From Planctomycetia bacterium (GTDB lineage Bacteria; Planctomycetota; Planctomycetia; Pirellulales; PALSA-1355): a stretch of DNA of 37,442 bases. The stretch is taken from assembly GCA_016200205.1 (NCBI GenBank), contig JACQFF010000135.1, forward strand, positions 1-37,442, written 5' to 3'. Both the position numbers and the translations under genes were made by a program. Below the pieces are notes generated by a model. The model searched no databases and was not told the DNA's origin. It saw only the letters and a list, made by a program, of their open reading frames with translations. How positions within the stretch are numbered: the first letter of the stretch is position 1; each line of letters starts with the position of its first letter. Positions 1 to 37,442 of the stretch are shown here, one piece after another.

Positions 1-85
1 CCTCTCCCATCGGGAGAGGGCTGGGGTGAGGGGGACCGCAGTCAACGCACAGCCCTCGCCCTACCCTGTCCCAGTGGGAGAGGGT
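1..85. repeat. REP-like double palindrome (CTCTCCC/GGGAGAGG family)
   Basis: Two short hairpins, CTCTCCC-atc-GGGAGAGG near 2-19 and tgTCCCagtGGGAgagg near 68-84, flank a spacer. The inner edges GGGGTGAGGG and CCCTCGCCCTACCC are roughly inverted to each other, so the whole block is an inverted repeat of hairpins. A similar block lies at 33647-33732. The repeat runs into the reading frame of the first DUF1501 gene, so that gene's start is hard to place. The block may begin before the window. Confidence 0.7.
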
Positions 86-1594
86 TTTGAGAGACCGCCG
101 CGGCAATTCGACCATCTTGACGCCGCGCATCGCCCACCGAGCGGCGCGGGTCTGTTTTCATGCGGTCAGACGCGGCGCGAATTCGTGTGGGAGATGGGCG
201 CCGGCTTTGTCGGACTGGCGCTGTCGAGTTTGCTAGCCGAGGAGGGTTTTTTCGCCCGCCATGCACGCGCGGCTGAAGCCACGCACAATGAGAATCCGCT
301 CGTGCCCAAGCCGGCTCAATTCGCGACCCAAGCCCGCTCGTGCATCTTTTTGATGATGAATGGCGGCCCCAGCCACGTCGACACGTTCGATTACAAACCG
401 AGCCTGGCCAAGTACGCCGGTCAGCCATTGCCGGCCGAGAAGCAGTTTACCAACTCGGGCAATCGAAAGATGGGCTTTCTCACGCCCGCTTGGCGCGAGT
501 TTCGTCCCGGTGGACAAAGCGGGCTGATGATTTCGGACTACTTCCCGCGCGTTCGCCAGCATGCCGACAAGTTGGCTCTAATTCGTTCTTGCCACACCGA
601 CAGCCACGCGCATGGATCGGCTTTGGTGGCGATGAACACCGGCAGCATCTTCATCGGCCGCCCGTCGTTGGGCTCTTGGGCCGTGTATGGCTTGGGCACC
701 ATGAATCAGAGTTTGCCCGGCTACGTGGCGATCATGGACCGCCGCGGCGGTCCGATTAGCGGTCAGCCCAACTGGTCATCGGGCTTTATGCCGGCCAGTT
801 TCCAAGGCACGCTGTTTCGGCCGGTGGGCGAGCCGGTGCTGGACCTGCGCGGACCGCTCGATCGCGCCTCGCAGCGCGAGCAGCTCGACTTGCTGGCCAG
901 GCTGAATCAGCAGCATCTCGACCAACGGCCCGGCGGATCGGAATTGGCCGCGCGGATTCAAAGCTATGAACTGGCCTTCCGCATGCAGTCCGAAGCTCCC
1001 GAGGCGGTTGACCTGGGCAAGGAAGATCAAAAGACGCTGGACATGTACGGCGTGGGGAGCCAGCCCACCGACGAGTTCGGCCGCAACTGCCTGGTTGCGC
1101 GTCGACTGGTGGAGCGCGGCGTGCGATTCGTGCAGCTTTATTCCGGCGGCGGGCATTTGGAAGAAACTTGGGATGCCCATGAAAGCATCGAAAAAAACCA
1201 CGGCCGGCACGGGGCTGAAGCCGATCAGCCGATCGCGGCGCTACTGACCGATTTGGAACGCCGCGGGCTGTTGGAGAGCACCTTGATCGTGTGGGGCGGC
1301 GAATTCGGCCGCCTGCCGATCGCCGAAGGCGAAGGCGCGCCGGGCCGAAATCACAATCCGTACGGCTTTACCATGTGGATGGCCGGCGGCGGCGTCAAAG
1401 GTGGGATTTCTTACGGCGAAACCGACGAATTTGGTTTTGCCGCCACCGTCAACAAAGTACACTTGCATGATCTCCATGCAACGATTCTGGCGTTGCTCGG
1501 TTTGGATCACGAGAAGCTGACATATTTTCACCAAGGAAGAGAGGAACGGCTGACCGACGTATTCGGAAACGTCATCCACGACATCATTGCTTGA
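26..1594 (+). CDS. DUF1501 family exported protein (5' end uncertain)
   Basis: DUF1501 proteins are very numerous in Planctomycetota, have a predicted alkaline phosphatase/sulfatase-like fold, and are usually encoded beside DUF1549/DUF1553 proteins; their reaction is not established. Visible here, numbering from the GTG at 26, are a Tat-like TRREF followed by a hydrophobic stretch (residues about 49-72), the family motif GGPSHVDTFD (113-122), GRPSLGSW and a C-terminal GRNHNPYGFTMWMAGGG segment. The length of 522 is normal. No DUF1549/1553 partner is in view on this side, but the neighbour before the window is unseen. The frame is open back to the first bases of the window and the only upstream starts (GTG at 26 or 74) sit in a palindromic repeat. 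The gene may therefore begin outside the window, or the repeat may have replaced its start. Family confidence is high; start confidence is low. Confidence 0.88.
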   Translation: MRGTAVNAQPSPYPVPVGEGFERPPRQFDHLDAAHRPPSGAGLFSCGQTRREFVWEMGAGFVGLALSSLLAEEGFFARHARAAEATHNENPLVPKPAQFATQARSCIFLMMNGGPSHVDTFDYKPSLAKYAGQPLPAEKQFTNSGNRKMGFLTPAWREFRPGGQSGLMISDYFPRVRQHADKLALIRSCHTDSHAHGSALVAMNTGSIFIGRPSLGSWAVYGLGTMNQSLPGYVAIMDRRGGPISGQPNWSSGFMPASFQGTLFRPVGEPVLDLRGPLDRASQREQLDLLARLNQQHLDQRPGGSELAARIQSYELAFRMQSEAPEAVDLGKEDQKTLDMYGVGSQPTDEFGRNCLVARRLVERGVRFVQLYSGGGHLEETWDAHESIEKNHGRHGAEADQPIAALLTDLERRGLLESTLIVWGGEFGRLPIAEGEGAPGRNHNPYGFTMWMAGGGVKGGISYGETDEFGFAATVNKVHLHDLHATILALLGLDHEKLTYFHQGREERLTDVFGNVIHDIIA

Positions 1595-1699
1595 GTGCTT
1601 GGGCACGGATGCTGACTTCACGCGGGGTTCTACTGGGTATGACTCGGCGCTGTCCTGTGAGGGCACGCCGGAGGCCAACAGAACACGGGAGCATGTGCC

Positions 1700-2284
1700 A
1701 TGTGCTTTCGACGCTCGGCGGCGGTCTTGGCTGCGGTGTGGTTGATGGGGGCAATTGGCAGCGACGTCCGCCCGGCAGTCGCGGCTGACGGGCCGGTGGC
1801 GGACGATTCGAAGCCGGCCAGCAAAATTGTCCCCATTTACAAGACCGATGCCGAGTGGAAAAAGCTGCTCACTCCGAAGCAATTTGATGTGACGCGGCGC
1901 AAAGCCACGGAGGGGCCTCACACGGGCAAGTACTGGCACAACAAGCGGCCTGGCACCTATCGGTGCGTTTGCTGCAATCTCGAGTTGTTCAGCTCGGAAG
2001 CCAAATTCGACTCCCATACGGGCTGGCCGAGTTTCTGCGCGCCAAGCGACGGGGACCACGTGAAGCTGGCCCCTGATCTCAGCGAAGTGCCGGCGCGGAC
2101 TGAAGTGCTTTGCGCCCGCTGCGCTGCCCATCTGGGACATGTGTTTGGAGACGGACCGCGTCCGACAGGGCTGCGATATTGCATCAATTCGGCGGCGCTG
2201 GATTTCCAAGAGGCCAAGGATAAAACGGCTGCCCATCCGCAGCCATCGTCGCCGCGCTCTTCAGAACGTCGCACCGGGCAATAG
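1700..2284 (+). CDS. msrB: Exported peptide-methionine (R)-S-oxide reductase MsrB
   Basis: MsrB reduces methionine-R-sulfoxide in proteins. The N-terminus carries a hydrophobic signal segment (about residues 6-29, ending PAVAA), so the enzyme probably acts outside the cytoplasm. Domain marks are the zinc pairs C89-x-x-C92 and C138-x-x-C141, HTGWPSF at 106-112, LGHVFGDGPRPTG, and RYCINSAALDF with the catalytic C161. An extra C113 directly after GWPSF could act as resolving cysteine, but this is inference. The protein ends in a short Pro/Ser/Arg-rich tail after about residue 175. The ATG at 1700 is chosen because it gives the signal peptide and has GGGA about 8 bases upstream. It stands on the same strand as three other exported proteins. 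The family call is firm; substrates are unknown. Confidence 0.93.
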   Translation: MCFRRSAAVLAAVWLMGAIGSDVRPAVAADGPVADDSKPASKIVPIYKTDAEWKKLLTPKQFDVTRRKATEGPHTGKYWHNKRPGTYRCVCCNLELFSSEAKFDSHTGWPSFCAPSDGDHVKLAPDLSEVPARTEVLCARCAAHLGHVFGDGPRPTGLRYCINSAALDFQEAKDKTAAHPQPSSPRSSERRTGQ

Positions 2285-2396
2285 CGCCGACGAGGCGCCC
2301 GGCCGGAGCGATTGCTTTACAGCGCAATCTTGCGCCGGCATACTACCGCACTACCGTGGCAGTTTTTACCTTCGACCTCCTCGCGGAGTCTCTTTC

Positions 2397-2837
2397 GTGC
2401 GATGGCACCTTGCGACGGCGCTCGTGGCTGGCTGTCTGCTGGCGGCAGATTCGCCCGATCAGGTGGCCAAAAAAGATATCGAGAAATGGCAGGGAGCCTG
2501 GCGAGCGGTCTCGATGGAGAATAACGGCAAACTCACGCCGTCCGACGCGCTCGAAAAAATCAAACTGACCGTAACGGGCACCGATTATCACTTCCAAAAC
2601 GGCGCGTTCAACGAGCATGGCAGTTACAAATTCTACGCCGCCAAGAATCCGAAAGAACTGGATATTGTCGTAGGCGAGGGGGCGGACAAAGGGAAGATTT
2701 ATTTGGCGATCTACCAAGTCGATGGGGACGAGCTCACGATTTGTCTGGACAGCGCCAACAAGAACCGACCTCGGGAATTCACCGGGAAGGCCGGCAGCGG
2801 CTGCGTGCTCGAGGTTTGGCACCGAGTGAAACCATAA
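2397..2837 (+). CDS. Exported TIGR03067-like planctomycete domain protein
   Basis: This is a small protein of about 146 residues with a signal-like start (hydrophobic WHLATALVAGCLLAADS) followed by one domain. The pattern of that domain fits the planctomycete family TIGR03067: W-Q-G-A-W early, a charged EKIKLTVTGTDY strand, GSYKF, PKELDIVVGEGADKGK, IYQVDGDELTICL and a final RPREFTGKAGSG. The function of that family is not known; it resembles a lipocalin-like beta-barrel by strand pattern only. The frame is open further upstream to 2139, but the GTG at 2397 is preferred. It begins the signal peptide and is preceded by GGAG at 2385-2388, and the upstream part overlaps msrB. The gap to the next gene is 50 bases, so co-transcription is plausible. 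Confidence 0.8.
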   Translation: MRWHLATALVAGCLLAADSPDQVAKKDIEKWQGAWRAVSMENNGKLTPSDALEKIKLTVTGTDYHFQNGAFNEHGSYKFYAAKNPKELDIVVGEGADKGKIYLAIYQVDGDELTICLDSANKNRPREFTGKAGSGCVLEVWHRVKP

Positions 2838-2887
2838 ACCTTGAATTGATTCATCGTCTCGCATCGACCTATTGGGAGTAAAGGATC

Positions 2888-3445
2888 ATGTTTTCTCATA
2901 AGCGGTTTAGAGTGTGTGCGATCGTTGGTTGTGCCGTCGGAGTCCTGGGATTTCAATCGACCGCCAGGGCGGAAGAAAAGAGCGAATTTGCTCGCGGCAC
3001 GATCGACTTGGGCGTGGTCGTCAGCCAGGTGGGCAAGTCGGTCAAGTTTTACACCGAGGCGATCGGTTTCAAGGAATTGCCCGCCTTTTCGGTATCGGCT
3101 GATTTCTGCGCCGACGCGGGCTTGACGGACAACCAGGCGCTGAGCATTCGCGTGCTTGCGCTCGGTGATGGCGACTCCGCGACCAAGCTCAAACTGATGG
3201 AAGTGCCCGGCGTGGCCAGTCAGAAGAGCGACAACGCCTTCATCCATTCGCAGCTCGGCTATCGCTATTTGACGATATTCGTGGCCGATGCGGACGCCGC
3301 TTTAGAGCGGCTGAAGAAGGCGGGGGTGAAGCCTTTGGCCAAGGGGCCCGTGGCGCTGCCCGCCGGCTTGCCAGCCGGAATGGCCCTGATGGTAGTCCGC
3401 GATCCCGACGGTAATTTGATCGAGCTGATCGGCCCGAAACACTGA
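2888..3445 (+). CDS. Exported VOC (glyoxalase/bleomycin-resistance fold) protein
   Basis: The first 29 residues form a signal peptide (charged start, hydrophobic CAIVGCAVGVLGF, ending ARA). The rest has two beta-alpha-beta-beta-beta halves typical of the vicinal oxygen chelate fold: GTIDLGVVVSQVGKSVKFYTEAIGF at the start of the first half, and FVADADAALERLKKAGVKPL followed by VRDPDGNLIELIGP in the second. VOC proteins bind a divalent metal and include lactoylglutathione lyases, dioxygenases and resistance proteins; this sequence alone does not tell which. The C-terminal glutamate of IELIGP is the usual metal ligand position. GGAG lies near 2874, about 9 bases before the ATG. Export of a VOC protein is uncommon outside this phylum. 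Confidence 0.85.
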   Translation: MFSHKRFRVCAIVGCAVGVLGFQSTARAEEKSEFARGTIDLGVVVSQVGKSVKFYTEAIGFKELPAFSVSADFCADAGLTDNQALSIRVLALGDGDSATKLKLMEVPGVASQKSDNAFIHSQLGYRYLTIFVADADAALERLKKAGVKPLAKGPVALPAGLPAGMALMVVRDPDGNLIELIGPKH

Positions 3446-3627
3446 TCCTGAAATTACTTTTCCCTCGCGACGCTAACACGAATCGCAACGGTATTCTGCT
3501 GTTGCGCCTCGCGCTATTGTTTTCCAGCTTGCATGACCGAGCGGCCCAACGGTTTGCTTTGCGTCCATGCGTTGCGTGGCCTATGATCAAGACTGCGTCG
3601 AATGAATTGCGGCGAGTAGGCTCTTCA

Positions 3628-5862
3628 ATGCGTGGTCTTCATATTTTCGTTTTGACACTTGGGATCGTGGCCAGGTGGGTTGCGATCGCGATCGCTCAAG
3701 AAGCCCAAGCGGAGAGTCCGCCCGGTGAGGCTACGCCGCCGGCCGCAGAGTCGGTCGAGCAATTGACCCAGAAGGCTCGCAAATCGGTGGCGGTAATCAC
3801 GTCGGTCCGCCGCGACGGGCAGCACGAGGCGCTCGGATCTGGGTTTGTGATTGCGCCGGACGGCCTGATCGCCACGAATTTTCACGTTATTGGCGAAGGC
3901 CGGGCCATTCGCGTGCAACTGGCCGATGGGCGGCAATTCGACGCTACCGCGATCCACGCTTCCGACCGCCAGCTCGATTTGGCCATTGTGCGCATCGACG
4001 CCAAAGATCTGCCGTCGCTCGAACTGGGCGACTCCGACTCGCTCAAGCAGGGACAAAGCGTCGTGGCCTTGGGAAACCCCCAAGGCCTGCGCAACAGCGT
4101 CATGGCCGGCGTGGTCTCCGGAGTGCGAGAGATGGAAGGCCGGCCGATGATTCAGTTGGCCATGCCCATCGAGCCGGGCAACAGCGGCGGACCGCTGGTG
4201 GATATGCGCGGCCGCGTGCAAGGCATCATCACGATGAAATCGCTGGTCACGCCCAATTTGGGCTTCGCCGTCACGACCAACATGCTCAAACCACTTGTCG
4301 CCAAGCCGAACCCGATTCCGATGTCGCGTTGGCTGACGATCGGCGCGCTCGATCCGCGGGAATGGAAGCCGCTGTTCGGCGCCCGCTGGCGCCAACGGGC
4401 CGGGCGAATCACGGTCGACGGCCTGGGCCAAGGCTTTGGCGGCCGATCGCTGTGTCTGTGGGAAATGCCCGTTCCCGAGCGGCCGTTCGAAATCGCGGTC
4501 ACCGTGCAGTTGAACGACGAATCGGGCGCGGCGGGCCTGGCCTTTTACTCCGACGGCCAGGATCGGCACTATGGCTTTTATCCCACCAATGGACATTTGC
4601 GGCTGACGCGATTCGATGGTCCCGACGTCAGCTCGTGGACGATCTTGCACGACCAGCCGAGTCGCCACTATCAATCGGGCGGCTGGAACACGCTGCGGGT
4701 CCGTCTGGAAGCAGGAAAGATTTTGTGCTATGTCAACGACGAACTGGTTGTGGAAACGGCCGATGGCGAACTGACGTCAGGCAAAGTGGGACTCGTGAAA
4801 TTCCGGCAGACGCACGCCCAGTTCAAGAATTTTCGAATTGCCCGCGAGATCCCCCGCGCCACCGTGCCGGCCGATGAAGTCGCGCGGATCGCGAAACTCG
4901 TGGCGGACATTCCGGCCAAGGGCCCGCTCGACCCAAAACTCGTGGAAGCCCTCGCGGCCGATCCGGCTCGGAGCGCCGCGGTGTTGCGACAACGCGCGAC
5001 GCTGCTCGATCAGCAGGCCGCGCAGCTTCGGCAAATCGTGCAAACTGCCCACGAACATCGAGTGATTGCCGATCTGGTGCAAGGTCTTACGGGGCCGGAA
5101 GACAAAATCGATCTGTTCCGCGCCGGCTTGTTGGTGGCCAAACTGGACAACGAAGAGGTGGATGTCGACGCCTATCGCGAGGAATTGGAACGCATGGGCC
5201 GCGAGCTCGCGGCCAAACTGCCGGCGGACGCCGCCGAAGCGCTCAGACTCGACACGCTGCGAAAATACCTGTTCGACGAAAATGGCTTCCACGGCAGCCG
5301 TGTCGACTATTACTATCGCGCGAACAGCTATTTGAACGAGGTGCTCGACGATCGCGAGGGATTGCCGATCACGCTGTCGATCGTGTATTTGGAGCTGGCT
5401 CGACGAATCGGTCTCAAGGTCGAAGGCATCGGACTGCCTGGCCATTTCGTGGTTCAGCACGTTCCGGCGCAGGGTGAATCGCAACTGATTGACGTCTACG
5501 ACGGCGCAACCCCCGTGAGCCGGGAGGAGGCCAACCGTCGTGTCAAGGAGGCCACGGATCGCGATCTGACGGACGAAGAGTTGGCCCCCATGCCGAAGCG
5601 CGCGATCATCACGCGGATGCTGCACAATCTGCTCGGCCTGGCGGGCAGCGAGCCGCCGGTCATGCATCGCTACCTGAACGCGATTCTCGCAATCGATCCC
5701 AATTCCGCCCAGCACCACTGGCTGCGAGCGATCGTCCGTTACCGGCTCGAGCTGCGGGAGGGATCAGAAGAGGATGTCGACTGGTTGTTGGAAAAGCGAC
5801 CGGCCGGTATCGACCACACCCGGGTGCTGGATCTGCGGCGGGCACTGGAACAGCCGCGGTGA
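3628..5862 (+). CDS. HtrA-like serine protease fused to LamG/DUF1080-like and SirB1-like domains
   Basis: About 744 residues from the ATG at 3628, which gives a signal peptide ending near IAIAQ (residue 24); the frame is open back to 3502, but that extension is not signal-like. Domain 1 (about 45-230) is a Do/HtrA-type trypsin fold with triad H86 (ATNFHVIG), D117 (RQLDLAIV) and S186 (EPGNSGGPL). Domain 2 (about 250-400) looks like a concanavalin-type LamG/DUF1080 fold: RPFEIAVTVQL, GLAFYSDG, GGWNTLRVRLEAGKI, VGLVKFRQTHAQFKNFRI. Domain 3 (about 450-700) resembles the SirB1/transglutaminase-like core 2 family: YLNEVLDDREGLPITLSIVY and IGLPGHFVVQH. There is no PDZ domain after the protease, which is unusual for HtrA. 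It is predicted to be exported and to act on extracytoplasmic proteins. The order of the three domains is seen directly; their joint role is inference. Confidence 0.87.
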   Translation: MRGLHIFVLTLGIVARWVAIAIAQEAQAESPPGEATPPAAESVEQLTQKARKSVAVITSVRRDGQHEALGSGFVIAPDGLIATNFHVIGEGRAIRVQLADGRQFDATAIHASDRQLDLAIVRIDAKDLPSLELGDSDSLKQGQSVVALGNPQGLRNSVMAGVVSGVREMEGRPMIQLAMPIEPGNSGGPLVDMRGRVQGIITMKSLVTPNLGFAVTTNMLKPLVAKPNPIPMSRWLTIGALDPREWKPLFGARWRQRAGRITVDGLGQGFGGRSLCLWEMPVPERPFEIAVTVQLNDESGAAGLAFYSDGQDRHYGFYPTNGHLRLTRFDGPDVSSWTILHDQPSRHYQSGGWNTLRVRLEAGKILCYVNDELVVETADGELTSGKVGLVKFRQTHAQFKNFRIAREIPRATVPADEVARIAKLVADIPAKGPLDPKLVEALAADPARSAAVLRQRATLLDQQAAQLRQIVQTAHEHRVIADLVQGLTGPEDKIDLFRAGLLVAKLDNEEVDVDAYREELERMGRELAAKLPADAAEALRLDTLRKYLFDENGFHGSRVDYYYRANSYLNEVLDDREGLPITLSIVYLELARRIGLKVEGIGLPGHFVVQHVPAQGESQLIDVYDGATPVSREEANRRVKEATDRDLTDEELAPMPKRAIITRMLHNLLGLAGSEPPVMHRYLNAILAIDPNSAQHHWLRAIVRYRLELREGSEEDVDWLLEKRPAGIDHTRVLDLRRALEQPR

Positions 5863-6116
5863 GGGGACGTTTGCGGGCCCGGAAGAATCAACCACAACGG
5901 CACAAAGGGCACGAAGGAAAGAATCAATAAAGGCTGGAGGCGGTAGTCCAAAGGCTGCAGGATAGAAAACCTCTCTCGTCCTTCCGCCGACGGTTTCCAG
6001 CCTGTTTTGGTCTTCGTGTTCTTTGTGTCGTTGTGGTTGTATCGTTTTTGTGCGAGCGCACCGGCCTACAGCATCATTCGCCGGCGCTTGAGTGTCCTTT
6101 CGGGGAGTGATCTCGA
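5863..6116. other. Intergenic spacer with long imperfect inverted repeat
   Basis: No gene is supported here. The arms at about 5889-5916 (CAACCACAACGGCACAAAGG...) and 6012-6039 (reverse complement, ending TTGTGGTTG) pair with few mismatches over about 28 bases. A second pair, GGCTGGA at 5932-5938 with TCCAGCC at 5996-6002, sits inside. This resembles the dispersed non-coding palindromes of planctomycete genomes. It lies just after the stop of the protease fusion gene, so it could serve as a transcription barrier, but no U-tract follows either arm. Confidence 0.6.
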
Positions 6117-6175
6117 TTGACACATATGGAAATAAATACCATAATGTACATAATGCATCTATAGGCGGTTCCTGT
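6117..6175 (+). promoter_or_regulatory. Sigma-70-type promoter and candidate operator of the toxin-antitoxin operon
   Basis: A perfect -35 hexamer TTGACA lies at 6117-6122 and a near-consensus -10 CATAAT at 6140-6145, with a 17-base spacer. The region is strikingly AT-rich for this window. TATGG (6125-6129) and CCATA (6139-6143) form an inverted repeat inside the spacer overlapping the -10, and ATAATG occurs twice (6141-6146 and 6150-6155) beside the short palindromes TGTACA and ATGCAT. Such symmetric sites over a promoter fit autoregulation by a Phd-type antitoxin, which is established for the family but inferred here. Confidence 0.7.
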
Positions 6176-6193
6176 CGTTCGGAGGCATTTTCG

Positions 6194-6442
6194 ATGAATG
6201 CGAGCATCGTGAATATTCGCAGCAACCTCGCGGACACGCTCAATCGCGTGGCCTACGCGGGTGAGCGGGTCGTTTTAGAGCGGCGCGGCAAGCCGGTCGC
6301 GGCGCTGGTTTCGATCGAAGACTTGGAATTGCTGGAACGCCTGGAAAACGAGGCGGATTTGCAGGCGGTGCGAAAGGCCCGCAAAGAGCGCGGCAAGCCG
6401 GTGCCGCTGGCGAAAGTCAAGGCCCGGCTGGGGATGAAATAG
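6194..6442 (+). CDS. Type II antitoxin, Phd/YefM family
   Basis: This 82-residue protein should neutralise the RelE-type toxin encoded directly downstream and repress their shared promoter. The N-terminal part (residues 1-50) matches the Phd/YefM DNA-binding fold: ASIVNIRSNLADTLNRVAYAGERVVLERRGKPVAALVSIEDLE. The charged C-terminal part (ERLENEADLQAVRKARKERGKPV) is the usual toxin-wrapping tail. The frame is open to 6092, but the ATG at 6194 is the clear start: GGAGG at 6181-6185 is 8 bases upstream and the Phd fold begins at once. The stop is 3 bases before the toxin start, so the two are probably translationally coupled. Transcription likely starts from the promoter at 6117-6145. Confidence 0.9.
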   Translation: MNASIVNIRSNLADTLNRVAYAGERVVLERRGKPVAALVSIEDLELLERLENEADLQAVRKARKERGKPVPLAKVKARLGMK

Positions 6443-6445
6443 CCC

Positions 6446-6712
6446 GTGGCACGGTACGCGATTGAATTCCTGCCGTCAGCCGACCGCCAGTTGCAGCGAT
6501 TTCCGGCGGAGATTCAACGCCGGATCGTCCGCGCGGTCGAAACATTGGCCGACGAGCCCCGTCCGCCTGGCGCGGTGAAGCTCGCCGGCACCGAAAGCGT
6601 ATGGCGAATTCGCGTTGGGCCATATCGCGTGCTCTATGAAATCCACGATAAGCGTCTGCTCGTGCTGGTGGTGCGAGTCGGACATCGGAAAGACATTTAT
6701 CGGAAAGGGTGA
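6446..6712 (+). CDS. Type II toxin, RelE/ParE superfamily
   Basis: This 88-residue protein has a GTG start three bases after the antitoxin stop. The pattern is RelE/ParE: YAIEFLPSADRQLQRFP, IQRRIVRAVETLADEPRPPGAVKLAG, WRIRVGPYRVLYEI, then the last strand VLVVRVGHRKDIYRK. The conserved R-x-G-x-Y-R-V-L-Y core and the terminal H-R-x-x-x-Y favour a RelE-type ribosome-dependent mRNA endonuclease over a ParE gyrase toxin; the residues that matter in RelE (basic positions and the terminal Tyr) are present. It is full length with no frameshift, so it is probably functional. Confidence 0.9.
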   Translation: MARYAIEFLPSADRQLQRFPAEIQRRIVRAVETLADEPRPPGAVKLAGTESVWRIRVGPYRVLYEIHDKRLLVLVVRVGHRKDIYRKG

Positions 6713-6814
6713 TGCCAATCCCTGGGATCCCGATAATTCGAGTGGTACAATGTGCGAGAGCCGCGTGGAGATCAGGCGGTATAAGTACCCGTCAGGCCAC
6801 GACTGGAAATCGCG

Positions 6815-7579
6815 ATGGGACGCATCGTCAAACATGAATTTGGCTTCGAGGACACACTTGATCTCTACAAAGCGGCGTTACGCAGACTGTGCGAGATCAC
6901 TATTGAGAAGCTGGCTCGCGACTACCCGACAGGCGATGCACTTGACGACCTCTCGGAGCTATATCTTCGTGCCCACCTATCTGAGTTATACGATCGGGTT
7001 CGGGATGCCTGTGGAATCCAGCCGATCGCTTGCCCGGCAAAGACAATTGAGAGTTTCAACGCCCAACTCAAGTTGATCGTGAAACACAACCCAGAGCTCG
7101 CCCCGATTTTCAAGGTTGCTTCGCACGAACTCAAATCGGATGTCTCGCAACGGTTTGAGTCGTATAAACGTCGCGTGAGTGACGAATATGCTCGGGATGT
7201 CTACGAGACACTTGACCGGCACCAAATCACTTCGCCAATCGAGCAAATCTTCCTGTTGGAATGGAAGCTCCAACGTATCGAGGAAAAGTTCTCCGTCGAA
7301 CTCATACCACAAGCAACGGTTGGGTCTCGGATCGGTAGTTTTATTTTGGACTTCCTTGTTAGATCAAAATCGGACGATCGCAAGAATGTTCGGGTCGGTA
7401 TCGAGTTGGACGGCCACGAGTTTCACGAAAAGACAAAGGAACAGGCCACCCGTGACAAAAGACGCGATCGCGCGATTACGAATTCGGGGGTTACCGTTCT
7501 CCATTTTTCGGGGTCTGAAATCGTTTCTCAGACGTCCAAGTGTATTCGCGAGGTAATTGATTTCCTTAAACTGGACTGA
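6815..7579 (+). CDS. PD-(D/E)XK-like nuclease of unknown role (DUF559/Vsr-like C-terminus)
   Basis: A 254-residue cytoplasmic protein. The C-terminal half looks like a PD-(D/E)XK nuclease of the DUF559/Vsr type: SPIEQIF with E143, a strand GSFILDFLV with D179, then GIELDGHEFH with E197-x-D199, and a basic helix KTKEQATRDKRRDRAI followed by the strand GVTVLHFSGSEI. The N-terminal 135 residues are helical and not recognised; they contain CEITIEKLARDYPTGDALDDL and could bind a partner or a substrate. It lies 100 bases after the RelE gene on the same strand, and its codon use looks less GC-rich than that of neighbours (visual impression). It could be a defence or repair nuclease, but no methylase or helicase is beside it. 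No exact family name is claimed. Confidence 0.68.
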   Translation: MGRIVKHEFGFEDTLDLYKAALRRLCEITIEKLARDYPTGDALDDLSELYLRAHLSELYDRVRDACGIQPIACPAKTIESFNAQLKLIVKHNPELAPIFKVASHELKSDVSQRFESYKRRVSDEYARDVYETLDRHQITSPIEQIFLLEWKLQRIEEKFSVELIPQATVGSRIGSFILDFLVRSKSDDRKNVRVGIELDGHEFHEKTKEQATRDKRRDRAITNSGVTVLHFSGSEIVSQTSKCIREVIDFLKLD

Positions 7580-7629
7580 GCAGCAAACCGCCAGGTGCCG
7601 CCCGAGACACGGCGCTCTCGCATAGGCTC

Positions 7630-8991
7630 TTAGCCCAGCAGTTGCAGGCAAGCCTTGAGCGCGCGAGCGGTGGTCTCGATGTCTTCCTCGCGGTGCACGG
7701 ACGATACGACGCCGCCGGGCCAGGGGAAGATGTCGACGCCGCCGAGAATGAGCCCGCAGCGCAACTCGTGAATCAGCGCGGGTGGGGTTCCGCCTTTCAA
7801 TTCCTCGGCCGGTACCGCGCCGGCGTAAATGTCGGCCAGCCGCACAGTTCGCTGTTGCGGATTCGTGAACAGGTGAAAGCCGGAGAACTCGCCGTAAGCG
7901 AGCCACGATGAGCCAACTTCGCGAATCACGTCGTTCAAACGGTCGCGCAACAGCTCCGCGGCCCGATTGGCTTGCTCGATAGCGTCCGTCTCGGCGACGA
8001 GTTTCAGCGTGGCCAAACCCGCCGCGGCGGTGATCGGGTTGGCGTTGAACGTGCCCTGATGCGGCACGCGATGGCGAAGATTCCAGTCGCGGTCGTCGCG
8101 CAGGGTCATGACATCCATCACGTCGGCGCGTCCGGCCACGGCACCGCCAGGAAACCCGCCGGCTATGATCTTGGCCAGCGTGGCCAGGTCGGGCGTTACG
8201 CCATAACGCTGCTGTGCCCCGCCAGGCGACACGCGAAAGCCGGTAATCACCTCGTCAAAAATCAACAGCACGTTCTTGCGAGTCGTCAACTGGCGAACTT
8301 TGGCGAGAAACCCATCGGCCAGCGGCACCAGGCCAAAGGTAGCGCCGGTCGGCTCGAGTATCACGGCGGCCACGTCGTCGTGCTCATCCAGCAGTTGGCT
8401 CAACATCGGCAAATCGTTCGGCGGGCAAACCAGCGCGCTGGCCGCCACTTCGGGCAGAATTCCGGCCGGGACCGAACCGTCGAAATGCGAGCTGACGCCA
8501 AAAGCCACCTGATCGTGCCAGCCGTGAAAATGGCCGGTGAAGCGGGCGATCTTTTTCTTGCCCGTAAATGCGCGAGCCAGGCGGATGGCCAACAGCGTCG
8601 ATTCGGTGCCCGAGCCGGTGAAGCGCACCTTCTGGGCACAGGGGACCATCTTTTGAATTTGTTCGCCCCACCGCACTTCCAGCTCATGGGCCGCACCAAA
8701 GTGCGTTCCTTTGGCGAGTTGTTCGCGGACCGCTTCGATGACGACGGGATGATTGTGGCCCAACAGCAGGGCTCCGTGTCCGCCGATGTAGTCGACGTAC
8801 TCGTTGCCGTCCACGTCCCATTTGCGCGCTCCGCCGGCCCGTTCGATATAGAGCGGATGGGGCTGCAAATAGCGCGTGTCGTGGGTCACGCCGCCGGGAA
8901 AGATTTCAATCGCCCGACGATAGAGGCGTTGAGAGCCGGGCGTCTTGGCGATGTATTGTTCGAGGATGGAATTTTTGCTGGTCATTCGCAT
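7630..8991 (-). CDS. Class III PLP aminotransferase, glutamate-1-semialdehyde aminomutase-like
   Basis: A 453-residue PLP enzyme of fold type I. Motifs are GSGTEST (126-132), FHGWHD (155-160), the PLP-pyridine Asp in FDEVITGFR (245-253), and the Schiff-base lysine K274 in LAKIIAGGFPGG. The arrangement matches the HemL (GSAM) branch of class III aminotransferases. However, substrate-pocket regions differ and the N-terminus is longer, so it may be a HemL paralogue acting on another omega-amino or semialdehyde substrate rather than the tetrapyrrole enzyme. It starts 28 bases after the stop of the DUF1501 gene at 9020-10489 on the same strand, suggesting co-transcription. The enzyme class is firm; the substrate is unknown. 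Confidence 0.88.
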   Translation of the reverse strand: MRMTSKNSILEQYIAKTPGSQRLYRRAIEIFPGGVTHDTRYLQPHPLYIERAGGARKWDVDGNEYVDYIGGHGALLLGHNHPVVIEAVREQLAKGTHFGAAHELEVRWGEQIQKMVPCAQKVRFTGSGTESTLLAIRLARAFTGKKKIARFTGHFHGWHDQVAFGVSSHFDGSVPAGILPEVAASALVCPPNDLPMLSQLLDEHDDVAAVILEPTGATFGLVPLADGFLAKVRQLTTRKNVLLIFDEVITGFRVSPGGAQQRYGVTPDLATLAKIIAGGFPGGAVAGRADVMDVMTLRDDRDWNLRHRVPHQGTFNANPITAAAGLATLKLVAETDAIEQANRAAELLRDRLNDVIREVGSSWLAYGEFSGFHLFTNPQQRTVRLADIYAGAVPAEELKGGTPPALIHELRCGLILGGVDIFPWPGGVVSSVHREEDIETTARALKACLQLLG

Positions 8992-9019
8992 GAAGCAAGC
9001 CCGTTGACTCGGACAACCG

Positions 9020-10489
9020 TCAGGCCACGATGCCCTCGATCACATGCCCGCCGACGATGGTCAGCCGCTCGGCGCGGCCGTTGTGCATCAGGGTTAGTTC
9101 TTCGTGATTGAGCCCCAGCAGGTGCAAGATCGTGGCGTGGATATCGTTGACGTGGGCTCGGTTTTCGATCGCATACAGGCCGATTTCGTCGGTCGCACCG
9201 TAGGTGACACCTCCCTTGACGCCGCCGCCGGCCATCCAGATGGTGAATCCATAGGGGTTGTGATCGCGTCCATTGCCGCTTTCGCTCATTGGCGTGCGGC
9301 CGAATTCGCCGCCCCAAATCACCAGCGTGCTTTCCAGCAGCCCGCGGCGCTTCAAATCTTTGAGTAGTCCGGCGATGGGCCGATCGCTTTCGCGGCAATG
9401 CAGGGAATGGTTTCCTTCCACATCGGAGTGGGCGTCCCATTTGCTGCCCGAGCCCATGTAAAGTTGCACGCAGCGCACGCCCCGCTCCACCAGCCGCCGG
9501 GCCAGCAGGCAGTTGCGTCCGTTCTTGGCGGTTTCCTTTTGATCCAAACCGTACAGTTCGCGCGTTTCGACGGTTTCGCCCGACAGATCGATCGCTTCCG
9601 GAGCGGCTGCCTGCATGCGAAAGGCCAATTCGTAGCTGGCGATGCGGGCTTCAAGATTGTTGTCCTCGCCGCGTCCTTGTTGGTGCTGGCGATTGAGCTG
9701 TTGGATGAAATCGAGTTTGCCGCGCTGCCGGCCGCCGGCCGAGGCGTCGGGCGGGGCGACGTGCAAAATGGGCAGCTTGCCGTCGCGGAATTTCGTGCCC
9801 TGATAGGTGGCCGGCATAAAGCCGGTGCTCCAGTTGCGATTCCCGCCCGGCGGGGTATCGAGGTTGTCGGTCAACACCACGTAGCCGGGCAGATCTTCGC
9901 ACTCGCTACCCAGTCCATACAAACACCACGAACCCAACGAGGGCCGACCGCCCAAAACGCTGCCCGTGTTCATTTGGCAAATGCCGCCGACATGATTCAA
10001 TCCGTCGGCATGGCAACTGCGGACGACCGCGAGATCGTCAGCGCAGGTGGCAATTTCCGGATACCAATCGCTGACCCAGATACCCGACTGACCGTACTGG
10101 GCGAATTTGCGCTGACTTGCCAAAAGCGGCGTAAACGCCGTGCGGCCCATGGCGGTGATCGGCCGCTCGAAACTGTCGGGCAGTGGTTTGCCGGCCAGCT
10201 TATGCAACTCGGGCTTGGGATCAAACAAGTCGATGTGGCTCGGCCCGCCGTCGATAAAACACCAAATCACGTTTTTGGCGGTGGCTGGAAAATGGGGTGC
10301 TTTGGGCGCAATCGCGTTGCGAATCGATCCGTTCTGTGGGATTGTCGCGCCGGCCTCACGTGATAAGAGTGCCATCAAGGCCAGACTGCCAAAACCGCCG
10401 CCCGCGCGAGCGAGAAAATCGCGACGTGACACGGGCGACTCGAAATGCGGCAGTGGTGATGCCGATTGCGACGAGCGGAAAGTTGGCAT
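9020..10489 (-). CDS. DUF1501 family Tat-exported protein
   Basis: 489 residues with a clear Tat signal: SRRDFL at 21-26 followed by GGGFGSLALMALLS. The family motif GGPSHIDLFD is at 81-90, then GICQMNTGS, GRPSLGSWCLYGLGS and a C-terminal GRDHNPYGFTIWMAGGG. It is a paralogue of the protein at 26-1594 with the same motif order. In planctomycetes DUF1501 genes usually follow a DUF1549/DUF1553 gene. Here that partner is upstream on the same strand (10915-13191), but 425 bases with two inverted-repeat elements separate them. The function is not established beyond a predicted phosphatase/sulfatase-like fold. Confidence 0.93.
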   Translation of the reverse strand: MPTFRSSQSASPLPHFESPVSRRDFLARAGGGFGSLALMALLSREAGATIPQNGSIRNAIAPKAPHFPATAKNVIWCFIDGGPSHIDLFDPKPELHKLAGKPLPDSFERPITAMGRTAFTPLLASQRKFAQYGQSGIWVSDWYPEIATCADDLAVVRSCHADGLNHVGGICQMNTGSVLGGRPSLGSWCLYGLGSECEDLPGYVVLTDNLDTPPGGNRNWSTGFMPATYQGTKFRDGKLPILHVAPPDASAGGRQRGKLDFIQQLNRQHQQGRGEDNNLEARIASYELAFRMQAAAPEAIDLSGETVETRELYGLDQKETAKNGRNCLLARRLVERGVRCVQLYMGSGSKWDAHSDVEGNHSLHCRESDRPIAGLLKDLKRRGLLESTLVIWGGEFGRTPMSESGNGRDHNPYGFTIWMAGGGVKGGVTYGATDEIGLYAIENRAHVNDIHATILHLLGLNHEELTLMHNGRAERLTIVGGHVIEGIVA

Positions 10490-10519
10490 GGCGCGAGGGA
10501 CTCAGGGCCTGGGTTCTAA

Positions 10520-10650
10520 GAACACGTCTTCAAAACGTTCCGAACGTTGGAATTTGGGAGGGCGAAGCTCCCGCTGAGCCGATTTTACACCGGAAGTAGA
10601 GGCTCGGCAGGAGCCTCGCCCTCCCGGTCGCGTAATTTGAAGACACGTTC
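10520..10650. mobile_element. MITE-like element, copy 1 (131 bp, TAA target duplication)
   Basis: The ends are inverted: GAACACGTCTTCAAA on the left and TTTGAAGACACGTTC on the right (two mismatches). Inside, two 25-base arms starting GGGAGGGCGAAGCTCC and ending GGAGCCTCGCCCTCCC pair with three mismatches. Direct TAA repeats flank the element at 10517-10519 and 10651-10653. A near-identical copy lies at 23552-23683. It codes for nothing. A 3-bp T-W-A duplication fits movement by an IS5/IS1031-type transposase; this is inference, since no transposase for it is in the window. Confidence 0.82.
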
Positions 10651-10684
10651 TAAGTGCGAACTAGGAAAGAGTTATGGTGTTTAC

Positions 10685-10886
10685 TAATCCGAAGCGCAAC
10701 AGAAATATGCGAGTGCAAGCAATAACTGGGTGACCCAGACAACTTGTTGTCTGGGTCCCGAAGGGACAAGAGGACCCTTTTGCGGCGTCAAGCGTCTCTG
10801 GTTGCTTTGCAACGCCGACAACGAGTTGTCGGCGCCACCCAAAACGTCGTGCAAGCTTTTGCATAATTCTGTTGCGCGTCGGGTTA
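10685..10886. repeat. Inverted-repeat element with internal stem-loops (202 bp)
   Basis: The 26-base ends at 10685-10710 and 10861-10886 are inverted with three mismatches (core CGCAACAG; outer part T-A-A-Y-C-C-G-A). Inside are a perfect 10-bp stem with a CTTG loop at 10733-10756 (arm ACCCAGACAA) and a perfect 9-bp stem at 10814-10833 (arm GCCGACAAC). No target duplication is evident. No coding frame is supported. The outer end resembles the hairpin arms at 13427-13487. Confidence 0.72.
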
Positions 10887-10914
10887 TTGTAGTGCATTCC
10901 ACGGATCCGCCCAT

Positions 10915-13191
10915 TTAATCGACGTACAAAAACTCATTTGAATTCAATAAGGCATGGCAAAAATCAACAATCGCGGCGGCTTGAGCCGGATCGAGGCCGG
11001 CCGGCATGGACGTTGGGAGCGTCGCCGACGCCGTGGCATCGCCGCTGGCAGCGATCGTTTCGGCCTGGCGGACCAAGAATTCGCGGGCGACGCGAAGCTG
11101 TTCGTCGCTGGGCGACCGCGCGAAAGCTTCCGCATATGCGGCAAGCACTAGCGCGGCGAGGTCCCGGCCGTGCTCGATCAACAAGCGTCCGCTCCAATGC
11201 TGCGCTTGAATAAGCGCAAAATCGCTGTTCAGTAGCGCGAGCGCCTGCGGGGCCGTCGTTGTCGTGCTCCGCTGCGGACAACTATTGTGCATGTCGGGCA
11301 AATCGAAAATGTCCAGCAGCGGATAACGCAGATTGCGCTTCGCCAGCACGTAAATCGACCGCCGGTTTCGATCGGCAACCGCGGCGTCGGGCTTCCATGC
11401 ATATTTCGGTTCGATGCCCTTCGGCAGCTCCGGGCGGGCGCTGGGGCCGTACATCTGGCCGTTGAGCACGCCGGCGAGTTCGAGCATGGTGTCGCGAATC
11501 GCTTCGCCTTCGAGCCGCCCTCGGCGGGCATGCCACAGCAGTTTATTGGCGCCATCGAGGTCGAGCGCCTTGGCATGGACGGGGTTGTCGAGATCGACCA
11601 GTGACGACTGGCGATACGCGGCCGAGGTGACCATCAGCCGGTGCATCGCTTTGGTGCTCCAGCCCTGGGCAACGAATTCGCAGGAGAGCCAATCGAGCAA
11701 TTCAGGATGCGACGCCCCTTCGCCCATGGCGCCGAAATCATTGGGGGTGCCAACAATCCCGCGGCCGAAATGATGCTGCCAGATGCGGTTGACCATCACA
11801 CGCGACGTCAGCGGATGATCGCTTCGGCAAAGCCACTCGGCCAGCGCCGAGCGGCGCCCGGAGGACGCGGCGCCACTGGGAGGCACAAGCCGCGGTTCGC
11901 TGGAACCCAAGAACGACGGAAAACCGGGCTGCACCTCTTCGAGTGGCTTGCGAAAGTTGCCGACCGCCAGGCGAAACGTGGGAGGTGCTTGAGCCGAGGC
12001 ATCGCTGACCGCCATGGCAGTGGGAATCGGTGCCGGTTTTACGCTGTCGAACCCGGCAAGTTGCTGTTCAAGCTCCTCGTATTGCCGTTTCTCGTCGCCT
12101 TTCAGTTTGTCCGTGATTTCCCGCAACTTCGGCTCGACGTACTTCATGGCCTGCGTGGCCATCCGCTTGTCCATCGCCGAGCGTTTTTCCGCGGGCGTTT
12201 CCACCGCCTGGCGAATGTCGGGCTCGAACTTGAGTAGCGCGTCCTTCATGGCCGCATCGCGCTTGGGGGCCAAGATTGCTTCGATAGAATCGCGAACGGA
12301 TTTCGTCGCTTGCTCCCAATCGGCCAATTGCTGGGCATATTGCCGCCGTTGTTCGCGCGTGGCCAAGGGCACGTCGTCGCGCGGCAACATGGGGGCGAAG
12401 AACGCTTGCAGCCGGTAATAGTCGACTTGCGTTATCGGGTCGAACTTATGGTCGTGGCACTGCGCGCATCCGATAGTCAGGCCCAGGAAGGCCAGGCCCA
12501 ACGTCTCGGTCAAGTCGTCGTGAATTTCCTGCAACCGCTGCCGCACGTTGGCGGCGTTCGATTCATCGGGGTAGAGGCGGTTCAACCCGGTGGCGACGAG
12601 TGCCTCTGGATTGTCGGGCTCCAATTCATCGCCCGCCAACTGCTGGCGAATGAACCGGTCGTAGGGCAAGTCGGCATTGAAAGCCCGAATTACGTAGTCG
12701 CGATACGCATGAGCATTCGGCCGAAACGCGTCTTCTTTGAAACCATCGGTCTCCGCGTACCGCACGACGTCGAGCCAATGTTGCCCCCAGCGCTCGCCGT
12801 AGCGGGGCGAATCGAGCAATCGATCGACAAGCTTTTCATAAGCGTCGCTGCTTTGATCGGCCAGGAAGTCGTGCTGTTCAGCAGGCGAGGGTGGCAACCC
12901 GGTCAAATCGAACGTCACGCGACGCAAGAGTGTCAACTTGTCGGCGGCCGAATTGGGCTGAAGCCCTTTTTCCTCCAGAGCGTGAAGGATGAACGCATCG
13001 ATCGGACTGACAACCCAAGCCGGATTGCCGACCGCAGGCAACGCCGGCCGCTCGGGCGGGCGGAAGGGCCATTTGCCGCTCTTGAAACTCGCCGAGGTTT
13101 CCGCTGCCCAGAGTGGGCTACACACCGCCAGACCCAGCAGGCCCGCTACAGCACAATGCCACCTCACGTTGCGGTATCGCCGGTATCGCAT
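10915..13191 (-). CDS. DUF1549/DUF1553 domain exported protein
   Basis: 758 residues. A signal peptide (WHCAVAGLLGLAVCSPLWAA) is followed by DUF1549: VSPIDAFILHALEEKGLQP, RRVTFDLTGLPPSP, YGERWGQHWLDVVRYAETDG. A single CxxCH (CAQCH, 242-246) in CAQCHDHKFDPITQVDYY lies within that domain. DUF1553 follows: ALAEWLCRSDHPLTSRVMVNRIWQHHFGRGIVGTPNDFG, RGRLEGEAIRDTMLELAG, STTTTAPQALALLN. The extra N-terminal PSCyt1 cytochrome domain that many relatives carry is absent. A Lys/Glu-rich helical insert (about 300-390) joins the domains. These proteins pair with DUF1501 genes and are thought to take part in breakdown of complex polymers in planctomycetes, but the reaction is unproven. No upstream cytochrome gene is visible. 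Confidence 0.93.
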   Translation of the reverse strand: MRYRRYRNVRWHCAVAGLLGLAVCSPLWAAETSASFKSGKWPFRPPERPALPAVGNPAWVVSPIDAFILHALEEKGLQPNSAADKLTLLRRVTFDLTGLPPSPAEQHDFLADQSSDAYEKLVDRLLDSPRYGERWGQHWLDVVRYAETDGFKEDAFRPNAHAYRDYVIRAFNADLPYDRFIRQQLAGDELEPDNPEALVATGLNRLYPDESNAANVRQRLQEIHDDLTETLGLAFLGLTIGCAQCHDHKFDPITQVDYYRLQAFFAPMLPRDDVPLATREQRRQYAQQLADWEQATKSVRDSIEAILAPKRDAAMKDALLKFEPDIRQAVETPAEKRSAMDKRMATQAMKYVEPKLREITDKLKGDEKRQYEELEQQLAGFDSVKPAPIPTAMAVSDASAQAPPTFRLAVGNFRKPLEEVQPGFPSFLGSSEPRLVPPSGAASSGRRSALAEWLCRSDHPLTSRVMVNRIWQHHFGRGIVGTPNDFGAMGEGASHPELLDWLSCEFVAQGWSTKAMHRLMVTSAAYRQSSLVDLDNPVHAKALDLDGANKLLWHARRGRLEGEAIRDTMLELAGVLNGQMYGPSARPELPKGIEPKYAWKPDAAVADRNRRSIYVLAKRNLRYPLLDIFDLPDMHNSCPQRSTTTTAPQALALLNSDFALIQAQHWSGRLLIEHGRDLAALVLAAYAEAFARSPSDEQLRVAREFLVRQAETIAASGDATASATLPTSMPAGLDPAQAAAIVDFCHALLNSNEFLYVD

Positions 13192-13585
13192 CGCGGCTTG
13201 ATCCTCGAATCATTCTGTTGGCCAGCGGCGAAGTCCATCATAGCCGCCCGGAGGAAGTGCCGGCAAGCTCTGGCAAAAGACGGTTATGGGTGTGTTAAGA
13301 GTGTGGTGGGGAATCCAGGTGTCTTGAGCGCTCGGCGAGTTTGGGCCCTACGCTCATTCCGGCGATTATAAGCTAACACTGGGCGGCACCGGCAACTTGT
13401 CGAGACACTCCGGGAATTCAAATCTACTAACCCGACGCGCAAGCGAGGGAAAATCGCGGCTCAGCCCTCGCTTGCGCGTCGCGTTAGTGGATCGACGCTT
13501 GACTCCGGACATTTTCGCGTGACGAGTTTCCGGACAGTCTCAACAAGTTGTCTGGGTCACCCCGGACATGCATGCCAACGTTACA
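13192..13585. other. Repeat-rich intergenic region
   Basis: 394 bases with no supported gene. It contains the long hairpin at 13427-13487 and, at 13541-13562, a 22-base stretch that is the exact reverse complement of 10728-10749 inside the 202-bp element. TCCGGACA-like words recur (13505, 13530, 13563). It separates the end of the ABC exporter gene from the start of the DUF1549 gene, both on the minus strand, and should hold the promoter of the latter, though no clear hexamers were found. Confidence 0.6.
13427..13487. repeat. Long near-perfect hairpin (CTAACCCGACGCGCAAG family)
   Basis: Arms of 23 bases at 13427-13449 and 13465-13487 pair with one mismatch around a 15-base loop. The arm begins CTAACCCGACGCGCAAGC. 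The first part is shared with the ends of the element at 10685-10886, so both look like members of one repeat family. It has no run of U after either arm, so a classical intrinsic terminator is not supported. Confidence 0.75.
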
Positions 13586-15538
13586 CTACCCGCGATCGAG
13601 CGCCGGGTTTGACTGCGAGGGGGCCGAAATCGATCCATCGCCGAGCGTCTGAATCTCGACCATTTGCCGGTACAGCCCACTTTGCGCGAGCAGCTCTTCG
13701 TGCGTGCCGATTTCGACGATCCGGCCGGCTTCAAGCACCACGATCCGGTCGGCATGTGCGATCGTGCTGAGCCGATGGGCGATCACGAAGCAGGTCCGGT
13801 TGCGCATCAGCGTCACCAGGCTCTGCTGAATCAGGCGTTCGCTTTCGCTGTCCAGATTGCTCGTGGCCTCGTCGAGAATCAGAATGCGCGGGTCGGCCAA
13901 TAGCGCGCGGGCAATCGCAATCCGCTGGCGCTGCCCGCCGCTTAAGCGCACTCCGCGCTCGCCGATAATCGTCTGATAACCTTGATCGAGGGCCGTGATG
14001 AATTCGTGGGCGTTGGCGGCTCGGGCGGCGCGTTCGATATTGGCCTGGCTGGCGCCGCGCACCGCATAGCCAATGTTGTCGGCGACCGTGCCGTCGAAGA
14101 GGAACACGTCCTGTTCGACGATGCCCAACAGCCGCCGGTAGCTTTCGACGTCGATGTTGCGCAAATCGATGCCATCGAGTTCGACGGGCCCTTGGGTGGG
14201 ATCGTAGAACCGGGCCACGAGATTGGTGAGCGTCGTTTTTCCGGCGCCGCTGCGGCCGACTAGCGCGATCGTTTCTCCGGCGTGCACTTCAAGTTCAATG
14301 TCCTGGAGCACGAAATCGCTCGAGCCCGGATAGCGGAAGCTTACGCCCTGCAACGACACGTCGCCGCGCACGTCCTGTTTTTTGATCACGAGTGCTTCGG
14401 GATTGTCAGTCATTTCCTGGGGTTCGCCCAGCAAGTCGAGCACGCGATCGAGGCCGGCGAGGCTGCTTTGAAAGTCCGCGGCGCTGGTGGCCAGCACGGC
14501 CAACGGGCCCAAGAGCATGACCAGATAAGCCAAAAACATCACCAAATCGCCAGGCGTGAGGTTGCCGGCCAGCACGCGCGAGCCGCCGTAGAGCAATAAT
14601 GCCGCCGAGGCGAGCGGAATGAGGATTTCCCAGACCACTTCCACAATGCGGGCCCACCACCAGACGTGAAGTTGCTGGCGGGCCATGTAGTGATTGGCGC
14701 GCGTGAAGCGTCCCGCTTCGCTCCGCTGCCGGCCAAAGGCGCGCACGACCCGCATGCCGGCAAAGGCTTCGGTGGCGCTACTGTCGATGTCCTGCCGCTG
14801 GATGCGAATGTCGCGGTAGAGCGGCCGGATGCGCGAGATCCAGGTGCGGTGCGTCAGAAAAATGACCGGGAACAAAACGAGCGAGCCGACCAGCAGCCGC
14901 CAGTCGACCCAGGCCAGCACCGCCAGGCTGCCCAGGAGTTGAATGATCGCTCGCCAGGGGTTGTAGAGCATGCTGAAGATCAGCTCCGCAACACTGCCGG
15001 CGTCGTCGCGCAGAATGCTCGCCACTCCGCCACTCTTGAGCTGATGCACCCGATGCAGCGGCAGCCGCACGGCATGTTCGAACGCTCGTTTGCGCGTGGC
15101 GACCTGCACGCGTGCGACCGTGCGGGTGGCATACCAGCGGCCCCACAGTCGCATGATGGTTTCGACCAGAGAAATGGTCACCACGCCGCCGGCCAGCCAC
15201 CACAACAGTTGCACCCGGCTTTGCGGAGTGGGAATGAAGTTGGACCACGGAGGTTCCAGGGGGCGGACGGTGAACACGTAATCGATCGCCAGCTTCGTTG
15301 CCGCCGGTGGAACCAGCGCCAGGAGCGTCGAAATCGTGACCGTAAAGAGTGCAAACGAGACGGCCAGCCGGTGCCCTTCGAGCAATCGCCAGAATTGGCG
15401 GAACAGGGTGAAAAACGACCGCGGCCGGGTGCGCCCTGCCCGCGATTCTTCGGGCGGCGCCTGCTTGCCGTTGCGGCGGTTCTCGCGCAACTGTCGGCGG
15501 TATTGGGCGAAGCGAAGTCGGCTTCTCTGATGAGCCAT
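13586..15538 (-). CDS. ABC exporter, MsbA/multidrug type (fused TMD-NBD half-transporter)
   Basis: 650 residues forming a half-transporter that should act as a homodimer or with a partner. After a basic N-terminus (1-40), the type I exporter membrane domain (about 50-360) contains segments such as LAVSFALFTVTISTLLALVP and LLVGSLVLFPVIFLTH. The nucleotide-binding domain follows: Walker A GRSGAGKT at 428-435, Q-loop IVEQDVFLFDGTVADNI, signature LSGGQ near 532, Walker B ILILDEATSNLDSES and H-loop VIAHRLST. All ATPase residues are intact. MsbA-type exporters flip lipids or export drugs and peptides; the cargo cannot be told from the sequence. The gene stands alone, divergent from the GYF-AIM24 gene with a 166-base gap. 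Confidence 0.93.
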   Translation of the reverse strand: MAHQRSRLRFAQYRRQLRENRRNGKQAPPEESRAGRTRPRSFFTLFRQFWRLLEGHRLAVSFALFTVTISTLLALVPPAATKLAIDYVFTVRPLEPPWSNFIPTPQSRVQLLWWLAGGVVTISLVETIMRLWGRWYATRTVARVQVATRKRAFEHAVRLPLHRVHQLKSGGVASILRDDAGSVAELIFSMLYNPWRAIIQLLGSLAVLAWVDWRLLVGSLVLFPVIFLTHRTWISRIRPLYRDIRIQRQDIDSSATEAFAGMRVVRAFGRQRSEAGRFTRANHYMARQQLHVWWWARIVEVVWEILIPLASAALLLYGGSRVLAGNLTPGDLVMFLAYLVMLLGPLAVLATSAADFQSSLAGLDRVLDLLGEPQEMTDNPEALVIKKQDVRGDVSLQGVSFRYPGSSDFVLQDIELEVHAGETIALVGRSGAGKTTLTNLVARFYDPTQGPVELDGIDLRNIDVESYRRLLGIVEQDVFLFDGTVADNIGYAVRGASQANIERAARAANAHEFITALDQGYQTIIGERGVRLSGGQRQRIAIARALLADPRILILDEATSNLDSESERLIQQSLVTLMRNRTCFVIAHRLSTIAHADRIVVLEAGRIVEIGTHEELLAQSGLYRQMVEIQTLGDGSISAPSQSNPALDRG

Positions 15539-15704
15539 ACGATCTCACAAGAAAGCGTTGCGTTCCTGGTGAACGCTCTATTGTATGCAACGCGTCCATG
15601 GGCTGCCCATCCTGCTGAGACCAAACCAGCGGTCCAATATGGCCGTTGGGGCTTAACGGTGGTATGTTGTGCGGTGGCGGATTTAGCGGAAAAGGAGCTT
15701 ATCG

Positions 15705-16715
15705 ATGGCGGAAAATGACAACTGGTTTTATGCCAAAGACGGAAAATCTTTTGGGCCGATGTCGCTTGAAGAACTTCGCCGGACGCTGCCAAGCGTGGGA
15801 GGAGACAAAGCCCTCGTCTTCGGGCCGGGCATCGCCGACTGGATCGAGGCGCGGCACGTGGGAGTGCTGTCGGCCAGCTCCCGGGCGGCGGTCAATCCGC
15901 CCACGTTGCCGACCGGCCGACGCTCGGATGAAATCGACTACGAGCTGTTTGGCGCCGAAATGCAATTCGTCGAGGTGACGCTCGATCCGGGTGAAGTGGT
16001 GATTGCCGAGGCCGGCGCGATGATGTACATGACGCCCGGAATCCAAATGGAAACAGTGTTCGGCGATCCATCGGCCCCGAGCGGCGGGTTTTTGAGCAAA
16101 GTGGCCGCCGCCGGAAAACGCGTCCTGACAGGCGAATCGCTGTTCATGACCACGTTCAAGAACATTGCCTCGGGGCGCGAGATCGTGGCCTTTGCCGCGC
16201 CATATCCGGGCAAGATCTTGCCGATGCATCTGGAACAACTGGGCGGCGAACTGATCTGCCAAAAAGACTCGTTCATTTGTGCCGCCCGAGGCATTCAGAT
16301 TGGCATCGCTTTTCAAAAGCGTTTTGGCGTCGGCCTGTTCGGCGGCGAAGGGTTCATCATGCAGCGGCTGACTGGGGATGGAATTGCCCTGGTGCACGCC
16401 GGCGGGACGATGATGCGCCGCACGCTCGCGGCCGGCGAGACGCTGCGGCTCGACACCGGCTGCCTGGTGGCGATGACCCCCGGCGTCGATTACGACATCC
16501 AAATGGTCGGCGGCATCAAGAACACGTTGTTCGGCGGCGAAGGGTTGTTTTTGGCCACGCTCACCGGGCCCGGCGAGGTCTGGTTCCAATCGCTGCCGTT
16601 TTCGCGTTTGGCCGGCCGCATCGTGGCAGCCGCGCCTCAAACCGGCCGAGGCGGCAAGGAAGAGGGCTCGGTTCTTGGCTCACTAGGACGTTTGTTGGAC
16701 GGCGACAATCGATAG
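15705..16715 (+). CDS. GYF_2 domain fused to AIM24/TIGR00266 family protein
   Basis: 336 residues, no signal peptide. Residues 5-55 form a bacterial GYF_2 (DUF4339) domain: NWFYAKDGKSFGPMSLEELRRTLPSVGGDKALVFGPGIADW. These domains bind proline-rich or membrane-tethered partners. After a short linker, residues about 70-305 form the AIM24/TIGR00266 beta-structure: YELFGAEMQFVEVTLDPGEVVIAEAGAMMYMTPGIQME, then a Gly-rich stretch, FAAPYPGKILPMHL, DSFICAARGIQIGIAFQKRF, GVDYDIQMVGGIKNTLFGGEGLFLATLTGPGEVWFQSLP. The biochemical role of AIM24-family proteins in bacteria is not settled. GGAG (15693) lies before the ATG, supporting this start. It precedes the POT transporter gene by about 100 bases of repeat. 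Confidence 0.87.
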   Translation: MAENDNWFYAKDGKSFGPMSLEELRRTLPSVGGDKALVFGPGIADWIEARHVGVLSASSRAAVNPPTLPTGRRSDEIDYELFGAEMQFVEVTLDPGEVVIAEAGAMMYMTPGIQMETVFGDPSAPSGGFLSKVAAAGKRVLTGESLFMTTFKNIASGREIVAFAAPYPGKILPMHLEQLGGELICQKDSFICAARGIQIGIAFQKRFGVGLFGGEGFIMQRLTGDGIALVHAGGTMMRRTLAAGETLRLDTGCLVAMTPGVDYDIQMVGGIKNTLFGGEGLFLATLTGPGEVWFQSLPFSRLAGRIVAAAPQTGRGGKEEGSVLGSLGRLLDGDNR

Positions 16716-16813
16716 TGGTCAGTGATCAGTGGCCAGTGATCAGGAAGAATTGCCAGTGCGCACTAACCATCAACTACCAACTACTGACCACTAGCCACTG
16801 ACCACTACTCCCC
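16713..16813. repeat. GTGGTCAGTG tandem/inverted repeat
   Basis: Units related to AGTGGTCAGTG are repeated at 16713-16742 (TAGTGGTCAGTGATCAGTGG...) and occur inverted at about 16780-16812 (CTGACCACTAGCCACTGACC...), so the segment can fold into a long imperfect hairpin. The first unit starts in the stop codon of the AIM24 gene (TAG at 16713-16715) and the last ends just before the ATG of the transporter at 16820. Confidence 0.7.
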
Positions 16814-16819
16814 ACTCCC

Positions 16820-18790
16820 ATGCAGCGCGAACCTCTCAAGTCGCCGCCCACCACCGAACTCATGCCGCCGGGCATCCCGTACATCGTCGGCAACGAAGCG
16901 GCCGAGCGATTCAGCTTCTACGGGATGAAGGCGATCCTGAAAGTTTATCTGATCGCGCTGTTTGTTCGTTTTGTCGACGAGTCGACGGTGCCTGCCGAGG
17001 CCATGGCGAATGCCAACGCGCGCAGCACCGAGGTGGTTCACCTATTCGTCGCGGGAGTCTATGCCTTTCCATTGCTCGGCGCGATCATTTCCGACCGTCT
17101 GCTGGGCAAGTATCGGACCATCATCTGGTTTTCGCTCGTCTACTGCGCGGGGCACGCGGTTCTGGCCGTGGCCGGGCGGATTGGCGCGATGAGCCAATTC
17201 GACGCTGCCGAGCTTTCCATGTATCTGGGTCTGGGTCTTATCGCCGTCGGATCGGGCGGAATCAAGCCGTGCGTTTCCGCGAATGTTGGTGACCAATTCA
17301 ACGAGTCGAATGGTCAGTTGGTTTCGAAGGTCTTTCAAGCCTTTTATTTCAGCATCAACTTTGGATCGTTCTTTTCCACCTTATCGACGCCGCTGTTGCT
17401 CAGATATGTCGGACCCGAGGTGGCGTTCGGCGTGCCCGGCGTGCTGATGGCGATCGCCACGGTTGTCTTCTGGATGGGGCGTCATAAATTCGTTCGCGTG
17501 CCACCCAAGCCGGGCGGCAAACTGGGCGTTTTCGACACCCTTTTGACCACGTTGCTGTTTTCGCCGCTGTTTTCCTTGATTCTCGGCTATTTTGTTTTTT
17601 GGGAGTCTCACCTTGCCGCCGCACAGGATGCCGCCAAGAAGGCGGGGACCGAGTTCCCTGGCGTCACGGCGGATCTGTTGAAAGATTACTTTGCCGTGTA
17701 CTGGTGGCTACCGGTCGCGACCCTGACTGCCGTGGCGGTGGGAGTCGCGCTGTTCCGAGTGCGACAGCGGATCGAGGTGAGCAACGCCTTCTTGCCCGTC
17801 CTGCTCTACAACCTGACGCATCAGCATGAGCGAAAGCCGGGCATGAGCTTTTTCGACGTAGGCCGCACGAAATTCGGCGCCGAGGCCGGTGACGGCCCTC
17901 CGGCCGTGCTGAGGATCATGCTGGTGTTTTCGATGGTCAGCGTGTTTTGGGCCCTGTTCGATCAACATGCCTCGACTTGGGTTGACCAGGCTCGCCAAAT
18001 GGCGCTCGGCGTGACCATGCCGGCGTATTTCGGCTATTGGGTTCCACTGGCCGCACTGGGTCTTTCACTCTTCGCGGGCGTGTGGCTCTTCGGTTGGATT
18101 GGCAACGTGCCGGTGCCGCGCCGCGTGACAGTCGCGGTCGTTGGCGCCGTTTTCGCGCTGGGCTTTATCGCCGTTGTCTGCGATCTCTTCGCGCCGCCGC
18201 TGGGCGATATTGTCAGCGGCGAGGGAGTGGAAACAGTCAGGAAGCGGACGTTGTCCATTCAAATGGAGGCGGCCCAACTCTCCGCCATCAATCCGCTGTT
18301 GGTGATGATCGTCATTCCCGCGCTCAACCTGTTGCTGTATGCGCCTTTGCGGGCAAGAGGCATCGAGATTACGCCGCTGCAAAAACTGACCGTCGGAATG
18401 TTTCTGGCTGCCGCGGCCTTCGCGGCGGCTGCGGTGCTGCAAGGAGCGATCGAGACCGCCGCAGCCGAGCACGCGAGCAAGGTTCATGCGCTTTGGCAAA
18501 TTGTCCAATATTTCATCATGACGGTCTCGGAAGTATTGGTTTCGATCACGGGCCTCGAGTTTGCGTACACGCAAGCGCCCCGCGCGATGAAGTCGACGAT
18601 TATGAGCTTCTGGCTGCTCTGTATCACTTTCGGTAATCTGCTTGTCGCATTTCTCGCTCCGCTGCAAAAAACGATCGATCTGTCGCAGTTCTTCTGGCTG
18701 TTCGCCGGGCTGATGGCGGGCGCGGCGACAATCTTCATGCTGTTCGCGCTCAACTACCAAGGAAAGACCTACTTGCAACAGGAGCAATAG
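16820..18790 (+). CDS. POT/PTR2 family proton-dependent peptide transporter
   Basis: 656 residues, polytopic. The POT hallmark E-x-x-E-R-F-x-x-Y-G is present as EAAERFSFYG (residues 26-35). The two PTR2 signatures also appear: GLGLIAVGSGGIKPCVSANVGDQF and FYFSINFGSF. The protein imports di- and tripeptides with protons in characterised members. A long charged loop (about 230-330) lies between the two helix bundles, and the C-terminal half carries the usual helices up to FFWLFAGLMAGAATIFMLFAL. At 656 residues it is longer than classical bacterial DtpT (about 460-500), owing to inserted loops; such long forms are common in this phylum. It is convergent with the MATE gene, 43 bases apart. Confidence 0.92.
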   Translation: MQREPLKSPPTTELMPPGIPYIVGNEAAERFSFYGMKAILKVYLIALFVRFVDESTVPAEAMANANARSTEVVHLFVAGVYAFPLLGAIISDRLLGKYRTIIWFSLVYCAGHAVLAVAGRIGAMSQFDAAELSMYLGLGLIAVGSGGIKPCVSANVGDQFNESNGQLVSKVFQAFYFSINFGSFFSTLSTPLLLRYVGPEVAFGVPGVLMAIATVVFWMGRHKFVRVPPKPGGKLGVFDTLLTTLLFSPLFSLILGYFVFWESHLAAAQDAAKKAGTEFPGVTADLLKDYFAVYWWLPVATLTAVAVGVALFRVRQRIEVSNAFLPVLLYNLTHQHERKPGMSFFDVGRTKFGAEAGDGPPAVLRIMLVFSMVSVFWALFDQHASTWVDQARQMALGVTMPAYFGYWVPLAALGLSLFAGVWLFGWIGNVPVPRRVTVAVVGAVFALGFIAVVCDLFAPPLGDIVSGEGVETVRKRTLSIQMEAAQLSAINPLLVMIVIPALNLLLYAPLRARGIEITPLQKLTVGMFLAAAAFAAAAVLQGAIETAAAEHASKVHALWQIVQYFIMTVSEVLVSITGLEFAYTQAPRAMKSTIMSFWLLCITFGNLLVAFLAPLQKTIDLSQFFWLFAGLMAGAATIFMLFALNYQGKTYLQQEQ

Positions 18791-18833
18791 GGGCCCGCCC
18801 CGGCGACGAGCTGACGGCCGACTCCAGCGCCGG

Positions 18834-20270
18834 CTAGGAAACGGCGCCCGTCAGCGCCTCGGGCGCCGCATCGCTGTCGGGGCTCTCAATCAACTCCGCG
18901 GCCGTGTGTTCGATGACGCGCATCGTCATCCAGCGCCCTTGATGGAATCGCGCCATGAAGCCCAGGCCGAGCACGGTGATAAACGCCGTGACGGCGTACC
19001 ATGCCACCGAAAAGCCTTCAGTGCCGAAGCGTGAGGCGATATACGTGGGCAGTACGAGCAGCAGCAGGCCCATGGAGAATGAAAACAAAAGAGCGAAGCG
19101 CGTGTCGCCGGCGCCGCGGATCGCCGCGTTGAACACGACAAACATCGAGTCGAAAAACGAGTAGAAGGCGACGAATCGCAGCAAGCCGACAACCAGCTCG
19201 CGCAGCGAGTCGTGGTCGGCCAGGCCATAGGGCCTGAGCATCAAGTCCGGCATCAACAAATACACTCCGCAAAACAGCAGCGTATAACCGCTGGCCAGGC
19301 CATACGCCAACCAGGTGGTGCGCACCGCCAGTTGCGGGCGGCCTTCACCGATGCGATGTCCCACCAGCACGGTCACTGCCGTGCCCAGCCCCAAGAGCGG
19401 AATGAACACGCCGCCGTTGAGGTTGAACACCAGGCTCGTGGCCGAGAGCTGTTCGTTGCCCAAGCGGCCCACCAGTTGCACGAACATATTCCAACAAGCG
19501 ATGTCCAAAAACTGTTGCAGCCCGCTGGGAAATCCAAAACGGAATAAGCGCGAGAATAAATCGCGATCGAACCGCCGCCCGGCCCAAAGCCGATAGGGAC
19601 CGTGACGATACATCCAGAACATCGCGGCGATATACATCAGCGAAATGGAACTGAAGGCCATCACGGTCGCCAGGGCGGCGCCTGCGATGCCCATGCGAGG
19701 AAATCCGCCGTTGCCGAAAATCAGCAAATAGTCGAGGCCGATATTGATCATCATGCCGATCGTGTTGACGACCATGACGACCGTGGTTTGGCCCCGCCCG
19801 CTAAAAAACGAGGACAGCGCCGTGTCGAGCAACAAGGGCAGCGTTCCCCAACACAAGATCGTGAAGAAACGTAGCTCGAGCGACTGTACCTTCGAATCGT
19901 GATCGAACCACTCGAAGATCCGCGGAGCGAGCGGCACGAATATCAACATTGCCAAGGCGGCGGCGAGGGAGATGTAGATGCCTTGCCAAATGACTGGTCC
20001 CACGCGCTGGTGTTGGCCCGCGCCTTCATACTGGCCGATGAACGCGTTGCCATAGGCGACCGTTCCGATGGCCAGAATAGCCAGATTATAGTGCAGCACG
20101 CCGGCGGGCAGGGCGGCGGCCATCGAGTCGACCGAATCCCAACTCAGGAAAATCCGGTCGACGACGTACATCATCGCGGTGGAGCCGTAGCTGATGATCA
20201 GCGGCAGCGCTACGCGCAGCAGCTCGCCGAGCGTGCCGGCTTGTTCGCGTTGGAGTGGATCGATTTTCAT
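18834..20270 (-). CDS. MATE family multidrug/toxin exporter
   Basis: 478 residues with about twelve hydrophobic segments in two similar halves. The MATE pattern is seen in LRVALPLIISYGSTAMMYVVDRIFLSW at the N-terminus, ILCWGTLPLLLDTALSSFFSGRGQT, TIGMMINIGLDYLLIFG and, in the second half, GFPSGLQQFLDIACWNMFVQLVG and FVVFNAAIRGAGDTRFA. Such exporters move organic cations or drugs out of the cell with sodium or protons. Substrate is unknown. The ATG at 20270 directly starts a short amphipathic tail before helix 1. No regulator is next to it. Confidence 0.92.
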   Translation of the reverse strand: MKIDPLQREQAGTLGELLRVALPLIISYGSTAMMYVVDRIFLSWDSVDSMAAALPAGVLHYNLAILAIGTVAYGNAFIGQYEGAGQHQRVGPVIWQGIYISLAAALAMLIFVPLAPRIFEWFDHDSKVQSLELRFFTILCWGTLPLLLDTALSSFFSGRGQTTVVMVVNTIGMMINIGLDYLLIFGNGGFPRMGIAGAALATVMAFSSISLMYIAAMFWMYRHGPYRLWAGRRFDRDLFSRLFRFGFPSGLQQFLDIACWNMFVQLVGRLGNEQLSATSLVFNLNGGVFIPLLGLGTAVTVLVGHRIGEGRPQLAVRTTWLAYGLASGYTLLFCGVYLLMPDLMLRPYGLADHDSLRELVVGLLRFVAFYSFFDSMFVVFNAAIRGAGDTRFALLFSFSMGLLLLVLPTYIASRFGTEGFSVAWYAVTAFITVLGLGFMARFHQGRWMTMRVIEHTAAELIESPDSDAAPEALTGAVS

Positions 20271-20487
20271 GGTTGTCTAAGGCTGACCCGCCCGGAGTGC
20301 CGCGGGTTCGCTGTAAATCATAGCGAGGACTCGCCAGCAATGAAGCGATATTGCGGGAATGAGCGACCTCGATTGAATTGGCCAGGTTTGCTAGCGACCC
20401 CGAAATCGATCTTGCGGCGGGAGCCTGGAATCGGCTAAAAGCTTCGGGCTTTTCCCTGTCTGGAGTCCCCCCGCACCCGCGGCAGCC
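20271..20487. other. Divergent intergenic region, no element recognised
   Basis: It lies between the MATE gene start (-) and the small exported protein start (+) and should hold two outward promoters. No convincing hexamers, hairpin or repeat was found by eye. Confidence 0.4.
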
Positions 20488-20889
20488 ATGAAAACATTCG
20501 CGTTGCTTCGCTGTTCGTTATTTGGAGCCGTGCTCGCTCTGGCGATCATCGACGGCCCGCTTTGGGCCCAATCGCCGGCAGTGACCGGTGGAGGCGTGTC
20601 GAATCTCGATCTGCAAAGCCAACTGGAGAAGGGGCTCAAGGCCCGGCGACCAGTGGAGTTTGCATATATTCGCCAGGTTGTCGGCTTAATCGAGTCAGGC
20701 AAGTTGCCGCGTTCAGTGGTTATCAGCACCTTTGGCCGCGCGCGGCAAAAACCCGATCGTAAGTTGCAGTATTTTCAGTTTGCCCTGCAAGCCCGCACGA
20801 AAGGGCTCGGCATCCAACTGCCCAACCTGAAGAGCCAGGCCGTGGGCATCGGCAGCAACGGCGGCCAACATGGCTTTGGCAGCCCGTAG
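20488..20889 (+). CDS. Small exported protein of unknown function
   Basis: 133 residues. Residues 1-28 form a signal peptide (MKT start, hydrophobic LFGAVLALAIIDG, cleavage likely after LWAQ). The mature part has an amphipathic helix-like LQSQLEKGLKARRPVEFAYIRQVVGLIESGKLP, then RSVVISTFGRARQKPDRKLQYFQFALQARTKGLGIQLP, and a Gly-rich tail. It contains no cysteine after the signal. I do not recognise the family; it looks like one of the many short secreted planctomycete proteins. It stands alone: 80 bases to the convergent PhoPQ-type gene. The ATG is the only plausible start giving the signal peptide. Confidence 0.72.
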   Translation: MKTFALLRCSLFGAVLALAIIDGPLWAQSPAVTGGGVSNLDLQSQLEKGLKARRPVEFAYIRQVVGLIESGKLPRSVVISTFGRARQKPDRKLQYFQFALQARTKGLGIQLPNLKSQAVGIGSNGGQHGFGSP

Positions 20890-20969
20890 CGGCCGGGAAT
20901 TCCGCTATTTCGCCGCGGTCGGCATGAAGCCCAGGGATGCCTGTCCCCGGGCTTGAGTGCTCCGCGTCG

Positions 20970-22364
20970 CTACTTTGCGGCGGTGGGCATGGTGAACGGT
21001 AGAATGTCCGGCACGACGCTGACTTCGGTCGTGAACTTGAATGGGTACTTGCCGCCGCTGGGATAAATCAGTTCGACGAAGAAGGCCGTGAAGCCCCGGA
21101 CCGGTTTTTCTGCTTTGCCCACGTAAGTGCCATCGGCTTGCGGCTCGAGCGCGGTGCTGGTGTAGGCCTTGCCGATCGTATCGACCCGGAAATCTCGCGC
21201 ATTCGGATTCGTGGCTTGCCAGAGGTTCACCTGGGCCGGATTGTCTCGGACGGTTACCCGCAACGCGCCGTACTTCTCCTTCTTCCAGGAGAATTTTGGT
21301 CGCGCGGTGCCGGCCAGCACCGATTGATAAAACGCTTGCAGGCTTTCCCGCGCGTCGCTGCCTTCCAGGTTGTGCTTTGCATTGGGCACGTAGCGGAGGT
21401 ATTTCTCTTCGGGCAGCTCGTTGTAGTAGAACTGCGAATTGTCGGGCAGGAAGAATTGATCGCCGGAAGCGTTGATCAAATACTTGGGGATTTTCAGTCG
21501 AGGGCGATCGCGGTAGTTGTAGGGATCTTCGATTTTGAGGATTTCGCGATATTCGGGCGTGCCCACCTTGCCGGGAAACAATCCGTGGCGGACATAATCG
21601 TCGAGCGCCGGCGAAAAGAATCCATAAGCCTCGAAATGATGGCGCGTGATGACTTCAGAATTCAACGCGTCGATCACCATCGGAATAATCGCGATCACGC
21701 GGTTATCGACAACGCCCACGAGCCACGTGGTCCAACCGCGCTTCGATCCTCCGGCCACGACGAACTTGTTGATCTTCAACTCTCCGCCCGCTTCGGAAGC
21801 CAGGAATTCTTGCATCGCATCCATCGCCCGCACGCCGCTTTTCACCATCGCCAGGCGCACCAACCACGTCGGATCACGATCTTTGAAATACTTGACGCGG
21901 GTGTAAGCGATCAGGTCGTCTTCGGATCGGCCTTTGTCTTTCGAATCGGTGAAGAAAAGCGGCTGGTTCGGCACGGTGCCTAGCTCGGCTACGACGGTGT
22001 TGGTGCCGACGGCCAATTCGGTGGTGCGTGGGCTGGCCGCCTTGGGCATTGCGTCGCGATTGCTGCCGCCACCGATGAAGAAGAAGGCGGTGTTGCGAGT
22101 CGCTCGATCGGGCTTGACGATCGAAAGCCAATGTTTCCAAACCGGCCGGTCCACGTCGGCCGCCGTGCGCCACGTTTGCGACGTTAGATCGAGCACGTAG
22201 GTGGTGTAGCCCTCGCCAGGGACCGTATTGGCCAGCTTCCACGAGTAAGCTGCGTCGGGCTGGGCAATGTAGCGATCCAGTGCGGTTACATCGCCCAGCA
22301 AAAGCGAGGCGGGAGACGCAACCAGCAGGGCAAGAAACAGCGGCAACAACAGCGCGCATCGCAT
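20970..22364 (-). CDS. PhoPQ-activated pathogenicity-related family alpha/beta hydrolase (exported)
   Basis: 464 residues. A signal peptide (CALLLPLFLALLVASPASLLLG) is followed by the PF10142-type domain: TALDRYIAQPDAAYSWKL near the N-terminus, WKHWLSIVKPD, FFFIGGGSN, and the probable nucleophile S207 in VVAGGSKRGWTTWL. Later IKIPKYLINASGDQFFLPDNS and YVPNAKHNLEGSDA carry the likely acid and histidine of a catalytic triad. The family name comes from Salmonella PqaA; in planctomycetes these are common exported hydrolases with unknown substrates. It is 163 bases downstream of the acetamidase-like gene on the same strand. Confidence 0.9.
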   Translation of the reverse strand: MRCALLLPLFLALLVASPASLLLGDVTALDRYIAQPDAAYSWKLANTVPGEGYTTYVLDLTSQTWRTAADVDRPVWKHWLSIVKPDRATRNTAFFFIGGGSNRDAMPKAASPRTTELAVGTNTVVAELGTVPNQPLFFTDSKDKGRSEDDLIAYTRVKYFKDRDPTWLVRLAMVKSGVRAMDAMQEFLASEAGGELKINKFVVAGGSKRGWTTWLVGVVDNRVIAIIPMVIDALNSEVITRHHFEAYGFFSPALDDYVRHGLFPGKVGTPEYREILKIEDPYNYRDRPRLKIPKYLINASGDQFFLPDNSQFYYNELPEEKYLRYVPNAKHNLEGSDARESLQAFYQSVLAGTARPKFSWKKEKYGALRVTVRDNPAQVNLWQATNPNARDFRVDTIGKAYTSTALEPQADGTYVGKAEKPVRGFTAFFVELIYPSGGKYPFKFTTEVSVVPDILPFTMPTAAK

Positions 22365-22527
22365 GGCTTCAATTCCTCATGGGAGGGTTTGGAAGGCGCG
22401 GCTCCCGGCGCCGGGATTGTAGTCCCGCGTCGCGGGGGCTTGCAAACAAATTGTAGCCGGACTTCTCGCAAAAGTTTCTTCCAGTCCGCGGCTGAGCCGC
22501 AAGCGAACGTCAACCGTCGCTTCCGGC
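22365..22527. other. Spacer with small GC-rich hairpins
   Basis: On the minus strand, after the acetamidase stop, AAGCGA and TCGCTT pair around a 9-base loop (22500-22520) and GCGGCTGAGCCGC (22489-22501) is nearly self-complementary. They may slow transcription between the two minus-strand genes, but no U-tract is present. Confidence 0.4.
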
Positions 22528-23418
22528 TTAGCTTGGCTGGTTGAGATACCGTTTGGCCACTTTCGCCCCGACGGTGCCGATGCCGTAATATCCGATCGAC
22601 AATTGGGCCACGTGCGTCAGTAGGTCATAGGCTCGCCAGCGGTTCCAGCCAAAATCCTGCTCCATCCACAAGATCAACTGAGCGAAGGCTTGGGCCGTGG
22701 ACCGCTCCATGGGGCAGCCGCTGACGACCGTCACGATCTCGCTCGGCGTCTCGATGCGTGGCCCGCTTTGGCGCTTGTTCTTCAGCACATGGACGGTAAT
22801 CACGCTTTCGGCCGGCATTTCCAAACCGCTGGCCGACAGTTCGCCGTGGCCCATCGCGGAGTGAGCATCGCCCAAGTAGAGGTAGCCGCCTGGCACGTAG
22901 ACCGGCAAATAGATCGTGTTGCCCGGACAAACTTCGACGATGTCCATGTTGCCGCCATGCGGTCCGGCGGGCAACGTCGTGGGCGCGCCCCAAGACGGCG
23001 CGGTGCCGATGCAGCCCAGCATCGGCGCATAGGGGATCGTCAACTTGTCGCTCCAGTGGATTTGGCCATCGCTGATCGGGCACACGTGGGTGCCGTGCGG
23101 GCAATCGTCGCCCAGCCATTGGGCGAGTTGATTGGGATCGCTGGTGCGAGTGACGCATTGTCCGATGGTGGGCGTGATCGACTCGATCTTCACCGCCAAC
23201 GCATCGCCCGGTTCCGCGCCCGAAATCCAGATCGGTCCGGTCTGCGGATTGCTGTAGGGCATCTTGGTTCTGTCGCGGCGATCGTCGTTCGTGCGAATCT
23301 GGCCGGAGAAGGCATCTTCGGTTTCGACGACCACCGTTTCGCCCGGCTCGATCCGCAGGCGCGGCTCGACCTGGCGGCTGTACTCGTAATAAAGCGGACC
23401 CAGCGGCAAACGCTTCAT
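22528..23418 (-). CDS. Acetamidase/formamidase family amidohydrolase
   Basis: 296 residues, no signal peptide. The FmdA/AmdA fold is recognised by VEPRLRIEPGETVVVETEDAFSGQI, SGAEPGDALAVKIESI, APMLGCIGTAP, PAGPHGGNMDIVEVCPGNTIYLPVYVPGGYLYLGDAHSAMGHGELSASGLEMPAE and a final LLTHVAQLSIGYYGIGT. The GGNMD and GDAHSAMGHGE blocks hold the metal/substrate residues of the family, which hydrolyses formamide or acetamide to ammonia and the acid. A shorter length than classical FmdA (about 400) matches the AmdA branch. Its substrate could be another short amide. The next gene upstream is over 300 bases away, so it probably has its own promoter. Confidence 0.9.
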   Translation of the reverse strand: MKRLPLGPLYYEYSRQVEPRLRIEPGETVVVETEDAFSGQIRTNDDRRDRTKMPYSNPQTGPIWISGAEPGDALAVKIESITPTIGQCVTRTSDPNQLAQWLGDDCPHGTHVCPISDGQIHWSDKLTIPYAPMLGCIGTAPSWGAPTTLPAGPHGGNMDIVEVCPGNTIYLPVYVPGGYLYLGDAHSAMGHGELSASGLEMPAESVITVHVLKNKRQSGPRIETPSEIVTVVSGCPMERSTAQAFAQLILWMEQDFGWNRWRAYDLLTHVAQLSIGYYGIGTVGAKVAKRYLNQPS

Positions 23419-23751
23419 CCGGCTGATCCTTACTCTGGCAGTGGAAAAGACCTCGCAACTTGCTTCCGACTCACCAGTCTAGCGTTCCCCGTGTACCGCG
23501 AGCAACGCTGTACAAGCGCGCTCAGGGTGAAGATAATAGCGGCTCTGCTTAGAACGCGTCTTCAAAACGTTCCGAACGTTGGAATTTGGGAGGGCGAAGC
23601 TCCCGCTGAGCCGATTTTGCACCGGAAGGTAGAGGCTCGGCAGGAGCCTCGCCCTCCCGGTCGCGTAATTTGAAGACACGTTCTTAGAGGATATTCAAGA
23701 CCGCCGGGGACTGTCCCCTTCCTCGAGGCGATTGAATTTGGGGAACCGCAG
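23419..23751. other. Divergent intergenic region carrying MITE copy 2
   Basis: 333 bases between the acetamidase start (-) and the PVC cytochrome start (+). Apart from the element at 23552-23683, the stretch holds the perfect palindrome GGGGACTGTCCCC at 23706-23718, 33 bases before the ATG at 23752. No other structure was noted. Confidence 0.6.
23552..23683. mobile_element. MITE-like element, copy 2 (132 bp, TTA target duplication)
   Basis: It matches the element at 10520-10650 almost base for base: same ends (GAACGCGTCTTCAAA left, TTTGAAGACACGTTC right) and same internal 25-base arms. It differs by three substitutions or so and one inserted G in GGAAGGTAGAGG. Direct TTA repeats flank it at 23549-23551 and 23684-23686. 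The flanking sequences of the two copies are unrelated, which shows transposition rather than segmental duplication. Confidence 0.82.
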
Positions 23752-26700
23752 ATGAAGCGAACTGTCCAGGCTGGGCTCATATCCGCTCTTGTCAGCCTCT
23801 ATTTTCTGAAACCAGCCGCGGCCGACGAGGTGGAGTCGATCGTCAAGACTTTGCGCGTGCCGGCTGGATTTACGGTGGAGTTGGTGGCCGCGGCGCCGTT
23901 GGTGCACCACCCGATCATGGCCGGTTTCGACGATCGGGGGCGGCTGTTCGTGGCGGACAATGCCGGGCTGAATTTGCCGGCCGAAGAATTGCTCAAGCAA
24001 CTGCCCAACATGATTCGTATGTTGGAAGACACCGACGGCGATGGCCGCTTCGACCGCAGTACGCTGTTTGCCGACAAGATGACGTTTCCGCAAGGCGCCG
24101 CGTGGTTTCGCGGCGCCCTTTATGTAGCCAGTCCGCCGAGCATCTGGCGGCTGGAAGATACCGACGGCGACGGCGTGGCGGACCGGCGCGAAGAAATCGT
24201 GCAAAAGTTCGGCTTCACCGGAAATGCGGCCGATATCCACGGCTGCTTTATCACGCCCACGGGGCGGATCGCCTGGTGCGATGGCCGGCACGGTCACGAA
24301 TTCAAGGGCGACAAGGGCCAGATGCCCAGCAAGGGCCTGGCCGCGCGCGTGTTTTCTTGCCGGCCGGATGGCAGTGACGTGGAAGTGTTTTGCGGCGGTG
24401 GGATGGATAATCCGGTGGAAGTCGCCTTCACGCCCGAAGGGGACGTGATCGGCACGATGACCTTTTATAATCCCGACGATGCCCGGCACGATGCCCTGGT
24501 TCATTTTGTCCACGGGGGCGTTTATCCGCGCAAGCATCCTTGCACGAGCGAATTCAAGCGTACCGGCGATTTTCTACCGGCCTTGAGCCGCTTCGGCGCG
24601 GTCGCTCCTTCCGGGCTGACGCGATATAGCAGTGCCACCTGGGGCGAGGAGTTTCGCGACAATTTGTACTCCACTCAGTTCAACACGCACAAAATCGTCC
24701 GGCACGTGCTTTCGCGGCAGGGCGCGACGTACAGTTCGGCGGACGAGGATTTTCTCGTCTCGACGAATGCCGATTTCCATCCCACCGACGTGCTCGAAGA
24801 CGCCGATGGAAGTTTGTTGGTCATTGACACGGGTGGATGGTTTCACATTGGCTGTCCGACTTCGCAAATCGCCAAGCCCCAGATCGGTGGCGGCATCTAT
24901 CGGATTCGCCGCGCGGGAGTCGCGCCGGTTGCCGACCCGCGCGGATTGCAAACGGACTGGGCCCAGGCGTCGGATATTGAACTAGCCGAGCGTTTGGGCG
25001 ACGAGCGGCCGGCGGTTGCCGAGCGGACGCTGGAATTATTGGCCGCGCGGGGCGATCCGGCGATGGGTTCGTTGGCCACCGCCATGTTCGAAAGCACCAG
25101 CTATCGCGCCCGCGAAAACGCCGTCTGGGCTCTGGCGCGCAATGGATCGGACAATGCTCGAAGACTGCTGCGCCAAGCGCTATCGGATGATGATGCTCCG
25201 GTGCGACAAGCGGCCGTGCACAGTGTTTCCGATTTGCGCGACGCCGAGAGTCTGCCGGCGCTGTTGGAGATTTTACAAAAGGACGAGCCGGCCGTGCGGC
25301 GCGAGGCGGCCACCGCGTTGGGCCGCATCGGCAAGGCCGGCGCGGTGCCGGCGCTGCTGGAATCGCTCGGCAAACCGGCCGATCGCTTTGTGGAACATGC
25401 CTTGATTTACGCCTTAATTGAAATCAACGATCGGCCCGCCACGCTGGCCGGCCTGGCTGACCCGCGGCCGGCGGTGCGGCGCGGCGCTTTGATTGCGTTG
25501 GATCAGATGTACCGTGGTCAGTTGACGCGCGAGATCGTCGCGCCGCTCTTGTCGACGGATGACGAGAATCTAATGCGGGCGCTGGTGGAGATTCTGGCCA
25601 AGCACCCGGATTGGGCCGACGAACTGACGAGCCTCGTCGCGGGATGGCTTTCCGAGGCGAGCCCTTCGGCCGAACAACTGGCAACGGTTCGTGGGGCGAT
25701 CTCGGCCTTGATCCAACGGCCGGCCGTGCAAAACCTCGTCGTCGGCCCGCTCGAGAGCGACACAACCGACAGGCAAATTCGCCTGATGCTTTTGGAAGTG
25801 ATCGCTGCCGGCGAGTACGCGAAAATGCCGGCGAATTGGCGCGATGCACTCGGAAAAAACCTGGCCTCGAACGACGGCGAAATTCTTCGTCAGGCGATCG
25901 CGACCGTAGCGGCTCTCGACGTCAGGCCATTTACGGCGAGGCTGATGGACATCGGGATCGACGGCCAACGTCCTGCCGATGTGCGGATCGCCGCGCTGTG
26001 TGCCGCCGCGAAAAACAGTCCGAGCCTGCCGGAAGCGGGCTTCGAGTTTCTATCCAGTCAACTGGAAAACGAGGGTCCGCTGCGAGACCGCCTGGCCGCG
26101 GCCGAAGCGCTGGGTGGCATGGCGCTCAGCGCGCCGCAATTGGAAGCCGCGGCTCGGCTGGCCGCGCACTGCGGCCCCTTGGAGATCTCTTGGCTGGTGC
26201 GAGCATTTGCCCACGATACGAATGCTCGCACGGGGCGGCTGCTCATCGACTCCCTGTCGAGGTCGCCGGCACTAGCCAGCCTTCCGGCGGAACGTCTGCG
26301 CGAAGCGTTTAAAAACTATCCCGGCGAAGTGCAGCTTGCGCTGCAACCGCTGATTGATCGCCTTGCAGGCGACGACCAAGAGCGGGCGGCAAAAATGAAG
26401 TCGCTGGAGAAATCGACCGGAAGCGGTGATTCGGCCCAAGGGGAGAATGTGTTTTTCGGTACTCGCGCGGCATGTGCGGCCTGCCACCGAATTGGTGGGC
26501 GTGGAGAAAAGATCGGGCCCGACTTGTCCAAGATCGGTGAAGTCCGCAATCACCGCGACCTTCTCGAAGCCATTCTCTTCCCAAGCGCCAGCCTGGCGCG
26601 CGGCTATGAAAGTTTTCACGTCGTGACCAAATCGGGGCAAGTGCACAGCGGGCTCCTGAGCCGCGAAGCGTCCGCGGCGATTTATTTGCGCACCACCGAG

Positions 26701-26841
26701 CGGATCGAAGTTCGCGTGGACCGCAGCGACATTGAGGAACTGTCGCCGAGCCAGACTTCGATCATGCCCCAGGGCATGGAGAAAATCCTGTCGCCGCGCG
26801 AGCTCGCCGACGTGGTTGCCTACCTGCAATCGCTCAAGTGA
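23752..26841 (+). CDS. PVC-type membrane-bound dehydrogenase/HEAT-repeat/cytochrome c protein
   Basis: 1029 residues. After a signal peptide (1-24) comes a beta-propeller-like dehydrogenase domain (about 30-385; planctomycete TIGR02604 type): VPAGFTVELVAAAPLVHHPIMAGFDDRGRLFVAD, MLEDTDGDGRFDRSTLFAD, RLEDTDGDGVADRREEIV, FHPTDVLEDADGSLLVIDTGGW. A HEAT-repeat solenoid follows (about 400-860; e.g. DDDAPVRQAAVHSVSDLRD and KDEPAVRREAATALGRIG). The C-terminus (about 895-1029; TIGR02603 type) has one heme c site CAACH (908-912) and the distal motif SIMPQGMEKILSPRELADVVAYLQSL. It is expected in the periplasm/paryphoplasm as a heme-bearing oxidoreductase acting on sugars or alcohols; substrate unknown. 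No defects were seen. Confidence 0.93.
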   Translation: MKRTVQAGLISALVSLYFLKPAAADEVESIVKTLRVPAGFTVELVAAAPLVHHPIMAGFDDRGRLFVADNAGLNLPAEELLKQLPNMIRMLEDTDGDGRFDRSTLFADKMTFPQGAAWFRGALYVASPPSIWRLEDTDGDGVADRREEIVQKFGFTGNAADIHGCFITPTGRIAWCDGRHGHEFKGDKGQMPSKGLAARVFSCRPDGSDVEVFCGGGMDNPVEVAFTPEGDVIGTMTFYNPDDARHDALVHFVHGGVYPRKHPCTSEFKRTGDFLPALSRFGAVAPSGLTRYSSATWGEEFRDNLYSTQFNTHKIVRHVLSRQGATYSSADEDFLVSTNADFHPTDVLEDADGSLLVIDTGGWFHIGCPTSQIAKPQIGGGIYRIRRAGVAPVADPRGLQTDWAQASDIELAERLGDERPAVAERTLELLAARGDPAMGSLATAMFESTSYRARENAVWALARNGSDNARRLLRQALSDDDAPVRQAAVHSVSDLRDAESLPALLEILQKDEPAVRREAATALGRIGKAGAVPALLESLGKPADRFVEHALIYALIEINDRPATLAGLADPRPAVRRGALIALDQMYRGQLTREIVAPLLSTDDENLMRALVEILAKHPDWADELTSLVAGWLSEASPSAEQLATVRGAISALIQRPAVQNLVVGPLESDTTDRQIRLMLLEVIAAGEYAKMPANWRDALGKNLASNDGEILRQAIATVAALDVRPFTARLMDIGIDGQRPADVRIAALCAAAKNSPSLPEAGFEFLSSQLENEGPLRDRLAAAEALGGMALSAPQLEAAARLAAHCGPLEISWLVRAFAHDTNARTGRLLIDSLSRSPALASLPAERLREAFKNYPGEVQLALQPLIDRLAGDDQERAAKMKSLEKSTGSGDSAQGENVFFGTRAACAACHRIGGRGEKIGPDLSKIGEVRNHRDLLEAILFPSASLARGYESFHVVTKSGQVHSGLLSREASAAIYLRTTERIEVRVDRSDIEELSPSQTSIMPQGMEKILSPRELADVVAYLQSLK

Positions 26842-26878
26842 GTTCCCTCCTGGCGGGAGAGGAACCATAATTCGCGAG

Positions 26879-29800
26879 CTACGCGTTCGGCAGCAAGTGC
26901 ATGTGTTCCAAGACCGAGTGCTTCGAGGAGCCGCCCAACTGGTCCAGTTCCCACGTTACCACCCAGCGACGCCACGAGATAGGCGTGGCCGCGAACACCC
27001 AGCGCCGGCGATCCAGTTCGGTCACGTTGGGTTCAGTTCCCGCGCGGTGATCTGCCGGTTCCAGGGGCGGCCAACCTCGCAAAGGGAGAATCCGCGGTGG
27101 AGCATCGCGACCGGACCAGATCGCCAGGCTATCCTCGGTGATTTCGTACCCTCGGGAGCCGGGCTCCAGGCGGGCTTCGACCTGCTCGCGCACTAAATCG
27201 ATGCCCGCCATTTTGTAGACGCCGGCCAAGGCGTTGGCCAGCGTGTGTCGCCGCGGGTGGGAGAGCGCGTCGGACCATCCGTGACGGTAGACGCTGGCGA
27301 CCAGCCGGCCGGCCTGTTCCTCAAATGCCAGCCACATGCTCTCTTCGGCCAGATCGGGGCAATACAGTTCCACGAGAATTCGGTTGCAGCCCAAGTGAAT
27401 TTCACCGGTCGTAATCGAGCGGTCGGCCCAACCACGGCTTTCGTGCAGCAGCACCAACAACTCGCGATCGACAAAGCGGCGCAGCGCCTCGCTCGCATGA
27501 TGCAACCCGTCCAGATACTTGCTCGCGGCTTTCCAATTCAGCGTCCAATAAGCTTTGCGGTTCGCGCGGCGAAGTTTGGCGTACAGTTTGGGGACCGTGC
27601 CCGAGCGAAAGCCGGGCTTGAGAAACTGCAGCATCGTCTCGCCGTGGTGACCGATGGAGACTGGCCGCAAGTCGGCGGGGCGATTGGCGGCGTACAACCG
27701 CCAATTCTCTTTCAGCTCCCACACGAGAAATCCAAAAATACCCGGCGTCAGGAAGACCGCGGTGGGCGCGATCGTGTAAGCCCAGGCGGTTCCCAACGGT
27801 CCAGCCAAGGCGCTTCGCAGGGCCGGCATCATCGGCAGCAAAACCTTGTGCGACACGGTCACCACGGGGAAGTGTTTGATCGGGTTGACTTGCGGCTCGA
27901 TGAGCAGGTTGACGCAGAAGCGAATCACGTAGTTCACGAAGAACCAGAAGAAGCCCAAAACCGCCTTGGCGACGGTGGACGAAATGCGCTCGCCGGCTCG
28001 AAAGCGGAGCCATTCATCGACCGTATAGAGCAACCGCTCGATGCTCTCCAAAATGCGGTTGAACACGTCCATGATCAGCCGGAACATCGCCGCGAAAACA
28101 TGAATGCGGATGCGATGCCAGGTGAGCACGGCCCAATCGGTCACCATTTCGTCGACGTTGCGGCCGATCCGTGAATTGAGTAGCGCATTGACCACGACGA
28201 AAATGACCAAGGAACTGCCCAGTGTGACTTCGCGGTCGAAAACCACCGCGATCACCGGCGCAGCCAGCACCGTGACCACCGCCGGCTTGAACACGTACCG
28301 CTTGAAAAGCTGGAATTGCCAACTATGGACAACCGCTTGGACGATCGGTTGCCGCAAGATCCAAGCCGGCATGTCGATGAACAGGCGACGGCAGACCTGG
28401 ATTGCGCGAATCGCGCCCTGGAGGCAAAAATTGCGAAACCGCTGGTGGTAGAGCAGGCCCATCAGAAACAGGCCCAGCGTCAGGACCGAGAGGGCCAGTT
28501 CGAAAGGCATCAGGTGCAATTCAGCGTCACTTCCCAGCGCATGCGAGACCATCAAGACGAGGTGTAGCGATCCTTCCAAGGCAATATAAGCCCCGCCAAA
28601 AGGCAGTGCGGCATAGCGAGTCAAGAACCGGCCCTGGGGAGTTCCAAACGCCAAAGAACTGAGCCGTTGAGGCCAGCGCAGGTAGATTTCACCCCCGCGG
28701 TAGACGCCGTCGAGACTGGCAGCCAGATGCGTGTCGGCCTGCAAAAGCTGGTCGCCGAGCAGAAACTGCTTGACGCTGACCAGGTCGGGCAACTTGAGGT
28801 TGTTGCGCGATAACGCGTCGCGCAGATCGCCCATCGATAAGAAGCCGCGTTCGACGATGCGGTCCAGAATCTCATCGACCAGTTTTTTGCGCGCGACGCG
28901 CTCCGGCGGGTTTTGGGGCAACAGTTTCACCTTGTCCAAGGCGTGATCGATGACCGGCTTGAAGCGAGCCCGCAGGCTGGCTTCGGCCCGGTGCACCGCA
29001 GATTGCAACAGCGCGGCCAGGCGGCTGCGATTGCGGTTGGAGAGCCGGGCGGCCGGCAGCCGGCGGGCCGCCCCTCGCAGATGTTTCGAAATCAGCACGT
29101 CGCGCTGCCCGGGCAAAAACCGCTTGACGGGCTTGCGCCCCAGCGAGGTCGCCCAGCCGATCGCGTCCAACGTATAAACTCCACGTTCGTGGTCGACGCA
29201 CACTTTTTGCAGATCGTAGAGCATCCGCGCTTCGGCCGTCCAAATGCCGCGCGCCGATTGATCGAGCAGCGATACCAACGATTTGGTCCACTCCTCCGTT
29301 TCGCCGGAAGTGAAATTGAGGGCCGCCTGCATCCGGCGAGCCAGGCGTTCGAGTTCCGCCCGGGCGTCGTCGCCAGCACGATGCGCCACCTCCGGATTGG
29401 CATAGCGGGCCGCGCGGGTGCGCAAAATGGCGGCGCGCACTAAATTGCCGAGCGAACCGACACGATCGGCTTTCGCCAACAGCGCCGCCGCCGTCCGTTG
29501 CGAGCGTTTGCGGACCGGCAAACGCCGCGGCTGCTCGTCTCGGGGGCTGCCAAGGCCCAATCGCTCGCCGCCGGGCAACTCGCCACGCCAGCTTGGATCG
29601 GAGACCCCCGGCGGTCGAGTGGCGGCCAGCAGGCTCTCGCCGTCAACGTCGTGCTTCAACAATTCGTCGATGTAATGATAATCCTGTAGCGAAGGAAAAT
29701 AGCCGCGCAAAAAGTTGGGCACGAAATGCCGCAGCTCCAGGTACACCGCCACAAACTCGACGTACACCGTCAGGTCAGTCTTGGGAGGCAACAAATAATC

Positions 29801-30304
29801 TTCCTGACGCAGCACATCGCGAATTTCCTCGAATTCGGAGGCGCCGATTTGTTGAATCCGGGCATGAAGCTCGCTTTCGCCTAGCCTCCCCTCGGCAATC
29901 ACTTGGTTGAGCGCGACGTGGATGCGGATATGGAACAACTGCCGCCAGAATTTGACCAATGCCTCTTCCGCCGAAAGGGCGGCCAGCGTTTCGGTCGTGG
30001 GGCGGGCGATCAAAATGATGTTGTCGGCAAGTTCGGCATCGGCCGCCAGGTCGAGTTCCGCACGATCGACCAGCGCGAGCAACTTTTCCCGCGCTATCAC
30101 GTAGGTTTTGCGATGCGGCACGCGCAAACCCAGGCCACTCACTCCGGCGTTCTGCTTGATCACCCGGCGCAGAATTCGGGGGGCCACCAAAAAAGCCGCC
30201 GGATCGGTCGCGCGCACCGCCTGATCTAGTTCTTCAAGGCCCAGCCCCTCGGGCCGGTCTTCGGCAGGCGTGTGTTGGACCAGTTGGGCCATACAGGCTT
30301 TCAC
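26879..30304 (-). CDS. Large membrane protein of unknown function (1141 aa)
   Basis: I do not recognise this family. The N-terminal 560 residues are soluble, helical and charged: an Arg-rich stretch with PVRKRSQRTAAALL near 260-280, RRMQAALNFTSGETEEW, and RKKLVDEILDRIVERGFLSMGDLRDALSRNNLKLPDL, which reads like a winged-helix-type fold. From about 565 to 865 there are at least five hydrophobic segments, e.g. LALSVLTLGLFLMGLLY, PAVVTVLAAPVIAVVF, VLGFFWFFVNYVIRFCVNLLI and YTIAPTAVFLTPGIFGFLVW, between basic amphipathic helices. The C-terminal 270 residues are again soluble (KLYAKLRRANRKAYWTLNWKAASKYLDGLHH). The start could be GTG at 30304 or ATG at 30292. It is not linked to either neighbour: convergent on one side, 234 bases of repeat on the other. 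A planctomycete-specific membrane protein is likely. Confidence 0.8.
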   Translation of the reverse strand: MKACMAQLVQHTPAEDRPEGLGLEELDQAVRATDPAAFLVAPRILRRVIKQNAGVSGLGLRVPHRKTYVIAREKLLALVDRAELDLAADAELADNIILIARPTTETLAALSAEEALVKFWRQLFHIRIHVALNQVIAEGRLGESELHARIQQIGASEFEEIRDVLRQEDYLLPPKTDLTVYVEFVAVYLELRHFVPNFLRGYFPSLQDYHYIDELLKHDVDGESLLAATRPPGVSDPSWRGELPGGERLGLGSPRDEQPRRLPVRKRSQRTAAALLAKADRVGSLGNLVRAAILRTRAARYANPEVAHRAGDDARAELERLARRMQAALNFTSGETEEWTKSLVSLLDQSARGIWTAEARMLYDLQKVCVDHERGVYTLDAIGWATSLGRKPVKRFLPGQRDVLISKHLRGAARRLPAARLSNRNRSRLAALLQSAVHRAEASLRARFKPVIDHALDKVKLLPQNPPERVARKKLVDEILDRIVERGFLSMGDLRDALSRNNLKLPDLVSVKQFLLGDQLLQADTHLAASLDGVYRGGEIYLRWPQRLSSLAFGTPQGRFLTRYAALPFGGAYIALEGSLHLVLMVSHALGSDAELHLMPFELALSVLTLGLFLMGLLYHQRFRNFCLQGAIRAIQVCRRLFIDMPAWILRQPIVQAVVHSWQFQLFKRYVFKPAVVTVLAAPVIAVVFDREVTLGSSLVIFVVVNALLNSRIGRNVDEMVTDWAVLTWHRIRIHVFAAMFRLIMDVFNRILESIERLLYTVDEWLRFRAGERISSTVAKAVLGFFWFFVNYVIRFCVNLLIEPQVNPIKHFPVVTVSHKVLLPMMPALRSALAGPLGTAWAYTIAPTAVFLTPGIFGFLVWELKENWRLYAANRPADLRPVSIGHHGETMLQFLKPGFRSGTVPKLYAKLRRANRKAYWTLNWKAASKYLDGLHHASEALRRFVDRELLVLLHESRGWADRSITTGEIHLGCNRILVELYCPDLAEESMWLAFEEQAGRLVASVYRHGWSDALSHPRRHTLANALAGVYKMAGIDLVREQVEARLEPGSRGYEITEDSLAIWSGRDAPPRILPLRGWPPLEPADHRAGTEPNVTELDRRRWVFAATPISWRRWVVTWELDQLGGSSKHSVLEHMHLLPNA

Positions 30305-30349
30305 CGTGCAATTGAGCGATTGTCCCTAAGGAACTCTACAAACCGCCCT

Positions 30350-30426
30350 GGAGAAGGGGACAGTCCCATTTTGCTCCGCCGACCATCCTGCGGATTGTGC
30401 CCGCCGCAGAATTGGGACAGTCCCCC
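30350..30426. repeat. Paired GGGACAGTCCC palindromes forming an inverted repeat
   Basis: AAGGGGACAGTCCCATTTTG begins near 30354 and ATTGGGACAGTCCCC near 30411-30424. Each unit is itself palindromic, and the two are inverted relative to each other with their flanks (CCCATTTTGC versus GCAGAATTGGG). A third unit, GGGGACTGTCCCC, lies at 23706-23718. It lies between the pump operon end and the start of the 1141-residue gene. Confidence 0.65.
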
Positions 30427-30538
30427 GCGGATCTGTTGGAGCCCCTAATCATATCGGCTAGCATCGCGGCCCCACGCCACAGCGCCAGTAGTATTCTACC
30501 GCAACCGGCGGTTCGCTTGCAGAGCCATTCCGATCGCG

Positions 30539-33500
30539 TCAAGCGGAGTTGGGCTTTGACTCGCCGAAAAGTGAATAGAGAACGGGGAAGACTAGCAGCG
30601 TCAGGACCAGCGAACTGATGATGCCGCCCACGACGACCGTTGCGAGGGGCCGCTGCACCTCGGCTCCGACGGCCGTGGCCAGCATCATCGGCACAAACCC
30701 CAATGCCGCGGTGGCCGAGGTCATCAGAACCGGCCGCAGCCGCAACACGCCGGCCTCGTACACCGCTTCGTCAAGCGATCGGCCCTCGGCCAACAGTTTG
30801 TGAATGTACGAAACCAGTACCAGTCCGTTGAGCACGGCGATGCCAAACAGAGCTACGAAGCCGACGGCCGCGGAAATCGAAAACGGCAGTTGGGCCAGAT
30901 AGAGCGAGACCACGCCGCCGACAACGGCAAACGGCACCCCGCTGAAAATCAGGCAGGCGTCGCGGACGGAATTGAACGTGGCGTAGAGCAAGATAAAGAT
31001 CAACAAGCCCGCCAACGGCACGATAATCAACAGCCGCTGATAACCGCGCTGCATGTGCTCGAACTGGCCTCCCCAAGTGACGTGGTAACCGGGGGGCCAC
31101 GATTTTGTCACTTCGGCGACACGGCGGCGCGCCTCTTCGACAAACGAGCCCGTATCTCGGCCGCGAATATTGCATTGCACCAGCATGCGTCGTTTGGCCC
31201 ATTCGCGGGAAATGACCGTCGGCGTCTCGACTTGCTCGATGTGCGACAGGCGCGACAAGGGCAGTTGTACGCCTTTGGGAGTGCAGACCAGGATCTGGCC
31301 GATCGCTTCCGGATCGATCCGATATTTTTCGGCCAGCCGCACGACCAGTGGGAATCGGCGTTGGCCTTCATAAACTTCACCCACGCGCGGAGTGCCCAGG
31401 GCCTGGACCGTGCTGAGCACGTCGCGGCGGGGGATGCCGTAGCGCGACAGGGCTTCTTCGTCGACCGTGATCTTCACGACCGACGTATTGGTGAGTTGAT
31501 CCGGAACCACGCCGTGCGCGCCGTCGATGGCGCGGACCGTGTGTGCGATTTGTTCGGTGAATGCGACTAATTTGTCGTAATCCTCGCCGAAAACCTTGAT
31601 GCCCAAGTCGCCGCGAATCCCGGCGATCATTTCGTTGATGCGCTGTTCGATGGGCTGTGTGAACAGCATTTGCATGCCCGGCATTCCCTCGACCAGTTCT
31701 TTCATCTGTGCGACCAGCTCGTCTTGGGTGCGCGCCCGCCGCCACTGATTGCGCGGTTTGAGCGTGATAAACACGTCGCTTAGATCCAGGCCCATGGGGT
31801 CGGTGGCGACTTCGGCGGTGCCGGTGCGGGTCCAGATATGCTTGATCTCGTCCGGAAACCGTTCGAGCAGCAACTTTTCCAACTGCGTGCCGTACCGGAC
31901 CGATTCTTGCAGCGAGACGCTCGCCAGCCGCTGCGTCGCGATGACCACCGAACCTTCACTTAGGCGGGGAATGAATTCGGTCCCGAGCTCGAAGCTCAGG
32001 ATTACGGCGCTGGCCAAGAGCGCCACTGACAGCGAAACGACGCCCAGCCGGTTGCCCAGCACCCAACGGAGCACGGGCCGATAGAGCCATTGTGAAAATC
32101 GCACCAGGAGGGGCTCTTTTTCCGACATCCGCTTGGGCAGAAAAATTCCGGCCAAGGCGGGCATCAGGGTCAACGACAGGACCAGCGATCCGGCCAGCGC
32201 AAACAACACCGTCAACGCCATCGGGCGGAACATTTTGCCTTCGATGCCTTCCAGCGTGAGGATCGGCAAATACACGATCATGATGATCAGTTCGCCAAAC
32301 ATCGTCGGCTTGCGGACTTCCACGCAGGCGTCATGCACGACGTCAACGACGGGCCTCCCGGCACGGTTTTCGGACAGGTGGCGCACGGAGTTTTCGATCA
32401 TGATTACCGAGCTATCGACGATAATTCCGAAGTCGATGGCCCCCAGGCTCATCAGGCTGCCGACGATGCCGGCTTGCAGCATCAGATTTCCGGCGACCAT
32501 GAAAGACAAGGGAATCGCCGTGGCCACGATCAGTCCGGCCCGCAATCCACCGCCCAAGGCAAACAGCGCGGCAATCACCAAAATGGCCCCGAAGAATAAG
32601 TTGTGCCTGGCCGTGGCCAACACTTCGTCGACCAGATCAGTGCGCGCCAGCACTTCTTCAATATGTACGCCGAGCGGCAGGTTGGGCTTGATCTCGTCCA
32701 TTTTCTCCCGCAGCCGCTCGGTAACGGCGCGGCTGTTCTCTCCCATGAGCATGAAGCCCATTCCCAGAATTACTTCCCCTTTGCCTTCCGCCGTGACAGC
32801 GCCCGAGGGGATTTCGTGACCGATTTCGACCTCGGCCACGTCGCGTACCCTCACTGGCTGGCCTTCGTGCTCTTTGAGCACGATGTGGGCGATGTCGACC
32901 GTGCTCGTTAGCCGGCCGATGCCTTGAATGAGCTGGATTTCGCCGGCACGCTGCATGCTTCCGCCGCCGACGTTGGCGTTATTGGTTTTGAGGGCTTCGA
33001 CGACGTCGTTGAGCGTCAAATTGAATTTAACCAGCCGGGCTGGATCAAACAGAACATGAAACTGCTTCTCGTAGCCACCCCAGGTATTGACTTCGGCCAC
33101 GCCCGGCACCGTACGCAATTGCGCTTTGACGAGAAAGCGGTGAATGGTGCGCAACTCCGTCAGGTCATGACGATCGCTGGTGAGCAAGTAGTGGTAGACC
33201 TCGCCCAGTCCGGTGGCGATGGGGCCCAAAACGGGCTTGTTCACGCCGGAAGTTTCCGGCAGCTCGGCGCTAGCGATCCGCTCGCCGACCAATTGTCGCG
33301 CGCGGAGAATATCGGTCCCGCTTTCGAAAACGGTGGTGACTTGCGAGAGGCCGGTTTTGGAAATCGAGCGTACTTCTTGCAAACCCGGCAGCCCGGCAAT
33401 CACCTGCTCCAGAGGATACGTGACTTGTGTTTCGATATCGCCGGGGCCCAGCGACGGCGCGGTCGTATTGACTTGCACCATGACGGGCGTGGTGTCGGGA

Positions 33501-33616
33501 AAGGCGTCGATCGGCAATTGCCGAAACGCCGCCATCCCGCTCAGCACCAAGATGGCGGCCAGAACCAGCATGAGCAGCCGCTGCTCGAGGCTGAAGGTAA
33601 TGATCTTGTTCAACAT
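30539..33616 (-). CDS. czcA: Heavy-metal efflux RND pump, CzcA/CusA family
   Basis: 1025 residues, an inner-membrane proton-driven pump of the HME-RND family for divalent or monovalent heavy-metal ions. The start MLNKIITFSLEQRLLMLVLAAILVL is TM1, then the periplasmic porter domain (LPIDAFPDTTPVMVQV, VTYPLEQVIAGLPGL). The HME proton-relay motif is intact: D395 and D401 in AIDFGIIVDSS, E408 in MIEN, with the spacing of the D402/D408/E415 triad in CzcA. The second half has EFIPRLSEGSVVIATQR, GDLGIKVFGEDYDKL and the last TM bundle. Metal specificity is not decided. The adaptor gene is upstream on the same strand with 136 bases of repeat between; no outer-membrane factor gene is seen in the window. 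Confidence 0.93.
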   Translation of the reverse strand: MLNKIITFSLEQRLLMLVLAAILVLSGMAAFRQLPIDAFPDTTPVMVQVNTTAPSLGPGDIETQVTYPLEQVIAGLPGLQEVRSISKTGLSQVTTVFESGTDILRARQLVGERIASAELPETSGVNKPVLGPIATGLGEVYHYLLTSDRHDLTELRTIHRFLVKAQLRTVPGVAEVNTWGGYEKQFHVLFDPARLVKFNLTLNDVVEALKTNNANVGGGSMQRAGEIQLIQGIGRLTSTVDIAHIVLKEHEGQPVRVRDVAEVEIGHEIPSGAVTAEGKGEVILGMGFMLMGENSRAVTERLREKMDEIKPNLPLGVHIEEVLARTDLVDEVLATARHNLFFGAILVIAALFALGGGLRAGLIVATAIPLSFMVAGNLMLQAGIVGSLMSLGAIDFGIIVDSSVIMIENSVRHLSENRAGRPVVDVVHDACVEVRKPTMFGELIIMIVYLPILTLEGIEGKMFRPMALTVLFALAGSLVLSLTLMPALAGIFLPKRMSEKEPLLVRFSQWLYRPVLRWVLGNRLGVVSLSVALLASAVILSFELGTEFIPRLSEGSVVIATQRLASVSLQESVRYGTQLEKLLLERFPDEIKHIWTRTGTAEVATDPMGLDLSDVFITLKPRNQWRRARTQDELVAQMKELVEGMPGMQMLFTQPIEQRINEMIAGIRGDLGIKVFGEDYDKLVAFTEQIAHTVRAIDGAHGVVPDQLTNTSVVKITVDEEALSRYGIPRRDVLSTVQALGTPRVGEVYEGQRRFPLVVRLAEKYRIDPEAIGQILVCTPKGVQLPLSRLSHIEQVETPTVISREWAKRRMLVQCNIRGRDTGSFVEEARRRVAEVTKSWPPGYHVTWGGQFEHMQRGYQRLLIIVPLAGLLIFILLYATFNSVRDACLIFSGVPFAVVGGVVSLYLAQLPFSISAAVGFVALFGIAVLNGLVLVSYIHKLLAEGRSLDEAVYEAGVLRLRPVLMTSATAALGFVPMMLATAVGAEVQRPLATVVVGGIISSLVLTLLVFPVLYSLFGESKPNSA

Positions 33617-33636
33617 CGGCCCGCTCGTTTAAACCT

Positions 33637-33747
33637 TGTTTCAAATCCCTCTCCCGCTGGGAGAGGGCAGGGTGAGGGTCTTTGTCTTCTCCGGATTCCC
33701 CCTCACCCCAACCCTCTCCCAAAGGGAGAGGGAGACGTGTTGAAACA
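33637..33747. repeat. REP-like double hairpin between adaptor and pump genes
   Basis: Two 9-bp perfect stems, CCCTCTCCC/GGGAGAGGG, at 33647-33667 (3-base loop) and 33712-33732 (loop AAA) are joined by a spacer whose edges are also inverted (GGTGAGGG versus CCCTCACCCC). Outer TGTTTCAA (33637-33644) and TTGAAACA (33740-33747) close the block. It fills almost all of the czcB-czcA gap, so it is transcribed within the operon and could stabilise the upstream mRNA or reduce downstream expression. It belongs to the same family as positions 1-85. Confidence 0.8.
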
Positions 33748-33752
33748 GCCCC

Positions 33753-34985
33753 TTATTCGACTTTGCCGAAGTCGGGATTCTCTAAATTTGATTTGAGGAG
33801 AAAACTTCCGGTGGTGGCTACCTTTTCACCGGCCTGAAGTCCCGCGGTGACTTCCCAAAACGGATCGCTTTTGAGCCCGACCACAATCCGGCGTACCTCA
33901 AAAAAATTGTCCCGCTGCTGCACGAAAACAATGTGGTCGCCATGGTGCGACTGCACGGCCGATTGTGGCACGACAAGACGATCGTGAGTTTTTTCCACAA
34001 CCAGTTCGCCTTTGCCGAACATATTGGCCCGCAGCGCGCCCTCGCGATTGGCCACCTCGGCGCGTAACTGGATGGTGCGCGTCTGGGGGTCGACTTCCGG
34101 GCTGATCCAAGTGACCGTGCCGGTGAATCCCTGGTCCGGCAATCCATCGGGGAAAAACGTCACGCTCTGGCCCAGTCGTATATGCGGCAAATAGCTTTCA
34201 TAGACGTGCAGGTGAAGCCACATCGACTCCAAATCGGCGATGGCAAAAAGCGGCGTTTGGGTGTGGGCCGGTTCTCCTTCGACCGCTTGCCGCTGCACGA
34301 TCACTCCGTCGCGAGGGGCCATGACAGGCAACTGAACGCTCATGTCCTTCGTTTGCACGATCTGCCGAACCTGGTCGGGCGAATAGCCGAATTCTCCCAG
34401 CCTGTCCTTGAATCGCAAAGTGTCGGCGATCTGTTCTTCCAGCAAATGCTCCGTTTCCAGCACATTTTTGGCGGCAAGAGCCTGCTGTTCGGACAGCGTT
34501 TTGTACTGGCTCAGTTGCCACCGCAAATGGCCTTCGTGGATAATCGCTTTGAGATACGAAGCTTTCAGGTCTCCCGCGACCTGCGAATTCACCACGGCCA
34601 GAATCTCGCCCGAATGAACCCTTGATCCGACGTCAACCTTGATTTCCCGCAAAACGCCCTCGGCCTTGGGCGGTACTTTGACATAACTATTCTGATTGAA
34701 GCCGGCGCTGCCGTTGCACGAAATCGTGCTTTCCACCGGGCGCGCTTCGACGGCCGCGACCTCAATGCCGGCCGCGGCGCGCAGCTCGCCCCGGTTGAGC
34801 CGTATCGAGGTTTGCTCGCGCGGATCGGCGTTGGCCACCGCGGCGCCCATTTCTTCGGCCCCTTTGTCGATGGGCCGATTGGCTTGAACGGCGATCCAAA
34901 CCAACAGCACCGAAACCAGCCCCCCGACGGGCAAGGCGATCATGATGATTCGGTGACGGGGCCGTTGTCGGATGAATTGGACCAT
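33753..34985 (-). CDS. czcB: RND periplasmic adaptor (membrane fusion protein), CzcB/CusB family
   Basis: About 410 residues from the ATG at 34985. An N-terminal anchor helix (IIMIALPVGGLVSVLLVWIAV) is followed by the HlyD-like parts. The lipoyl half-motif is in SAGFNQNSYVKVPPKAEGVLREIKVDVGSRVHSGEILAVV, then a helical hairpin (LKASYLKAIIHEGHLRWQLSQYKTLSEQQALAAKNVLETEHLL), the second lipoyl half (MAPRDGVIVQRQAVEGEPA), and a beta-barrel (LGQSVTFFPDGLPDQGFTGTVTWISPEVDPQTRTIQLRAEV). It links the pump to an outer-membrane channel. The frame is open to 35105, but that extension is not signal-like and would overlap the small exported protein gene. GGGAGAG at 34994-35000 favours 34985 (34991 is an alternative in the same frame). 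Confidence 0.88.
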   Translation of the reverse strand: MVQFIRQRPRHRIIMIALPVGGLVSVLLVWIAVQANRPIDKGAEEMGAAVANADPREQTSIRLNRGELRAAAGIEVAAVEARPVESTISCNGSAGFNQNSYVKVPPKAEGVLREIKVDVGSRVHSGEILAVVNSQVAGDLKASYLKAIIHEGHLRWQLSQYKTLSEQQALAAKNVLETEHLLEEQIADTLRFKDRLGEFGYSPDQVRQIVQTKDMSVQLPVMAPRDGVIVQRQAVEGEPAHTQTPLFAIADLESMWLHLHVYESYLPHIRLGQSVTFFPDGLPDQGFTGTVTWISPEVDPQTRTIQLRAEVANREGALRANMFGKGELVVEKTHDRLVVPQSAVQSHHGDHIVFVQQRDNFFEVRRIVVGLKSDPFWEVTAGLQAGEKVATTGSFLLKSNLENPDFGKVE

Positions 34986-35085
34986 GGCCATCGCTCTCCC
35001 AAAAAAGCCAAACACGAACCGACGATTGGAGAATCGCGCGTACGAGCTTACCGCGGCGTTCAATTGCGCGGCGTGGGAGGGCAGT

Positions 35086-35472
35086 TCAGATTTGCCAAGA
35101 GGCAATCAGCGCGCGCACCATTCGCCCGGAACGGGGAGGCCGCCATAAGAGATCGCGCGCATCCGGCTCTGCGGAGGATTGCAAATCCGAAACCGAAGCC
35201 GTCGGCGTGAGCACGAGATGGGCGAGCGCAATCAACTTGCCCTGCTGCTCGAGATCGGCCAGAAGACAAGGAATTCCGACCGGCGCGCCCTTGCACAGGC
35301 AGCCCGACTCATTCGGATCCGCTTCTTGGGGATCCGAGATAGGTGGCGTCTCTCGGTCAGCGGCGGTCGCCAGCGCGCAAAGCCTCACGTCGACGTACAG
35401 ACAATGCACCGCACGCGCGAAGATCACAAGGGCCAAGCAGCCGACAAACAACCTACGAGCTAGCATGTTCAA
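35086..35472 (-). CDS. Small exported Cys-containing protein upstream of the metal pump
   Basis: 128 residues, minus strand, ending about 100 bases before the adaptor start, so it is likely the first gene of the efflux operon. The N-terminus is signal-like (RRLFVGCLALVIFARAVHC). The mature part has a C-x-C then C motif in GCLCKGAPVGIPC (C58, C60, C69) that could bind metal or form a disulfide. The rest (QGKLIALAHLVLTPTASVSDLQ) is not recognised. Alternative start ATG at 35466. A metal-related role is inferred from position and cysteines only. Confidence 0.62.
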   Translation of the reverse strand: MNMLARRLFVGCLALVIFARAVHCLYVDVRLCALATAADRETPPISDPQEADPNESGCLCKGAPVGIPCLLADLEQQGKLIALAHLVLTPTASVSDLQSSAEPDARDLLWRPPRSGRMVRALIASWQI

Positions 35473-35674
35473 AGGTTCCGGTACACAAGTCTACCACGAT
35501 ACTAGGCTTGCCGCGCGGCGGGTGTCAAGTCTGAGGCGATCGCAACGCGCTCGGCGGTCTATTTGGAACCCTCGAAACTGCATAACCATCCGCCGGGCTA
35601 CCACTTCGCCCGAGAGCGACCGCTTTGCGCAACCGGCCAGAAACAGCCGCGCGATCGGGATTTCCGCGCAATTG
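35473..35674. other. Intergenic region, no element recognised
   Basis: It lies between the protease gene end and the small Cys protein start, both minus strand; it should hold the promoter of the efflux operon. No convincing hexamers or hairpin were found by eye. Confidence 0.4.
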
Positions 35675-36712
35675 TCAGGCGGCTTCCCGCTCGGTGCTCA
35701 GCCAGCGCAGACCGTGCAGAATGATCGCCAACACGCCCACGGCGGCCAACACGGTCTTGATTTGATCGCCGGTGGTTTCGCCGGCCAAGTCCTGCCAGCC
35801 GAGAAATTGCGTCTCCGGCGATTGCGGCGCAACCACAGGGTTGTTCGCCACGCTCGGTGTCGCCGCTGGCGCGCCGGCGGGCAAAGGCACTGAGCGAATC
35901 GTCGTTGTGCCGACGCGCGTCGCCGCGGCGGGGGCAGTATCAGCTTGACGCGCTTGCGACTTGGTTTCGGCCACGAGTGGCTGCGTGACAACTGGCTGAG
36001 GCGGTCGCGCGGGGGCCACCGCAAGCAGTTGGGCATTGTCTGGCGAGTTGGGCACAACGCTCGAAAGGAACCATTTGACGCGCCCGCAATAACTTCCCGA
36101 CGTGCGGCCATGACCTTCGCCAAACAAGACACCCGCCAATTCTCCTCGACTGTTGAAGATCGGCCCGCCCGAATCCCCCTGACGCGCAGAGACCGCTACC
36201 TCGACCATTTCATAGGGAAACGCCGTGCCGGGCGCCACGTATTGGGTGCAACGGCCGCTGGCGGCACGATATTCGCCCGAGCCATAACCGGCAATGGTCA
36301 ATACTTCGCCGGGACGCGGTGCTTGGTTTGCCACGGGCACGCTTTGGGCGTTCGGCTTTTTGATGGCGATCGCGGCCAAATCCCAATCGCGGTCGATTTT
36401 CTGAATCGAGCCAATCGAATAGAAGCCATCCGGAAAATGGACCGAGATCGGGCCGGTGGCTTCATTGACCACGTGCCAATTGGTCAGCACGACCCCATAT
36501 TGGTCGTTCACCGAGACCAGCGTGCCCGAGCCATACGAAATACTTCCTTGGCCGGGCGCCACGATGCGTACCACGGCCGGGTGAATGGTCGGCGGTTTGG
36601 GCCAGTCGGCCGCGCGGGGCAGCGTGCCGAACAGGCTATTTGGCGCGGTTCCTTGCGCAAACGCGGAAACCGCGCCGAGCAAGCAAAACCCGATGGCCAA
36701 CAAAAGCTTCAC
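35675..36712 (-). CDS. Trypsin-like serine protease with C-terminal membrane anchor
   Basis: 345 residues. A signal peptide (LLLAIGFCLLGAVSAFA) precedes a trypsin-like domain with triad H80 (LTNWHVV), D111 (RDWDLAAIAI) and S181 (RQGDSGGPI). C155 and C209 could form a disulfide. After the domain comes a Pro/Ala/Thr-rich linker (about 225-300) and a final hydrophobic helix (VLAAVGVLAIILHGL, about 319-334), so the protease is probably exported and held at the membrane by its C-terminus. It starts at a GTG whose TGA overlap (GTGA) ends the 41-residue gene upstream, so the two are translationally coupled. The operon with a ribbon-helix-helix protein is unusual for such a protease. Confidence 0.86.
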   Translation of the reverse strand: MKLLLAIGFCLLGAVSAFAQGTAPNSLFGTLPRAADWPKPPTIHPAVVRIVAPGQGSISYGSGTLVSVNDQYGVVLTNWHVVNEATGPISVHFPDGFYSIGSIQKIDRDWDLAAIAIKKPNAQSVPVANQAPRPGEVLTIAGYGSGEYRAASGRCTQYVAPGTAFPYEMVEVAVSARQGDSGGPIFNSRGELAGVLFGEGHGRTSGSYCGRVKWFLSSVVPNSPDNAQLLAVAPARPPQPVVTQPLVAETKSQARQADTAPAAATRVGTTTIRSVPLPAGAPAATPSVANNPVVAPQSPETQFLGWQDLAGETTGDQIKTVLAAVGVLAIILHGLRWLSTEREAA

Positions 36713-36834
36713 TTGTCTGGTGCCTTGCGTTGATCGCGGCGCTCGGCCTCGTTCTTCACGATCAGCTTCAGCAGCTCCCGACGCAACTGTTCGCGATCGA
36801 CCGCTTTGGCGGGATTCATTGTCGTGCTTGCCAT
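36709..36834 (-). CDS. 41-residue charged helical protein, coupled to the protease gene
   Basis: A short gene between the RHH regulator and the protease. ATG at 36834, 10 bases after the regulator's stop, with an AGAGG-like site upstream. Its TGA shares bases with the GTG of the protease (GTGA overlap). The peptide is a single charged helix: AVDREQLRRELLKLIVKNEAERRDQ. No signal peptide. The frame is open to 36951 but the upstream part overlaps the regulator gene. Translational coupling and the tight gaps argue it is real; function unknown. Confidence 0.6.
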   Translation of the reverse strand: MASTTMNPAKAVDREQLRRELLKLIVKNEAERRDQRKAPDK

Positions 36835-36844
36835 AGCAGGCCTC

Positions 36845-37096
36845 TTAAGCAGCGATGGGCCGGCCGCCTCGCAGATCTTCGGTGCGGTCGGGAAAATCTT
36901 GACCCCCGTTGTATCGATCCTTGAGCCGCTCGAGTTCGTGTCGCAGGGCATCTTCAGCCAACTTCGTCAGCGTCAGCCGGGCTGGATAGCCGGCCAGGTA
37001 AACGGCCGCGTTGCGCGCCGCGTTGAGCACTTCGGCGGACAAATAAAGCGTGGCCCGTACTTTAGGCGGTTCGCGGTTGGCCGCAGACCGACGCAT
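36845..37096 (-). CDS. Ribbon-helix-helix (CopG/ParG-like) DNA-binding protein
   Basis: 83 residues. A basic start (RRSAANREPPK) leads into the RHH pattern: strand VRATLYLS (13-20), helix A AEVLNAARNAAVYL (21-34), turn and helix B TLTKLAEDALRHELERLKDRY (42-62), then an acidic/Gly tail. Such proteins act as dimeric repressors, antitoxins or partition proteins. ATG at 37096 has AGGAG about 7 bases upstream; the frame is open to 37438 but this extension is not supported. It heads a three-gene unit with the 41-residue gene and the trypsin-like protease, so it may autoregulate that unit. Confidence 0.78.
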   Translation of the reverse strand: MRRSAANREPPKVRATLYLSAEVLNAARNAAVYLAGYPARLTLTKLAEDALRHELERLKDRYNGGQDFPDRTEDLRGGRPIAA

Positions 37097-37393
37097 GAGA
37101 CGTCTCCTGTTCGGTCGATTGCAAATTGCGAAATTGCTATGCAGCAAGGCTATCTGAAAGAAACTTCGGACGTTTGCGTACCAATCGTGAAACGTCCGCG
37201 GTTTCTCGCTACTGCTTCGCTGGCCGGCAGAAGCGCACCGTCGCGGCCGCCGTTTCGGCACAAGAAAGGTTTGCCCCAGCCGCAAGGTCGGCATAATCGC
37301 AAGGACTCGTCCAGGAAAAGGGTGCGAAAAAGCGCGAAAAAGGGGATAAGTCCAATTATTGACGCCGGCGGTGGTCGGTGGTAGTTTCAGAGC
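37097..37393. other. Divergent region between the RHH operon and the RAYT gene
   Basis: It contains AAAAAGGGGATAAGTCCAATT at about 37336-37356 just upstream of the transposase start, a word related to the GGGACAGTCCC repeats, and GCCGGCGGTGG beyond it. Sequences of this type often precede such transposase genes and may be recognised by the enzyme; this is inference. No gene is supported. Confidence 0.5.
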
Positions 37394-37442
37394 ATGCCTC
37401 GAACTGCTCGCGTAGCCCCTGGTGGAATGGTGTTTCATGTGC
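37394..37442 (+). CDS. REP-associated tyrosine transposase (RAYT, IS200-like), 5' fragment
   Basis: Only the first 16 codons are in the window: MPRTARVAPGGMVFHV. This opening, a basic start then A-P-G-G-x-x-F-H-V, is characteristic of planctomycete REP-associated tyrosine transposases (Y1 family), which normally continue with L-N-R-G. Characterised RAYTs cut single-stranded REP hairpins and are thought to spread them. The presence of many REP-like hairpins in this window fits. The call rests on a short stretch, so it is moderately sure. Confidence 0.65.
   Translation, partial: MPRTARVAPGGMVFHV

Follow-up and report, generated by a model that had tools for sequence, protein, structure and literature searches.

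The window analysed in this study, a stretch of 37,442 nucleotides (contig JACQFF010000135.1) from a planctomycete of the order Pirellulales, contains two copies of a MITE, and I consider it highly probable that this MITE is moved by an IS5/IS1031-type transposase and bears as its core a captured REPIN of the RAYT family, amplified as the cargo of the MITE. According to the proposed mechanism, the transposase of a partner IS (IS5 family, IS1031 kind) would recognise the 15-bp ends of the MITE and insert it at C-TNA-G, duplicating the TNA. The REPIN, a RAYT-family inverted pair of REPs, would have been captured as the core of the MITE and would travel with it, the REPs of this genome having multiplied almost entirely in that manner. 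An intact RAYT gene with a REPIN of its own is still present elsewhere in the genome. The MITE by itself would be ordinary; the added finding is that an IS5-type MITE has, in its standard form, a REPIN of the RAYT type at its core.

The original prediction, made from the letters of the window, had placed an element with inverted ends and TAA or TTA flanks at 10520-10650 and 23552-23683, and the element is present at exactly those coordinates (Table 1). Both copies have inverted ends of the form GAAC...GTTC, the end motif TNAGAACRYGTCTTCAA occurring four times in the window as against 0.05 times expected from shuffles, and the copies differ from one another by a few substitutions and a single 1-bp insertion. 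The strand of each copy folds into an extended hairpin, well below shuffles in energy score (z = -6.9 and -7.7), formed by an inverted pair of REP arms (22 of 25 positions paired between 10556-10580 and 10601-10625 in copy 1). A single REP arm alone folds no better than shuffles do.

Table 1. Coordinates of the two MITE copies and their parts within the window.
Feature	Position	Strand	Remarks
MITE copy 1	10520..10650	+	131 bp
Copy 1, left target-site duplication TAA	10517..10519		in C-TAA-G
Copy 1, right target-site duplication TAA	10651..10653		
Copy 1, left terminal inverted repeat GAACACGTCTTCAAA	10520..10534	+	IS5/IS1031-type end, same in IS of genome G056
Copy 1, right terminal inverted repeat	10636..10650	-	GAACGTGTCTTCAAA on - strand
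Copy 1, REPIN left arm	10556..10580	-	REP, 2 mismatches to GGCTCGGCRGGAGCCTCGCCCTCCC
Copy 1, REPIN loop	10581..10600		20 nt
Copy 1, REPIN right arm	10601..10625	+	exact REP
MITE copy 2	23552..23683	+	132 bp; 1 additional G in loop
Copy 2, left target-site duplication TTA	23549..23551		in C-TTA-G
Copy 2, right target-site duplication TTA	23684..23686		
Copy 2, left terminal inverted repeat GAACGCGTCTTCAAA	23552..23566	+	
Copy 2, right terminal inverted repeat	23669..23683	-	
Copy 2, REPIN left arm	23588..23612	-	REP, 2 mismatches
Copy 2, REPIN loop	23613..23633		21 nt
Copy 2, REPIN right arm	23634..23658	+	exact REP
GAACRYGTCTTCAA ends			MITE terminal-repeat ends

A search of the whole genome (G000; 4.96 Mb in 328 contigs, 95.8% complete) found 29 full or near-full copies of the MITE, dispersed, together with a 76-bp copy showing an apparent deletion inside the hairpin (on contig C286) and two decayed copies (on C70 and C313), the one on C313 being an isolated core with the same loop as the MITE. 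Twenty copies make up a young group with a mean pairwise difference of 1.8% and 23 identical pairs, and eight others differ among themselves by 17% on average. When the 3-bp flanks were listed for the 29 copies whose two ends could both be read, a perfect direct repeat was seen in 24, and 23 of these 24 are TAA or TTA, in agreement with the T-W-A duplication first claimed. The base preceding the duplication is C in 21 of the 24 copies and the base following it is G, again in 21, a bias that marks C-TNA-G as the preferred target. The duplication is 3 bp long, not 5 bp, since in copies such as L011, L012, and L015 the TNA repeat is intact despite a differing outer base.

The flanks of different copies show no end-to-end alignment, nor anything in common beyond short repeats. 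One copy (L024, at G000:C49:41-672) splits a gene, with residues 1-102 encoded on one side of the MITE and residues 99-166 on the other. The gene, conserved, about 166 amino acids long, and without a Pfam match, is intact in many genomes of the same order and uninterrupted in relatives that include one of the same family (G002; 56% identical over residues 1-163), a comparison that amounts to an empty-site argument by homology. The unrelated flanks, the 3-bp duplications, and the split gene together refute segmental duplication, and with copies so numerous the earlier view that the element moves as a unit is supported. The element is therefore a MITE, and non-autonomous: it is short, lacks coding capacity, has 15-bp ends, is present in about 30 dispersed copies, and is bordered by target duplications.

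The IS5/IS1031-type transposase that had been postulated, and noted as missing from the window, is indeed not there, nor were relatives of the partner transposase or DUF4096 proteins found in the rest of the assembly. Clear MITE ends in this genome are paired within an element, except on C301, where the element is cut by the contig start. The end motif was then sought in 397 genomes of the same order. One of these (G056) has six matches. Five are no more than about 140 bases away from the end of a contig, which would be expected if the assembly breaks at a longer repeat. The sixth lies in a complete IS of 890 bp (L073, on G056:C156) that reads TTA-GAACGTGTCTTCAAA ... TTTGAAGACACGGTC-TTA. Its ends, GAACGTGTCTTCAAA and GACCGTGTCTTCAAA, bordered by TTA on either side, are the same 15-bp ends as those of the MITE, and it carries a single ORF of 263 amino acids that matches NF033580 (IS5 family; E = 6.8e-70), DUF4096, and DDE_Tnp_1. 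The start of a similar IS lies at a contig end in G047. The transposase gene with the same ends was thus found in relatives, not in the MITE's own genome.

Relatives occur, among others, in a Pirellulales MAG (79% identity), a Planctomycetota MAG (73%), and Planctomycetales bacterium 10988 (57%), each of the three having C-TNA-G targets and related ends, and homologues 47-48% identical are found in Acetobacter and Gluconacetobacter. Members of the IS1031 group commonly have one ORF and a 3-bp site (PMC2516522). The partner IS belongs to the IS5 family by its match to NF033580, and its single ORF and TNA duplication make it probably an IS1031-type member, a placement to which the homologues in Acetobacter and Gluconacetobacter lend indirect support only. 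The MITE matches the IS of G056 only at the ends, which indicates a MITE that shares ends with the IS rather than a simple internal deletion of it. The common ends and duplication provide strong circumstantial evidence, from which I infer that the MITE is mobilised in trans by an IS5-type transposase. No genome with both the partner IS and the MITE was found among those searched; the IS has either been lost from the MITE's genome, been missed by the assembly, or acted only transiently.

The large internal palindrome of the original prediction is real, as the hairpin attests, and what went unrecognised was its identity: it is a REPIN of a RAYT-linked repeat system, in which a 25-bp REP is present twice in inverted orientation. 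When families of the order other than the MITE's own were searched with the MITE, mostly the hairpin core alone was matched. Counts of the REP arm GGCTCGGCRGGAGCCTCGCCCTCCC are 275 for G037, 126 for G061, 59 for the MITE's own genome, 48 for G086, and 39 for G024; a reversed-pattern control gave no occurrences, and there are none in the same-genus and same-family genomes G001-G003. In the order the arm stands alone or is paired with an inverted partner across a loop of about 10-80 nt, and terminal repeats are usually lacking around it; REPs and REPINs are organised in this way (PMC3116915). The head of this REP is GGGAGGG, not the GTAG (or GTGG) that defines GTAG-type REPs.

About 54 of the 59 arms in the MITE's own genome lie within the MITE family, only five being clearly outside it (two on contig C180, two on C152, and one on C299), and so an IS5-type transposase, not a RAYT, appears to have spread them here. 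The duplications are found at the ends of the MITE, not at those of the REPIN, and the REPINs inside the MITE consequently give no sign of independent spread driven by a RAYT. Within the MITE, the REPIN appears to be a captured unit, not an independently moving one. No ancestral MITE without the REPIN was found.

A REPIN-carrying MITE is seen also in a genome from another family (G077), which contains at least five degraded REPIN units, several with the common tail GTCAACTCACGAAATCG.... At locus L089 of that genome the ends are GTGCGTGTCTTGAAAT...ATTTGAAGACGCGTTC, with TAA on either side. The loop and spacers differ from those of the MITE described here, and the two may represent one old capture or two. 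REPINs in three further genomes lie inside other, unrelated inverted repeats of about 16-30 bp (L094, 440-590, in G024; L095, 450-600, in G072; L195, 400-570, in G086). The flanking repeats are significant in all three cases, which are possible further REPIN-carrying MITEs and are offered as leads only.

The first matches to Y1_Tnp in arm-rich genomes (G037, G086, and G024) had no close REP arms nearby. An ORF of G077 with an HUH motif and a weak match to Y1_Tnp is flanked by REPs, as predicted for a RAYT, and homology to it led to the RAYT subfamily. The MITE's own genome has an intact member (C180:71264-71731), 55% identical to the ORF of G077, with a REPIN that starts 64 bp downstream and none upstream. 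The RAYT encoded there scores above NCBIfam's curated cutoff for NF047646 (REP-associated tyrosine transposase) and is similar to TnpArep of PDB 4er8. A homologue in G061 has REP arms on both sides. In a second, independent round, homologues of the RAYT were sought in the 397 genomes. That of G162 (63% identical, with one internal stop in the gene) has exact arms on both sides, that of G273 has twelve arms around it, that of G237 has the REP arm or a close version beside it, and those of G393 and G193 have diverged but recognisable repeats headed by GGGAGGG. Apart from the RAYT of the MITE's own genome, then, REPs flank seven RAYT genes that share at least 49% identity with it, five of them clearly and two in diverged versions. 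The same REP is thus both repeated in the genome and found beside a RAYT gene, as it should be for a REPIN. More distant RAYT genes (L145 in G056 and L146 in G020) have other palindromes alongside that contain GTAG (GTAGCCGGGGTC... and TGTAGTGACGGCTGTCC...), and several RAYT/REP systems therefore coexist in the order.

Might the element be a plain IS5-type MITE whose palindrome is its own structure, the REP-like arms elsewhere being decayed pieces of MITEs? The concentration of this genome's arms within the MITE family agrees with such an explanation, as does the isolated core on C313, but it does not account for dozens to hundreds of arms in genomes without MITE ends, for arms on the flanks of RAYT genes from several of the order's families (with exact arms beside the RAYT of G162), or for the REPINs elsewhere, most of which have no terminal repeats around them. 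These observations largely refute the explanation, and I regard it as very improbable. The converse, that a RAYT moves the element by single-strand, IS200-like chemistry and that the terminal repeats are incidental, is harder still to credit. It could appeal to the intact RAYT with its own REPIN in this genome. Transposition of the IS200 kind, however, takes place without target duplication, whereas exact 3-bp duplications border 24 of 29 copies precisely at the GAAC/GTTC ends, and those ends are the ends of an IS from the IS5 family.

It is scarcely more believable that the copies arose by segmental or recombinational duplication, or that they are regulatory hairpins (terminators or RNA elements) maintained by selection and not mobile. 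Both copies in the window are intergenic and the hairpin is strong, as such an account would have it, but the flanks lack end-to-end similarity, target duplications are present, and one copy (L024) disrupts a gene. Moreover, Rfam has no match in the window, and the hairpin of copy 1 is not called as a T-tailed terminator.

The divergence of different parts of the MITE was compared amongst the eight older copies and the consensus of the young group. The REP arms show 0.062 differences per site, as compared to 0.154 for the ends, 0.210 for the spacers, and 0.332 for the loop, and the difference between the arms and the spacers plus loop was reached by none of 10,000 permutations. In several lineages the arms are asymmetric in the same way (22 of 25 paired), and so they have not simply been corrected to each other. 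Their low variation could reflect a constraint on the hairpin in transposition, recognition by a RAYT, or another function, and a mixture of lineages could contribute. A true hybrid, in which the IS5-type transposase acts on the ends and the RAYT acts on or is served by the arms, which are then under selection, would fit both the conservation of the arms above all other parts and the occurrence in G077 of a MITE that has ends of this kind and carries a REPIN. I take this to be unlikely and prefer the reading of a MITE moved by an IS5/IS1031-type transposase with the REPIN as captured cargo.

The MITE resembles known MITEs of the IS5 family (IS1031 group) in being short and free of genes, with 15-bp ends identical to those of a real IS5-family IS, a 3-bp TNA duplication, and near-identical dispersed copies. 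It differs from them in that its core is a REPIN belonging to another class of transposon and in that the partner IS is absent from its own assembly. Likeness to REPIN and REP-RAYT systems (Nunvar 2010, PMC2817692; Bertels and Rainey 2011, PMC3116915) lies in the inverted doublet of REPs with a spacer of about 20 nt, able to form a hairpin, and in the presence of the same REP beside RAYT genes, one of which, in this genome, passes NF047646. Unlike those systems, most doublets here lie inside a DDE-type MITE with target duplications, and the head of the REP is GGGAGGG, not the classic GTAG. RAYT-like genes with repeats not of the GTAG type are called TIRYTs in PMC3733652, and by those terms the present RAYT and its REP may be a TIRYT system. 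The BOX, RUP, and SPRITE elements of pneumococcus (PMC3049150) also show one small mobile repeat nested in another, but there the nesting is case by case, at individual loci, whereas here nesting is the standard condition of the element, and the nested unit has been amplified to about 30 copies. I found no report in the open-access literature of a REPIN as the core of an IS5-type or other DDE-type MITE, nor any paper on this planctomycete REP. Several REP families are known from R. baltica (PMC3733652).

A REPIN within a MITE would provide REPs a second route of spread, by an unrelated transposase and without a RAYT, and it would explain a number of REPs that rises independently of the RAYT. 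REPINs are normally thought to persist only by means of a single-copy RAYT. The arrangement also offers a natural case in which to consider the conservation of arms for purposes beyond RAYT recognition.

As to the surroundings within the window, copy 1 occupies the gap between a DUF1501 ORF (9020-10489, - strand), from whose start it is 30 bp upstream, and a PSCyt2/PSD1 ORF (10915-13191, - strand). The ORFs on the two sides of copy 2 are divergent, one of the FmdA/AmdA family (22528-23418, - strand) and one with DUF7133, HEAT, and cytochrome c (23752-26841, + strand). Other palindromic repeats are present as well. One, at 13422-13492, consists of ATCTACTAACCCGACGCGCAAGCGAGGG and CCCTCGCTTGCGCGTCGCGTTAGTGGAT (93% complementary, with a 15-nt loop), has a partial copy at 10872-10889, and is probably another REP family. 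Another, around CCCAGACAACTTGTTGTCTGGG, occurs at 10715-10762 and in an inverted copy at 13528-13575, 2.8 kb apart, the two bracketing the PSCyt2/PSD1 gene. Finally, two copies of the MITE adjoin the same kind of short repeat, CTAAYCCGAAGCGCAA... (in the right flank of L011 and at 10685-10721 of the window), which suggests that the MITE sometimes inserts in or beside other REP-like repeats.

Follow-up and report, generated by a model that had tools for sequence, protein, structure and literature searches.

The locus and its reading frame

The DNA analysed here, called the window below, is a stretch of 37,442 nucleotides from a planctomycete assembly (GCA_016200205.1, contig JACQFF010000135.1). 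The listing of its open reading frames contains a minus-strand frame of 1141 codons at positions 26879-30304, termed P0001, and the plus strand has several stops across the same interval. In 100 mononucleotide shuffles of the whole window the longest stop-free run never exceeded 452 codons (mean, 268), so that the length of P0001 is not due to chance. Residue 5 of the frame is a methionine (ATG at 30292), which aligns with the start or an early methionine of the related proteins from three genomes (G001, G002 and G003). The start is therefore probably this ATG, giving 1137 amino acids, rather than GTG at 30304. The 1141-residue frame reported in the initial annotation is thus present on the minus strand, although the shorter product is likelier. 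Residues are numbered throughout as in P0001 counted from the GTG at 30304 (1141 amino acids). The gene is present as a single copy in its own genome, the copy in the window contains no stop, and a scan for a promoter and a terminator at the gene found nothing exceeding shuffles.

A plus-strand gene at 23752-26841 is convergent with the P0001 gene at a distance of 37 bp; its 1029-residue product combines DUF7133 and a cytochrome c domain with HEAT repeats. Just upstream of the P0001 gene, at 30539-35105 on the minus strand, are genes for an RND-type efflux pump (ACR_tran) and its HlyD_D23 membrane-fusion partner, resembling CusB/CusA. The window also encodes a Trypsin_2 protease (35675-36712, minus strand) and a PhoPQ_related protein (PF10142, E 5.5e-120; 20970-22364, minus strand). 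The features assigned to P0001 are as follows, where TM denotes a transmembrane helix.

26879..30292, minus strand: coding sequence in its likeliest extent, ATG at 30292, stop at 26879-26881, 1137 amino acids (comparison with relatives)
28685..30247, minus strand: N-terminal all-helical soluble domain, residues ~20-540, predicted to be cytosolic (AlphaFold, hydropathy)
28538..28600, minus strand: TM1, residues ~569-589 (family hydropathy, model helices)
28448..28507, minus strand: TM2, residues ~600-619 (hydropathy, model)
28238..28297, minus strand: TM3, residues ~670-689 (hydropathy, model)
28172..28225, minus strand: TM4, residues ~694-711 (hydropathy, model)
28001..28171, minus strand: long amphipathic helix, residues 712-768 (a single helix in both models, charge counts, conservation)
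27899..27955, minus strand: TM5, residues ~784-802 (hydropathy, charge, conservation)
27845..27898, minus strand: most conserved block, residues 803-820, EPQxNPxKHFPxxTxSHK (conservation in 92 sequences)
27815..27871, minus strand: hydrophobic segment with K820, residues ~812-830, re-entrant or a full helix (hydropathy, model, charge)
27719..27775, minus strand: last TM, residues ~844-862 (hydropathy, charge)
27596..27742, minus strand: conserved blocks at and after the end of the last TM, GxxGFLVWELKENW (855-868), GxHGE (885-889) and GFHSGT (898-903)
26882..27595, minus strand: C-terminal soluble part, residues ~904-1141 (models)

Domain layout and membrane topology

P0001 consists of a helical domain, a membrane part (~541-875) and a C-terminal part, the first and the last of which are predicted to be cytosolic. 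Hydropathy averaged over 39 members gives strong peaks at about 565-589, 600-619, 670-689, 691-711, 784-802 and 844-862, with a weaker peak at 812-830; residues 730-752 form a charged amphipathic stretch. An N-terminal export signal is not apparent in this 39-member average, where no hydrophobic segment passes the threshold before residue 557. AlphaFold models were obtained for the full-length protein (pLDDT 80.3, pTM 0.76; 21 sequences) and for the membrane and C-terminal part, residues 538-1063 (pLDDT 92.4, pTM 0.67; 92 sequences). In the models the C-terminal part consists of helices, a four-stranded sheet and a further helix; it is less conserved and is shortened in some relatives, the matches from bacterial family f8 ending near residues 1035-1046. 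A soluble helical part followed by membrane segments and a soluble C-terminal part had been proposed in the initial annotation, and both the averaged hydropathy and the two models agree with this layout.

The orientation in the membrane can be estimated from charges in the 92 members. The loop between TM1 and TM2 varies in length from 6 to 107 residues, and thus is probably outside; its mean charge is +0.9/-2.2, compared with +8.6/-1.9 for the TM2-TM3 loop and +11.0/-3.9 for residues 863-916. Positive-inside counts hence favour a cytosolic location for the TM2-TM3 loop and residues 863-916 and an external one for the TM1-TM2 loop. With both termini inside, the number of crossings should be even, which suggests six TM helices with 812-830 as a re-entrant segment, a topology drawn from these counts and not from coordinates. 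Alternatively, the chain would cross seven times and leave the C-terminus outside, contrary to the charge rule; residues 808-837 form one helix in the AlphaFold model, which could cross the membrane. The last TM is uncharged in all 92 members.

Conservation and distribution of the family

Conservation is highest around the last membrane helices, with mean values of 0.59-0.73 at residues 801-900 versus 0.37-0.39 at residues 601-700. Residues invariant in 92 of 92 members are G558, P568, P674, W787, E803, P804, P808, K810, P813, K820, G855, G858, W862, E863, W868 and G902. The charged ones among them, E803, K810, K820 and E863, are grouped around the last two membrane helices. R795 in the middle of TM5 and H819 are found in 84/92 and 85/92 members, respectively, and the amphipathic helix carries a conserved YxVDEWLRF motif (Y760, D763, R767).

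Homologues were found in 23 of the 57 nearest genomes, 63/296 genomes of the order, 98/198 of the class and 20/294 of the phylum, and in 16/246 genomes of the phylum by the 92-sequence profile, counts that each include the own genome, come from overlapping samples and may miss copies hidden by incomplete genomes. The sharper query thus did not extend the range of the family. The homologues, conserved over their full length with 25-71% identity across trimmed columns, belong to several families and classes of Planctomycetota, although most of the listed genomes of bacterial family f15 are without one. A scan of all species with exact 8-residue patterns, which has low sensitivity, gave two relatives, one from Planctomycetaceae and one from a Pirellulales metagenome assembly; plasmids gave none, and the 47 pattern matches on viral contigs included no relative. 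So far as sampled, mainly in planctomycete genomes, members have come from Planctomycetota only.

The dN/dS values of P0001 against three relatives (Nei-Gojobori) are 0.19, 0.21 and 0.20, rough values given a dS of 1.2-1.6. By these sequence comparisons the family is old, conserved and under purifying selection. Selection had previously been argued from the intact frame, an argument that is weak alone, but its conclusion stands by dN/dS. P0001 is a real gene, for which conservation is stronger evidence than the length of the frame. Relatives from four genomes (G378, G669, G635 and G600) carry one in-frame stop each and are either decaying copies or sequencing errors. That the frame in the window is decaying, or is no gene at all, has a negligible probability, considering the low dN/dS, the full-length relatives in many bacterial families and the stop-free copy in the window.

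A tree of 128 members groups them mostly by bacterial family. Within bacterial family f112 there are two or more deeply separated paralogue groups, and some copies from f15 are placed among those of f21, a pattern suggestive of ancient duplication and loss together with a degree of transfer. Longer forms, in open frames of 1306-1447 amino acids, are found in distant genomes, two of which have two copies; these distant planctomycetes (G163 and G062; loci L088, L090, L091 and L130) have two long copies each, in frames of 1306-1407 amino acids.

Gene neighbourhood

Among 78 loci surveyed over about 4-20 kb each, the P0001 family has no conserved gene neighbour. The commonest neighbour cluster, a protein-kinase-like gene, occurs at 10/78 loci. 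Pfam assignments for 112 scanned of 127 selected neighbours gave Trypsin_2 four times and PPK2 three times, the rest being equally rare or generic. Neither the efflux pair nor the DUF7133 gene of the window is a neighbour general to the family, neighbours similar to the latter occurring at 7/78 loci.

A trypsin-like protease gene is near the P0001 family gene at 4/78 loci, which are all the loci of bacterial family f1 examined (the window, L058, L059 and L060). In G002 and G003 it is the gene directly upstream, at 89-113 bp; in G001 and the window it is also upstream but not adjacent, with efflux genes between in the window and L058. As a partner it was set aside, since it is confined to a single bacterial family. 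At three loci (L063, L064 and L184) an ABC-transporter ATPase gene is found 0-11 bp upstream. From their sequences these genes read as a mixture of the branched-chain and the polar amino-acid types, and with two different transporter types this looks like chance adjacency. In one f112 paralogue group (L156, L158 and L160, from G593, G604 and G618) the next gene downstream, 24-90 bp away and in the same orientation, reads from its sequence as a Ser/Thr kinase; at a further f112 locus (L172) this gene is at 757 bp.

Comparison with known families and folds

The initial annotation had recognised no family or domain in P0001, and profile searches and structure prediction yield no acceptable family or fold match either. 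With Pfam-A nothing passes the curated cut-off (best DUF1707, E 0.43, 11.1 bits against a cut-off of 27.6), NCBIfam 20.0 gives zero matches to P0001, and neither library has an acceptable match to any of the 21 members in the first alignment. Three proteins of the family have no match in PHROGs 4 or PADLOC-DB 2.0. Searches of PDB sequences reach E 0.38 at best with a profile of 21 full-length members and 0.39 with 92 domain sequences. Pfam rows for these 92 sequences, DUF6199 in two members (best E 0.0025), DUF4910 in one (E 0.0042) and ExsD in one (E 0.008), are not recurrent over the family. Judged by sequence, the family thus appears to have no close known system in Pfam-A, NCBIfam, PHROGs, PADLOC-DB or PDB. 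In the literature searched the motif strings of the family were unmatched, and no description of it was found. GMBLW1_25620 was considered as a member and rejected; it is a predicted lipoprotein (PMC8567305), which places it outside the family.

Structural comparison gives the same picture. Foldseek against PDB has 0/118 rows at E <=0.001 with the full-length model and 0/201 with the model of residues 538-1063, and a viral structure library has 0/426 rows at this threshold. No acceptable match to a known transporter or sensor family has emerged in the sequence libraries or in Foldseek against PDB. With VIA-align the best Z is 8.2 for the full-length model, where the match covers 60 helical residues in the N-terminal domain, and 5.8 for residues 538-1063; both are within the range called common arrangement and are no proof of a new fold. 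The N-terminal domain was modelled as part of the full-length protein only. Resemblance of its residues 264-448 to TPR or MIT was not accepted as an identity, Z being at most 8.2 and within the same common range.

P0001 might also belong, as a highly divergent member, to a known family of membrane proteins, for instance the six-TM TRP or voltage-gated cation channels, but this is improbable. In these channels too a large cytosolic N-terminal domain precedes the membrane part, in which four helices and an amphipathic linker lead to two pore helices around a re-entrant segment, with a conserved helix after them; P0001 has a similar layout, with its elements in this order and a conserved segment between its last two membrane helices. 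The NCBIfam model 'trp' matches 3/21 members weakly (best E 0.063), and TRPM2 and TRPM3 are among the top rows of the full-length fold search. These rows, however, have E of 0.74 and worse, TM-scores of 0.05-0.11 and rmsd of 33-41 Å, and no significant sequence or fold match connects P0001 with such channels; the curated channel models (NCBIfam trp, Pfam ion channels) do not match P0001. In the better model of residues 538-1063, no TRP or voltage-gated channel is among the 50 matches listed per search. The identity is thus unsustained by this model, although absence from the matches listed is not exclusion.

Possible functions

Conserved charges in or beside membrane helices are commoner in transport or catalysis than in anchors. 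In P0001 the invariant charges of the membrane region fit a transporter or an enzyme no less well than a structural protein. The reading tentatively preferred here, though at well below even chances, is that P0001 acts on its own in the planctomycete inner membrane, as a permeation or carrier protein whose cytosolic domain senses. Both termini are predicted to be cytosolic, and between them the prediction has four TM helices, then the long amphipathic helix and TM5, then a conserved hydrophobic segment in which lysines are invariant, and finally the last TM. The invariant polar and charged residues concentrated at TM5, 803-820 and 855-903 would together make up a single functional site within or next to the membrane, while sensing or gating might fall to the large cytosolic domain. 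The likeliest activity would be to let an ion or a small solute permeate or to carry it across. The positive-inside counts and the low dN/dS are consistent with such a protein, and the lack of a recurrent partner gene with its acting alone. On the other hand, it matches no transporter or channel family by sequence and no structure significantly, the re-entrant topology comes from positive-inside counts while the 808-837 helix could cross, and the conserved charges are equally apt for an enzyme. An organiser of the envelope and a membrane enzyme are nearly as likely. What is established for the family is only its existence, conservation, selection and approximate layout.

The first of these, the cell-envelope role suggested in the initial annotation, is possible but rather doubtful: P0001 would be an envelope-organising or membrane-shaping anchor with a large cytosolic helical scaffold and neither transport nor catalysis. 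Half of P0001 is the helical soluble domain, whose sole structural echoes are the TPR- or MIT-like pieces mentioned above, and the models place long amphipathic helices at the membrane. The distribution of the family follows planctomycetes, whose membranes are unusual (PMC8567305). Against this, conservation is strongest at the membrane and its edges, with invariant charges, and not in the scaffold, many planctomycetes of the same order or class have no homologue, and the TPR/MIT Z values are common ones.

A membrane-embedded enzyme with an active site at 803-820 and 885-903, acting on a lipid-linked or amphipathic substrate, is more doubtful still. It would fit the E, K, H, N and S residues that are invariant close to the surface of the membrane. 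The C-terminal part gives scattered weak rows to GNAT acetyltransferases (Z ~4), and the membrane enzyme MprF, a lysyl-phosphatidylglycerol synthase in which a cytosolic alpha/beta domain likewise comes after the membrane part, appears in Foldseek at E 3.5 (full-length model) and 1.3 (538-1063 model) with TM-scores of ~0.1. All of these structural rows are non-significant, however, and NTF2/cystatin-like folds (prob 0.54-0.77, E >0.4) match the C-terminal part as well as GNAT or better. This part is, moreover, less conserved and partly absent in f8. No enzyme family is found by sequence, and Pfam flippase and synthase domains are absent for P0001 (E <=10) and among the families listed for 21 members (E <=1).

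A bolder version of the transport or catalytic reading, to which we likewise give little probability, is that P0001 has a membrane-protein fold absent from solved structures. It would then be a planctomycete transport or catalytic machine, its core containing the EPQxNPxKHFPxxTxSHK and WELKENW motifs and steered by the large cytosolic helical domain, and would have no relative among the transporters, channels and membrane enzymes described so far. In that case a lineage-specific membrane function would have persisted throughout a phylum whose membranes are unusual, and the family would merit its own family entry; otherwise P0001 is another of many unannotated planctomycete proteins. According to PMC10632474, 1477 of 4258 proteins of Planctopirus limnophila are Planctomycetes-specific and 1281 of these are hypothetical or DUF proteins, by which measure P0001 is ordinary in kind. 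It shares with such proteins the lack of annotation and a sampled range within Planctomycetota only, but differs in its large size and very strongly conserved membrane core; in size, spread and core it is above the typical hypothetical protein. The alignment and the positions of the motifs allow searches for the family and indicate residues for a first mutation.
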